A stretch of DNA of 64,000 nucleotides from Halisarca cf. caerulea (lineage: Eukaryota > Porifera > Demospongiae > Chondrillida > Halisarcidae), in the NCBI GenBank assembly GCA_963170055.1, contig CAUJGJ010000444.1:6049618-6113617 (forward strand). The letters run 5' to 3'. Made by a program: the position numbers and the translations under genes. Under the pieces are notes generated by a model. The model was not told the origin of the DNA and ran no database searches. It saw only the letters and a list, made by a program, of their open reading frames with translations. Shown one piece after another: positions 1 through 64,000 of the stretch (position 1 is the first letter of the stretch; each line of letters begins with the position of its first letter).

Positions 1-39
1 TATTATACTATAATAATGCAGTACGTTTTAACTATATAT

Positions 40-550
40 GTGGCAGTCGCGAGTAGAAATTAGGAATTAGGTACGTTGCATAATGTTGAGAAAATGAGTT
101 TCGAATTTCCCTTGCTTTTCTTTAGCCTCTTACTAAAGATATCTAAATGATCTGGGCCTCTATTTGAAGCCTGGAACACGTAGTTTCGTACTGTTACTTG
201 CACTAACCTCGCTAGCCATTTCCGAAGTACAAACGAAGGGGTTATTTCTTGTTCGACAGCGCACAAAGGAACATTTCGTCACTAAAATCTGCTAAATGAC
301 GCAAGTTTGACACTCAAAGTGAACCTTCCTCTTCTTCTTCTCCTCCTACACCTATTCGAAGTTGTTAGGTATCTCTGCGAGCACTTCAAGACGAGTTGTT
401 CGAAGAAAACCTTGTCACAGTGAGCTTAGCCGATTTCTGGTAGCTTAGCCGTGTTGTAGTCAAAGTTATTGCCGTTTTTAAAAGATATTAAACCTCCCCG
501 ATGCTTTGAAAGGTATGAGAAGTATTTGTTTCACTGTCCCATTGTTCTTT
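40..550 (-). repeat. Truncated copy of a TGTGGCAGTCGC-TIR MITE
   Basis: The sequence begins TGTGGCAGTCGCGAGTAGAA and matches, reverse-complemented, the inner and right part of the complete element at 25167-25920 up to the phrase around 'cccattgttctttacaccct'. The far end is missing and is replaced by a tandem repeat. A 68-codon minus ORF inside it is shared with the other copy but shows no known domain. I read it as a non-autonomous DNA transposon fragment. Confidence 0.8.
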
Positions 551-576
551 ACACCCTTTACACTCACACACTAAAA

Positions 577-646
577 CACTAAAAGTGCACTCACACACTA
601 CACACTAAAAGTGCACTCACACACTACACACTAAAAGTGCACTCAG
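577..646. repeat. 26-bp tandem repeat, about 2.7 copies
   Basis: The unit cactaaaagtgcactcacac plus actaca repeats at 577-602 and 603-628, then partially from 629. It sits at the junction between the truncated MITE and the foldback repeat. Confidence 0.85.
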
Positions 647-649
647 TCC

Positions 650-1593
650 AATTAAACTCTGTCTAGCCCTATTCCCATCTAGCCTCATGCATGTGTAGCC
701 CTATGCTCGTCTAGCCCTATGCCTGTCTTGCCCTTTGCCCACCTAGCCCTGTACCAGTTTTGCAACTTAACCTTGTTCCAAGTGTTTTTGGAAAATCCTT
801 TTTTGATAATGGCTTTTTGCACGATCCTGTGTCAATCCTACATCCTTGTACCATTTTTAAATGGTTTTTATACACCCTTGTTCGTGCGGTTTTTCCTTTT
901 ATAGCGAAACGGTTGCTTGAATAGGTTTCCACTGCAGTTGAGAAGGAACACGATCAAATCTTGTAAGATAAAGAAACTAGAAATCTATGCAGTTACCTGA
1001 CTAATATCAATGTACCCATCTAGAAACAAATGATCGAACGAAAAGAGCGCTGAAGTCGACGATCATCGAAGTGCAGACCTTGTGCACGTACGCGTATGTC
1101 TAGTCTCGCGTAGCCATTTCGCCGATCCGAAAATGGCTGATCCGGCAAATGTATGGGATTTGCCTATTAAATTTTTTCTCGCTTTAGAAGTGTAGGTATT
1201 GCTTCAAAACCTACAAAAGGCACTTCGCGCTAACAATTGGAGCTCACTGGTGAAAGATGAGACCTCTGGACCCTTCGTGGCGACCTGTAGCCCAGTTCGA
1301 AAAAACGACGAGAAGAATAAGAAGAATAAGAATAAGAATAATCTTAAAATGGTACTGGTGTTGCGTAGCCATACATTTTCGTCTAGAATTGCAAAGTTCT
1401 TTAAAGAAATTGGCCTACGAAGGGTTTTAACTACTTCATCTTATAGCTAGTGTGTCAAAAGGTACCAATATCACTTTTAAATGTTACTAACTGTACTGCA
1501 TCGTTAGTTTTCAGACGAAAACAAAATTTGCGCTAATGTATGGCGGCCATGTTTTTTCCGTGTCAATCCTACATATGGAGTACTACTGTACTC
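650..1593 (+). repeat. Foldback-type repeat family R, copy A
   Basis: This is shared with copies at 37846-39959 (B) and 55195-55794 (C). Shared blocks include 'tgtcaatcctacat', 'atggctgatccgg', the GAAGAATAAG-rich stretch and the terminus tatggagtactactgtactc, which is a short hairpin. Copy A carries the first arm in reverse complement relative to B and C, so the family has internal inverted repeats. No open frame of known type is present. The site at about 1347-1375 is an 'empty site' for the LINE insertion found in copy B. Confidence 0.75.
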
Positions 1594-1621
1594 CATAATA
1601 TATATATATATATATATATAT
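1594..1621. repeat. (TA)n microsatellite
   Basis: A run of TA dinucleotides lies directly between the end of repeat R copy A and the first recognisable exon of the Kolobok-like relic. Confidence 0.95.
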
Positions 1622-1628
1622 GTTTACA

Positions 1629-2048
1629 GTGTACCACTCCCGGCATTACGTGGACGTTGTCAAAGAAGAGACAGAAGCCTCCATGACTGCAGCTATCGGA
1701 GAGTTCAATGCCAATCAAGTGGAATCAGCAGTAAGTTGATCTGTATGTAGTAGAAAAGTGCTGGATGTGCCCTTGCCCTTCCTTGATTATGACAACCAAC
1801 ATTCATATTCCTTTTAGTGGGTCATTTGTGATGCTCGGCATGACTCCACGTCCAATGCCTACCACACCACTGTTCCCTGTCTCTTGGGTCAGACCCACAA
1901 GATTGTTGGCATCCAGTCCCTCTCAAGAGAGACGCACAGAGTTGCCCAAACCAGGGAGGTGGATACCACAATGAAAGTACTTGATGCAGTCAAAGAACGA
2001 GGTATGAACAATTTACTGTTTTCCCTTTATCTGCATGACAATTCCCAT

Positions 2049-2110
<62 letters not shown>

Positions 2111-3655
2111 GTACATGCACACACACACACACGTGTATTTATAGCATATTTATACATTTAGGTCTTCAAGTCAAGGAGGTGGCCCACGACATGAATATCC
2201 AGCTTACAAAGAAGATTGAAGAAGCTGGATATGTCAATAGCTATGACACTTGGCATGGTAAGAATGTCATTAGCTATAATTGCTGTGAATGTGTCAAGTA
2301 CAGCTACTATCATGTCTTTGTTTTTTTTGTTTGCAGGAACAAAGGGTGTGGCCAATGCTATAAAGAGTATAGCAGTTGGGACTAAGAAAACCATGGGGAA
2401 GGCATGGTTTCCACAGCTTAGTGACAAGCATGAGTTAACAACACATGTTCAAGAACTGTTTGAACAGCCTCTACAGTTCATGTCTGATTCATGTTCACTG
2501 CTACAGGAGCCAGTACCAAGAGACATGCCTATTGGGCTATGGCTAACTGTGGTGGCTCCGGTCAAAAGTTGAAGGAGTTGCTGCTCAATGTGGTGAAGCA
2601 TTATCAGGTAATGCACTGTTCTAAGTACGCATGTGTTACATACCTACATGTTTGTATGTGCATAGCAGCTGCTATAAACATAATTGTAGTATTATTACAT
2701 AGCTATTACGTACTTCCACTTCCATGTAGCGTCCATGATTCAATTGTACATACATTTTGTTCATGCAGGATGACCACACAGCTTGCCACCACACCTCCTT
2801 GTGCAAGCACCCAAACTACACACCAGGCAGGGAGGTGCTGACTGATACTGCCACAATCAAAGCCTTTGAGGAGAAGATCAGGTCCTTTGCAATTTTTAGA
2901 TATGCAGACAGTTATGCCTGAGTGAGTTATTATGATATGTTCCTTCATATGTCATATTTTGATCACTGGGTCCTGTGTAATAATTTCATGCAGTGCCGTG
3001 ACACCTTTTGGGTTGAAAGCTTCAACCACGCACTCTTGACATACCTGCCCAAGAGGATACACTTTGGAAATGTAACATATGACATGAGGATGAACATTGC
3101 TGTTTTGGATTGGGTGCGTCACTCCATGGATACCTGCCTTTCCTGCAATGACATTATCGTATAATTATACCATTGCCTAACTATTAATTTTGTAGAATGA
3201 GAACCTTGGCAGGGATGTGACAAGTGAGCAGCTAATTGTCGACCTAACCGCCGGACCCCTTTCAAGTGCCGGAAAGCCAAGTCTGACAACTTCAAAGGGA
3301 AAATCTGGTCTAGATGGGTGCAGCGCATAAGGGGTGTGGCTTGCAGTGACCTGTGTGCCGAGGAACCGTCGCAGAGGTAAGTGTAAATTGGCCTATTGTG
3401 ATTTAATATATAGGACACACGTGAACATTTGTATGATTTTTCTTATACGTACATGTAAAGCTGTGAAATCAATGAAGGTCATCCCTGTATTGATGTTTTT
3501 CACGAAGATCCCCTTGTATATGATGATGAAGACTCAGACCATGTAAGCTGAAGCATTCAGATGTGCATACATATGCACCAGCCATGTATTCACACAGTGA
3601 TACATGTACGTACAGTAACTATATTATGTTCTCTCCCTTGCAGTATGTCGACTAA
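1629..3655 (+). pseudogene. Spliced Kolobok-like transposase relic
   Basis: Nine or ten exons join with GT-AG introns: 1629-1730, 1818-2001, 2162-2257, 2337-about 2421, about 2507-2607, 2769-about 2919, 2994-3113, 3196-3376, 3461-3542 and 3644-3655 (TAA). The product reads like an RNase-H-fold transposase core: WVICDARHDS, then a glycine-rich mid part, YDTWHGTKGVA (the D-x-WH block), NCGGS, RDTFWVESFNH and LDWNENLGRD. The same order of blocks occurs in the Kolobok transposase at 29769-31296. Damage: an in-frame TGA at the end of the exon near 2919, and one missing base near 3246 that shifts the frame before the DNFKGKIWSRW block. The donor of the exon ending near 2421 is uncertain. The N-terminus is cut off by the TA repeat. 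It could be a domesticated gene with errors, but the stop and frameshift favour decay. Confidence 0.65.
2050..2106. repeat. (CA)n microsatellite in an intron
   Basis: An almost pure CA run within the 2002-2161 intron of the Kolobok-like relic; a second short CA run follows at about 2119-2132. The HTHTHT ORFs here are artefacts. Confidence 0.95.
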
Positions 3656-4346
3656 ACTGCAGAGGAGGGTACTATTATGTAAGTAGCTAGGTAGCTACAT
3701 CCATGCAGCAAAGCTCAACTACTGCACATTGTATTGTGAGTTTTGGCCATCAACAATAAATTCAATGAGGTGGATTATATCTGAAATTTACTTCTACAGA
3801 TTCTGAACTACTACTGAACAGAACAGTTGATGACAGCTATATATCTGTACTCCTCTTGTGGTCGGAATACGCCAAGCCAGCTGGATTCGGATACCGTCTT
3901 CGGATTTCCTACAGAACAAGGTTAGTTTTTTGGTTATGAACACTGTTGCAGAATGCTAGGAATAATTTATACATCTCTGTCTTTACCTCACACAGTGACC
4001 CACTTCAACAAGTTGCCACGCAAGTAATCAGACCCACAATCACTTGTAAGCCTTAACATTCACATGCGGTACAAGCCAGCTCATCCATCAAACACCATGT
4101 GTACAGACTGAATAGCTGTGTATGTGCCAACAGCCCTCCAACCCAATGGTAAACTAAAACTAAGCAGCTACTCACTTGTTTCATGCACCATGGAATGATA
4201 TCCCTGGGTGAGTTTCTGTGACCTGCTCTTTCCTTCCTATCCTTGTAGGGAGGGAAATCCCACAGTCCTACCCTCCTAAGAAACGACCAAGTCTTTCTAT
4301 AGAGCCTGAATCATTTTGCCACATTGTTAGGATGTGGACAGGCTGA
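3645..4346 (+). CDS. Small spliced hypothetical protein overlapping the relic's last exon
   Basis: An ATG at 3645 lies one base inside the last exon of the upstream relic, in another frame. Exons 3645-3678, 3800-3920, 3996-4045, 4134-4148 (a 15-bp microexon) and 4249-4346 join in frame with good GT-AG borders, giving about 105 residues that start MSTKLQRRVLL, contain YAKPAGFGYRLRISYRT and end RMWTG before TGA. I do not recognise the protein. It could be an alternative 3' end of the upstream gene, read in a shifted frame. All five exons staying open is the only support. Confidence 0.4.
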
Positions 4347-4812
4347 TCCCCTGATGAAACTTGGAGTAGACAATGGATCAGCTATGCATGGGTCACAGAA
4401 ACAGTTTATGCATGTCTGTAAAGAGTGCTGTCCTCCTCCTAGAATGAATTCTTCATGATCGGAGACCCTTGGCCTCGAATTCGGCGGTTCTTCGGCGTTT
4501 CCCGACCCACGTCTTCTGTTAGCCATTGCTACGCCCAGAAAAAGCTGCATACTACGAAAACCGTCCTAAAGCTGCTACATTGTGATGATTGCGTCTAAAT
4601 TGTGCAGTTCGCCCAGCTTTCCTAGTGTTTCTAACTGCTAGATGTTGATTTTGAGAGCAGTCGCCCAGACTACCTTTGCACGCGCAGTTCAAATTCGACA
4701 AACGGCGGCCATTTGCATTGAGCATCACTTCCCCTTTTATACCTGTTCCAAAACTGCAGATCCGGAAATGCGTTAGCGTGGTACAGAACGCATTGTAACG
4801 CCTAAACGGAAC
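4347..4812. other. No gene seen
   Basis: Intergenic sequence between the small spliced ORF and the putative LTR. Only short shadow ORFs are present. Confidence 0.6.
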
Positions 4813-5043
4813 CTGTTATACTTGTGGTCTACGTTTAAATACAGAAGCACAAAAGTAAACTAATAGAAAAGTAAGCACACAGTAATAGAAAGCAAAATAG
4901 AATAGTCAGCTAACTGTCAGTCACATGGCAACACTTGTAAGGGTACAAAAATGATAAGCTTTTGTGACCTAACCTAGATAGTATGAGACCTAGACACAGT
5001 ACAGACATGAAAGGTAAAAGGTGACTGTGTACAGTCCACCACA
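4813..5043 (-). repeat. Putative 3' LTR of the gypsy relic
   Basis: Read on the minus strand, the segment starts TGTGGTGGACTGTACACAG and ends TATAACA, i.e. TG...CA boundaries. It is preceded by a purine tract, GGTGGGGGAG, placed as a polypurine tract should be just after the polyprotein stop. No second LTR is in the window, so the assignment rests on position and ends only. Confidence 0.45.
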
Positions 5044-5075
5044 AATACTCCCCCACCAGAGAGATGGCCGAGGTT

Positions 5076-7785
5076 TCAGTAATGAAGGAGGTCAGGCCAG
5101 TGAACGTGTCGTCCGGAGCGGGTAACTCTTGGTGGAGTTGCTGGGGAGGTTGTGGTCAGCTCAGGGTTAGGTGGGGTGACAGTTGAAGGTGTAGCTAAAG
5201 CGGTGGTACCTGTAGCTGAGTCCAAATGTGCTGGCTTGAGACGATCCAAGGAGACTGTATTTGGTTTGCCTTGAATATCGAGGGTGAAATGCTTGGGTGT
5301 GCGCTTGAGTACTCTGTATGGTCCATCATATGGATGCTGGAGTGGTTTCCAGATGGCGTCATGACGGACAAAAACATGTGTGCATGTGGTGAGGCTGGCA
5401 GGGATGTGTGAAGTGCGATGATGGGGACAGACTGGTGGAGCACGAATTTGCTGCATGGCAGTCTTGAGGTGCTGGACATAGGTGGCTGGGTGGGCATCGG
5501 TGGAAGAAGAATGGAAGAACTCACCGGGCAGGCGGAGAGAGTGGTGCCATACACAAGCTCTGCAGTTGTGCAGTGGACGTCTTCCTTGAGAGTGGTGCGG
5601 ATGCCAAGAAGAACTATGGGTAGAGAGTCCATCCAGTTGGTAGGATTGGGTTGTGATTTGAGTGAAGCCTTGAGATGATGGTGAAGACATTCTACCAGTC
5701 CTTTGGCGATGGGGTGGTAGACAGTCGTGCGGATGCGTTTGGTACCCAGGAGTTGCATGAGGTGAGACCAGAGTTCAGACTCGAATTGGCATCCTCGATC
5801 AGTGGAAATGGTGGGAGGGGTACCAAAGTGTGCAATCCAACCAGATATGAAGGCTTTGGCGACCGTCTCGGCAGTGATATCAGGGATGGGGATGGCTTCA
5901 GGCCAACAAGTGAAGTGATCGATGCAGGTGAGAAGGTAAGTGTATCCTTTGGAGGGAGGTAGTGGTCCAACAAGGTCGATGTGAATGTGGTCAAAGCGAG
6001 CATCAGGGCTGGTGAACGTTGACAGAGGGGTTATAGTGTGTCTGTGGATCTTCGAGCGCTGACACTGTAAACATGCTTTGGTCCATGTCCGAACATCCTT
6101 GTTGATACCAGGCCAAATGGAGCAGGAGGTGATGAGCTGCTGAGTAGCACGAATACCAGGGTGTGACAGGGAGTGGAGGGAGTCGTACACTTGACGTCTG
6201 AATGGTGTAGGGACAAAAAGACAAGAAGTTCTTGTTGAGATGTCACAGATGAGTGTTATGGTGGATCCAGGTAGGGGAACAGCAGAGAGCTGGAGGGAAG
6301 GAAAGGGCTGTGATTGCCAGTTCTGGAGTTCTGGATTGGAAGCTTGAGCAGCTGAAATAGCTTCGAAGTCAATAACTGGTGATGAGGTATGGAGGGCATT
6401 GGTTTCCAGGTGGATACGTGAGAGGGCATCAGCGGCGGAGTTGTGAGATCCCTTGATGTGTCAGATGTCAGACGTGAACTGAGAGATGTAGTCCAGGTGT
6501 CTGATCTGGTGAGGGGAGAGGCGGTCAGAGTTCTTCAGCAGGGCATAAGTGAGGGGTTTGTGGTCAGTGAGGAGATGAAAGCTACGACCTTCCACAAAGT
6601 GGCGAAAGTGCTTGATGGCTAGGTAAGCTGCGAGCAACTCACGATCAAAGGCACTGTACCGAGTTTCACTGGGCTGGAGCTTCTTAGAGAAGAAGGCAAT
6701 AGGGCTCCAGTCAGATCCAATGCGTTGCTGCAGTACGGCACCCACTGCAGTGCCCGAGGCATCGGTGATGATACAAGTGTTTGTCGGGTTTGGGATGCAC
6801 CAAGAGTGATGCGCTGGCAAGGGCTTCTTTGATCTGATGAAAGGCCATGTTGGCGGAGGATGACCAGGTCAAAGGGGGCTTGGCTGTGCTGAGCGGAGGA
6901 GAGCATACTGTTGAGGGGCACTAATATGGTGGCACAATTGGGAAGAAAGCGGTGATAAAAGTTAACCAACTCAAGAAACTCACGAAGCTTGCGCTGGGTA
7001 GCTGGCTTGAGGAAGTCACGGATAAATTGCACTTTGTTCTCAAGTGGACGGATGCCAGTAGAATCCACATAGTGTCCGAGGAAGTCCAGATGTTCGGCTC
7101 CGAGAACAGACTTTGTGGGATTGATGACAATTCCATGGTCCTGTAGACGAGCGAGGACTGTTCGGAGATGTTGCTGGTGTTCTTCAGGGGAGGGACTGGC
7201 GATGAGTGGCGATGAGTAGATCATCAAGGTAGGCTAGTAAGATAGCTGAAGGAGAGTCCTTGGAGTACCTGGTCAATAAACCGTTGAAAAGTTTGTGCAG
7301 CGTTACGGAGACCGAAGGGCATCTGAAGGAACTCAAAGAGGAGTAACAATAGCTGTCTTGGGAATGTCAGCTGGTTCTACTGGAATTTGATGATAGGCTC
7401 GAACAAGGTCTAGTTTGGAGAAAATGGTAGCTCCATGAAGAGACACTGAGAAGTCCTGGAGATGAGGAATGGGATACCGGTCAGGAGTTGAGACATTGTT
7501 GAGGGCACGGTAGTCTCCACATGGTCGCCAATCACCAGCAGTCTTCTTGGGGACCATGTGAAGTGATGAAGACCAGTTGCTTGATGAGGGACAGATGATA
7601 CCGAGTTGAAGCATGTGGTCGAATTCTGCCTTAGCAATGCGGAGACATTCCGGTGGAAGGCGGCGGGCTCGAGCGGTAACTGGGGGTCCAGTAGTGAGGA
7701 TGTGGTGTGTCACAGTGTGTTTGACTGGATGGTTGTATTTGTAGGGTTGAGTTACTGCAGGGAATTCCTTGAGAATTGAGCTGAA
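5076..7785 (-). pseudogene. pol: Ty3/gypsy pol relic: RT, RNase H, integrase
   Basis: Reading down the minus strand: reverse transcriptase start ([26 protein letters not shown]) at about 7713-7333; the LRNAAQTFQRF and AYLDDLL active-site region in shifted frames to about 7200; FLGHYVDSTGIRP and FLELVNFYHRFLP; RNase H (CIITDASGTAVGAVL, DRELLAAYLAIKHFRHFVEG, LLTDHKPLTYAL) at 6820-6461; then integrase with an H2C2 finger, IHIDLVGP, STDRGCQFES and a degraded YHPIAKGLVE block at 6190-5195. The tail ends in a chromo-like basic region (PYRVLKRTP). Breaks: frameshifts at about 7330, 7220, 6890 and 5550, and a TGA at about 6460. Gag and protease are absent, so it is 5' truncated next to the BEN pseudogene. 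Confidence 0.93.
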
Positions 7786-8142
7786 AGCTGCACATATCTA
7801 CTTTGTAACAGGTGCTGCATGCAGCATTATAATAATGGTTATAGGCATAACGGGAAGACATCTTAGTCTAAAGAGGATTTTTCAGCCAGAAGCTTTCTTC
7901 TTTCATGCTTACAAGCCTGTCCAATTGATTCAATGCACGCTTTCCATGTGAGCTCAAACTCAGCAACTGCATTCTCTGATGGTGGAAAGAATGTACGGAT
8001 GGTTATTCTTGATAGTGTTAAGTTGGCTCTCTGGCAACTTCTTCAGTTTTGCAGTACCGAGTGGGGTTGACTCCCGCATAACTTTGAGCCCAAAAGTGAA
8101 CTTGCGTGCAAGTTTGACAGCCAAGTGGGATACATTCCTCTG

Positions 8143-8992
8143 CAAGGTTTTGTCTGGGGGGGGGGGAACCTGGGTATGGTTTCCCCCCCTAAGCAGTAAA
8201 GGTCCCCCCCAAAATAAAAATATGCAGGCTTAATTTTTGTGAAGGAATACTGTCATGAATTGATCATAAATCCATTTATAAAGGGTAGAATTTGCCAAAA
8301 ATGCTTATATTATTAATAGCTTGTATTAATCAATCTTGAATCCATTGGTAAGTATGTTTATTTAGCAGTTACATAGTCAATGAATACATGTGTCAAAATT
8401 TAGGGTTCTAATGTAAATTGCATGTGGTTTAGCTTTGTTCCAAACAGCATGGCATAAGCATTCGTGCAAGGATTTATTCATGTATAGGTACTTACGCATG
8501 CTTGCACATGTTCAGGGTTTCTTTTAGAGGAAAGGGGGCACAAGGGGTATCTTTCCCTTGAAATTTTATCCTAGATATAACACACATGCACAATTGCAAC
8601 AGACCAATCTGTGGACTGCATTCAGAAATAGCTTGAGTGGTGTAAAACAGTCTCATTTATCACCTTCTAAGGCATGAAAACTAAAAATTTTCCTGGGGGA
8701 GCATACCCCCAGACCCCCCCTAGCTTAGACCACTATCATTCCACATGCATATCTGCCCGCCGTTACGTACATCACTATACTTTGCCATTGCCTCATCTTC
8801 ATCATTATTCTGAAAAAAAAACTGATATGCATACTGCATGCATGAGTGTGGTTTTTAATATCATTGAATACACAACATCATGCTTGTGCCAAGCCACGCC
8901 GTGCCGCACCACGCATGTGTGTATATACATACATACATATAAATAGATGTGTAGGTTCCCCCCCAAAAAAATTGACCCCAGATAAAACCCTG
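8143..8992. mobile_element. hAT-like MITE inserted in the BEN pseudogene
   Basis: The ends CAAGGTTTTGTCTGGGG and (reverse complement) CAGGGTTTTATCTGGGG form 17-bp imperfect TIRs. The 5-bp sequence CTCTG lies on both sides (8138-8142 and 8993-8997). Deleting the element and one CTCTG re-joins the BEN reading frame exactly (KLYNQ/RNVSHLA). The interior contains poly-C tracts and no transposase ORF. TIR style fits hAT, whose usual duplication is 8 bp, so the superfamily is tentative. Confidence 0.8.
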
Positions 8993-9564
8993 CTCTGGTT
9001 GTAAAGCTTTGGATATTTTTGTAGTACAGTATCAATGCTTACAAGGGATTCTTCCCATAGCGCATTGGATGAAGAATCTGATATGGATTGCACTGGCATA
9101 TTGTCAGATTCTCCTAGCTGGGGACTAAGGAGCGTAGTGCAAGTTGGTGTATTCTGTACAGCAGTTGCATGTTGTGTTGCTTGCAAAGAATCCACCATAG
9201 CAAATCCTGCCAAATTATTTCCTGCTTCCAGAATTACTACCCGTTGTTGAAGACTGGACTACTTCTTGGAGAGTGTATCTATGGTATCTTTAAGGCGTTG
9301 CAGTCTGGTTAATAATGGGTCCTTCTGGTTTTGATCATGATCCAGCATAAAATCAGCATCAACTTGTGACCATGACTCCAAGTCAATTTGTGACAAAGGA
9401 TCATACAGAGAATCATGCTGTTTGGTTGACCATAACTTGTACAATTCTTCTTCTTCTTCTTGTGTTAAGGGTTTAGAGAATGTTTCGTCATCTTCCATTG
9501 TCAAGGGCCTGAACAATTCTTCCTCTAGTCCCTTGCCAACAACCTGCTCTTCCTGTGCCTTGTC

Positions 9565-9765
9565 ATTAACCCCCTCTCCTTGATGTGCCTTTTGCATTGC
9601 CCCATCTAGGTCTAAAGTGTCTTTAGCTTCAATATTGTTGCCATCATCATCGTTGGTCACTGCTTCATGCCTCTCTCCTTGATGTGCCTTTTGCATTGTC
9701 CCATCTAGGTCTGAAGTGTCTTTAGCTTCAATATTGTTGCCATCATCATTGTTGGTCACTGCTTC
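9565..9765 (-). repeat. 99-bp tandem duplication in BEN pseudogene
   Basis: Two adjacent copies encode a 33-residue repeat starting HEAVTN(N/D)DDGNNIEAKDT and ending MQKAHQGE. The phase is a multiple of three, so the duplication arose without breaking the frame. Confidence 0.85.
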
Positions 9766-10179
9766 ATGTCCATCAACCACAATAATACCACCTCTCTCAT
9801 ATTTCTTGTTCTCAATCACTGCTTTTTGTTTCTTAGTCACTGTTTCGGAAATGTCTGCTCTAAGACTATCTTTTGATTGCTGTCTCTTTCTCGAGGGAGC
9901 CTTGTCTTGGGCAAGTGGGTGCAAACTATCACAATTGGCACAATGTCCTCTAACATTCCTCTTTCAAACTTTTGAGATACTCCTCCTCTGTGTTTCTTAC
10001 ATCTGTAATCGTTCCCTTCATTTTTAGAATGCCACTAAATGTTTGTCTTCCAATTTTGACAAGAACTGGGTCCCCATCACCTAAGGCACTTGAAATATCC
10101 TTTATGTCTCTTGTCTTGGCAATCGATATGCAATCTTCCTCAGGCCAGTAGATTAATGCGAAACAAGCTTCTGAATCTA

Positions 10180-11029
10180 CACGCAGGGAAATGATGCATT
10201 GAAGAGCAGTGTAACATTTCCATTTTCTAAATGTGGCTGTATTACAGTGTATAACCAAGGACAGTGCTTATTATTGTTTCATTTATGCGTGTACAAGTAT
10301 GTGGCTATATAGCCTATTGAGAATAAAATAAACTAATTACAATACTAATAATAGCAACTGTGCGTATGCAAGCATTAAAGTGCACGACAAAAACAAAAGT
10401 ATACTGAAAATAACATGGCTGCTCACCGTCGTTCCTCTGAGTGTTCTTTAAAACCGTCCTTGTAGTCATTATTCTCTTGTGAATACGTACCTTGACAAGC
10501 GTTGAAGAAGAAGATCCCTGCAGCTGTTCGAGTATTTGGGCGCGCACAAAGTCACAAGCATTCGAATCAGTCAGCGGACGTCTTCGTGATTGCGGCGACA
10601 GCTGCTCAGATCAAAGGAATTACGGCAAATCTTTTCGGGATCGAAGCGATTTTGGCAAGGTCTTCATGAGATCAGCGTGAGTACAACTTGGGCTCTTCTG
10701 CATCACGGTGTCCATGATCATGGCGTAGGAGCTCCCGGATCACGGTGTAGGGGCTCCGGGATCACGGCATTGCCTGGACGTGATCACGTGATAACGACGT
10801 GAAAAAAGTATGCTATGTTAACTTTTTTTGTTCTATACCGTATTTCTCAAACTTTGATCCCATACCCTTCGTGTAAACAAGCGTGTTTAGCACTTGGAAC
10901 ACAGCTAGCTGTGCAGTGTCTCTGCGGGTCGAACTGCCTACAATTTTTATTATATTGGAAATCAAATTACCGTCACGAAGGATGGTCATTGGGTTCGAGA
11001 TGGTGAGCTAGCCTATAGCTAGGATGGAC
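10180..11029. other. 5' side of BEN pseudogene, no certain gene
   Basis: A minus-strand segment at 10547-10490 ends with a good donor (CAAG/GTACGT) and could be a leader exon of the BEN gene, but its frame does not join cleanly. Palindromes such as GTGATCACGTGATAAC lie near 10780. Nothing else could be assigned. Confidence 0.4.
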
Positions 11030-11320
11030 CTCAGTAACAAGTAATTCGAGTTAAAAACTCGTGGGGGCTGCCGCCCCACGCACTCGAATCACTTGCAAAG
11101 GATTGGAGGGTAAGTGCGCAGCTGAACATTCATTGAACATACTGTTTATTGTAACTGGACGATTGTTTTGAAAACAATTGCCATATTTGGCAATTGTTTT
11201 CAAAACAATTCCTATAACTCATTCCTGTATAAATTCATGTTTCTCTATTACTATTATATAAATTCTCCATTATAAGACTTTTCTTCAAATCCATATTATA
11301 TATATATATATATATATATA
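11030..11320 (+). repeat. Double-hairpin repeat family H, copy 1
   Basis: The copy starts CAAGTAATTCGAGT and closes with ACTCGAATCACTTG at 11081-11094. These arms enclose a second GC-rich hairpin, CGTGGGGGCTGCCGCCCCACG. The right part (TGTTCAATG, TAACTGGACGATTG, CCTATAACTCATTCCTGTAT) matches the inverted copy at 19030-19270. It ends in a TA repeat. Confidence 0.75.
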
Positions 11321-11589
11321 TCGGACGAGCGTTACACACCGGAAGTCCAAATGAAAACAATATAGGGGCTGCCTGTGGCAGCCCCTATGAAGGATCGTTT
11401 CTGGTCTAGATCTACTGATCAGATTATGATTTACATTTGCCTGCAGATTGAATTACCCTCACGAGGATGATCAAGGGCAATGGCCCCCACTTCGAGATCG
11501 CGAGCTAGTCTACGATGATCACAGCTTCAAAATCGTCAGATAAGATGAACCTGGGTGATCAAATTACAATTTCTATAAACTTTGAGATC

Positions 11590-11647
11590 AAATTACGGTA
11601 CTAAATGGCATCTAAATGAAATTACGGTACTAAATGGCATCTAAATA
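11590..11647. repeat. 29-bp tandem duplication
   Basis: The block AATTACGGTACTAAATGGCA plus TCTAAATGA occurs twice in a row. No coding context. Confidence 0.8.
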
Positions 11648-11761
11648 AAACTATTACGCTACGGAAACTTTTTTTGATGTCTACTGTACATATTACGCAA
11701 ATAGTTAACGGGTGAGTTAACTAGTATTGTGACAGTACTTGGTGTAGTAGTTAACGCGGAT

Positions 11762-12650
11762 TTACTGGATGTATGGAGGTCCAGTCCATTGACGATTAGC
11801 TCTGGCCATGAAGATTGCTTGTGAACAGTTGATGGCAGTTATGGCTCCTCTCCTCAGGATGTTCTTCCATTCAAGGAGCGGAATCATAGGGAAGTTGTCA
11901 GCCAGTTCCGAAAGGCAAATTGGATTCAGATGACCAAGTGCATCAATTTCAATGGTGATGTACTTCATCTGCCATCCTCTTCTCCTTAGGTCTGACAGCA
12001 GGTGGAGGTACTCTTCCTTGGTAAATTTTCTGGTATGGGCAGCATTCATAGCGTCTAGAGTGTTGCCACAGATGGTCAGTTCTAGCAGAGCCACTTTTGT
12101 GGTTTGCATATGCACAATCACAATATCGGGTCTGGAAGAGGTGCTTATTATCTTCAGAGGGATGGTAGATTGTGATGCTTCAGAGGCCCTAAGACCTGGG
12201 AAGTCAGCAAAGATCATGCTGGTTACTTCCAGTTGTTGGAGACTGCGGAAAATACTTAGCAGGACCGAATCATGTCGCCAAGTGTACCTTCCATCCTGTA
12301 ATGCTGTGGGGCGGCCCAAAAGCATGACCAGTGGTGCAGGTGTGTTGAGAACATAGGGGGCAACATGAGGAGATTCGAAGTTGCCAGCAATGGAGATTCA
12401 TTGGGGTGGGAAGAGTGTCAGAGCCTGCTTTCAGGAGGAAGGATAGTTGACCTTTGGGTAGGCCAACCATAATGTGGGTCCCAAGCTTGGTGTCTTCTTG
12501 CAATGTGATTACTGCAGCAAATTCGTTCTGTACCTGAAGGTTGCCTCATTCCACTTGCGTGTCTCTTCTTCAACTATCAACTCTTTGATGGCTTTCTTTA
12601 GCGCTTTCTTTGATTGTCCACAGTTGGCTCTCAGGTATAGATATTGTGTT
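11762..12650 (-). pseudogene. 3' fragment of a reverse-transcriptase-type retroelement
   Basis: On the minus strand: KKAIKELIVEEETRKWNEAT at about 12600, then KAGSDTLPTP, a CPLC-type cysteine pair, GRYTWRHDSVL, RPDIVIVHMQT, LLELTICGNTLDAMNAA and a final IFMARANRQW. This series is the C-terminal, post-RT region seen in metazoan retroelement proteins. It is carried on two frames (12503-12270 and 12325-11762) with a stop near 12500. The RT domain itself is absent, so this is a 5'-truncated copy. The exact clade cannot be told from this part alone. Confidence 0.65.
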
Positions 12651-12659
12651 CTCTGATTG

Positions 12660-13210
12660 ATGTTGTTCCTCCAGTGTTTAGATTTTAAAGTTCAATCACC
12701 AATTTGCAAGCCTAGAGAAGACAATAATACAGCTATTTTGCGTGCTTCGCAACTGTGTTGGTTCAAAGGTCAACATGTTTGTACGTGCAATTTAATGATT
12801 GCGCAAGACACGAACACACCAAAGAAAAACAGCGTCTGTTTAGGTGGTGAATCAGCGATTGTTCCCCGTATATTTAAGACTGACTCATAATACCCCATGA
12901 CTTATAATAGAAGCATCTACCTTATGTATGTACATACATAATAATCAAAGTATGCATTCTATGACATTGTCGATTGTAAAAAATGTTTCAGCTATAATTA
13001 CCTGAGTAGATGCATGTCCAGCATGTAAGATCACTGTGATGAACTCTTGTACTACATCTATCACTCTGTTTTATGACTTTGCCAACACAGCAACTATTAC
13101 ACACAGAGTCGGCAGTAACGATTGCTTCTTCTGCCGAGGCACTATGCTGAGCAAAAATGCTGACGGTGTAGGAGCTGTTGCTGTAATATCTGTCCACAGT
13201 TGCTCCCATT
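12660..13210. other. No gene seen
   Basis: Unassigned spacer between the retroelement fragment and the left TTAA of piggyBac PB1. Confidence 0.6.
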
Positions 13211-13465
13211 TTAACCCTCAAGCACCCATATGTATCGAAAATGATACAAATTTGTAAAATATTTATCTCGTTATTCGAATATCCGATTCGTTTGGGATTT
13301 TCCCCGTCATAGTTAGGAAGGCTATAGTATGTATCGATTGAGTAAAATCCTTAATATCTCACAAGGGGGTTGAACCAGAGAGCCTTGAAAGGAACCCCTT
13401 GTGGCCAACTTTTATGCCGTGCGCGTCCGTATATTAAAGAGATATTTCGTACACGTGTCATAAAA

Positions 13466-15803
13466 ATGGCTGCAGTGAAAGGTTGTTTTAGAAAACCTAT
13501 TGATCGTTTTTCTTCTGAAGAAGTTGTAGGCTTCCTATTTAGTAGTGTTTCGATGTCTGATGATGATAGCGATGAGTCCAGTTCAAGTTCAGACTCACAG
13601 TCGCAGAATATTTCGGAGATCGTTGACCACTCGCCGCTGCCTATTGCTAGCCAACAAGAAAGTGGTGTTCCTTGCAACGATACTTCGATCGTCGATGATT
13701 CTGTGCAAGAAGTGAGTTTGCTAGATTATATGGAAACTTCCAATCTATCACTGAGCCCTCAAATTGCGCATTTGCCGTCGGAATCTGGCGAAGATACCGT
13801 GAGTGAAGAAACCAGCGATGAAAGCGACGTTGTAGAAGATCATAATGCCTCTTTTTTCGAGTTTGACGTGTCTGACACAAGCAGCAGTAGCAGTGCTATG
13901 AGCAATGATTCCATCAGTACAGATGATGAGAACATTGATAGCACTGTTCCTACTGTTGCTTCTACCACCAGCAATTCCAGGAGTTCAGGAAACCGCCGAG
14001 GACGTGGTCGTGGGATTCGTAGGTCGAGGGGGAGGGGAAGAGGAGTGGGAAGGTCAAGAGGGCAAGCAATCGGACGTGGCAATGGCACTGAGCAGAATTC
14101 CATACCAACCAATGCTGTCCATATTGACACAAATGATGATGCTTTTGTCAACCCCATGCCCTTTGGTCCCACACGCGAACCAGGACCACATCTCCCAACC
14201 ACCATGGAAGATCCCACTGGCTTGGACATGTTCCAGCTTTTTTTGATGGCACTGTTATGGAACGGCTTGTAAGGTGTACAAATGAATATGCAGAATTAAA
14301 GAAGGATGAGAAGAGGTACATGTACAGGCGATTCAAGGTGGAAACCTTGACAGTGCAGGAAATGTGGCGCTTTTTAGCCATTCTAATTCTTCTGGGCATC
14401 AACAAAGTACGTAACATCCGACAGGTTTGGAATCCAAATAACGCTCAAGTCGTGGCTACTTTGTTTCGCCTTATGACCAGGCACAGGTTTGAAACCATAG
14501 CATCATTTCTGCATGTGGTTTCTGCAGCTGAGGAGCAGCAGATGGCCAATGACCCCCTGAAGAAGATCAAGCCACTCCACGACTACATCAAACGAAAGTG
14601 TTTTGACCTATACCAACCGCTACAAGAAGTATCAATAGATGAAAGAATGGTGAAGAACAAGGGACGACATAGGTTCAGGCAGTATATGAAAAGCAAACCG
14701 ATCAAGTGGGGCTTCAAATACTGGGTTCTAGCGGATCCTACAGGCTACAGTGTGGATTTTGATCTGTATTTAGGAAGTGCAGAGCATCACACTGATAATG
14801 GGCTAGCGTACGATGTTGTGAAGAAACTAATGTTGCCACTTGTCTACCAGCGCTACTTTTTATTTTATGACAACTTCTATTCTAGCCCCAAGTTATTTGC
14901 TGATTTACTGAATGAGGAAATTTATTGCACTGGTACAGTGAACTCCAACAGGCGTGGGATTCCATCAGATGTGAAGGAATTGAAGGAAGCTATGGGCAAA
15001 AAAGATGTCATCAGGGGATCCGGGTTTTGGGTCAGAGCACCATCTTCTAGGGTATCATACTGCTGCTGGAAGGACAACAAACCAGTTTTGGTGATGTCCA
15101 CATGCTACCCAGGTCATTCCAATGGCACAGTAAAGAGGAGAGTCAAGGAGTCAACAGGCAATTCCCACACCATGGATGTACCCATCCCCATGTCTATCCA
15201 GCAATACAATCGCTTCATGGGTGGTGTTGACAAGTCTGACCAGTACTTGTTGACAAGTCTGACCAGTACTTGTCTTATCATAATGTCAACAGGAAAACAG
15301 ACAAGTACTGGAAGACTCCCTTTTTCCATCTTGTAGATATTGCTCTGACAAACTCTTCCCTCCTTTACAACTGGCTACGGATGCAGGCAGGCCTGAAGCG
15401 TGTGTCGGAGAACACATTTAGAGACACAATCGTCCAGCAGGCTATTGACAAGTACCCCATGACCCAAGCAGTAGTCACATCAACACTGCCATCCAGCTTC
15501 AGGATACAGCATGGAAGCAAGCCCACTGCATTACGTGCACGATGTGTGGTATGTCAACAACTGTCATCGCGACTTTGCCCAGATTATCCATCAATGCCCC
15601 ATCTTTGTCAAACCCTACACCATGACTGTCATGGATTATGGCACAGCAGTGACTACGACAACACTAGACAAGCATGGATATTACGTACCCAGAGATCCAC
15701 ACGTACAACAAACAGTCATCAGCTAGCACCATCAGCAAAGAGAGGAAGACCAGTGGGGAGTACAAATATTTGCAAGCGTAGAGGTTCTTACAGACTGAGT
15801 TAG
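13466..15803 (+). pseudogene. PB1 piggyBac transposase, two frameshifts
   Basis: The likely start is ATG 13466 (MAAVKGCFRKPIDRF). The N-terminus is acidic and serine-rich, followed by an RG-rich arginine stretch (13990-14080). The DDE core follows from 14257: VSIDERMV (first Asp), FLFYDNFYSS (second Asp) and FMGGVDKSDQY (third pair). The C-terminal cysteine-rich domain is CVVCQQLSSRLC...LCQTLHHDCHGLWHS, and an AT-hook-like KRGRPVGS precedes the TAA at 15801-15803. Lesions: one T too few in a T-run at 14239-14245 and a 23-bp tandem duplication (15227-15272) inside the third catalytic block. There is no intron where PB3 and PB4 have one. Otherwise full length. Confidence 0.9.
15227..15272 (+). 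repeat. 23-bp tandem duplication in PB1 catalytic block
   Basis: TTGACAAGTCTGACCAGTAC plus TTG occurs at 15227-15249 and again at 15250-15272. It duplicates the VDKSDQY codons and shifts the frame; reading resumes in a +1 frame from SYHNVNRKTDKYWK. Confidence 0.95.
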
Positions 15804-16338
15804 CTAGTAAATTGAGTAATGTTTTGTCTTTTAGTTTCTTTAGTTTGTAACCTTGACTATTTGTAGAACATATGGATAGGGGCCCTAAGGCCACTCCTGT
15901 ACCAACAATTGTCATTTGATCAGTGCCACGATAGTACTAAGTATAGCGAAAACATGGCGGTCGACAAAAACATCGCATGTCTTCGCAAATCACATTTTAT
16001 ACTTACAAATTTCCAATGAAAGATACGAAGAAAGACCATAGAATAACAAAATGTACACAGAAAGGACGCTAGGTGTGCACAAACCTTCAAAAATATTTTG
16101 AAAGTTCAGCTTATGAAAATGGAGTCCCAAAATGAACGTATTTGATCCAATAACTCACAACCAAGAAAAGGAATTGCAGTCAAACCGAATAACTTATACT
16201 TTAAAATAACTTCTTCGAACAATTAAACACCATTTTGGCACAAAAATGTTTTGTTCTTCTTCTAGATACGAATTAAAGTACCCAACGTGGTGCGCGCGAG
16301 TCGGCCATCTTTCTATACGGTGGGCGCTTGAGAGTTAA

Positions 16339-16832
16339 GCCTGGAATAGATGCAACATCGTGATAATTGCGCAATCCACTTAGGGTTGCTGGGGAGGTCA
16401 TGTAGCCTATTTCATTCTCTACATTATTCTGTCCCAACATAGTGGCAATTGTGTGCTATGTTGCTGTGTTTGAAAGTAGATCTTGTTTTGCCATTCTTGT
16501 GTAACTCAGTGCACAGTGTTTCATAGTGTGCCTTGTTACAGCCTCACTAGGTTTGTAGTGTCTGGTTTATCATACCCAATGGATACCTAACAACATGCAG
16601 TTTAATACATGCACATATGGAGCCTCACATCACACACAATGATATGCATCACACATATCCATGCACCTTACCGTTATTTCAGGTGATTGACCATGGTCCA
16701 GTTTAAGCTTAAGCCTCTTTGGGGCCAAGCCACAGGTGGTCGAGCTGTCCCAGCCCAGTCCTAGCCCAGTCCCAGGTTTGATGTGAAGAGCATTAATTAC
16801 CTACTTTTTTAACATCAGTTCTCTTTCACCTC
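16339..16832. other. No gene seen
   Basis: Spacer between PB1 and the proposed left end of PB2; no coding or repeat signal recognised. Confidence 0.6.
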
Positions 16833-18730
16833 TTAATTCCTGCGTTCTTTTGTCACCGCATGTGCGTTATCTACCAATAACCACATTTGTGGCACGTAAG
16901 TTCTCTACTCTAAAAGAAGCCCTTTAGACCGTATTATTCGTCTGATTCTTCGCCGAAAGGGACGTTAGTCTTCAGAAACCTCTAAAGCAACTGTTGTGTA
17001 TGTACTAGTTATTTTAACCTGTTAGTATTGTGCACATGCGCGTACGACCATAGACCAAGGCCTGAGTCAGTAACTACACTAAAAGCCTCGACGTTCGTTC
17101 TGTCAAAGCGAGCAGCATGTCTGTCTAGCTGTAGATCTACCTTTTGAGCTGTATATATGGCCGAAGAAAGGCTGCCACATAAACGCTATTCTGCTTCACG
17201 AATCGTGTCTTATTTTGAGAATAGCGAGGTGGAGGGTGACAGTTACTGGTTGGAGAGCGAGGATGACTTAGAAGATGATGAAGCCATGGAGCTAGACGGC
17301 AATGTGTCGGTGACACGCTCTAATATGGATCCCCTTCAAAGGGTCCAGGTCCAAGAGGAGTATGAGTCAGAAGACAACATAGGTGGACAGTCCAGCCTAC
17401 AGTCTTCTTACCCACATCTATCATCCCCATCACCATCGCCTACACTAGTAGCTTCAGTGTGTAGTCTCGCACATACTTCCATGACTCCAGTCCCCACCCA
17501 GACTCTGTCTAGGGCTGGTACGGATACTGTGCCTCATACCTCCTTGCCTCTTGTGCCGACCAAACCTCCATCTAGGGCTGGTACAGGTACAGTGCCCCAT
17601 ACTTCTACGCCTCTTGTTCCCACCCAGCCTCCATCTAGGGCTGGTACAGGTAATGTACCCCATACTTCCACACTTCTCGCCCCCACCCAGCCTTTGTCTA
17701 TGGCTGGTACTGTCTCGCAGGCTCCCCCACTTCCAACACACATTTCATTGCCTTCAGGCACCAGCAATGTAGCTGTTGCTTTAACCACACTACCACCCAA
17801 AGGGCCTGTTCTGCCCAAGGATTACGAACTGGAAACAGCAATGGATTATTTTAGCTAAATCTTTGGTGAGAAAACTTTCGAGCATGTAGCAGAGCAGACA
17901 AACCTATATGCTGAACAATGTGGGCGGGAATGGGATCCCACATTTGAGGATGAGATGAAGTCATTTCTTGGGATGATCATTGACATGGGAGTGCATAAGC
18001 TTCTTGCTCTTCATGATTATTGGAGTCAGCATCCACTATTGGGTGTTCCTGGCCTAACACGCAACATGGGATGAAACAGGTTTCAGTCAATCTTGCAGAA
18101 TCTCCACTTGAATGACAATTCAAAGGCACCAGCAGCAAGATCACCCAACTTTGACAAAATGTACAAAGTTTGGCCTATCCTGAATACTGTTGTGAGCAAC
18201 AGCCAGAAAGCCTACTACCCAGGGCAGGAAGTGGCAGTTGACGAAGTAATGGTATTGTTCAAAGGGAGAGTAGCATGAAACAATGCATGCCAAAAAAACC
18301 TATCAAAAGGGGATTTAAAATATGGTGTTTGTGCGACTCCCAAAATGGGTATGCGTATAATGCACAACCTTATACTGGGGCTAGTGAAGGTCACAATGAG
18401 GATTCCCTGGGGTCACGGGTAGTGAAAGCATTAATTCAGCCAGTGAAAGGGAAGGGGCACCATGTATATATGGACAATTTTTTTACATCGGTACAGCTAG
18501 CCAAACACCTCCTCAAAGATAACACCAAGCTCATTGGCACTTTGAGAACGGGCAGGAAGGGGCGGCCTCAATCGTTGAAAGATATCAAGGGCTTCAAGAA
18601 GACATTGAAGCGTGGTGAGAGCCAGAGTGAAACAGTGGAAGGTGGAATAGTTGAGTGCTTAGTCTGGAAAGATAATTCTGTCGTCCCTTTAGTCAACACC
18701 ATCTGTAGTGTAAATTACTATAGAGAGGCC
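16833..18730 (+). pseudogene. piggyBac relic PB2 (PGBD-type lineage)
   Basis: The frame begins ATG 17157 (MAEERLPHKRYSASRIVSYF). An acidic part is followed by about four imperfect 20-residue repeats of the type RAGTGTVPHTSTPLVPTQPP (17500-17720). Core pieces follow: SFLGMIIDMGVHKL, LHLNDNSKAP, VAVDEVMVLFKG (first Asp), KPIKRGFKIWCL and VYMDNFFTSVQLA (second Asp). Breaks: TAA at about 17856, TGA at about 18074 and a shift near 18270. The protein stops matching after about 18715, before the third Asp and the cysteine-rich tail. The left TTAA (16833-16836) with the nearby CCACATTTGTGG palindrome is the proposed 5' end. Confidence 0.85.
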
Positions 18731-18739
18731 CTACTCAAT

Positions 18740-19029
18740 TGTGTTTCAAGGTCAACCTTGAAATGGCTTCCCTGGGTAACTCTCTCCTATACTATAATTT
18801 GTGGGTCCATTTCAAATCATTGACAAGCATTATAATGTTTAATGACATGGAAATCCTGCATGGTGGCTGTGTATAGATCTAAGATGTGGGGGGAAATGCA
18901 TACAGCCATTGTTTATTTATATAGTATGATAGATACTCAACCATATCTATTACAGTAACTATAACAACTGTGCTTTTACAGACCAGTTTTTAGGAGTTGC
19001 CGTAGTTGAGTGTGATATATACATAGTTA
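18740..19029. other. No gene seen
   Basis: Sequence replacing the lost 3' part of PB2; nothing recognisable. Confidence 0.5.
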
Positions 19030-19270
19030 TATATATGTATTTAATATAGATTTGAAGAAAAGTCTTATAATTGAGAATTTCTATGATAGTAATAGCAAAG
19101 TATAAATTTATACAGGAATGAGTTATAGGAATTGTTTTCAAAAGAATTGTCCAGTTACAATAACCAGCATGTTCAATAAATGTTCAGCTATGCACTTATA
19201 ACTCCAATGCTTTGCAAGTGATTCGAGTGTGTGGCCCCACAAGTTTTTAACTCAAATTATTTGTTCTAAC
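19030..19270 (-). repeat. Repeat family H, copy 2 (inverted)
   Basis: Reverse complement of 11030-11320, including CAAGTGATTCGAGTGTGTGG, the GTCCAGTTACAATAA block and CAGGAATGAGTTATAGGAAT. The GC-rich inner hairpin is shortened relative to copy 1. Confidence 0.75.
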
Positions 19271-19351
19271 ATTGTACTGTAGCATTCATGCAAAACATGA
19301 TTATAGTTATAAATGAAACTGCATTTTAAGAGTAGTTATAGTTAGAGAATA

Positions 19352-19914
19352 GGGACCTTTTGCAACTCGTAATTTGGGCCAATCACGAGAGCTTACTCGT
19401 GATTGGCCAGAATGACTCGTCACGTACAGAAATTTGAGTTGGTTTTTACGAGTGAGCGGTTGGTCACTCGTGACACGCATACGAGTGTTATTTCCCTAGA
19501 TAAGCTTAGGAATTTAGCAAGGTATTCCACATTAAACTTGCTTCTGAAACATTTTAGCTACACCGAAGACTGAGTGTAATGGCCAAAACACCAAAAGAAG
19601 TTTTACGAAGGAAAGAAAGTTTGCCAAAAGTTTACAATCGAGCATGATATTTCGTTACTTATGGAGCTTATGGCATACGTCCAAAAAGTGAGAAATATCG
19701 ACGCCTGACTGTTCTGAAATGCTTCCCTGGCGAAAGAAAGAAGTAGCGAGCTACGTACGTGTCTTCCTTGCGTCTATGACGACGAAAATGTTCCCGTACC
19801 CGTGGCGCATCTCGTTACGAGCAGCAAAAACTAATTAAGGACAGTCACGAGACGGGTACGAGACGAGTAAAAACATTCGTTATGAACTACTCGTTACGAG
19901 TTGCAAAAGGTCCC
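19352..19914. mobile_element. TA-flanked MITE, mariner-like ends
   Basis: TIRs GGGACCTTTTGCAACTCGTAA and TTACGAGTTGCAAAAGGTCCC are perfect inverted repeats of 21 bp. The dinucleotide TA lies on both sides (19350-19351, 19915-19916), as expected for Tc1/mariner-pogo insertion. The 563-bp interior has many ACTCGT/ACGAGT motifs and no ORF. Confidence 0.85.
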
Positions 19915-20631
19915 TAATTATTGAACTTAGCTGATAACAATGTCCACATTTGCAACTAACTGCACAAATATCACAACATTTACACTGTTGTGGTGGGCTG
20001 TAGTAGAAGTCCCATGGTGTGTTCAAATATGACCTTTCTTCAGCAATCCGTTTTGTTCTATACGTAACATCTAACATCTTTGTCTAGCTGTTCATTTGAG
20101 AGTGTATTGATTAGTAGTCCTGTTGACTGATTGCCATCTCTGCTACCTTGACTTGTACGCCTTGCTTGTATACAGGCCTCCAATCCCTTTGGCAGGCTGA
20201 AGTGAATTATTTGGCTTATGTTGGGACAATCCAGACCCCTACCAAAAGCCTCCGTACAGAAAACAATTCTTGTGGTGGCACCTTCCTGCACAAAGTTACT
20301 GAGGACATCTTCCTTGAGACGAGGCGTGTTCTCTGACATGAACACTTCAGCCAAATCTGTGCACAAGCAAACTTTGTTACTTGGATCACATGTCATTACA
20401 TAATACAGTATGCCATTGGCAATGAATTAATATTATCTTTGTTCAATTATAGTGACAGTGTGTAATATATGTTCATTGGCAAGTTTCTGCTATTACACAA
20501 CTGTGCGTGGGCGTTTCTTTTGATGTGGTTAGGTCAATAAATCTCTTATCGACCTGTGAATAGGTCTATAAGTCCAGGGCTCTTATTGCATGTACAAGGT
20601 TTTATCTTCACAACAAGCTTTGAGGATGAAT

Positions 20632-21207
20632 GCGAGACAGAATTAGGACTGTTTGCTAATGGCCGCTTCACAGTAGTATTTGATAAAAGACAAAAAGCTC
20701 GATGATAGATGGGTGACCTCAAATCAGCTGTTTAAGCCCAATAGTACCTGGCCTTCTTCAAGTTGTTTATTTCTGAATCAAGAACTTGGCGCAAATGGTG
20801 GAAACGGACATCGGTAAGCAAATCGATCGATCAGAGTTTTGCTCAATCACATAGGTGCTGAAGTCGGTTACTTCTTAAAACTACGATGTGTTCGGGGCTA
20901 AAACTGCCATCCTTGCTTCTTTAATATGTCCATCATAAAACAAGGAATTCACATCGCTAATTCCTCGTCCGGTCATAGATAGTCAAAGGAGATTCCGAGA
21001 AAAGTGTTCTGTTGACTCACTGCTTAATCTATGCGAGCAATAGCCCAAGCCTGCCAGGTATCAGCACGCCAGCTGTTGGTTCTTCGGTTATTCGAAGGAA
21101 CATGGGGTTGAACAGCTGATTTGAGGTAACAATCTGTCATCAACGTTCCACATCTTTGTCAAACTGCTGTGAAGCGACCATCAGCCATTCGAAATAAACG
21201 CTCACGC
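20632..21207. repeat. Long inverted repeat between helicase exons
   Basis: Left arm 20632-20745 and right arm 21098-21207 are inverted copies: GGCCGCTTCACAGTAG against CTGCTGTGAAGCGACC, and ACCTCAAATCAGCTGTT against AACAGCTGATTTGAGGT. About 350 bp separate the arms. A foldback or long-TIR element is likely. Confidence 0.7.
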
Positions 21208-21325
21208 ACACATTGTGTAAGGCGGTTATCGCGATTCGGTATTGGTTGCAATGGAATTTATCGCCCTTGGCGCTTTGCACCTCGGGTGATAAATTCCATT
21301 GCTACCTCTACCTCATGCGATAACC
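21205..21325. repeat. Nested palindrome
   Basis: GCAATGGAATTTATCGCCC and GGGTGATAAATTCCATTGC face each other around a 15-20 bp loop, and GGTTATCGCG / TGCGATAACC extend the stem outward. A stable hairpin could form. Confidence 0.75.
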
Positions 21326-22478
21326 TATACTTAATGTGCAGTGTTTTGTACAATATCATACAGCCTTCATATCCCTGCAGTGGGTGCCTTAGTAGCAAGG
21401 GCTGTTCTTTGATACTGATTATCAGCTTACCTGGTCTCAGGAATGCAGTGTGGTAATCCAGCTGGCACTGTAAACATCTGCCCCAAAAGTTCTTGCATTA
21501 GCTTGAAAAGCATTCCACAATCTTCACACTTACATGTAGTACACAGTGTAGTTGGCAATGCATCAAGAAATCATTATGACAGTCATTGGTGTGGCTTATA
21601 TCTCTTATTTCCTACTAATACCAGTGAATAGGCAAGGCACAATGTTTAACACTTTCTACTAGCTGTTTTGCAAGCTCTGCAATATCCATTGACGTCAACA
21701 CAGCATAGTACACATTAGACTTATTGGGTGTCTCACCTACTAAAACTGCATTTTTCATATGCAGGGATCTTAAAATGTTGCCTTTGGTCTGGACACTTGC
21801 TGTAGCCGTCATGGCGATAAAACATACTGTTGGCTTAACAAGGCTTTGCAGTGTGCCCAGCTGTCTGTATTACCGGAAAAAGTCTTGACCCTTAGAGGAC
21901 CCCTAGAGGGGTGGCACAGCCTGGGGGTAAACTATATCATTACTTTAATCAAAGAAATGAAGTTAAAGGTGAGATACCAATAATATGTAAAAAAAATAAC
22001 AGAACCAAGACTGTATTATACCATTGATCCATAGAATATACTGAAATTAAAATCATTAAACCATAATAAACATATAGGCTTATTGTTATAACAGTAGTTC
22101 ACTAGTTGTCTTACCACTGAGATATGCAGTGCACTTCATCAACTGTTGCTGCAGCTAGGTTTTCCTGATAGACAGGACTTAAGAGCATGTCTCTTACCAT
22201 CCGATTATTCAGAAGGGTTAGTGAGTACACACTGCATCCTTCCTGCTATGATAGCATCAATTGCATCCCTGTCACTTTGTACCGATCCCAGAATATCAGC
22301 ATCCACCCTCATCTCCTGCAGGCACCTGTGCTGGTCTATCATCAATGAAAGTAACAGTGATAGACAGATGACTATTATGCTTCTTCTCGCAATTGCCACC
22401 ATGGTGTAGTCGGTCAAAAGAGCCAGGTATGACCGCTGTGATAATGGTTTCCCTGTACCCAGTTGGAAGCTAAATGAT

Positions 22479-22982
22479 ACAGGCTCATTATAGTACTTTT
22501 CGACCAGGGAAGATAATGGCCACCGCTCAGAAGTGGTAATATATACATCAAATTTTACAACTCAAACAGCAATGTATGTCAATTTTTACAACTGTATAAT
22601 ATTTTAATGTTATTTATCGAAACAAAGTAAAAAACAGGCCCATGTGTCATACACAGAAGTATAAAAATGATTTTGAAAGGACTTTTTTCATTAAACGTTG
22701 ATTTGGGGACGTGTAGAAAGTCTCCTAAAGAGATGAAACTTTTGGCATGAGACGAAAGAATGAAGTTCGTTCAAGATATGGGTGCTGAGTGGAGAACATA
22801 TAGCTCCAACTGAAATAGTTATAATGGATAATGTACTTTTAGTGGGTGAAAAATGGCTAAAAATGACAATTAAAATGGTAATATCTTGGGCTAACCAGCT
22901 TAGATAATCCCTGCTCAGCAAAAACAGGTAGACAGAAGTATTTTAAAGCGTCGGATACTTTTGTTGTTTAGAAAAATTCCCT
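22479..22982 (-). mobile_element. CACAG-family MITE fragment E6
   Basis: It starts ACAGGCTCATTATAG (the right end of the family, inverted) and matches 47930-48441 in reverse: TTTGGGGACGTGTAGA, GCTGAGTGGAGAACATATA, AAAATGGTAATATCTTGG. It stops where the gypsy integrase fragment begins. Confidence 0.85.
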
Positions 22983-23520
22983 TCTTTCTCTTTCTTCAAT
23001 CCATTTTTCAAAATCTGCAATACTCTTTCCGCCATGCCATTTAAGGCTGGGTGATAGGGTGCTGAAGTAATGTGCTTGATACCATTGAAATGCACGAAAC
23101 GTTCAAATTCCTCACTAACAAAGCAGGAACCGTTATCAGATACAATTACTTCAGGCAGTCCAGCTGGTCGATAGTGACACTTGACGTAGCTGAATGAACT
23201 GGTAAAGCTTCAATCCACTTGGAATGGACATCAACTGCTACAAGAAACGTGCCCTTGAAAAGGACCTGCATAGTCAATGTGTAACCTTGACCAACAGCGC
23301 GTTGGCCAATTCCACGGGTGTAGAGGAGCTGAGAGAGGGACTGATTGATTGATTTGACATTCCTGACAAGCACTGACTACATCTTCAATTTCTTTATCAA
23401 GACCTGGCCACCATACATACATTCTTGCCAAAAATTTAATCCTTCACATTCCCAGGTGACCCTGATGAAGCTCCTGTAATATGCTCTCCCAACAAAAACA
23501 GGAATTGATTGAAGTCAAGT
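22975..23520 (-). pseudogene. Ty3/gypsy integrase fragment
   Basis: Minus-strand reading gives ELHQGHLG, ARMYVWWPGLDKEIED and CQECQ (H2C2 finger), RLHIDYAGPFQG (first Asp), VDVHSKWIEALPVHS, VSDNGSCFVSEEF (second Asp) and YHPALNGMAERVLQ (Glu). All catalytic residues are readable, but the frame changes at least three times. It is a different lineage from the relic at 5-7.8 kb. Confidence 0.88.
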
Positions 23521-23998
23521 GTCAGCAACAAAGAAACCTGAGTCGAACTGCCAGCGATCGGCAACATCAAGGTGCGCGATCTTTGTTTAAACACAATAAG
23601 CGCTAGTCAGTGTTACGTTGATACTTTAAAATATATCAACTTGTCTTCATTCAACCTACTAACTGATTGGTCCTAGGCATCATTCGATCTCGAATTAATT
23701 GCATTTTGTGCTAACAAATACTGATCGTAAATGTGATTCTTTTAGTTTCTATAAATAAGAAGCGTGTCTGAGATCAATCGTGCCCAAAATAGCATTTGCA
23801 AAAGCATGAGTACAGACTAAATTCCACAGCACTAACAAACTTTAGTCTGTGAACAAAATACTTTATCACGCACGTGTCACATGACTTGAAGCCCTATGTG
23901 GTAAATTTTCGGCCAAATTCCAGCTCATTAACACCATTGCAAGATTTTGGACATGTCCAACATGCTTTATTAGAGGTAGATGAACTGCGTGTCCATTA

Positions 23999-25090
23999 CA
24001 GTATAGCGGGTATTTTTCGGGGGGGGGGTAAAATTTTCGTGCATCTCAAAATTTTAGCTCATTTGTGGGAAAAAATTCATGGAGTCAACCATACGGTATA
24101 AGTAAAAATGGCGGATTTCTTCGAAGTTGATGCTATGGTACGAGGCTACCACCAGTATAGAGAGATTTGGGAAGCTGAAGTTGGTGAACAGCTTGAATGC
24201 CAAAGAGAGAACTCTAATCCCCACGATATTTTTCCTGTAGCTGTTCTAAAGTCCGGAGTCGTAGTAGGTCACGTCCCAAAGAAAATATCGTCTGTCTGTT
24301 CTTTGTTTCTGCGACATGGAGGGGTAATTCACTGTCAACTAACTGGCAACAGGTGTTACTCTGCTGATCTGGTACAAGGAGGGCTTGAAATTCGACGCCA
24401 ACAGTGAGAAGCTATTGGGCTTGCTGGATAAGGCACAGAAATTGGTTGCCTTGGCTTTAAAAAGTAGTGCGAAATCAGCAGACGAAGTAAATTGTAGGGA
24501 AGAGAGCGAGTTGCCAGTGGAACTGTTGAATGAAGTCCCAGAAAGCAAGAAACCAACTGAATGTGGTGAAAGTCTGACCAACTGGCAGATGGACGTACAG
24601 AAAGGAGCAAAGTTGTCAGATATACCCATCAATATTGCGCAACGCTTACTCAAGGAACAGTTTCCCAACTTCAATGGGTTACAGTTAACTCTTTGTCAGC
24701 AGAAGCACCAAATGGTAGGAGAGGTCATCACAGAAAATCAAATGCAAGTCATTCATTGTCGTGGTGATCATTGGATAGTGGCATCTAGTGTTGGTTGCAT
24801 TGAAGGTACTTTTATGACTCCAGTTACACTTCACTCGATGAGCCCACTAAAGTGTTGGTTAGCTGTCTATTTCATGCTTGTACCAACATGCGAATACAAC
24901 CTTTGCAAAAGCAAGTTGGTAGCACATACTGTGGGTTATTTGCTATTAATATAATTACGGCAATTGCATTCATGTCATTTTTAGGGTCAGCTGGAACATT
25001 TGAATGGTTAATGGCTGTCTTCAGCAGGAATAGCGAGCCGTAGGAATGAGCTGCTGTCGAAATATCAGGATCATACAGCTGTTTCCATAT
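23999..25090 (+). pseudogene. Decayed HIRAN/Ulp1-like protease gene
   Basis: ATG 24108 opens MADFFEVDAMVRGYHQYREI; HIRAN-like features are LECQRENSNPHD and GVVVGHVPKKISSVCSLFL. A frameshift near 24395 leads into the linker, then QVIHCRGDHWIVASS (catalytic His), a shifted VYTSLDEP (the Asp is replaced) and QKQVGSTYCGLFAI (Gln and Cys). The homologue at 53145-54215 is intact. About 110 bp upstream, CAGTATAGCGGG after TA resembles the TIR of the element at 45584-54445, the same gene-to-end arrangement. Protease activity is lost. Confidence 0.8.
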
Positions 25091-25166
25091 GGCCTATAAG
25101 TGAGTACACAGTAATAGTACACATACACATGTACATGCGTGGTGACATCTAGCCAGTGGTCATACA

Positions 25167-25920
25167 TGTGGCAGTCGCAAGTAGAAATTAGAAATTAGGT
25201 ACGGGACATGAAAATTCACTTTTTTGCAGAAAAACGTTCTTTGACATGTGGAATAGAAGTCCTGAAAGTTTGAGTACCAAACTCCACCAAATTTTGTGTA
25301 AATGGTCCACTAGAAGGTCCTCTTCTGCTTGCAATTGTGGCCAGAATGCAAGGAAAAAATGGCCGCCTGTCCAACAGCGCCGACAAAAACTGCACTATTT
25401 AGGGTGTAAAGAACAATGGGAAAGTGAAACAACTACTTCTTATAGCTTTCAAAGCATCAGTGAGGCTTAATATCTTTTAAAAACGGCGATAACTTTGACT
25501 ACAACACAGCTAACCTAAAAGAAATCGACCAAGCTCACTGTAACAAGGTTTTCTTCGAACAACTCGGTCTTAAAGTGCTCACAGAGATACCTAACAGCTT
25601 CGAAGAGATGGAAGAGGAGTAGTAGAAAAGATAGGTTCACTTTGAATGTCAAACTTGCTGCATTTATCATATTTTAGTGACAAAAACTTCCTTTGCGCAC
25701 TGTTGAACAAGAAATAACCCCTTCGTTCGTACTTTGAACATGGTTAGCGAGGTTAGTGCAAGTAACAGTACAAAACTACGTGTTCCAGGCTTCAAATAGA
25801 GGCCCAGGTCATTTAGATATCTTTAGTAAGAGGCTAAAGAAAAACGAGGGAAATTCGAAACTCATTTTCACAACATTACGCAACGTACCTAATTCCTAAT
25901 TTCTACTCGCAACTGCCACA
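25167..25920. mobile_element. Complete MITE with TGTGGCAGTCGC TIRs
   Basis: The left end TGTGGCAGTCGCAAGTAGAA and the right end CTACTCGCAACTGCCACA are inverted; identity runs for about 37 bp to GGTACG/CGTACC. The 754-bp interior matches 40-550. No transposase ORF. The target duplication could not be fixed because the flanks are CA/TG rich. Confidence 0.85.
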
Positions 25921-26159
25921 CACATGTGAACACTTTACATATGTACATATGTGCCTTAACTAGTGACATTCTAGTATGCCAGTCTTCACTGATGGGCACA
26001 AGTCCTCTGAGTTGCTCCGTAGCTGTAAGCTCATTGCACTTGACAAGCTGTGCCCTCGGGCCCTTTTTGATGTGAGGTAATCTCTACCAAAATGAGTCTT
26101 TTCGGAAGATGTGGGTCTCCACTCTACCATCATCATAGTGAAACTGTGGCACATACTGC

Positions 26160-26269
26160 TGCATGCGTGCATCCGTGTGTATGCGTGTGTGCATGCATGC
26201 TTCCATGTGTATGCGTGTGTGCATGTGTGTGTCTGTGTGTACGCGCGCGTGTGTGTATGTGTGTGTGTG

Positions 26270-26313
<44 letters not shown>

Positions 26314-26415
26314 GGCGCGTGTGTGTGTGCATGTGTCTGTGTGTATGCCTTGTGTACATGCATGCATGCGTCCACGTGTATGCCTGTGTACATGCATGCA
26401 TGTGTGTGTGTGCTT
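26160..26415. repeat. Compound GT/GTGC microsatellite
   Basis: About 250 bp of imperfect GT, GCAT and GCGT repeats with a pure (GT)n core at 26273-26308. Overlapping ORFs of CVCVCV or HTHTHT type here are artefacts. Confidence 0.95.
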
Positions 26416-26517
26416 GTTGGAACAATCTTCTTTAGGCTGCTTTCTTTTCTAGTACACAAATAGGTCTTGTGCAAAGTGAAGATTTTTGTACATCTATGGT
26501 CACTAAATGTTATTTAA

Positions 26518-27081
26518 CCCTCTGAACCGCGCCCTATACATATCCGCCTTTATAAAAGAATTCACTTACGAATATTTATCTTAAGAAAGGAAAGTCACAC
26601 AAACCTTTGGTAACCACAGCCATGAAGTACAGTAGTAAGGCTAGGTATTCATTGGTAAAACAATGGATTTCAGCCTTTGACTAAAGGAATACGGCCCAAT
26701 AGATCTATACGAAATTTACACACACTCACAGAAAATGTTCTCTAACTTGTAACTCGAATGTCCTATAAACACAAACTACCTATCAATCGATAGACCATTT
26801 CCAGAGCTTTGTTTTGATACCCTTAGGAATGTTCTATAGTCACTCAAATGTCTCAAAAATATTGTCAAAGCTACCAAAGACGTTCCACGGCGGACATTTT
26901 ACTTTCGTGCCACACTTTCATATTGACGGATTTGTATGAGTTTAGTATTAGATTGTAGCCCATTTATTCCTCTATAAAATGATATACAATGTGATCCACC
27001 AAACCAATAGTAAGAGGCAATAGACGCCTTTTACAAATCGCAAAATGAATTATTTGCAGGTATAGGGCGTGGGTCAAAGGG
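26518..27081. mobile_element. piggyBac-like MITE (564 bp)
   Basis: TTAA at 26514-26517 and 27082-27085 flank ends CCCTCTGAACCGCGCCCTAT and, inverted, CCCTTTGACCCACGCCCTAT. No ORF. The TTAA duplication and CCCT ends identify it as mobilised by a piggyBac transposase. Confidence 0.88.
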
Positions 27082-27219
27082 TTAAAAACATATTTGTGCT
27101 TCATTATACTGCTTTTTTGGCGTTTGTATTTATACACACATTTTGCATTGCTATTATACGTACATTCATTGTGACCATTTATCACGAGGTGTCGATTGGA
27201 CGATATCCTGTCCACGGCG

Positions 27220-28063
27220 AGTCAAAGGGGTCAATTAACAATGAGTGCCCAAAATCATGGGCACTCCACGCCAAAAAGCAGGCGTTATGTCCCAGACCCT
27301 TTTTCCCTCAAACAGAAGAGCAGAGAAATGGAAAAAGGGGCTGGCCACGTGAGACTAGGTATTGACCGATCAGCAGCTGAAAAGGCCAGTCTGAACGGGA
27401 AAGGGAACAATAAATCTGGAGCTTGCCGTCCTCACCTATGGAGAGGAATTGGAAATGTCCATTTACCAGTAGATTTTAGAAATGCGAGATCTGAATCTGC
27501 CAGTTCAGACTAAGCAGATCAAGAGGAAAGCCATTGAAATGATCAAACCAACTCAATCAACATTCAAGGCATCTGCTGGCTGGTTGACGAGATTCAAGAC
27601 AAGGCATTCGTTAGCACTACGTTGCCAAACGTCAGTACAACAGAAGCTACCAGCACAATTGGAACTTAAACTCACACAGTTTCTTGGAGACCTAAAGGCT
27701 TGTCGCATGCAGCATAAATTCCCACCAGCACTCACCATCAATATGGATAAAACACCAATGTGCTTCAACATGCAATCAAGTACCACCATTGACGTCTGGG
27801 GAAAGAAGGAGGTACTGATTAGAGGTACAGGTGCACATAAACATCACTTCACAGTGACACTCACCTGCACTGCTGCAGGAGAAATGCTCAAGCCCATCAT
27901 CACATTTAAGGCCAAAACTGACTGCACATTGAAAAAGGTGTCTCTCAGAGAAGCAGATGTTGTTTCTACAACACAGACAAAGGGTTGGATGGATAGCCAG
28001 CTTATGATGAAGTGGATTCAAAAGATTCTAGTCAAACACACCCAAGGACAGCATGCCCAGTAA
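27220..28063 (+). pseudogene. Tigger/pogo-type transposase relic
   Basis: 27240-27510 encodes a degraded N-terminus. From 27482 a clean frame gives the CENP-B-like helix-turn-helix end (SAGWLTRFKTRHSLALR) and the start of a DDE_1 core: LTINMDKTPMCFNM (first Asp), KEVLIRGTGAHKHHFTVTLT, LKPIITFKAK and MKWIQKILVKH. The frame runs into a 46-bp satellite at 28061, so the second and third catalytic residues are missing. The N-terminal third is frameshifted near 27490. Confidence 0.8.
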
Positions 28064-28320
28064 GGTAGTACCAACATGTTCCTATGTCAGAACAGCACAG
28101 CACCAGCAAGGTAGTACCAACATGCTCCTACGTCAGAACAGCACAGCACCAGCAAGGTAGTACCAACATGCTCCTATGTCAGAACAGCACAGCACCAGCA
28201 AGGTAGTACCAACATGCTCCTACGTCAGAACAGCACAGCACCAGCAAGGTAGTACCAACATGCTCCTATGTCATAACTGCACAACACCAGTAAGGTAGTA
28301 CTAACATGCTCCTATGTCAC
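28061..28320. repeat. 46-bp minisatellite, about 5.6 copies
   Basis: Units of the type AAGGTAGTACCAACATGCTC... ending GCACAGCACCAG repeat with alternating CTACGTC/CTATGTC variants. The array begins at the break point of the Tigger relic. Confidence 0.95.
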
Positions 28321-28560
28321 GGTTGTATCCACCTCTTTTGTAGTCCTCATCTTGTGCTACTGGAGTGGGTTGATTTCTCAGAGTGTAAAAGAGTTTATTA
28401 CACTTATTGGATGATCCTCAGTGGAGGACTCAGCTGGAGGCATTACAGAATGAAGACACCAATAATGTTCTACATGGGAGGTGGAGGGAGTACTGGATCA
28501 GACAGTCTGACAAGGTACTGATATATGTTAGAGCAGTCAATGTTTCCTGTCACTGCAACT
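28321..28560 (+). other. Possible orphan exon, unassigned
   Basis: A frame with LLDDPQWRTQLEALQNEDTN and GRWREYWIRQSDK ends at a GT (GACAAG/GTACTG). It looks protein-like but I recognise no family and see no partner exon. Confidence 0.25.
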
Positions 28561-28892
28561 GAACACAAACCGATATCACATGTCCGTAGGAGCCAAGGGA
28601 AGCAGAGGAGGGATGTTTTGGGTGAAAGGGGCCTGGTGTACTGTATGTTAAAGGGGAACTGAACCCAAAAAACAAGTTGCCCTCAAAATGTATGGCCACA
28701 TGTGTAATTAACTCAGGCGATGACCATTTTTGCATATGTCGCTTAATTAAGGAGTTATTCAAATGCAAAGACCGGAAAAATGCACTGTGACATCACGTTT
28801 TCGAGCACCATGTTTTTTCAGCAAACATAATATCAGTGACGTCAAAAAACGTAGTTGGTAGCGACCTTCAGCCATGTGGCGTACTTGAGAAT

Positions 28893-31296
28893 ATGCCGTA
28901 CTGCATTGTATTCGGTTGCGACAACAGTATCGACCAACGCTGCTCAGGAATCAGCTTCCATCGACTCCCGTTGAAGGATCCTCGCCGCCTGAAGCAATGG
29001 CTAGCAGCGCTGAAACTCGTAGACCCTCCCATCGCCGACGTTAATGCCAGGGTGTGTTCGCAACACTTTGAACGTCGTTATTTCCCGACAAGAATGCAGG
29101 AAACCCTAACAGGAAAGCCCTGCAAGCGGCTACTGTCACCCGATGCAGTGCCAAGCATCTTCGCTTATTCTGTACCAACAAAATGACGGGCTATCTCGGA
29201 GACAAGGTCACAGAGCAAGCATTCCAAAGAACTTCTCGAAGGTGCTCTTGAACGATTGTCTTCGATTGAAACAGCATATCCACCTAGACCACATACTTCC
29301 ACTGAAGACGACGTTGTTGAGCTCCCTCTCACTGCAGACGAAAATGAGACTTTGGCTGCAGACGTTTCCACTGTGGAGACATCCATTGAATGTCGTTCTA
29401 TTGGAATTCAAACAGGTAAATATCCAAATTTAAACTCAATAATTGTGTGAAGTTGTGTAGGCTAAGCATAGAATCGAAGGCTGCATTATCAATAATACTA
29501 TGAAATTTTGTACAGACCCATCCCAGTTTCACCAAATGAAGTACTGTCAGATTGATCCAATGGTCCAGGATTCTATTTGTGTAGCTTCTGTGGAAACACA
29601 AACAGACCTTGAATCTGTAGTGACTATACACTCACCATGTAAAAGTGATTCACTGGTGGACTGTTCATCATACGATGAGGCCATGGACCAGAGGTATGTA
29701 CTTTGCAATATTTATTTTTAAATTACACTGTATACATTGTCATCTGTTTCTCGTTGGATTTTCTACAGTTTTGAAGATTGTGAATCCACTGGCAACGAAT
29801 CAAATATAATTGAAGATGTAACAATGGAGTCCATTGACACAGCCCCAGCTAATGACCACAGCCCTGCACAGGAAAGACTCTTTCTCGTATTTGAATCAGC
29901 CCTGCTGTCGCTCTTTCGTGATTGTCCTACATGTGGTATGCGTGTCACTTTGAGTACTTCCCTGCAAGGCACACTTTTGGTTGTTAAGGCTACTTGCCAA
30001 GATGACCACACTTTTACGTGGCACTCACAACCGCTTGTGGGTAAGGCAGCTGCAGGCAACTTACTGTTGTCAGCTGCTATAGTCTTCTCCGGTTCTACGT
30101 ACACAACATTTGCTAATATTGCCAACTTAATTAACCTTAGTTTGTTTAGTGATAGAACATTTTATAAGATCCAACAAACCCGTATCTTCCCCATAGTTAA
30201 TGCATACTACAATCAGAACCAAACAGTAGTAGCAGAAATTTTAAGACAACAAGGCCCTTTAGTTCTGTCTGGTGATGGGCGCTGTGACAGTCCTGGATAT
30301 AGTGCTAAATATTGCACTTATTCACTGATGGACAATGCCACTGGCCTCATTATAGACAACAGTGTGGTACAAGTCACTGAGACTGGTACCTCTGTAGGCA
30401 TGGAGAAGGAAGGGTTGCAGCGTTGCCTAACTACAGTTCAAGAAAGGCTTAACCTTAAGATTGCAACCCTGGCCACTGATAGACACATTCAGATAGCTGC
30501 ATTTTTGAAAGCAGCTTACCCCAGCATCAATCATCAATTTGATGTTTGGCATCTGAGCAAAAGTGTCAGAAAGAAGCTGGTGAAGGCTGGTTCCAAAAGG
30601 GGGCATGATACACTATTACTGTGGATTCAGTCCATTTCCAACCACTTGTGGTGGTCGGCCAAAACATGTAATTCAGATCCTGATCTCCTTGTGGCAAAGT
30701 GGACATCAATTGTTCACCACATTGTCAATGTGCATGAATGGCACAGTGATCACTTTTCACTGTGTGCCCATGGGCCCATTGACGACACAAATGGCCGAAG
30801 GAAATGGCTGAAACCTAATAGTCCTGCCCACCAAGCCCTTCAGCAAATTGTGACAAAGCCATCTCTAGTTAGAGACGTAGCAAAGCTGAATAGCTTCTGT
30901 CACACAGGCATGCTAGAAGTATTCCATTCCCTGCTAACAAAGTACTGTCCTAAAAGGCAGCACTTTAGCTATGTGGGTATGTGTGTACGCACGCAGTTAG
31001 CCATCTTGGACCATAATCACAACATAGAGCGGCAGCAGGTTACAACATTGGAAGGTCAACCAAGGTACAAATTGGAGTTCCCTAAGAGAAGCAAGAGGTG
31101 GATTGCGAAGCCCATCAAAGAAAAGAAATCCAACAGTTACATAGATTTCATGTTAGAGGAACTAGTAAACCCCACACGTAATGTAGATGAGTTTACCATA
31201 GAATTACCAAATTTACCAGACAATATTGCACCCATTCCCCGCCCACCTCTAGAACAAGCTGTTTCAGAACATATCACTCGATTTAGTTCTCACTAA
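28893..31296 (+). pseudogene. THAP-Kolobok transposase, one nonsense codon
   Basis: Exons 28893-29415, 29516-29693 and 29769-31296 join in frame to 743 codons. The N-terminal THAP zinc finger (residues 1-90) shows MPYCIVFGC (C-x4-C), W in LKQWLAALK, CSQHF and the DAVPSIF end motif. An acidic linker follows, then a C-x2-C pair (CPTCGM) and the RNase-H-like core: LSGDGRCDSPGYSAKY, LATDRHIQIAAF, FDVWHLSKS, HLWWSAKTC, HEWHSDH and TGMLEVFHSLLTKY. The only defect seen is TGA at 29185-29187 (PTK-stop-RAIS), at a CpG where CGA would restore arginine. If the TGA is recent or an error, this was an autonomous transposase. It would bind the element ends through THAP and cut in the nucleus. Confidence 0.88.
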
Positions 31297-31367
31297 TATT
31301 TACTGTAACATCTCGTTAGAATTTTAAAAGTTGATTGGTCAATGTAAAGTTATACAGTTCATTTTGT

Positions 31368-31965
31368 TCATCCTGGAAAACCTGCTACATCTTTAAAACC
31401 CACATAGATATTGCTTGATTCTGGGAAGTGAGCTCGTATAGCCTTCACTACACATGAAGGAATCACGCGGCGGACTTTCCTCCCAAGTCTTGAATGTGTA
31501 TACCAGGTAAATTGTCTATAGGCACCAAGACGATACGACCTGTGAACAGATGGAGCAGGACTATATTATAGCCACATTAATAAACCTGCAGAAACTGCAT
31601 AGCATACCGATGGGGTATTGGTTCAGGTGGAACAGGCTGGAAACCCATTTCAACCATTCCCACCAAAGCTGTCCTAAGTACTGTGGAGTCCAGGCATACT
31701 GTTTTAAACTGGTCGAGGTCTGTTATGCAACTAAAATCGCTATTACGTACAGATTCGTCGATTATTTTTATCTCTCTGCAACAGAGGCACTCTTTCTCCG
31801 TCTCCAGGACAGTGCATTTGCCACAAGAACACCAAGACACAGCTTCATCTCGATGCCTAGTGTACTTTTCTGGCTGGTCTTCATCGCTTTGATCCGAATT
31901 TTCGCTTTCGCTTGTTCTCCAGGGGCAAAAATGGGTTCAAACTGATACGGCTGTACTTCAGCCAT
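31368..31965 (-). CDS. P2X7-like C-terminal cysteine-rich protein (second Kolobok gene)
   Basis: Exon 1 (31965-31586) starts MAEVQPYQFEP. After one frame change near 31905 it continues ENSDQSDEDQPEKY and WCSCGKCTVLETEKECLCCREI, then CITDLDQFKTVCLD. Exon 2 (31539-31368) gives AYRQFTWYTHSRLGRKVRRV and IPSCVVKAIRAHFPES before TGA. The cysteine pattern and the LG-hydrophobic-PSC-V-IR-FP tail are those of the intracellular C-terminal domain of vertebrate P2X7 receptors, widely found alone in invertebrates. No channel part is present. The join of exons keeps frame across GT-AG sites. The single-base shift near 31905 may be a lesion or assembly error. Function in the transposon is unknown; a zinc-binding accessory role is inference. 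Confidence 0.75.
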
Positions 31966-32263
31966 AGTTGTAATGGTCGTGACCCTACCAACTACGTTTT
32001 ATGACGTCTTGACCGCAGATAAACATGGCGCTCGGGAGGCGTGACTTTAAAGCCGTTGTACAGACTATCCAATTGTCATATTTGAGTGGCAACCGGATTT
32101 TGGGCATTTTCTAAACCTATACTAAGCATATTGATTGAAAAGTTGGGGTCGACAATTTTGGGTTCAGTTCCCCTTTAACGTTAAAAGGAGCAGTTATACT
32201 GAATATTCCTAAGTTATACTTATGAGTATACAGAAACCGTAAACAAAATGGGTACAGTTCACT

Positions 32264-32545
32264 TTATGTGATAGAGTTTGAAGCATGGATGCAGGCACAA
32301 ATGTACTGGTTTGATGGATCACAATCTCTACAACAGACAACTGTTCTTATTCCGTTGGTTGGGGTGCTGCAATAGTGGCAAACCAAGGACTTGCCGGTTT
32401 TGTCGAGAAAGTGTCTCCCACAATATCGCACTGATGGTGGACCTCCACTGGCTCTCCCATGGCGCTTTGACAGTTCATGGCACATCCACCATCGCTTGGA
32501 TTTTCTGTTGCAGCTGTAAGTTTGACATCGTTTTACACAGTACAA
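32264..32545 (-). pseudogene. piggyBac C-terminal fragment
   Basis: The minus frame reads KSKRWWMCHELSKRHGRASG, then RYCGRHFLDKTGKSLVCHYC and VVCCRDC. The spaced Cys/His pattern is the C-terminal cysteine-rich domain of PGBD-type transposases, like the one at 45290-45430. Nothing of the core is left. Confidence 0.75.
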
Positions 32546-32992
32546 TTCGAATCTCCAAGATCCCTAGATATGAATGGATTTGCAGCATGTTTGAACTGTT
32601 TTAGTGTGTGGCTTCATTCGCTTGGAAGGATTGGATGAGCCAATACTCTCCCAAAATTTACTCATCTCATCAGAAAATACCTAAGTATTCACTTCATCCC
32701 TTCCTTATCTCGTTTATTCTATAATTTCATTGGATTTAAACAAATTGCGGTAGTAGTAACCATGCCAGTTGATTCCAAAGCAAGCGCTGATATTGATTGC
32801 CTTGTCTAGGCGAAAAAGTGCCAAACTGCCTTCTTTCTACTTATCAACTACTTTTATGTTATCCTAGCTATCCTAGCTATCATTTGTATGATCTTCAGAG
32901 CCTCTTGATCAAATGAAAAGCCTAAAATCTGTTCTTGAAAGGCTTTGATTCCAAAAGCCATTTAATGGCCTAAAAACAATGTTTGAGAACAA

Positions 32993-33060
32993 ACAAGTGA
33001 TTCGAGTTTAAAAAACTCATGGGGCGCCTACGGCCCTGTAAACTCGAATCACTTGGAAAT
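32993..33060. repeat. Double-hairpin repeat family H, copy 3 (core only)
   Basis: CAAGTGATTCGAGTTTA and TAAACTCGAATCACTTG are perfect inverted repeats around an inner GC-rich stem-loop, ACTCATGGGGCGCCTACGGC. The outer arms are the same as in the 11-kb copy; the inner sequence differs. Confidence 0.8.
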
Positions 33061-33334
33061 CATCCTCATGAAATTGAAGATTCCGGTGAGTAAAGCATGG
33101 TTTTATGGAATTATTGTGTTCTATTGTGTTTCTTCATGTTTACAGAAAAAATAAATGAAATGCCTAATGGAAAGGATAATGAGTTTGATAGCATTATTGT
33201 GCTTGTGAATCAATGCAACTTCATTATGCGTGTTCACTGTTTATGTGTATATGTATGTGTGTGAACAGGAGCTTGCTGATGAATATATGTGTATGCATAT
33301 CCATATGTTGTGCAATGTATGTGCTTGTGCTTGC

Positions 33335-33338
<4 letters not shown>

Positions 33339-33373
<35 letters not shown>
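33339..33373. repeat. (GT)n microsatellite
   Basis: Pure GT run of about 35 bp. Confidence 0.95.
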
Positions 33374-33381
<8 letters not shown>

Positions 33382-33906
33382 AGGGCATTCCTTATGTACA
33401 CTCTTTCTCTCATTAGAATACGAAATAAGGAAGAAATTCAACTTGTGGTAAGTACAATTGCTATTGATTTTGTATTGTCTTTTTTCTATGACAAGTTCAT
33501 TTATTATAAAGCATCAGCTCCAAAGGATTACAGATGCAGGAGGCAAGAGAGGAGGATTCTGGATCTAATGAGACTTCCTTGTCCTCCACCTCCTGCTCAA
33601 GTCACACATGCGTACTGTTCAAAATATCCACATGAATATTATCTGTTTCTTCTTTTCCCCTTGTAGGAAACAGTAATCATGCAAAACAGCAGCTGCACTA
33701 GGCCTGCCTGCTAAACTGTATCTACTAACATTTTATTATTTAATGTTTTTAATCATTATGTAAATTATATTTATTGCATAGTTAAGTGTACATAATTATA
33801 TATATTGCATATTTATCACTTTAATTTTTAATAATTTTATGAAAAATGTCACATAACTGCTTACAATATGAATTGAACTTAATATAAAAATTATAATAAT
33901 TCAATA

Positions 33907-36450
33907 CACAGGGGCATTATAGTTGGTCTCAGGGAATGGGAATTTTAGGTGGCAAAGTTCAGTAATCTCAAGAATTTGTCACTTTTCTGCCTACGTCACT
34001 TTTGTTCATCTGTAAACGTGGTAATGCATCATTACATAGCGCTCAGTAAAAATACGTATATTTCACAAATCAAAAAATAAAAACAGTTTTTTTCCTTGTG
34101 AAAATGCAAGAAATTCAAGTCACATACATAGAAGTGAGCTTCACAGATGCAAGATTCGTCAAAAAGTCACAATATACGGGAATGTTGTACTTGCGAGCAA
34201 ACATTAAGCTTATTCTATAGATTTATCAACACCGAAGTAACACGTGTGGCACATTTTGGGAAGATTCAGAAGGTACACAAAAGCAATAAACTAAAGGGCT
34301 TTCAAAACAAAAACGATCAAGATTTAACTCACCGCTTCGCTTTACAAATCCATTGTAAATCGATCAGAATTGAAGCTTTATAAACAGATTTTCTTAGATG
34401 AGAAAATTATAACCATCCAATAGAAGTAAGAATGGCATCCGATCGAATGTTGGAGAATTTTCAGAAGGACTCCATGCGGCGCGAGAACCAAAAGCAAGTA
34501 TACAGATGACGTAATTGCTCATAGTTACTGACGTCACCATTAAATGGCCACTTTGAAGCCGCGCTCGTGAAGACCATGTGATCCGGACATGTAGATGATA
34601 CTTATATCATTGAAAGAAGATATCGAACATTTCAAAGTACTATTGTGTACATTTATAACGTGAGCGGAGAAGATATAACCAGGTACGCTGATTATATAAC
34701 CATTTTAAAACCTAATTTTCACATTTTTATAGTCAATAAACTACATTTTTCTTTATAATTATTTCATTTCCAGTTATAATGTTTCCGCTCACTAATAACT
34801 TATCAAGTGAACTCCACTCTTTCATTTAATACCAATCTTGTGGGTCTTAGAGACCATCTACATGTCCAGACTTTGCCATTTGCTGCAAGAAGTGTACCTT
34901 TTTCAAGGCTAATTCTCCTTTTTGAAACATAAAGTCTATGCTTAACCCCTTATCTACCATAGACCACATTTGTGGCGCATAGTGTAGACACCCCTAAAAT
35001 ACCGCAAGTCTGTAAAAGCGTCCAATCCTCGTGAGTTTGGTACCAATCGATAGCTTTCGTCAATCTAAATGCAACGGTCTATTTTGTATGCCTATACTAC
35101 GTATTATAACAATACAAAAGGAGCTGTTATATAACAGAAAAACACATGTGTTGTTGAAAAAACTCAAGAATACGGACAGTTTACAATAATTATACAAACT
35201 TAAAATGGCCGCTTTCTCGAAGACGCAGAAGTGCAGTTTTTAGCTCTTCTTTTGTTGTTTTGTTGCACTGTATGCTGAATATGAAAGCATGATACTGTAT
35301 ATTCTCTACAAATTCGTCACACCTAGTTTCACAAAAATTTCGTCTGACGACAGAATTTAGAGTTGTTTTCCCAACTATGAGAAAGGCTGACGAAACCTTA
35401 GAGTTGAGCGACGAATACTTAGAGAGCGGACGAAATTATAGAGTTTGGCTATTATACGTACCTATAATGATTTAAATAACCCCTAAAAAGTAGCGAAAAG
35501 AACGTTAAAGTGCTTTACTTAGCTTTTTGGTGCACGGTTTGCAATTTGGAGGGGATAGCACGTCGCCTAGCCGCCATTTTTTTTGCACTCGCTGGTAGGC
35601 CTATACTTGCTGAGCGAAAACAGAAAATACTCCATCCAAAGCACAGGAAGAAGAACCACTATAAGAATCACAAAACTTAAATCAACTCTACAGTTAATCT
35701 TAGGCTGAAAATTCGGACGACGAAATATTGGAGAACACGACGAAGTTTTAGAAAATGGCCATTTTGTCAAATTTTAGAGATATTTTCGACACAAAACTAT
35801 GGGTGACGAAATTATGGAGTGCCGAATTTTTAGAGAATATACGGTATGTTGCTAAAAGGAATATGGTTGCTGGGAAACGAATTGCGTTAATATTTAAAGG
35901 CTTTTTCCGCCAAGCCGTCGCACGAAGACAAGGTTGGTTTCACTGGTACCTTTCATACAAGCTTTACTGCAATAGGGGGAATTTCCAAGCCTTTCATAGC
36001 AAAAGGTATTCTTTAGTTAGCGTTTTGTACTCATGCATACAGATTATGAGCAGGTTAGAAAGAAACTTTGCAGTTGTAATAGGACCCGTATTGTGCAACG
36101 GTTAGGATACATGACAGTTCGCTGTGGTGTTTTCTTGACAAAAAGAAGACTAGCGTGTGTTACAATAGCTCTTGATGAAGAAACAGACCAGTATTGCGTT
36201 AATAGACGGTTCTTTTACTGAATAAACTTTTGCGCCACAAATGTGGTCAATGGTAGATAAGGGGCTAGTGGTAACAGAAAAACGCGGTAGATAAAAGGTT
36301 AAACTGTGCACCAATATTTCGATAAATAACAATAAAACACAACGATTTTAAAAAGTAAGAAAATGTGTTGTCATGAGCTAAAAATGCGCTAATATTTTAG
36401 CCACTTCGAAGCAGCAGCCATTTTGTGTGACACACTATAATGAGCCTGTG
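33907..36450 (+). mobile_element. CACAG-family MITE E1, carrying a nested insertion
   Basis: The left end CACAGGGGCATTATAG and the right end CTATAATGAGCCTGTG frame the unit. Interior blocks match E2 and E3, for example AAATTTGTCAC-like start and GAGCGGAGAAGATATAACCA. A TTAA-bounded MITE (34947-36298) lies inside; without it the unit is about 1.19 kb, like its relatives. Confidence 0.88.
34947..36298. mobile_element. piggyBac-like MITE PBm1 nested in E1
   Basis: TTAA at 34943-34946 and 36299-36302. The left end is CCCCTTATCTACCATAGACC followed by ACATTTGTGGCGC; the right end inverted is CCTTTTATCTACCGCG, with an inner repeat CCCCTTATCTACCATTGACC and the same CCACATTTGTGG palindrome. No transposase ORF. 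The palindrome is shared with the 5' region of PB2. Confidence 0.87.
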
Positions 36451-36461
36451 CAGTCAATGTA

Positions 36462-37117
36462 CCGTACGCGCTTTAATTTTCGCGGGCCTAAACTTTCGCG
36501 GTTTTCGCGGATTGGAAGCCATCCACGAAAGTTTAAATCAGCGAAAAGTTTGAAAAGCTTGCGCAGTGATATAAAATGGCCGTCGCAGTGATACAAAATG
36601 GCTGTCGCTGAACAGCGGGCGAGCTGTCGACACCTTGTTGTATTCTTTTTAGATCCATGATGATATACCTAATATAGGTGTGAAAGAAGGTATAGGCTAG
36701 TCCGCTGCCTTCATTTTGTCTTCGTTTGCGTTCGCATCATGTGCCTGTAGCTACCTGATGGTGATTGAAGAATGTTGCCCGATTCGTTCGTTTTTGGTTC
36801 GCAAGCGTCCGGACTTTCCAGATTTGGAGCAAGTTGTCCCATCAAACATGGCAGATGCTGTTAGAAAAGAAATATGCAACACTTCAGAGGAAGAAACCGC
36901 TCACGTGTCTGTGTCATTGCCCGGCCTGTTTGGATTGGCAATCATTAGAATTTTAAAGTTCTAATTGCGATCTAGGGTCTACTCAAGTCTATCACTAGTT
37001 AACTTGAACAAAAAAAACAGAGGCACTGGATGGGGACCCGCGAAAATAAAAACGTGAAAATCGCGAATTTGCGACATCCGCGAAAGTTTTAGCCTGCGAA
37101 AATTAGAGCGCGAACGG
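36462..37117. mobile_element. pogo-like MITE, TA flanked
   Basis: Ends CCGTACGCGCTTTAATTTTC and, inverted, CCGTTCGCGCTCTAATTTTC, each followed by CGC-rich TTTCGCGG repeats. TA on both sides (36460-36461, 37118-37119). The ends resemble CCGTATAGC...AATTTCGCG of the two-gene element at 45584-54445, so this may be a non-autonomous relative. It begins 11 bp after E1. Confidence 0.85.
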
Positions 37118-37694
37118 TACAAAGGCACATAAGCATTCGTCATATCTAAGGTAGAATCTTTATTCAAAGACATGTTTACTTCCTGCATGTGTTTATAATT
37201 TCTGCAAAGGTAAACAGGATTTAGCGAAAGTAAGTACATGCACCCTAAACGCCATATGCACACATATACTCACAAATGAATGACATATGCACACATGTAC
37301 TCATATCATGTACACACATACACACATCACATATTCAGTACAAGAACCAATTGAAAGGACACATGCTAAAATTGCATAGAGAAACACACACGTACAGAAA
37401 TACACACACAATGAAAAACAGAAATTTACAGAGGTATATCCACACACATAATATTAATACACTAACATGTACATATAACTCACACGAGTATACACACCTT
37501 ATACACACACATATACACACATTGTACACACACACAACGAACGCTATAAGTATACACACCATGTGGACACAAAAATACACTGCACAAACATGAATTTACA
37601 AGGGTATATGTACACACATCATATTATACATATGTACATACGTATACACATACCACTCACACAAGTATACACATACCATACAGACACACACACT

Positions 37695-37734
<40 letters not shown>

Positions 37735-37845
37735 ACAGACACACACACACACAAGCATACAAACAAAGCACTCAACTATACATCACACACATACAAAATA
37801 CACAATCTCACCAATTGCCTTCATGATTCAGTGTAAGGGTGTATA
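37118..37845. repeat. CA-rich low-complexity tract
   Basis: From about 37270 to 37800 the sequence is mostly ACACAC, ACATAC and (CA)n with a pure run at 37698-37731. The ORFs on both strands are artefacts of this. Confidence 0.85.
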
Positions 37846-39959
37846 AAAAACATGTAAAAGTGGTAGAAGGATGGAGGATTGACCCAGGATTGTGCAAAAA
37901 GGCAATATCAAAAAACAATTCTCCAAGAACACTTGGAACAAGGGTAATTGCAAAACTGGTACAGGGCTAGGTGGGCAAAGGGCAAGACAGGTATAGGCCT
38001 AGACAAGCATAGAGCTACACATACATGAGGCTAGACGGGTATAGGGCTAGACAGAGTTTAGTTGGACTGAGTGCACAATGTGCAAATTCCTACATCCCGC
38101 GTGTGCAGCACATTATACAGTACATATGTGCTGAATTGTTTCTTGATAATGCCTTTTTGGACTATCCCGTGTCAATCCTACATCCTTCTACCATTTTTAA
38201 ATGGTTTTTATACACCCTTGTTTGTGTGTTTTTTCCTTTTATAGCAAAACGGTTGCTTGAATAGTTTTCCACTACAGTTAAGAAGGAACACGATCAAATC
38301 TTGTAAGATAAAGAAATTAGAATCTATGCAGTTGCCTGACTAAAAGCAATGTACCCATCTAGGAACAAATGCTCCAACAGAAAGAGCGCTGAAGTCGACG
38401 ATCATCGAAGTACAGGCCTTGTGTACATACGTGTCAAGGTACGCATACGTCTAGTCTCGCGTAGCCATTTCACTGATCTGAAAATGGCTGATCCGGCGAA
38501 TGTATGGGATTTGCCTATTAAATTCTTTTCTCACTTTAGAAGCGTAGGTGTTGCTTCAAAACCTACAAAAGGCACTTCGCGCTAACAATCGGAGCTCAAT
38601 GGCGAAAGATGAGACCTCTGGGCCCTTCGTGGCGACCTGTAGTTCAGTTCGAAAAAACAACGAGAAGAATAAGAATAAGAAGAAGAATAATCTTTAAATG
38701 GTACTGGTGTTAGGTTGGATGAGGATCCTTCGGGAGCTTCGGAAGGCTCAGATGTCTCAGTTGCAACTTAGAGCCGCTTACAAAAGTCATCAGGGGAAAT
38801 TCTCGAGTGACGTGTGTTCAAACACGTCTCTCAATGTTGACTTGTCGTTTCGGTGTGTAAAGGTCAGCTCCGAAGCACAACGGAAAGCCTTATCATCGCC
38901 GCTCAGGACAACTGCCTTTACACAAGATTGTTTAAGGCTAATTGCATGAAACAGGCAGGCGTAACACACTGCCATCTCTGTGGTGAGGGAATTGAGACCA
39001 TCAAGCACACCTTGAACCAGTGCAAGAAGAGGGGATTTAATCTCTACATGGAGAGGCACGATAAGGCTTTGCAGGTCGTGTACTACGACATCTGTAGGCA
39101 TTATGGGTTCGAGGTGCCGCTGAGATGGTGGGAAGAGTCCCGTTCCTGTAACTGAAAATGAGCAAGCTAAAGTGTTCTGGGACATACCCATCCCCACGGA
39201 CATTGAGATTGTCGCCCGTCAACCTGACATCCTCTTGCAGGATAAAGAGACCAGGAAACTTTACATTATTGACATGGCAGTGGCCTGGGACTCTATACAA
39301 ACAGAGCGGCGCGGTGAGAAGTTGTCCAAGTACGGCCCCCTTAGCACAGACTACTGAAGGCAGTTTCCCGGTTATTCCGTGGTTGTTGTCCCGGTGGTCC
39401 TTGGCTCATTAGGTGTAGTGTCCAACCACTTGGTCGAGGACCTATGCCGTCTACCTACGTACGGAGTCGCCAAAGTGTGGGAAAGCGTCACGGGGATGCA
39501 GCGCTCTGTGCTGTGTTCCACTGTACAGATATTGAGGATGCATCTTACAGCTGCCGAGCTGGTGGCCTGAACCCCTATGGGGATCATCCGCTAGTCACCG
39601 ACCTGTGAGGACCGCTTTTCCCATATGCGAGGCAAAGCTATCTTTTCTGACTGATATGAAGGCGCTGAAAGACATGCCCTATAACAGTGAGGGGACTGAT
39701 GGAAATCCAGGAAAAAGGTACTGGTGTTGCATAGCCATACATTTTCGTCTAAAATTTTGAAGTACTTTAAAGATATTGACCTACGAAAGGTTTAAACCAC
39801 TTCATCTTATAGCTAGTGTGTCAAAAGGCACCAATCTCACTTCTAAATGCTTCTAACTGTATCGTTAGTTTTCAGACAAAAACAAAATTTGTGCTAATGT
39901 ATGGCAACCATGTTTTTTCGGTGTCAATCCTACATATGGAGTACTACCGTGCTCCATAA
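37846..39959 (+). repeat. Foldback-type repeat family R, copy B
   Basis: It starts with the arm GTGTATAAAAAACATGTAAA and GGATTGACCCAGGATTG, which is inverted at 38150-38220. It then follows copy A to the same hairpin end at 39959 (GGAGTACTACCGTGCTCC). A LINE fragment interrupts it at 38712-39716. Confidence 0.85.
38712..39716 (+). mobile_element. 5'-truncated LINE insertion with 12-bp target duplication
   Basis: GGTACTGGTGTT lies on both sides (38700-38711 and 39717-39728), and copies A and C show the uninterrupted site. The insert codes, over several frames, for the end of a LINE ORF: SLIIAAQDNCLYTRLFKANC, a C-x2-C...H...C finger (CHLCGEGIETIKHTLNQC), ERHDKALQVVYYDICRHYG, then the restriction-like endonuclease region VFWDIPIPTDIEIVARQPDI and KLYIIDMAVAWDS, and VVVVPVVLGSLG. 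Its 3' end is A-rich (GGAAAAA). Restriction-like endonucleases of this kind belong to the R2/R4/NeSL-like LINE groups. Dead on arrival; frameshifts near 38850, 39156 and 39370. Confidence 0.85.
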
Positions 39960-40129
39960 TATTCTGAACACGAAAAGACAGAACAATAAACAATGGGACC
40001 ATAAACACACACACATACACATACACACACCAAACCACAGGAACATGCTCAAATAAACACACAGACACAAGCAAACATAAACCCAAGAAAACATATCTAA
40101 AAAGATACATACAGAAAATTCTTACATAT

Positions 40130-42989
40130 ATGTTCGAAAACGGTTAGCTAAAGAAATAGAGCTTTCAACAGTCAGTGTATCCACGCAAGATATAAGCGAT
40201 TCAGAAGAAATTCAGGTTAGAAATTGACCAAAGCATTGAGTAAAATCAGTCTCTTGACTAAAACTCTTGAACAAAGTTTGTTTTCGTTTTGTGTACACTT
40301 TCTCTCTGTATCTCTGTACAGAATGTTGGTCAGTACGTAGAAAGTACACCAAAGATGAATGCTGAGCCCATACATCAGCCAGTAAACCCTTTATACACAC
40401 AGCCTGTTGATCCTTGGGAAAGCTCTGACACCAATGAGTCAATTAGCAATTTTGAGCTGCTAAAATCTGACAATGACCAGGACAGCACTGACACCGATGA
40501 TCCAGCAAGTGAGGTGGAGGTCCTAGTATCTGAAAACGAGCATGAATGTAACATCTCCACTGAAGAAGACCCACAGAGTGAAACAGAAGTATTTAGTCCT
40601 TGTTCTTTCGAAGATGAATCGGTAGGTGAGCAGTCTCATGGGCGTGGACAGGGCCGTGGAAGTGGGCAGAGTCATGGACATGGACGGGGCCGTGGACGTG
40701 GACGGGGCCGTGGACGTGGACAGGGCCGTGGACGTGGGCAGGGCCGTGGACATGGGCAGACTACAGGACAGCTAGGTCGAAGTAGAATATGTGACCACTA
40801 TTCTGATCTACTTCCGGCAGAAGCTAAGTCAATCGATGTAGCTGACAGTGATTTTCAAGAGCCCAGTGAATTTGCACCATTGCATACTCCTGATCCACAA
40901 CTAACAGAAGAGAACTTGACTGAGCTAGATCTATTCCGTTTGTTCATCAACAGAACTAATCTGGGACAATTGGTGGCAGCAACAAATGTCTATGCAGAGC
41001 AAAAGAAAAGGCAGCATCAGGCAATGTACACCCGGTTCAAGATGACCCCTCTCACTTTAGAAGAAATGATGGCATACATTGGCGTTCTTTTGCTTCTTAG
41101 CATAAACTCTGTGCGAAGCTATCGTCAAGCATGGGATATCAAAAGTTCACAGGTTAGCAACAGAGTGATATATACATAGTTGAGTGATGGAGATACTTGA
41201 CTGTTCTCTTTTTATATTGTTAGGTTCTTGTTCACTTGCTAGAGCTAATGCCACGTAATAGATTTGAAGCCATTAACTGCTTTTTCCACATTGTTTCACT
41301 GGAGGAAGAGGCCAGTCTTGTGAATGACCCCTTGAAGAAGGTACGCTCACTGTACAACACTATCAAAGAAAGAAGCTTGCAGTACTACCGATCCCTACAA
41401 GAGCTGAGTATTGATGAACGAATGGTTAAATCGAAAGCAAGAATTCATTTCAGGCAATATATCAGAAACAAGCCCACAAAGTGGGGGTTTAAGTTTTGGA
41501 TTTTAGCTGACCCTACTGGTTATACCATAGATTATAATCTCTACTGCGGTCAACACAGAACAGATCAGTTATCAGGGATGGACTATCATACGATGTGGTT
41601 ATGGAGCTATTGAAACTCTTTTGAAACTCTTTGATTTTCAAGGTTATCGTGCTCTTTTGACAACTTTTATACCAGCCCAGCACTACTGAAAGTATTGCAA
41701 GAGAGAGATATCGCAGCCACAGGTACCCTCAGAATATCCAGACGTGGTGTACCTGATTCTGTGAAGGAGCTTCAGAAGATATTGAATCGGAAGGATGTTC
41801 CCAGAGGCACAGGATACTATATTCATGATAGCTCTGCAGCGGAAGTGTATGTTTGCTGGAAAGACAATGATTGCGTCACTGTCCTTACCAACAGTTATCC
41901 AGGCCACGCCGAAGGTACTGCAAGAAGGAGAACAAAGAATAGGGATGGAGATCACTCAATACTCGATGTACCTTATCCATCTGCCATCAAGTATTATAAC
42001 AAGTTTATGGGTGGCGTCGACAAGTCCGATCAGCTAATAGGATATCACAGAGTCATTCGTCAAACTAAAAAATATTGGAAAACTTTATTCTACCATTTAC
42101 TCAAAATCAGTTTGACAAATGCATTTGTTCTGCACAAGTGGGTGTTGATGGAGAAAGGTGCAGCTAAAGTGCCAACTGAGCGTGCCTTTCTGCATAAAGT
42201 TGTCCTTGCCATTATCAAAAAATATGGTATACGGTGAGTAGGACAAAAATGTTATGAGATGACTACTAAATACGTCATGGTAGTACTCTCTATGCAAGCA
42301 GAAGAAGATGTGCATTGTGCCAAAGGACATGTTCCCGTGGATGTCCTGACTTCCCTTTTGTGCCATAACTTTGTCAGGTTCTAAAGAGAAATTGCCATGA
42401 GCTGTGGCATTCACCATTGTCAACTGCCAAACGTTACCAATGGTTTTTGAAGCAAAAAAAGCGTCTTTTATCAAAAGAAACTGATAATGATCAGACCATG
42501 CTGGATACTAGCAATGATCAGACATATCCTCCACTACCTTCAAAGTGGAGAGGACGACCTAGAGGCATGAACAAAAGAAGTTTCAAAAGAAAGTACTTTA
42601 CTTAGTGGAACCATATACCTCTTTATTTAGCAGTTTAAACGTTTTTGTTCTGTATTTATATTTCTGTAACTCATATCTTCAAGATCTTTGCAGCAATAGA
42701 GAGAGGAGAGCGAGCTCTTTCAAATGATATCCACTTTGACTGTGTCCGAAATTGTACAACAGCGGTAAAAATTTCGCAATGCAAAAAATTGCATGTTTTC
42801 GCGATTGTGCACGAGTTGCGCAATCACTGCAGTATATTGCGTAATGTCTAGTTAATAAATATTTTCTCTGTTCTTTTCTGATCAGAATGATATGTTTCCT
42901 GAAAGGTTTGGTGCATGTTAAAGCCTACAAAAGCCTATTTTAAAAGTGATGATAATCAAAGTTGCCTATGTACAGTGAGGGTAGGAGGG
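40130..42989 (+). pseudogene. piggyBac relic PB3
   Basis: Exons about 40130-40215, 40322-41152, 41224-42233 and 42299-42605 with GT-AG introns. The N-terminus is acidic, followed by an RG repeat (GRGRGRGRGRGQGRG, 40640-40760). Core: LSIDERMVKSKARIHFRQYI (first Asp), a damaged FDNFYTSP (one T missing near 41657) and FMGGVDKSDQL. The tail RRRCALCQRTCSRGCPDFPF has TAA replacing a codon before LCQ. An 11-bp duplication (GAAACTCTTTT, near 41612-41634) also shifts the frame. The right end GTGAGGGTAGGAGGG plus TTAA (42990-42993) is present; the left end was not found and may be deleted next to repeat R copy B. Confidence 0.88.
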
Positions 42990-43218
42990 TTAAAAGCTTT
43001 AAAATGACGGATTTGGCGGTGCAAAAGTTTGAATCGTAACTCCCGCAATATGCAAACATTTCCAGCTACGGACAGAAATTATGCAACTTGTGATGACACG
43101 TGACGTTTTCCTAAATGGTAGTCATGATGTGTATGAAAAAGGTGACAAATTCCCTACATTCCAATACTTTGTCTCCTAACATCCCCACATTCTGAAATAT
43201 GCTATTAATGCCCCTGTG
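42990..43218 (-). mobile_element. CACAG-family MITE fragment E4, cut by PB3
   Basis: From the PB3 TTAA onward the sequence is the inverted family interior (AAAAGCTTTAAAATGACGGA, TGCAACTTGTGATGAC) and ends ATGCCCCTGTG, the inverted left TIR. The other half is absent on the far side of PB3. Confidence 0.85.
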
Positions 43219-43519
43219 TGCAATTTTTATACCTCTAAAGGAATTACCTCCCAGCCAGACAATTAATTTTCTATGGGTGCTTAACAATTAGAATGAAATT
43301 GCTGTTATGCAAACTATAGATCTGTAGCACATTGTATTACCTCTGGGGGGCCAAGTAGAGGGTTTCTAAAATAGGAATTCCTAAGTATAGTGATAGTAGT
43401 CTGATACAGCTACTACATGCTTTCGCTTTGTTTATATAATATTTGGTTCTGGTACAAAGTCTACTATGTTCCTTCTTCAAGAAGCTTACACCAGAACTTC
43501 AAGAAAGCAGAGAGAAGGA
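43219..43519. other. No gene seen
   Basis: Spacer between the MITE fragment and a Tigger relic; nothing recognised. Confidence 0.5.
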
Positions 43520-43975
43520 AAAAGAATTCACCTCTCTTGACAAACCAACTAAATCCGTAGGACCACCCAGCAAGATCATCAAGACTGTGTACACTAACAA
43601 GCAAAAGCAAACTGTTTCCATCTCTGCCAGATTCCATGGGAATCATCAAGCAGCCAGACACTTTAATGTACCCAGAAAAAACGTTTAGAGGTGGTTAAAA
43701 GAGGACATATCCATACTCAAGGCAAGGGGGACTAGAAAGAACAAGAAGGGGTAGGGTAGAAAACTGAGCTACCCCCAAGAGAAAGAACATGAGCTGCTAC
43801 AATGGCTGCTAGAGCAGCGCAATTATGGTATCCCCATTGCAACAAAGGTAAAAAGCTATTTCAATCATGCAGCTCTGTACTGTATCATTTGAGGCTTCAG
43901 ATATGGATGGGCAAGAAAATTTATGAGAAGGCATAACCTTGCTCATCAGACTGGAACCAATTTACCGTCCATAAG
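43520..43975 (+). pseudogene. N-terminal pogo/Tigger transposase fragment
   Basis: Reads SISARFHGNHQAARHFNVPR, a psq-like helix-turn-helix, then RRWLKEDISIL, GRKLSYPQEKEHELLQWLLE, QRNYGIPIATKV and ARKFMRRHNLAHQTGT, the CENP-B-type second DNA-binding half. Stops interrupt after NVPRKNV, at KKG-stop-GRK and in the following segment. The catalytic part is absent; an unrelated piggyBac relic follows. Confidence 0.7.
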
Positions 43976-44239
43976 GCCCTTTTTGGCGCGAGATTATTCT
44001 TTTGCTGTTCAGCTTCTTTGGTTTGATTGAATCGTCATTAGTTTGGCTAGAAAGATACTATCGTCTTTCGTGGTCATTTGTTACTTTTCAAAACAGTTTG
44101 TTACGCAGCATGTTAATTTGTCTTTTCCCGCCTGGTTGTACTCGGTGCAGACGCCCGAGCACGTTTCATCTTGAAACTCGTCCTACGCTTCTTTACAGAC
44201 TTCAAATCTTCTAAAGGTAGGTATTAGACATATTTTGGA

Positions 44240-45452
44240 TTGCTGCACGTTGTATATTACACGCCACATAGTGAGTTACTTTGTAGTTTAGACGTACATA
44301 GTACTCCTGCGTCGATCTTCCTCAGAACGTCGCTACAACAAATTTTGTCAAGAACCAGGTTCAAGATGCTGATGACGAATCTCCACCTAAACGACAATAG
44401 CCAGCTTCCTCGATGTGGTGACAGCCAATACGACAAGCTTTACAAGATTTGTCCACTGCTGAACACCATCATGGACAATGCACAGGTTATGTATGCCCCA
44501 CACCAACACAAGTGGCAGTGGACGAAGCCATGGTCCTCTTCAAGGATAGGTCGACCATGAAACAGTACACGCCACTAAAACCTACAAAGAGGGGATATAT
44601 GCTGTGGTGCCTGTGTGGTTCACACAATGGCCTATCGTATAAGGTCATTGTCTTCACAGGTGCAGCAACAGGGAGTGAGGAGAGTGGCGTAGGTGGTTTG
44701 GGAGCAAGGGTAGTGAGGGCTTTGGTAGAACCACTCAATGGAAAGGGCTACCACATCTATTTTAACAACTATTTCTCTAGTGTGTCACTAGCCACAGAGC
44801 AGGCCAGCAAGGGTAACTACACCATTGCCACCACCAGACCCAACTGGATGGGCTGGCCTGCTTCCTTGAAGGATATCAAGACCCTTCAGAAAGGAATGCC
44901 TTATGGGGACACCAGGTCAGGAGGTGGTAGGACAAGAAAGGCATCCCTATCCTCAACTGCATTGCCAATCCAGACGAAACCACCACTGTCCTTCGGAGGA
45001 ATAAAGATGGTACAAGGGCCACTGTAGCATGTCCACTCTGTGTGAAACTTTACAACACCTTCATGGGCAGGGTGGACTTGTTCGACGCCAAGCGCAAGAT
45101 GTACTCAGCAAGCAGGAAGTCGAAGAAGTGGTGGTTTTGTCTGTTTTACTTCTTTCTCAACACATTGGTTGACTCGTACATAATCTATGCGGAGACAGTC
45201 AACAAACGACTCACCTTGAAGGAATACGCATTGAAGGTGGCATCGTCCTTGATGTCTGCCAAAACATCCTGGAAACGCCATAGAATTACACATCAGGGTC
45301 CACCAGCAGCTACATTCTGTGAGCGACACTTTCTGGCCAAACAAGAGGAAAGACATCATTGCATGGTGTGCCACAAGGTGAAGACCGTCTTCTGCTGTTC
45401 CAACTGCAACCTGACATCCCCAATCAGCTTGTGCCCCATTCCTTGCTTCTAA
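44240..45452 (+). pseudogene. piggyBac relic PB5 (PGBD-type), catalytic Asp lost
   Basis: Frames at 44240, 44449 and 45042 together give MLMTNLHLNDNSQLPRCGDS, QVAVDEAMVLFKDRSTMKQY (first Asp), KPTKRGYMLWCLCGSHNG, IYFNNYFSSVSLA (the second Asp is Asn), FMGRVDLFDAKRKMYSASRK (third) and SKKWWFCLFYFFLNTLVDSY. The C-terminal finger is CERHFLAKQEERHHCMVCH followed by VFCCSNCNLT. It belongs with PB2 rather than with PB1/PB3/PB4. Frameshifts lie near 44500 and 45025; the N-terminal region is unrecognised. Confidence 0.85.
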
Positions 45453-45858
45453 GTATATCATACCAAGAACTAAGTAGGTACTAACTAAGGCTCTACAGGA
45501 CAATTCAAGAAGATAACCTAGAACAAACCAGTGCACATGTACAAGGAGGCCATCTTCTATTTCCGTAAAGTTACAGTAAACTACCGTATAGCAGGAAAAT
45601 TTCACGAGGTTAAATATTCGCGTTTTTCGCGTTTGCGGTAAATCCGCGAAAGTTTATTCGCGAATCTACCACCTGGGCTTTCATTGGCCATTGTTTGGAT
45701 CTCCGATAGGATGTCATTGTAAATTATTTCTCTCGTAAGCGTAAGTCTCTCCCCGACCCCAACGGGCCCTTGTCAAGCACAGTGAAGCCGCAAGCCATAG
45801 AAAGTGCCAACAAGAAGGTATCTGCTCTTCTAGATAGCTCGAGCTCGAATGGGGACAG

Positions 45859-47100
45859 CACAGGGGCATTATAGCATATTTTAGAATGTGGGGATTTTAG
45901 GTGACAAAGTATTGGAATGTAGGGAATTTGTCACCTTTTTCATACACGTCATGACTACCTCTTAGGAAAACGTCACATTTGTCATCACAAGTTGCACAAT
46001 CTCTGTCTGTAGCGGGAAATGTTTACATATTGCAGGAGCTACAATTTGAACATTTGCGCCGCCAAATCCGTCATTTTAAAGCTTTTAAAAGACGGATACG
46101 GTGATTAAAAGTATCAAATATCACATATGGACAATTTGCATACACAAAAGTTGCAATCAAGAACCATTCGCGCAAAGGTATTCACACAAAATCCCCGAAA
46201 TTGGTATCTAAAGCCTAGGTATTTCACTAAAGTACCCAAACAATATCACAATAATACGATAATATCAAGAATTACCCTATTAATATTGATGGCGAGAGGA
46301 TTTTACAATAAAATAATACGAAGATCAGTTAAAATGACTGTAACTCACCCATAATCGTTCGCAAAATAAGATCGATTGATCACAATCTAAGATTTAGTGT
46401 CCAATTTCCTTCGCTGAGAAAAACTAAACAAAACGACGAAACAAACTTTGATATCGAAACTATAACAGTAACACAGCAAATTTTCATGCGCGCGACCATT
46501 TTGGAATGATACGTAACGTCATCAATGATGTCACATTTAAATGGCGGCTTCGACCTTGTTTCAAAAAGAATGTAGAATCCGCACGTCTAGATGGCCCTTC
46601 TTTGCGACGGAGACTGCAAAAACTATTTCAAAGTACCCTTGTGCATTTGTTTATTCTGAGCGGAGGAAATATAACCAGGTACGCAAAAGATATAAGCATT
46701 TTTATGGTTTAATTTTCACTATTTTACAGCGGAAAAGTACATTTTTGGTTATATCTATGTCATTTGGGGTTATATATTTTCCGCTCAGGAATACCTAATG
46801 CAGTCGACTTTACTCTTTCATTTGATACTAGTTTTGTTCCTATTGAACTACTTCTAGACGTGCGGACATCAACATTTACTGCAAAAACAATATTTTCTTT
46901 AGATTCTCATTTACTTATTTTCGCATTCAATATGGGCTTGTTTTTTCGTTTTATGTTTCGACAATAAGCATTAATATGTGTAGAAGATTTAAAATGGGCC
47001 AGAAATTATTTCTGCGAGCCAAAATCGTCATGTATTTGTCACCCCTTTTTGGCGGTAGCCATTTTTTTAGTATTCTGAAATCCACTATAATGAGCCTGTG
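45859..47100 (+). mobile_element. CACAG-family MITE E2
   Basis: CACAGGGGCATTATAG to CTATAATGAGCCTGTG, 1242 bp, with AG on both sides (45857-45858, 47101-47102). Contains a facing pair TGAGCGGAGGAAATATAACC and GGGTTATATATTTTCCGCTCA-type sequence near 46650-46790. No ORF of known type. Confidence 0.9.
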
Positions 47101-47124
47101 AGCTTCGGGTCTTCGCGCGGCCTG

Positions 47125-48441
47125 CACAGGGGCATTATAGCGCTTTTTGGAAGTTGGGGATTATAGGCGACAAAGTTATGGAATTTGTGGAATTTGTCAC
47201 ATTTTACCTCTACGTCATTACCAACAGAAGGTAAACGTTGTAATACGTCATCAGAAGCGGGCGCTAACGGTGGTTTAGCGATAGCAGAATCTTTCGAATC
47301 TTATCGACTTTGACAAGGCAAAAAGCCGTTTTGTGCCTTAATAAGTTTTGTTTAGGTATTTGTAGAAGCACATCAATGTTTAGTAGCAATGTTCAAGCTA
47401 CACAGTCAAAAAGGGCCAGGTACCGCCGATATCGGACCTTCCCACCTCGAATGGGCGTTGCAGAAGGCCGAATCAATGTAAGAAAGTGCTGTGACAGGTA
47501 ACTGCACTATACTATCCAGGATATCCTAGATCACGAATGAAACACTAGCTAAAATCGGCTAAATGTTAGCATGCTCAGTCTACTTTCTGACTTTGTACTA
47601 ATCGATTGATTTCGCACGCAAGCTAGTGCCACTGTCTCTGCGTCTTAGTCGTCAAGTATGCCACTTTCGCCGCAGATATGACTATCAATGACAAGAATAT
47701 ATGCATAAGAACTCACTGATACTTGTTGGAACCATTAAATGAAAAATAGAACTTTCCGCACAACAAATTGCCGACCAGATCGATTGTTCACGTAGTCGAG
47801 AACATTGTAGGGCGCTTATTTCCGATGAACCTTACGAATTAAATGCCCAATACTGATGACGCGCACCTTACGTCATTCTAAAATGGCGGATTGGAACCGT
47901 CCTGCAAATATATCGTGTTTTGGGGACGTGTACCCGGGACTTTTTCTGAATAACAAAAGAACCCAACGATTTAAAATACTTTTGTATACTTGTTTTCGCT
48001 GAGCGGGGATTATATAAGCAGGTTAGCCTAAGATATTACCATTTTAATTGTCATTTTTAGCCATTTTTACCCGCTAAAAGTACATTTTTCGTTATAACTA
48101 TTTCAGTTGGAGTTATATGTTCTCCGCTCAGCATCCATATCTTAAATGAACTTTACTCTTTCATCTCATACCAGTTTCATCTCTTTGGGAGGCCGTCTAC
48201 ACGTCCCCAAATTGACATTTAGAGAAAAAGTGTACCTTTTTCAAAATCATCTTTATACTTCTGCGTATGACACATGGGCCTGTTTTGTAGTTTATTGTTT
48301 TGATAAATAACATTAAAACACTAAACAGTTGTAAAAATCGACGTACATTGTTGTTTGAGCTGTAAAATTCAATGTATATATTACCATTTTGAGCGGCGGC
48401 CATTTTCTTCCCCAGTCGAAAAGCGCTATAATGAGCCTGTG
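47125..48441 (+). mobile_element. CACAG-family MITE E3
   Basis: Same ends as E2, 1317 bp, with TG on both sides (47123-47124, 48442-48443). It lies only 24 bp from E2 and those 24 bp are transposase codons. Confidence 0.9.
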
Positions 48442-49261
48442 TGTACATGAGGTTCTCACCAGAACAGAAGATTCAGGTTGCCAGGTATGCCGTGGAGTCA
48501 GGAAATAAGCGGAAAATTATTAGGTACTCGAAACTGTGGGGTGTTGATCTGAAGGAAAGTACCGTCAGAACGTGGAAGGCTGAGTACGGGGAAGAATTGC
48601 GTAAGAGGAAGGGAATTGATCCTACGACAATAAAAGAGCTTCCAAGTCGTAAGCAAGATCGCCCACTACTCCTTGGAGAAGAGTTAGATACTGATGTGAA
48701 AGCTTATGTGGAGAACTTGAGGCAGCTAGGCGGTGTTGTGAATACTTCCATCGTTTTGGGTGGTGCAGAGGGCATCATAGCAAGCAAGGACAGGACCCTG
48801 GTGGACACATTAGCTCCTGGAAAAGACTGGGCAAAGTCTCTTTTATTTAGAATGGGGTATGTAAAGAGGAAGGCCACCACGAAGGCGAAAGTGACTGTGC
48901 AAGATTTTGCGGCCGTTAAAACCCTCTTTTTAAATGATGTGTTTACCACAGTGGCAATGGAGGATATTCCTGAAGATTTAATAATCAACTGGGACCACAC
49001 CGCTCTCCATTATGTGCCAGTATCTTTGTGGACCATGCAAAAAAAAGGCAGTATGCATGTGCCCATTGCAGGTATTGATGATAATCGTCAAGTAACTGTC
49101 GTACTGGCGTGCTCAATGAGTGGTGAATTTCTACCACCTCAGGTGATATATCAAGGCAAATCCTCGCGTTGTTTGCCTTCCTACAAGCTTCCTCCAGATT
49201 GGGATGTTACATACACACCAAATCACTGGGCGAACGAAGAGACATCACTGCAATATTTTAA

Positions 49262-52200
49262 CCCTCCTACCCTCATTTGTGCCAGAACTGGCCACTTTCC
49301 AGGAATTTTTTTTAGACAATCGAACGCGTACATCGCCATGTATGTAGTACCATTCAATAGCACTGTTACTCAGCTTTTAGATGAGGGGTAAGACCCTGTC
49401 ATTGCTCCTAGAATAATCTAGTTCAGGCCTCCAGAAGCAAACACGCTTTTTGTGGACAAATACCGTATATCATACCGTAATCCGGGACATATTCCGTAAA
49501 ATTTCCACACCTTCGCAAATCATGGCTGCAAGACAACCCACTCTGACTACAGAATCAGTTCTTCAGCTTCTCTTAGATGAAAATTCCGAGAACGAAAGTG
49601 ACGACGATAGCTTTTCCGAGTATCGTAGGTTTGTTGGGAGGATACTAACCGACTCTGAGGATGAAATCGACGATGAAGAGCACGAGCGAAGCAAAGAAAA
49701 CCGTGAAATTTCAACCGAAGGTGAGAATATTGTCGAAGAAGAACCAGAGGAACAGTCTGGCGACCTAAGTCCCCCTATGTCACATTCAACGAACGTTGTA
49801 CAAGATTATTAATACCTCAGTAACTGGAAACAAGACAGGCCCTAGTGAAGATTCAGGTCAGGAAAACGCAACTTGCATAGTTCCTGACGTGCAACACATA
49901 AGCTCCCCCAGCGCTGGTCACACCGCTTTGGACCCCTTTCAGAGTTCAGACAGTGACAGCTCTTCTCCAGAGCAGCTATCTTTTCTGGAACTATCAGTAA
50001 ACCAAGGAAGGAGTAGCCCTGTCACTAAAGAGAGCCATGATACTTCTGATCATGACAGTATAGACCCTGATGACAGTATTGTGGATGACTTTCTTGATGA
50101 TGAATCCGAGGCTGAATCTGATTTGTGGATTTCCAATGATGAATCGGACATACCAAGTGCCTTTCCAGTAACAAGCAGGAACAGACGACGTCAACGTGGT
50201 TCAAGGCGTGGAAGACCATCACAGAGAAGGAATCGAGGAACCGTACATGCAAATGTAAGACAATTTACTCGTTCACGAACCGGTCGGGGAGGCAGAACCC
50301 AAGCTGGACAGTATGTGAGCTTTATTCCTAATGGTGCACGCAAGATTGACCTGGAAGATGCTGGTTTCCAACAACCAGGGGATTTTCAACCATTGCGACA
50401 GCCTGGACCCCAAATCCAACTATCTGGCAAGTCCCCTTTGGAGATTTTCTGTCTTTTTTCAACCAGGACGTACTGCAGCACCTAGTGGATTCTACAAAAG
50501 CTTATGCTGAAGCAAAGAAGTTGCAAAAGCCAGCCATGTACAAGCGGTTTACATTGTATGAGTTTACAAAGGAAGAGATGCTGCGATACATAGGTGTGTT
50601 GATGTTGCTTAGTGTCAACTCTGTCAGGAGCTACAGGCAAGCCTGGAATCCAAGGAGCTCTCAGGTTAATGAATAGTTGTATAATACTATGTGATTTAGT
50701 TGTGTTGTATATAACTATTCATGTGTGATGAATACATAATAATATTATATTTCATGAACAGCAATTATATGTAGGCTTTTGTGTATGTCATGCTATCTTC
50801 ATCATGCATAATGGTTATTTTACATTTTTACTTATGACTTGTATTTGTTCCCTTGCAGGTACTTGTGCGTGTGATGGACCTGATGAGCAGAAATCGTTTT
50901 GAGGCAATCAGGAGCTTTTTCCATGTGGCCTTACCAGAAGAAGAGGAAGATGACGATCCCCTAAAGAAGATTCGGACTGTGTACGAGAAGATTAGGTCAA
51001 AGTGTGCAGAACTATACCAGCCGCTGCAGGAGCTATCAGTGGATGAGCGTCCAAGGCCAGGACTGCTTTCCGTCAATACATCCGCAATAAACCAGCAAAA
51101 TGGGGGTTCAAGTTTTGGGTGATTGCTGATCCATCTGGATATACACTAGATTTTCATCTCTATTGTGGAAAGCAGCGTACCATCCCTCTATCTGCAAATG
51201 GGCTTGCTTATGACGTTGTGATGGAGCTCATCAAGCCCTTTGCCAACCAAGGCTACCTTGTATTTTTCGACAATTTCTACACCAGTCCCAAACTAGTGAA
51301 TGATCTTGAAAAAATTGGAATTGGTGCAACGGGTACACTACGAATAAATCGATCTGGAGTATCAGACGCCGTGAAGAAGTTGGTAGAAGCCCTTAGAAAG
51401 AGAGATGTACCAAGAAGAACAGGATACTATATCAGAGAACAAGGATCAAAGAACGTCTACTGCTGCTGGCGAGACAATGACTGTGTCACTGTACTGTCGA
51501 GTGCCTATCCAGGCCATTCAGAATCAACCACCAAGCGGCGTGGAAAGGATCAGTCTGGACAGTATGCCACCCTTGAGGTTCCTCTCCCATCACCCATCGA
51601 CCATTATAATCGTTTTATGGGCGGGGTGGACCTGTCAGACCAGCTCATACGATACCATCCCATATTACGTCAAGCCAAGCGATACTGGAAGACTCTTCTT
51701 TATCACCTCATAGAAATTGCAGCCACCAATGCCTTCATCCTGCACAAATGGCAATGTGTTCAGGAAGGCAAGAAGCCTACAACTGAGTCAAGCTTTCGTG
51801 ATACCCTGGTACTGGCTATCATAGAAACCCATGGCACTGGGTATGTGCTTGCTCTGGACAATGTTTTTGCTGTTCGCCATTGCAGCATGGCTGTTAAGCA
51901 TGCAAACAGGAGGAGATGTGTTGTTTGCCATCGACGTTCCAGCAGGCAGTGCTCAGACTGTCCTTTCAGTCCATCACTGTGCCAAATGTTCAACCGGGAC
52001 TGTCATGGGAAGTGGCACAGTCAGAACTTTGCAGTACAACGATCGAGGTACTTTGCCTCGCAAAAGAGAAAAGCTGATGGGGTGTTGCCCTGTATTCCAT
52101 CCAAGAGGCAAGTGGGAAGACCTGTAGGAGCAAGAAAGAGGCTTAGGAAGAGGATCTATTCATAATTTCTACTGTTCTAACTTCCTTTCTGTTGTTTTGA

Positions 52201-52592
52201 TATTGTAAAGTTGTTTGCAATTGCCTATATATTTGTAACCACGATTTTTGGCCTTTTGTGTTTGATTCTAACTGGCATCTCATACCTCATTCGAAAGAGC
52301 GTTTCCTGAGCTTTCTAATGATGGGTCTATCATAGCCATACGCTTTTGCACAATTCGGAAAAAATTGCGCAATATCAGGGACTGATTTGAACGATCGTTT
52401 TTAGGCATATAATTGCTTATTACGCTCTTGTTGCTATTGGCAACGTCTTTTGAGCCCAATAATAAGATTCTATGTTATATTTCGATCAAAATGATACCAA
52501 ACATGTGCCAGATGTCTAATTGTAGCATGAAAAAACTTAGCAAGAATGTTATTTTGTAGAAACCACAGTTTAGTATGGTGAGGGTAGGAGGG
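49262..52592 (+). mobile_element. piggyBac element PB4 nested in the pogo-like ORF
   Basis: The left TTAA (49258-49261) is followed by CCCTCCTACCCTCATTTG; the right end is GGTGAGGGTAGGAGGG, followed by CTAA (52593-52596), a TTAA with one change. The 3331-bp element has the same ends as PB3. It splits the pogo-like transposase between its first and second catalytic Asp. Confidence 0.93.
49522..52165 (+). pseudogene. PB4 piggyBac transposase, frameshifted
   Basis: ATG 49522 (MAARQPTLTTESVLQLLL) opens an acidic N-terminus; a frame change near 49800 leads to a second acidic block and RRRQRGSRRGRPSQRRNR. A missing T in the T6 run near 50455 separates it from the core (VDSTKAYAEAKKLQ). Intron 50665-50858 sits at the same codon as in PB3. 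Core: ELSVDER with a short deletion right after it (near 51048), YLVFFDNFYTSP and FMGGVDLSDQL. Tail CVVCHRRSSRQCSDC and LCQMFNRDCHGKWHS, then KRQVGRPVGARKRLRKR. From 51119 to 52165 the frame is open and well preserved. Confidence 0.9.
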
Positions 52593-53144
52593 CTAAAGAA
52601 GATTATACTTCCCTTCATTGAACTGAAGCAAATGGAGTTAGGCCTGAGTGCCAGCCACCCTGCTTTGGTTTTGTTCGACCATTTCAGGGGGCAAAATACA
52701 GAAAGGTGCTTCAAATTCTTGGAAGACCATCACATTCACCATGTTCTTATTCCAAAGAACTGTACCGATCAATTGCAGCCTTTGGATGTTGCTGTGAACA
52801 AGCCTGTGAAGGATTTTATGAAGGCCAAGTTTCAGAAATGGTATGCTGAACAGGTTGCAAGCCAACTCAACGACAATAAAGGTACACAATCTGTTGACAT
52901 GCGGATGAGCATCATGAAACCTATTGGTGCCCAATGGCTTTTGTCAATGTTTGATCACTTCAAGCAATGCCCAGACATTATTCGGAATGGTTTCAACAGG
53001 AGTGGAATAACTGATTGTCTCTCAGGACAATATTAGTCTTGGTTAACTTATTAATGTCTGACTGTCACTGACAGTTATTTATTATTATGTTGGATTGTGT
53101 TTATTAATAACATGAATTTAAGAATGATTGCTCACAACTATCAG

Positions 53145-54215
53145 TCAATGGCACAATGTTTTCAATACAGGATTTCCTGGCAATATGTCGTCATGTGATG
53201 TGGGAAACAGTGTCATTTCCTTGGAGTCCAGGCACTTGAATAAATGTGACCTCATTTGTCCTTGGTCAAATCTGACTTTGGTCACATCAACACCCATTGC
53301 AAGGGCTGTTAGCACAGCAGCTGTAAACACCCCACAGTCAGTGCAACCTTTCTGCTTTCCCATGCTCATGAGGTTGATGATGACAGGTGGTCGATGAAAC
53401 TCTATCAATCCTGAGATGACTGCCAAGGTATCAGCATCCTGATCATCGTAAAGGGAGTCATACACATTTACCTCACCAGAGCGACAGTCCATTGTTGACA
53501 GGGCAATCCAGTGGTTTCCGCGGACAAATAAAGCTTGCAATCCATTAGAAGGTAACTTATGTCGGCTAGCCACTAGGGTAGAACACATACCCTTCAAATT
53601 AGGATGCTGAGCTTGCAGCAATCTTTGCACAGCATTTACATGATTATCAGATAGTCGTCGACCTCCTGTCAGAATACACTTATCATCCTCTGTGAGCTGA
53701 ATATCCCTTATCTTCACCCATTGCTGCTGTTCCATCTCATGACTACACTCAATTGAGTCACAGTGTGTTTCAACCTCGGCTTCAACTTCCCATTCCTGGG
53801 AACTGCATTCCTTTTCAGGTGAGGTTTGTTTTGGTTGGAGCTGCATGTTTTTAGTAGCCAAAATCTCTTTGACTTTAGCCAGCAAGTTGGGATGACCAGA
53901 AAAAGTCAGAGTGCAAGGCAGTTCCAGTCCTCCCTGTGGCAAATCCACTGAGGGCGTTCGAGAACCACTGATTGTGCAGCTAATTGCGCCACTACGCTCT
54001 AAAAACAGCGCACACAATCTAGAAATCTTTCGTGGAACGTGTCCAACAGTTTCATCACCTTTCTTCGTGGCTACAGCATAACGATCTGCAGGATTATCGC
54101 TCTCCCTTGCACACTCGAGTTTCTCCCCTATTTCAGCACTCCATAGATCCATATACACATGGTAGCCACGCACGCAGCTTTCAACGGTAAATGTTGCAAC
54201 TGAACTCGCAGCCAT
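53145..54215 (-). CDS. HIRAN plus Ulp1/C48-type cysteine protease
   Basis: The 356-residue frame is intact from ATG 54215 (MAASSVATFTVESCVRGYHV) to the stop at 53145. The longer ORF upstream (to 54356) holds a probable 5'UTR intron (CAG/GTGAGT at about 54357 to TTTTGCAG at about 54290), so I chose the inner ATG. Residues 10-105 look like a HIRAN domain: LECARESDNPADRYAVA and DETVGHVPRKISRLCALFL. Residues 225-340 look like a Ulp1/C48 protease: FVRGNHWIAL (His235), VYDSLY (Asp253), GKQKGCTDCGVFTAAVL (Gln288, Cys294). HIRAN domains bind DNA ends in HLTF; C48 enzymes cleave ubiquitin-like modifiers. Its place inside a pogo-like element, next to the right TIR, suggests a transposon accessory gene. 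Domain calls are from motif patterns only. Confidence 0.82.
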   Translation of the reverse strand: MAASSVATFTVESCVRGYHVYMDLWSAEIGEKLECARESDNPADRYAVATKKGDETVGHVPRKISRLCALFLERSGAISCTISGSRTPSVDLPQGGLELPCTLTFSGHPNLLAKVKEILATKNMQLQPKQTSPEKECSSQEWEVEAEVETHCDSIECSHEMEQQQWVKIRDIQLTEDDKCILTGGRRLSDNHVNAVQRLLQAQHPNLKGMCSTLVASRHKLPSNGLQALFVRGNHWIALSTMDCRSGEVNVYDSLYDDQDADTLAVISGLIEFHRPPVIINLMSMGKQKGCTDCGVFTAAVLTALAMGVDVTKVRFDQGQMRSHLFKCLDSKEMTLFPTSHDDILPGNPVLKTLCH

Positions 54216-54445
54216 GACGACAAAAAAACTTCGTAACACTCCAAAAAACAGCAACAACAACCCAAAACCAAATACCGCCTTTTTCCACCTGCAAAATCGC
54301 GAAATAATATAACCGAATCGTGAAATACCGCACACTCGAATCGCAAATGATTCCACTCACCTGAATCGCGAAATTAATACCACAAAATGCTTGTTTGAGC
54401 ACGCAATCACGAAGTTTTCTTCCGCGAAATTTTCCCGCTATACGG

Positions 54446-55194
54446 TAATAGTATGATTGTGATAGACTGTGTTTCTGTAGCTTGTTGTTGTCTTTGTAAT
54501 ACCTTCGATAGTCAATGTATTTGTATAAAACTTTGTAGAACAGGTTAATACACATAGTAGCACTACTGTAGAAAATTTGAGCAAAAGGACTATGTATACT
54601 AACTATATATACCTATGTCTACCTGTATGTTAGCAGTGTGCACCCATGTCTACCTGTATATTAACGTTGTATACCCAAGTCTACCTGTATGTTAACCCTT
54701 AATTGTTCCAATTCCTGTTCCGAAAATTTGTGTAAACGTTCACACGCCATGCAGGTGAGTTATGTGCACATAAAGTGAAATTTCAAAATGGCCGCCACAA
54801 AGTTGGTCACAAATACACCCCCTTTTCTTCTTTTGGAGTAGATAATGTGAAGAAACAAAGATAAAAGTAAGCTATCTGAACACTTTGAACCCCTATTTTT
54901 TCACTTTGTTTACTTCGAACTAACGTATTGAAGGAGAAAATTGGGACTTTTTGATGTATATGATTTTAACCTCATTCCAAAACGTGGAGTACTCAACGAT
55001 TGTGTGGGGGCAAGTTATCTACAGCAAAGATTTCTTTGGAACAGTAGCTAACCTTTCACCGTAGGGCCTCGAGAAATTCAACTTCATTCCTGAGATGTGC
55101 AGGTTTTGTGTAATTTTTGGAGAAATATTACACAAAAACGGGAAGGCTTTTAGGCTTATAGGCAAAACTGCCTGCCTAAAAAGTAGGTGTACAA
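54446..55194. other. No gene seen
   Basis: Spacer with short imperfect repeats (TATGTCTACCTGTATGTTA, three times at 54610-54695) and a TTAACCCTTAATTGTTCC stretch at 54693 that could be a lone piggyBac-like end; no partner end was found. Confidence 0.5.
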
Positions 55195-55794
55195 AAACCA
55201 TTTAGAAATGGTAGAAGGATATAGGATTGACACAGGATCGTGCAAAAGGCTTTATCAAATTCTCCAAAAACACTTGGAACAAGGGTAAGTTGCAAAACGT
55301 GACCGGTAGAGGGTTAGGTGGGCAAAGGGGGCAAGACATAGGGCTAGACAAGCATAGGGCTACACATATGAGGCTAGACGGGTATAGGGCTAGACAGAGT
55401 TTAGTTGCATTGAGTGCACACTGTGCAAATTCCTACATCCTGCACGTGCAGCACATTATACAGTACATATGTGCTGCGGGATGTAGGAATTCGTGGCGAC
55501 CTGTAGCTCAGTTCGAAGAAACGATGAGAAGAAGAATAATCTTAAAATGTACTGGTGTTGCATAGTCATACATTTTTGTCTAAAATTTTTAAGTTCTTCA
55601 AAGAAATTGGCCTACGAAGGGTTTTAACCACTTCATCTTATAGCTAGTGTGTCAAAAAGCACCAATATCACTTCTAAATGCTTCTTACTGTACTGTGTCA
55701 TTAGTTTGCGGACGAAAACAAAATTGGCGCTAATGTATGGCAGCCATGTTTTTTCCGGTGTCAATCCTACATATGGAGTACTACTGTACTCCAT
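55195..55794 (+). repeat. Foldback-type repeat family R, copy C (internally deleted)
   Basis: Matches copy B from the GGATTGACACAGGATCG arm, passes a 20-bp inverted pair AATTCCTACATCCTGC / GCGGGATGTAGGAATT, then jumps to the GAGAAGAAGAATAATC block and ends in the GGAGTACTACTGTACTCC hairpin. Confidence 0.8.
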
Positions 55795-55861
55795 AATAGT
55801 GATATACAATGATATCTTCACAGAAACTATATACGAGCTACATAGGATAGGTGAAACATGC

Positions 55862-55863
<2 letters not shown>

Positions 55864-55936
<73 letters not shown>

Positions 55937-55952
55937 ACATACACACACACAC
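55864..55952. repeat. (CA)n microsatellite
   Basis: Long CA run with a few ATACACACAT interruptions; the HTHTHT ORF is an artefact. Confidence 0.95.
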
Positions 55953-56036
55953 TTCTGAGTTTCACTTTGAAATGGGCCTTTGACAACCATTCCTGCATGC
56001 TAAGCCCATGATTGGACAAAACCTCTCATAGAAGTG

Positions 56037-57140
56037 CACCGGCTCATTATATAAAGCAGATTTCAGACTAGTAAAAAAATGGCTGCCACCAAAAAGGGGT
56101 GACAAATACATCAGGATTTTGTCTCGCAGAAATAATTTCTGGCTCATTTTAAATCTTCGACACATTTTAATGCTTATTGTCAAAACATTAAACCCAACAA
56201 ACAAGCCCATATTGTATGCAAAACTAAGTGAATAAGAATCTAGAAAAATACTGTTTTTGCAGCAAATGTCGATGTCCGCACGTCTAGAAGTGCTTCAATA
56301 GGGGCAAAACTAGTATCATATTAAAGAGTAAAGTCAACTGCATAAGGTATTCCTGAGTGGAAAATATATAACCCCAAATGACGTAGATATAACCAAAAAT
56401 GTACTTTTCCGCTGAAAAAAAGTGAAAATTAAACCATAAAAATGCTTATATCTTTTGCATACCTGATTATATATTCTCCGCTCAGAATAAACGAATGTAC
56501 AAGGGTAATTTGAAAAAGTTTTTGCAGTCTTCGTCGCAAAGAAGGGCCATCTAGACGTGCGGATTCTACATTCTTTTTGAGACAGGTTCAAAACCACCAT
56601 TTTAATGTGACATCATTGATGACATTACGTATCATTCCAAGATGGTCACGCACATGAAAATTTGCTATGTTACTGTTAGGGTTTCGCTATCCAAGTTAGG
56701 TTCGTCGTTTTGTTTAATTTTTCCCAGCGAAGGAAGTTGGACACTTAATCTTTGATTCTGATAAATCGATCTTTGCTTGCGAACAATTATGGGTGAGTTA
56801 CAGTCATTTTAACTGATCTTCGTATTATTTTATTGTTTAATCCTCCCACCGTCAGTATTAATGGGGTATTATCGTATGATTCTGATATTGTTTGGATACT
56901 TTAGTGAGATATCTAGGCTTCAGATGCCAATTTTGGGTGAATACCTTTGCTTGAATGGTCCTTGATTGCAACTTTTGTGTACGCAAATTGTCCATATGTA
57001 GTATTTGATACTTTTAATCACCATATCCATCTTTTAAAAGCTTTAAAATGATGGATTTGGCGGTGCAAAAGTTCGAATCGTAGCTCCCGCAATATGTAAA
57101 CATTCCCCGCTACAGACAGAGATTATGCAACTTGTGATGC
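56037..57140 (-). mobile_element. CACAG-family MITE E5, one end missing
   Basis: Begins CACCGGCTCATTATA (inverted right TIR, one change) and follows E2 in reverse through GTCGATGTCCGCACGTCTAG, ATATAACCCCAAATGACG and TTCTCCGCTCAGAATA to GCAACTTGTGATG. The left TIR half is truncated. Confidence 0.87.
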
Positions 57141-57278
57141 CTGCATGTGTTCAAAAATGAAAGTAACATAATAATATCCAATCAGCTAACAATCCTTTAT
57201 GGCTGCTCAAAATTATAAGTATATTTGTATAAATTTCAGGTGCCAAATCTAGGACTGCGAATGAATTGATGCAAACAC

Positions 57279-57320
57279 CCACACCCACACCCACACCCAC
57301 ACACACACACACACACATTT
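57279..57320. repeat. (CCCACA)n/(CA)n repeat
   Basis: Four ACCCAC units run into a CA tract. Confidence 0.9.
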
Positions 57321-57438
57321 TACATACACGCGCACATGCATGTATACACAATGTCATGCAGAACAATCAGAATGAATACAGGCCAATATAAATTGTGTTG
57401 AAAGGAGCATTATTAAAAATTAATGCATATTTCGATAC

Positions 57439-58728
57439 CTTCATTTGTGCTGTCGCTAAATTGGCCCACCCACCGTCTAATGTGGGTGGTGCCCTCAGAT
57501 CTGCTCAACTGCAAAATCCAAGGCACACACTCTAGCCAGGACAGCTTACACAGCTGGAAGCTCTTGCCTTGAGCCTCCAAACAGCGGTTGAATTCTTTTA
57601 CAATCTGCATGTATAGATTGAACATAATATTATATTGTCAAACTATATAGAATATGTGCTGTATACAGTAAAAACTCTAAGTAAAGACCTTACTTGATGT
57701 TCCTCCCTCAAAAAGGAATAAGTGGCCAAAAAGGAATCAAGGTTATCCTGCTTTGTTGAATCTTCAAGCTAGGCTCTTCGGAAACCAAAGGTCCTGGTCA
57801 TGAGGTCATCAACACAAGCAGGATCGGGACTTTGCTGCATGTACAAATATATTATGGTATAATCCCATGACATGGACATTATAAGATACAATCTCAAACA
57901 ATGACTCTTTATACAATGTTCATCAAAATAATTGAATGCTATAAGTAGGGGGTTTTGACACTTTGTCGGGCTTCTTGGCTTGTGGGTGCTCCAAAGGTCC
58001 TGAAGTAGAAGGGTGCTCCGGCCGCTTCAAAGGCCACCTCATGTACTTCAGCCTGTCCGTCAGACCAGCAACAAGGTAGCCCTGTACAACAAACAGAAAA
58101 TTGGACATGCATGCATGTTGATTGCCTATAAGCTGACTGACTCATGACTGGTCTGGAAGTGTAAATATAACCGGTGTATATTAAATAACTCAACCATTAA
58201 ATAATAAATATATGTTTAATCAACTCACAAAGCCATTTCCACATGAAGATTCCAAAAAAGGATACTTTTGTATGCAGTGGATGGCTACATGTTCCTTTTC
58301 TTCTTTGGTGGGATAGTTCTTATGCCTGAAATTGCAGCTGCCATGTCTATTATGAACTTTGTCATCGCTTTGCCAGACAATGATCAGCCCGTAGCCCACT
58401 CATTACAATGGGGCTGAAATTGTCTGGCAAGTTGAATGGCTTGGGCAGGGGCACAGAGCTATCATGGCCAGATCTACTGCGGGGCTGCACAGGTACATAC
58501 AATGGAAGACTCACACTGACTTACACCATCACAATCCCACTGCAGCTATTATAATATGCAATAGCACAAAAACAATTCTAACTATTTATACTCAACTTGG
58601 CAGAGAAGACAGAATTCTCACCGTTGACGTGGTCAGTGGAGCAGAAATGCTGTCTCCAGTTAATGAACCCTGCATTGTGGCAAACACAACAGAAAATTCA
58701 ACCCTGAGTCAAGACTTATGTATATATG

Positions 58729-58769
<41 letters not shown>

Positions 58770-61700
58770 GGGCGGCGCAACAGGGGGGTCAGAGGGGGCA
58801 ATTGCCCCCCCAATCATAATATTGGTGGGGCCTTGCCCCCCCAATATTGCCTAGGACCAGGTTAAAAATTACAAGGTGATATATACAATTACAGGTATCA
58901 TAATGATTTCAAAGATGGAGTAGGTCTATCTATAATGAAGCAAACATGTCTTGAAAGAAAATTACCATACACAAACACTAATAATAAAGAATATAATAGT
59001 TTCCTCAGCATTGACCAGTCTTTCTTGACGCTAGTGTTGGCAGCCATCTTTTGATTGCGCAATGGCCACGTATTCATACGTGTTCGTCCTAGGAGGCGAA
59101 TAGGAAAAGGGGCTGGCGACGCGAGACTATGTTTGTCCAGTTCAAGTTTTGCTCTAATTTTTTCGATCAGGCCATCAGATTCGAATCATGGACTCCAGAA
59201 AGCGACAGACGAGTTTACTTCACATATGGAGCAGTAATAAGAGGAACTCTATTGATTTAGACGTTGGGCCACCATTGTTGGAAGAAGAAGGCCAATTGCA
59301 ACACGATTGTGACAGTGAAGAAGAACCCGATGATAACCCACAGCAAACTGCCACTTCTCTCCAATCGACTACAGAGGATGTCTCTTCTAGCTCTTCTCCA
59401 CAAGATGCCAACTGTATGACAGAATGTGAAGAGGTTTGTTGTTCTGGTAGTCAGGCCTTCCAACCAAGGGATGCCGATACCCTGTCCTCTTTTGTTCGTA
59501 AGGACCGTAAATTTCTCACTGCTTGGTATGATATATACGCATGGGTCACGCTTTGCGTCTCCAAAAGGAAGGTATTTTGTTTTTATTGCAGGCATGCAGC
59601 CAAGCATAACCAATGTTCTATGTCCACAAAAGGTGAAGATGCATTTTCATTAAATGGATTTGATAACTACAAGAAAGCATTGGAGAAGTTTCAAACGCAT
59701 GAGAAATCTGCTTTACATAGAGAAGCAGTAATGAAGTGGCACTCACGCCAAAGCACATCATCTATTCAAACACTACTGAGTACTAGAATTGCAAAGGATC
59801 AGTTAGCACGAAGGTCTGGTCTTATTAAGCAGTTAGAAGCCATGAAATTTCTTTTACGGCAAGGAATACCTTTGAGAGGCCACACAGATGATGAAGGGAA
59901 TTTAAACCAGTTGCTTGTATCCTGGTCGAATGGCAACAAAACCATTCAAGATTGGCTCAAAGAAAGACAATATCAGTCTCATGATATTATTAATGAGTTA
60001 ATCATATTGATGGGCCAGAATGTATTGAGGAAGCTTCTAGAGCAAATGAAGCTATCAAGCCCGAATTGGTATTCCATAATAGTGGATGAAGCCAGCGATG
60101 TGTCAGGAAAAGAGCAGTGTAACCTCTCCCTCAGATATGTTAATGATGCCTATGAGGTCAGTGAAGATTCTATTGGGTTATACTCCCTACCTGACACGAC
60201 TGCAGCAACTCTAGCCACTGTAGTGAAGGATATTCTAGTGCGGTGTGGCCTCCCCCTATCACTTTGCAGGGGACAAGCCTATGATGGAGCAGCTAATATG
60301 CAAGGAAAAAGGAAAGGCTTGGCTACCATCATCAAAAATGAGGCACCTGCTGCACTTTCAGTACACTGTTTGGCACACTCACTCAATCTTTGCCTGCAAG
60401 ATGCTGGGAGACAGAATGTGCTGTTACGAAACAGCATGGACATTGTGAGAGAAATTGTAAAACTTGTTAATTATTCACCAAAGCGTAAGCATCTCTTCAG
60501 TCAAAAGTTACAGCAAACAGAAGGTCCTAAAGTTGGGATAAAGCCACTGTGTGCAACACGTTGGACAGTTAGAACAGAAGCTCTGGATGCAGTCATTAAA
60601 CAGTACAGTGTCATTATGGACACAATGGAGGAAGTTAACCATACAACTCGTGATGAATATGGACTGAAAGCTGGAGGTGTTCTTGCAGCTCTTGAAAAGT
60701 TTGAAATGCTCTTTGGATTAAAGCTAGGACATTTGCTCTTCAGTGCTTCTGAAGATACTTCACGTGTTTTGCAGTCGGAAAATTTATCCCTCCAAGAAGC
60801 GATAACTGCAGTCAAGGTCACCCAGTCCTTTTTTAAAAGGCAAAGAAATGACGATTCTTTCAATAGGTTCTATGATAATGTAGTTAAACTTGCCAGAGAT
60901 CTTAAAATTGGGAGCCCAATTTTGCCACGATACAGGCAACCTTCTCGGCGTTTAGACTCAGGAAGCCAGCCACATCAGTTTCAAACTCCAAAGGAGTACT
61001 TTCGGCAGCAATACTTTGTGGGGTGTGATCTTCTAATTTGTGAGTTGACTGATCGTTTTAATCAGGAAGAATTCATGACCCCCGTGCAAGCTCTAGAGAT
61101 ACTACTTCTAAAGTCGGCCAATGGGGAAACGATTGACAAGGAGCTACAAACCGTTCGTGATTCAGTATATAAAGATGATTTTGACTTCGACAAGTTAGGT
61201 AGGCAGTTATGTGTTCTTGTAGATGTGGTCCATGAGGCTCTGCCAAATGTCAAAGAAGTCACAAACATACGTACTATTTGTGATGCCATGTGCCATGGTG
61301 CTCACAGAACAATTTTCTCAGAAGTTCACAAGCTGATACGTTTATACTTGACTATTCCAATTACAACTTCCACTTCAGAAAGAGCATTTTCATCACTTAG
61401 ACGTCTTCTCACGTACATGCGATCAACTATGACTGAAAAAAGACTTAATAATTGCATGCTCCTACATGTACACAAAGAATTAACTGACAAGATTGACTTA
61501 ACTGAAATAGCTAAGGAATTTGTATGTGTTAGGGAAGAGAGGCAAAGGTACTTTGGGACATTTGTTCCATAAAGTAGTGTTTTTCAAAGTGTCTCACTCT
61601 GTGTTATCCTGTACTATATACATACCTATTAAATTCATTGTGTTCATGTGTGTTCAGTGCATGTGTGGTTTAATGTGTCATTTCTTCATCTACAACATTG

Positions 61701-61850
61701 CATGTCATGTCTACATTAATAATTATATATTTAAGTTATAAAATTAATCCTCTATTAGTTCTAGTATACATGTAAAACCCATGGCCACATTACAATAAAA
61801 CATCATGATGCCAAACTTGTCCCCCCAATCTGAAAGCCATGGAGCCGCCC

Positions 61851-61911
<61 letters not shown>

Positions 61912-62580
61912 GTCACTATGTAAGTACAGCATGCTGACTTACTTCCGGAGTGTCGCAATTCGAAGATGTGGCGACAGGAGTGGACTCTTCAACTGTAGGC
62001 GGGACAGGAGTGGACACTTGAATGGTAGGCGGGACAGGAGTGGACACTTGAACGGTAGGCCGGACAGGAGTGGACACTTGAACGGTAGGCAGGGCAGGAG
62101 TGGACACTTGAACCGTAGGTGGGACAAGAGTGGTGGATTCCAGAGGATGGCTTGAGATAACCTATATTGTGTGTACACATGAAAGTTACAGTTAGACAGT
62201 CAGGGCGGGTATGTAAACCCGAAAGCTGTAGTAGTGTAACTGTGGATCTAAAGTCGATAAACAGCATGCATACTTTGGACTTCTATGGGCGATATATATG
62301 CATGCATGCTCACCGGTGCAACTGAAACTATTCTTATCTTCTCCTTGTTCTGAGCCACAAAGTCGTCGTCGATATCTATCCACTCCTCGAATTCTTCCAC
62401 ATATTCTTGAGGGTAGATTTCATGCTCTTCCAAGCTGAACAGAGTCCGAGCGTGCTGCACAATTGCTACCTTGTCCCCTGACCCTTGCAAATAGCTTACC
62501 TCCGCGATCTTGTTGCGTTCGCCATAGTTCAGTAATATCTTTCTCGGCTTGTCCATATTCCTGCAGCTATTTTTCTTCAT
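57439..62580 (-). CDS. Multi-exon SAMD3-like gene with hAT in an intron (possibly damaged)
   Basis: Exons by GT-AG sites: 62580-62314, 62161-61943, 58484-58229, 58081-57962, 57834-57694, 57604-57439; the 3' end was not found. Exon 1: MDKPRKILLNYGERNKIAEV, EEWIDIDDDFVAQNKEKIRI. Exon 2 carries 10-residue TVQVSTPVPP repeats. Exon 3: PLPKPFNLPDNFSP and NYPTKEEKEHVAIHCIQKYP; exon 4: YLVAGLTDRLKYMR; exon 5: SPDPACVDDLMTRTFGFRR and SFLATYSFLREEHQ; exon 6: IVKEFNRCLEAQGKSFQLCK. The YPFL / LKYMR / SPDP-LM-TF-RR series is that of SAMD3-like orphan proteins. Lesions: a frame change inside exon 3 (near 58395) and TAG in exon 5 (near 57768). It may be a host gene copy in decay. Function unknown. Confidence 0.55.
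58767..61853 (+). mobile_element. Complete hAT element inside a (TA)n tract
   Basis: Ends CAGGGGCGGCGCAACAGGGG and, inverted, CAGGGGCGGCTCCATGGC; both are bordered by TA repeats (58741-58766 and 61854-61911), which hide the 8-bp duplication but fit insertion into a TA microsatellite. The 3087-bp element has one long ORF and lies in an intron of the SAMD3-like gene, in the opposite orientation. Confidence 0.92.
59188..61572 (+). CDS. hAT transposase, ZMYM/THAP12-like, 794 aa, intact
   Basis: ATG 59188 begins MDSRKRQTSLLHIWSS. A short acidic part leads to a TTF-type zinc-finger region (residues about 90-180: VRKDRKFLTAWYDIYAWVTL, VFCFYCRHAAKHNQC, ALEKFQTHEKSALHREAV). The RNase-H-like core has SIIVDEASDVSGKEQ (first Asp), GQAYDGAANMQGKRKG (second Asp) and VHCLAHSLNLCLQD. 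The C-terminal hATC dimerisation region is LTIPITTSTSERAFSSLRRL with MTEKRLNNCMLLHVH, including the conserved Ser-Glu-Arg. No stop or frameshift is seen, so this is the best candidate for a live transposase in the window. A CG-rich GGGGCTGGCGACGCGAGACT motif lies about 60-85 bp upstream. Confidence 0.93.
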   Translation: MDSRKRQTSLLHIWSSNKRNSIDLDVGPPLLEEEGQLQHDCDSEEEPDDNPQQTATSLQSTTEDVSSSSSPQDANCMTECEEVCCSGSQAFQPRDADTLSSFVRKDRKFLTAWYDIYAWVTLCVSKRKVFCFYCRHAAKHNQCSMSTKGEDAFSLNGFDNYKKALEKFQTHEKSALHREAVMKWHSRQSTSSIQTLLSTRIAKDQLARRSGLIKQLEAMKFLLRQGIPLRGHTDDEGNLNQLLVSWSNGNKTIQDWLKERQYQSHDIINELIILMGQNVLRKLLEQMKLSSPNWYSIIVDEASDVSGKEQCNLSLRYVNDAYEVSEDSIGLYSLPDTTAATLATVVKDILVRCGLPLSLCRGQAYDGAANMQGKRKGLATIIKNEAPAALSVHCLAHSLNLCLQDAGRQNVLLRNSMDIVREIVKLVNYSPKRKHLFSQKLQQTEGPKVGIKPLCATRWTVRTEALDAVIKQYSVIMDTMEEVNHTTRDEYGLKAGGVLAALEKFEMLFGLKLGHLLFSASEDTSRVLQSENLSLQEAITAVKVTQSFFKRQRNDDSFNRFYDNVVKLARDLKIGSPILPRYRQPSRRLDSGSQPHQFQTPKEYFRQQYFVGCDLLICELTDRFNQEEFMTPVQALEILLLKSANGETIDKELQTVRDSVYKDDFDFDKLGRQLCVLVDVVHEALPNVKEVTNIRTICDAMCHGAHRTIFSEVHKLIRLYLTIPITTSTSERAFSSLRRLLTYMRSTMTEKRLNNCMLLHVHKELTDKIDLTEIAKEFVCVREERQRYFGTFVP
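61973..62135 (-). repeat. 30-bp coding tandem repeat, about 5.5 copies
   Basis: Unit GGACAGGAGTGGACACTTGA plus ACGGTAGGCG; on the minus strand it codes for the (T)VQVSTPVPP repeats of exon 2 of the SAMD3-like gene and keeps frame. Confidence 0.92.
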
Positions 62581-62690
62581 GAATAAGGAGTCTATGCTTT
62601 AATTTACTCAAGAATGTTGCAGAAGGAGTATCAGATTGGTTCAGTACATTATCAGCTTTTTTGCTACGACACAGAAGTGCATTACGCAAG

Positions 62691-62702
62691 TGTGACGTCA
62701 CA
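62691..62702. promoter_or_regulatory. CRE-like palindrome between divergent genes
   Basis: TGTGACGTCACA is a perfect 12-bp palindrome with the full TGACGTCA cAMP-response-element core. It lies between the start codons of the SAMD3-like gene (62580, minus) and the zinc-finger exon (62780, plus). Confidence 0.5.
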
Positions 62703-62779
62703 AGCACTCAGCATGGAACCGGTGTCGTGATCCAAAAAAAGGCACAAGCGCCTTGCAATTGAGCAGTTAGCTGTAGAGG

Positions 62780-63098
62780 ATGGCAGAAAGTTTCTCTCCT
62801 AGAAGATCTCGTCCTTCTAAATTTGTTTGCTGTCTTTGCGATAAGTTTGCCAGTAAGGCCTTTTTCTCAGTCCTAAGGCACATCAGTCATGTGCATCAAT
62901 TTGAGCCTGGGTTTTCCATCACGTGCGGACTCGACGGCTGTGCAAAGAAGTACACATCTTACTGTGGGTACAAGACACACCTGTACAGACACCATCGAGA
63001 ACTTAGGTTTGATCGCATGGCGCCATCATCCGTACCAGGCTTTCCCAGTTCAAGTGACGGAGAAGAGGATAATGTATTTTCCGATGGGACGCACTGCC
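62780..63098 (+). CDS. C2H2-like zinc-finger exon (gene start)
   Basis: ATG 62780 (MAESFSPRRSRPSKFVCCLC). FVCCLCDKF...LRHISHVH forms one C2H2 finger (residues 15-40) and CGLDGCAKKYTSYCGYKTHLYRHH a second (about 49-72). The exon ends GCCA/GTAAGG, a good donor, so more exons should follow; the Tigger element at 63343 probably sits in the next intron. Nucleic-acid-binding role is inferred from the fingers only. The ORF ends 8 bp later if unspliced. Confidence 0.6.
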
Positions 63099-63099
63099 A

Positions 63100-63342
63100 G
63101 TAAGGTTTATACTTGCATGTCTATTAAATTTTATGTTTGCGAGAAGCAATTCACATGCAATTGTGAGCGCATATAGTAAAAATGGAAATTTATGCACGTT
63201 TTGATATTTCGCGAAAGGGAGCTCTAAAAATAGCATAAAATGAGTGTGAATTGTAACGTCATATCTTATAAACAGAACGACAGGGAGCTCTAGGATTTGG
63301 TGGCTATATTTAGCACAGCCTTGGCTGGCTTCATACCAAATA
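63100..63342. other. No gene seen
   Basis: Probable intron sequence of the zinc-finger gene. Confidence 0.4.
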
Positions 63343-64000
63343 CAGTCGACTCCACTTATAACGAACCCGGTTTTAACGAATTTCGGTTTATAGCGAACCG
63401 ACTTTCCGGAACACATCTGGGCACATGCAAAAGCTTCTGGTTACAACGTACTCACCTCCAGTTATAACGTCCGCACAGCTGAAGTTCATTAAGATGGCTA
63501 CCACAAGAAAAAGTTTTTCAATCGAGTTTAAGAGGAAGCTTTTAAGAGCAGCTGATCAAGGAAAGGCAAAAAAGGACATTTGTGAAGAGTTTGGTATTGT
63601 GAAGTCGACTCTGAGCACCATCCTGAAGAAGCGCGCTGCGATTGAGAGCCTCAACAATGTGGACCCAGCTAGGAAGCGGGATCGTACAGCGAAACACAGT
63701 GACGTGGACGAGGCTCTTTTGCTGTGGTTTAAGCAGAGAAGAGCAATGAATGCACCTATTGGAGGCCCACTCATGAAAGCAAAAGCAAACGAACTGGCGA
63801 TAGAACTGGAAATCGTCGATTGGGAGGCTTCAGAAGGCTGGCTTCACCGTTTCAAAGAAAGACACGGTTTAGTATTTAAATCTGTTTGTGGAGAATCAGC
63901 TTCAGTGTCACCAGCGCTGACAGAGAATTGGTTCGAGAAAACCTTGCCTGAACTACTGCAGCGCTATCAACCTTCCGACATATTCAACGTGGACGAAACG
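63343..64000 (+). mobile_element. Tigger/pogo element, runs off the window
   Basis: The left TIR CAGTCGACTCCACTTATAAC follows TA (63341-63342) and continues with ATAACGAA/TTTAACGAA/TATAGCGAA repeats, typical of Tigger ends. The right end lies beyond 64000. Confidence 0.88.
63494..64000 (+). CDS. Tigger transposase, N-terminal part
   Basis: ATG 63494 opens MATTRKSFSIEFKRKLLRAA, a CENP-B N-terminal helix-turn-helix (DICEEFGIVKSTLSTILKKR), then the CENP-B second domain (LLLWFKQRRAMNAPIGGPLM, EGWLHRFKERHGL) and the start of the DDE_1 core, YQPSDIFNVDET, whose Asp is the first catalytic residue. The frame is open to the last base. It would bind the element's own TIR. Completeness cannot be judged from this window. 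Confidence 0.9.
   Translation, partial: MATTRKSFSIEFKRKLLRAADQGKAKKDICEEFGIVKSTLSTILKKRAAIESLNNVDPARKRDRTAKHSDVDEALLLWFKQRRAMNAPIGGPLMKAKANELAIELEIVDWEASEGWLHRFKERHGLVFKSVCGESASVSPALTENWFEKTLPELLQRYQPSDIFNVDET

Follow-up and report, generated by a model that had tools for sequence, protein, structure and literature searches.

To our knowledge, descriptions of cut-and-paste pogo elements generally give them a transposase and no other gene. The locus described here raises the question of whether an element of this type can own a second gene, and what the product of such a gene might do.

The element and its empty sites

The window is a 64,000-nt stretch of the 194-Mb assembly (C412:6049618-6113617). 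It contains a pogo-type element with terminal inverted repeats (TIRs) at 45582-45606 and 54423-54447, 25 bp long including the TA, in which a HIRAN-C48 gene is convergent with the pogo transposase (Table 1). When the flanks of the element are joined, the resulting sequence has two matches of 92% over query bases 1-262, at C369:7931672-7931932 and C369:9465565-9465825, and a third at C40:1946182-1946432 (query bases 3-255, 73%). In both C369 empty sites the junction reads as a single TA and the whole unit is absent, in agreement with the TA target-site duplication of the pogo superfamily.

Table 1. Parts of the pogo-type element, in window coordinates
Feature	Position	Strand	Evidence
Left TA target-site duplication	45582..45583	.	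TA beside TIR; empty sites
Left terminal inverted repeat, CCGTATAGC...	45584..45606	+	Similar motif at other copies' ends
Approximate 5' fragment of pogo transposase gene, truncated by nested insert 1	45710..45858	+	By-eye comparison with N-terminus of related copy L002
Nested insert 1, ~1.24 kb, begins CACAGGGGCATTATAGC	45859..47101	.	Without listed ORF of at least 90 aa
Nested insert 2, ~1.32 kb, diverged relative of insert 1	47125..48441	.	
Pogo transposase, middle part, first catalytic Asp in NWDHT	48441..49256	+	
Nested piggyBac-like element, TTAA/CTAA-flanked TIRs, splits pogo transposase	~49258..52596	.	
Transposase piece of piggyBac-like element	51119-52165	+	DDE_Tnp_1_7, 122.4 bits
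Pogo transposase, C-terminal part, second and third catalytic Asp	52590..53036	+	DDE_1, 32.7 bits, cut-off 22
HIRAN-C48 gene, 356 codons, intact	53145..54215	-	
HIRAN domain, residues 2-129	53829..54212	-	
C48 / Ulp1-SENP-fold protease domain, residues 157-335; H235, D253, Q288, C294	53211..53747	-	
Right terminal inverted repeat	54423..54445	-	Paired with left TIR
Right TA target-site duplication	54446..54447	.	Empty sites

The window copy spans 8.9 kb, compared with an expected ~3 kb, because two ~1.3-kb inserts and the piggyBac-like element lie inside it. Inserts 1 and 2 are related to each other and both have CACAGGGGCATTATAGC ends. Since its transposase is split by these three nested insertions, the copy is dead as an autonomous element, an inactivation that is absent from the earlier sequence-only reading of this DNA. 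Judged by its ends, empty sites and genes, the window element is what is left of a cut-and-paste pogo-type transposon that had two genes and targeted TA. The second gene of this dead copy is still open.

Pogo TIRs are given as 40 bp or less in most families and the catalytic spacing as DD29-56D (PMC7386202). In 15 other paired copies the TIRs measure 22-44 bp (43-44 bp in four of them). The third Asp is located 29 residues (NCTD, 24/31) or 35 residues (QPLD, 30/31) past the second. The Asp triad is accompanied by a DDE_1 match above the Pfam cut-off in the C-terminal window fragment, and precomputed PF03184 is present on 120/120 class-A transposase homologues among the matches listed. As DNA-binding domain the window fragment gives HTH_Tnp_1 only, at 18.8 bits and under the cut-off; HTH_Tnp_Tc5 is above the cut-off in L051, L054 and L056 and not in L057, and PF03221 is found on 2/120 class-A homologues among the matches listed. 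The 17 other two-ended copies are ~2.7-3.8 kb long, within the 1.2-5.2 kb of pogo elements. TA duplication, short TIRs, a length of ~3 kb and a ~480-aa DDE_1 transposase whose catalytic triad consists of Asp are shared with the pogo/Tigger superfamily of IS630-Tc1-mariner as portrayed in the available passages of PMC7386202, where, in contrast, the one or two ORFs are described as encoding transposases.

Recurrence of the gene pair

The HIRAN-C48 protein has 128 matches in the genome. These were clustered with the HIRAN Pfam matches, sorted into classes by thresholds on the matched range, and compared with the listed transposase matches. After one of the 41 HIRAN+C48 clusters (C175:4282733-4286044) was left out because it merges two genes ~2.4 kb apart, 40 remained. 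A convergent pogo transposase lies within 3.5 kb of 37 and within 5 kb of 38 of these; the other two lack a transposase among the matches listed. Six loci filed as HIRAN-only (L021, L023, L025, L026, L029 and L030) contain the C48 part according to tblastn of their DNA, often in another frame, and with these included the linkage becomes 39/46 within 3.5 kb and 42/46 within 5 kb. Among the best 30 loci with 1.5-kb flanks, 25 contain the transposase.

Twenty copies (L002-L019, L027 and L028), all from loci where the transposase had already been seen, were extended for TIRs. Together with the window copy, 18/21 have a TIR pair around both genes, a figure that describes TIRs and not linkage; E002, E003 and E015 have lost one element end or carry it in changed form. 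In 5/21 copies neither ORF is interrupted. The HIRAN-C48 genes of E014 and E017 differ at a single position in 1014 bases and their flanks differ, which indicates recent movement. The TIR motif, with at most three mismatches, occurs 343+337 times in the genome compared with 0+0 for the reversed control. Many of these occurrences, among the matches listed, are paired ~300 or ~490 bp apart and look like non-autonomous derivatives.

The sequence-only reading, in which a pogo-type element carries a HIRAN and Ulp1-type protease gene as its second gene, is borne out by the TIRs with TA, the empty sites and this recurrence. It was to fall if most HIRAN/protease homologues lay outside any TIR pair or if its TIR match did not recur with the transposase; with a convergent transposase within 3.5 kb at 37/40 loci, it was not refuted.

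The association is a property of particular lineages. Of the matches of this lineage's transposase, 64/94 have a HIRAN or C48 cluster no more than 5 kb away and 30/94 do not. For DDE_1 the corresponding numbers, among the matches listed, are 26/150 and 124/150, so that HIRAN marks certain lineages and not pogo/Tigger elements generally.

Matches to the C48 part alone were considered as members of the same family and rejected: a convergent pogo transposase accompanies 2/27 of these clusters. Four other such clusters were inspected (L072-L075), with Pfam run on L073-L075. PHD exceeds its cut-off in L074 and L075 but not in L073, where it scores lower, and integrase-type pieces occur in L074 and L075, in both under the cut-off only. 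The C48 Pfam match is under the cut-off in L073 and unreported in L074 and L075, for which the C48 part comes from the genome match of the HIRAN-C48 protein.

The HIRAN-C48 protein

The N-terminal part of the window protein matches Pfam PF08797 and adopts a HIRAN fold in the prediction. In the cavity region Asn, Asp and His are conserved and the Tyr93 position is not. A profile search for both domains, suggested along with the sequence-only reading, thus recovers HIRAN, but the protease part scores 18.1 bits against PF02902, under the cut-off of 20.7. Precomputed PF02902 is present on 18/120 HIRAN-C48 homologues (by-eye count on the best 120 of 237). The catalytic His, Asp, Gln and Cys are in place within a SENP fold, as the earlier reading had recognized from the residue signature of an intact minus-strand gene, and they are nearly fixed among the HIRAN-C48 copies. 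The protease part fits SENP1 and NEDP1 equally well.

Relatives of the protein (best 120 of 237) include P0093 of the sponge Halichondria panicea, which alone among them carries a species name. P0001 alone gave no match against PDB sequences, NCBIfam gave none on the P0001, P0093 and L057 proteins, and a search of viral contigs and prokaryote genome contigs confirmed no relatives of the profile.

From fold and residues, the C48 domain would be a SUMO-removing type of protease, and the HIRAN module probably binds 3' DNA ends. HLTF, a known protein with a HIRAN domain (4xzg, 4xzf; PMC4666394, in part), has SNF2 and RING as well, whereas the sponge HIRAN stands alone or is fused to the protease.

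Divergence within the lineage

Across 13 distinct copies the transposases are 37-69% identical and the HIRAN-C48 proteins 32-54%, and the two sets of distances correlate (r=0.63, p=0.0001). On adding five HIRAN-only elements of the second pogo lineage (B, see below) the correlation becomes r=0.14, p=0.09. The two trees agree, with support, on clades such as E007+E013 and the E010/E011/E027 group. They disagree with support in one place, E005+E012 against E004+E005, which hints at exchange. Close copies have dN 0.013 and dS 0.030-0.043, on a small sample of 18-21 differences per pair.

HIRAN genes beside other transposases

Stand-alone HIRAN genes of ~130 aa adjoin three other transposase types in the same genome, namely a second pogo lineage, a Tigger-like one and a weakly IS630-like one. 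This had not been noticed in the sequence-only reading. The distribution suggests that binding of ends is what HIRAN basically does in these elements and that the protease was added later.

Lineage B is a distant pogo lineage with a transposase 20-27% identical to that of the first lineage (A). At 5/5 loci (L051-L055), picked for a listed transposase beside HIRAN, a convergent HIRAN-only gene of 121-136 aa lies inside TACCGTA-type TIRs. In group D (L065-L067) HIRAN is divergent from a Tigger-type transposase at three loci. At L065, DDE_1, HTH_Tnp_Tc5 and CENP-B_N are all above their cut-offs, and L066 and L067 match the L065 transposase. CAGTGGAA-type ends stand beside TA at L065 and L066, and none were found at L067. 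Group E consists of near-identical ~3.4-kb copies with ends TA-CAGTGCAAGACACCTAAA, in which HIRAN is paired with the weakly IS630-like transposase; three copies were compared, one of them broken by masked bases. The DDE_3, HTH_33 and NCBIfam IS630 matches of this transposase are all under their cut-offs, and for the L068 protein NCBIfam returns an IS630 match only (32.5 bits, cut-off 100). In total there are 72 HIRAN-only clusters. Thirty-nine are without a transposase among the matches listed, which is an upper bound: three of the four inspected (L068-L071) do have an adjacent one.

Elements with no HIRAN match also exist. In group C, L056, L057 and L060 each measure ~1.84 kb between clean TIRs, and L058 and L059 have neither HIRAN nor a clean TIR pair. 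L056-L058 form one clade beside E019 in the tree. The L060 transposase is broken. Pogo elements in general can therefore do without the pair, as those that lack both genes show.

HIRAN identity between A and B is 31-50%, and its median of 0.40 is not far from the 0.46 found within A; transposase identity falls from 0.47 within A to 0.23 between A and B. From these comparisons HIRAN looks to have passed from one lineage to another, to have been taken up several times from one source, or to be more constrained than the transposase. In the HIRAN tree the A/B split is without support (33/0), and the B row L054 falls among the A rows.

A possible role at transposon ends

Cut-and-paste transposition exposes 3' ends. 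The HLTF HIRAN domain binds 3'-OH single strands, and in isolation it is described as dominant-negative, blocking removal of Cas9 from cut DNA and inhibiting resection (PMC11237066, in part). Ulp1 has been suggested to take part in repair when Ginger transposons move (PMC2836005, in part). Sequence or prediction supplies the ends, the TA duplication, the recurrence of the pair, the within-lineage co-divergence, the catalytic residues and the folds. As to function, we lean modestly towards an accessory protein that aids transposition. Its HIRAN module would bind the 3'-OH ends that the transposase cut leaves on the excised element or in the donor DNA, in competition with factors of the host that process ends, HLTF among them. 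The transposon could in this way shield its own cleaved complex, much as isolated HLTF HIRAN acts on cut DNA. At these ends the fused protease would clear repair or chromatin proteins of SUMO-like modifiers, so that the transposition complex may hold together or resealing and re-integration may become more likely. The recognition of DNA ends and stripping of modifiers that the sequence-only reading had proposed would fit the predicted fold and residues.

A wider reading, which we hold tentatively and would place somewhat below probable, is that in this genome HIRAN proteins recur as transposon-encoded end guards, small binders of 3' DNA ends acquired by several TA-targeting lineages of the IS630-Tc1-mariner group. 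They would protect cleaved transposon or donor ends against host remodelers such as HLTF, and one lineage would have upgraded its guard to an end-tethered deSUMOylase. It would cover two pogo lineages, one Tigger-type and one weakly IS630-like.

The main rival is anti-silencing, in which the protease deSUMOylates host silencing factors so that the element is transcribed, and HIRAN does no more than bring the enzyme to chromatin or DNA. Silencing of chromatin is reported to be promoted by SUMO (PMC8131101, in part), fungal transposon-borne TET/JBP genes are proposed to aid escape from silencing (PMC12730594, in part), and the protease residues are strongly conserved, as this explanation would have it. 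We nonetheless regard it as rather unlikely, as HIRAN occurs without the protease at three other transposase types, so that deSUMOylation cannot be the function common to all of them, and an end-binding module would be an odd route to chromatin.

A host gene captured once and carried along with no part in transposition would agree with the transposase-only relatives with clean TIRs in this genome (L056, L057 and L060). Such a passenger would, however, hardly be kept over deep divergence with nearly fixed catalytic residues, or show dN below dS between close copies (on just 18-21 differences per pair), and HIRAN genes adjoin other transposase types too; we consider it quite improbable. Chance enclosure of a foreign gene by the TIR pair, or its nested insertion, has a precedent in the three insertions of the window copy, but is refuted by the recurrence of the same gene pair, orientation and ends in other copies, and the whole unit is missing from the empty sites, which leaves it practically no probability.

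Relation to known elements

Among the open-access PMC papers listed, none had a title or abstract about pogo elements with a HIRAN gene; one of them, PMC13237565 on fungal genomes, combines HIRAN and transposase. The pogo surveys PMC7325037 and PMC7386202 gave no match for a protease or an accessory gene, and PMC7386202 gave none for a second ORF; in PMC7325037 a second ORF is mentioned for ciliate Tec elements only. The Tec/TBE elements are Tc1/mariner-like with several ORFs, so that extra genes are not new as such in this broad group, but the extra gene that is named for Tec codes for a site-specific recombinase and the same passages do not mention HIRAN or a protease (PMC7325037). The fungal TET/JBP genes are likewise a single accessory gene family spread across many DNA transposon lineages, although the enzyme and the host kingdom differ (PMC12730594, in part).

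A conserved second gene whose product can probably bind 3' ends and remove SUMO-like tags would show how an element may manage its own break. The genome offers a natural comparison set, with elements that have just the transposase, others that add HIRAN and others that add HIRAN-protease, and makes directly testable the older suggestion that transposon-borne Ulp1 acts in repair during transposition (PMC2836005, in part). Mutator-like elements, named in the same source, also bear an Ulp1 protease, but with a transposase of a different superfamily and, in the part available, with HIRAN unmentioned. Ginger1, with Ulp1 and PHD domains, is likewise a DNA transposon bearing C48/Ulp1; its protease lies within the integrase-type transposase, whereas the sponge pogo element has its protease joined to HIRAN and encoded apart from the transposase, in a convergent gene (PMC2836005, in part). 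The C48-only matches L073-L075 show PHD-like ends, as Ginger1 has PHD.

TIR-motif copies and elements related to the HIRAN-C48 pogo lineage

A motif search with the terminal inverted repeat (TIR) motif of the HIRAN-C48 pogo lineage yields 680 copies in the genome. Among the matches listed, many are paired at a spacing of ∼490 or ∼300 bp, and these pairs are apparently non-autonomous derivatives. Two HIRAN-C48 genes (L029 and L071) lie at loci in which no match to the pogo transposase was found in the fetched flanks; that of L029, which is contained within a 426-amino-acid open frame, may represent a solo or domesticated copy. The ∼1.84 kb pogo elements L056, L057 and L060, which have clean TIRs and no accessory gene, are related to the HIRAN-C48 lineage and provide a natural control for it. 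Left of the pogo element in the window, ORFs resemble by eye a decayed piggyBac-type transposase.

HIRAN genes and C48-like matches at other loci

The accessory gene of a second, distant pogo lineage (L051–L055) is HIRAN-only (121–136 amino acids) and convergent with the transposase, both being enclosed by TACCGTA-type TIRs. A HIRAN-only gene is divergent from a Tigger-type transposase in L065, L066 and L067, and TA adjoins the CAGTGGAA-type ends of the first two. In a set of near-identical ∼3.4 kb copies (L068 with L076/L077, L078 and L079), the transposase is weakly IS630-like and is paired with a HIRAN gene; these copies have the TIR CAGTGCAAGACACCTAAA adjoining TA.

Coordinates of loci and features
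Feature	Position
TIR-motif pair (example)	C1:3590213-3590723
HIRAN-C48 gene, L029	C295:298743
HIRAN-C48 gene, L071	C369:2144094
Second pogo lineage with HIRAN-only gene (example)	L051:513-3241
piggyBac-like ORFs	window 44240-45452

The ORFs with C48-like matches in L073–L075 carry C-terminal PHD fingers (below the cut-off in L073), a layout similar to the Ulp1-PHD arrangement of Ginger1, and two of them contain weak integrase-type pieces.
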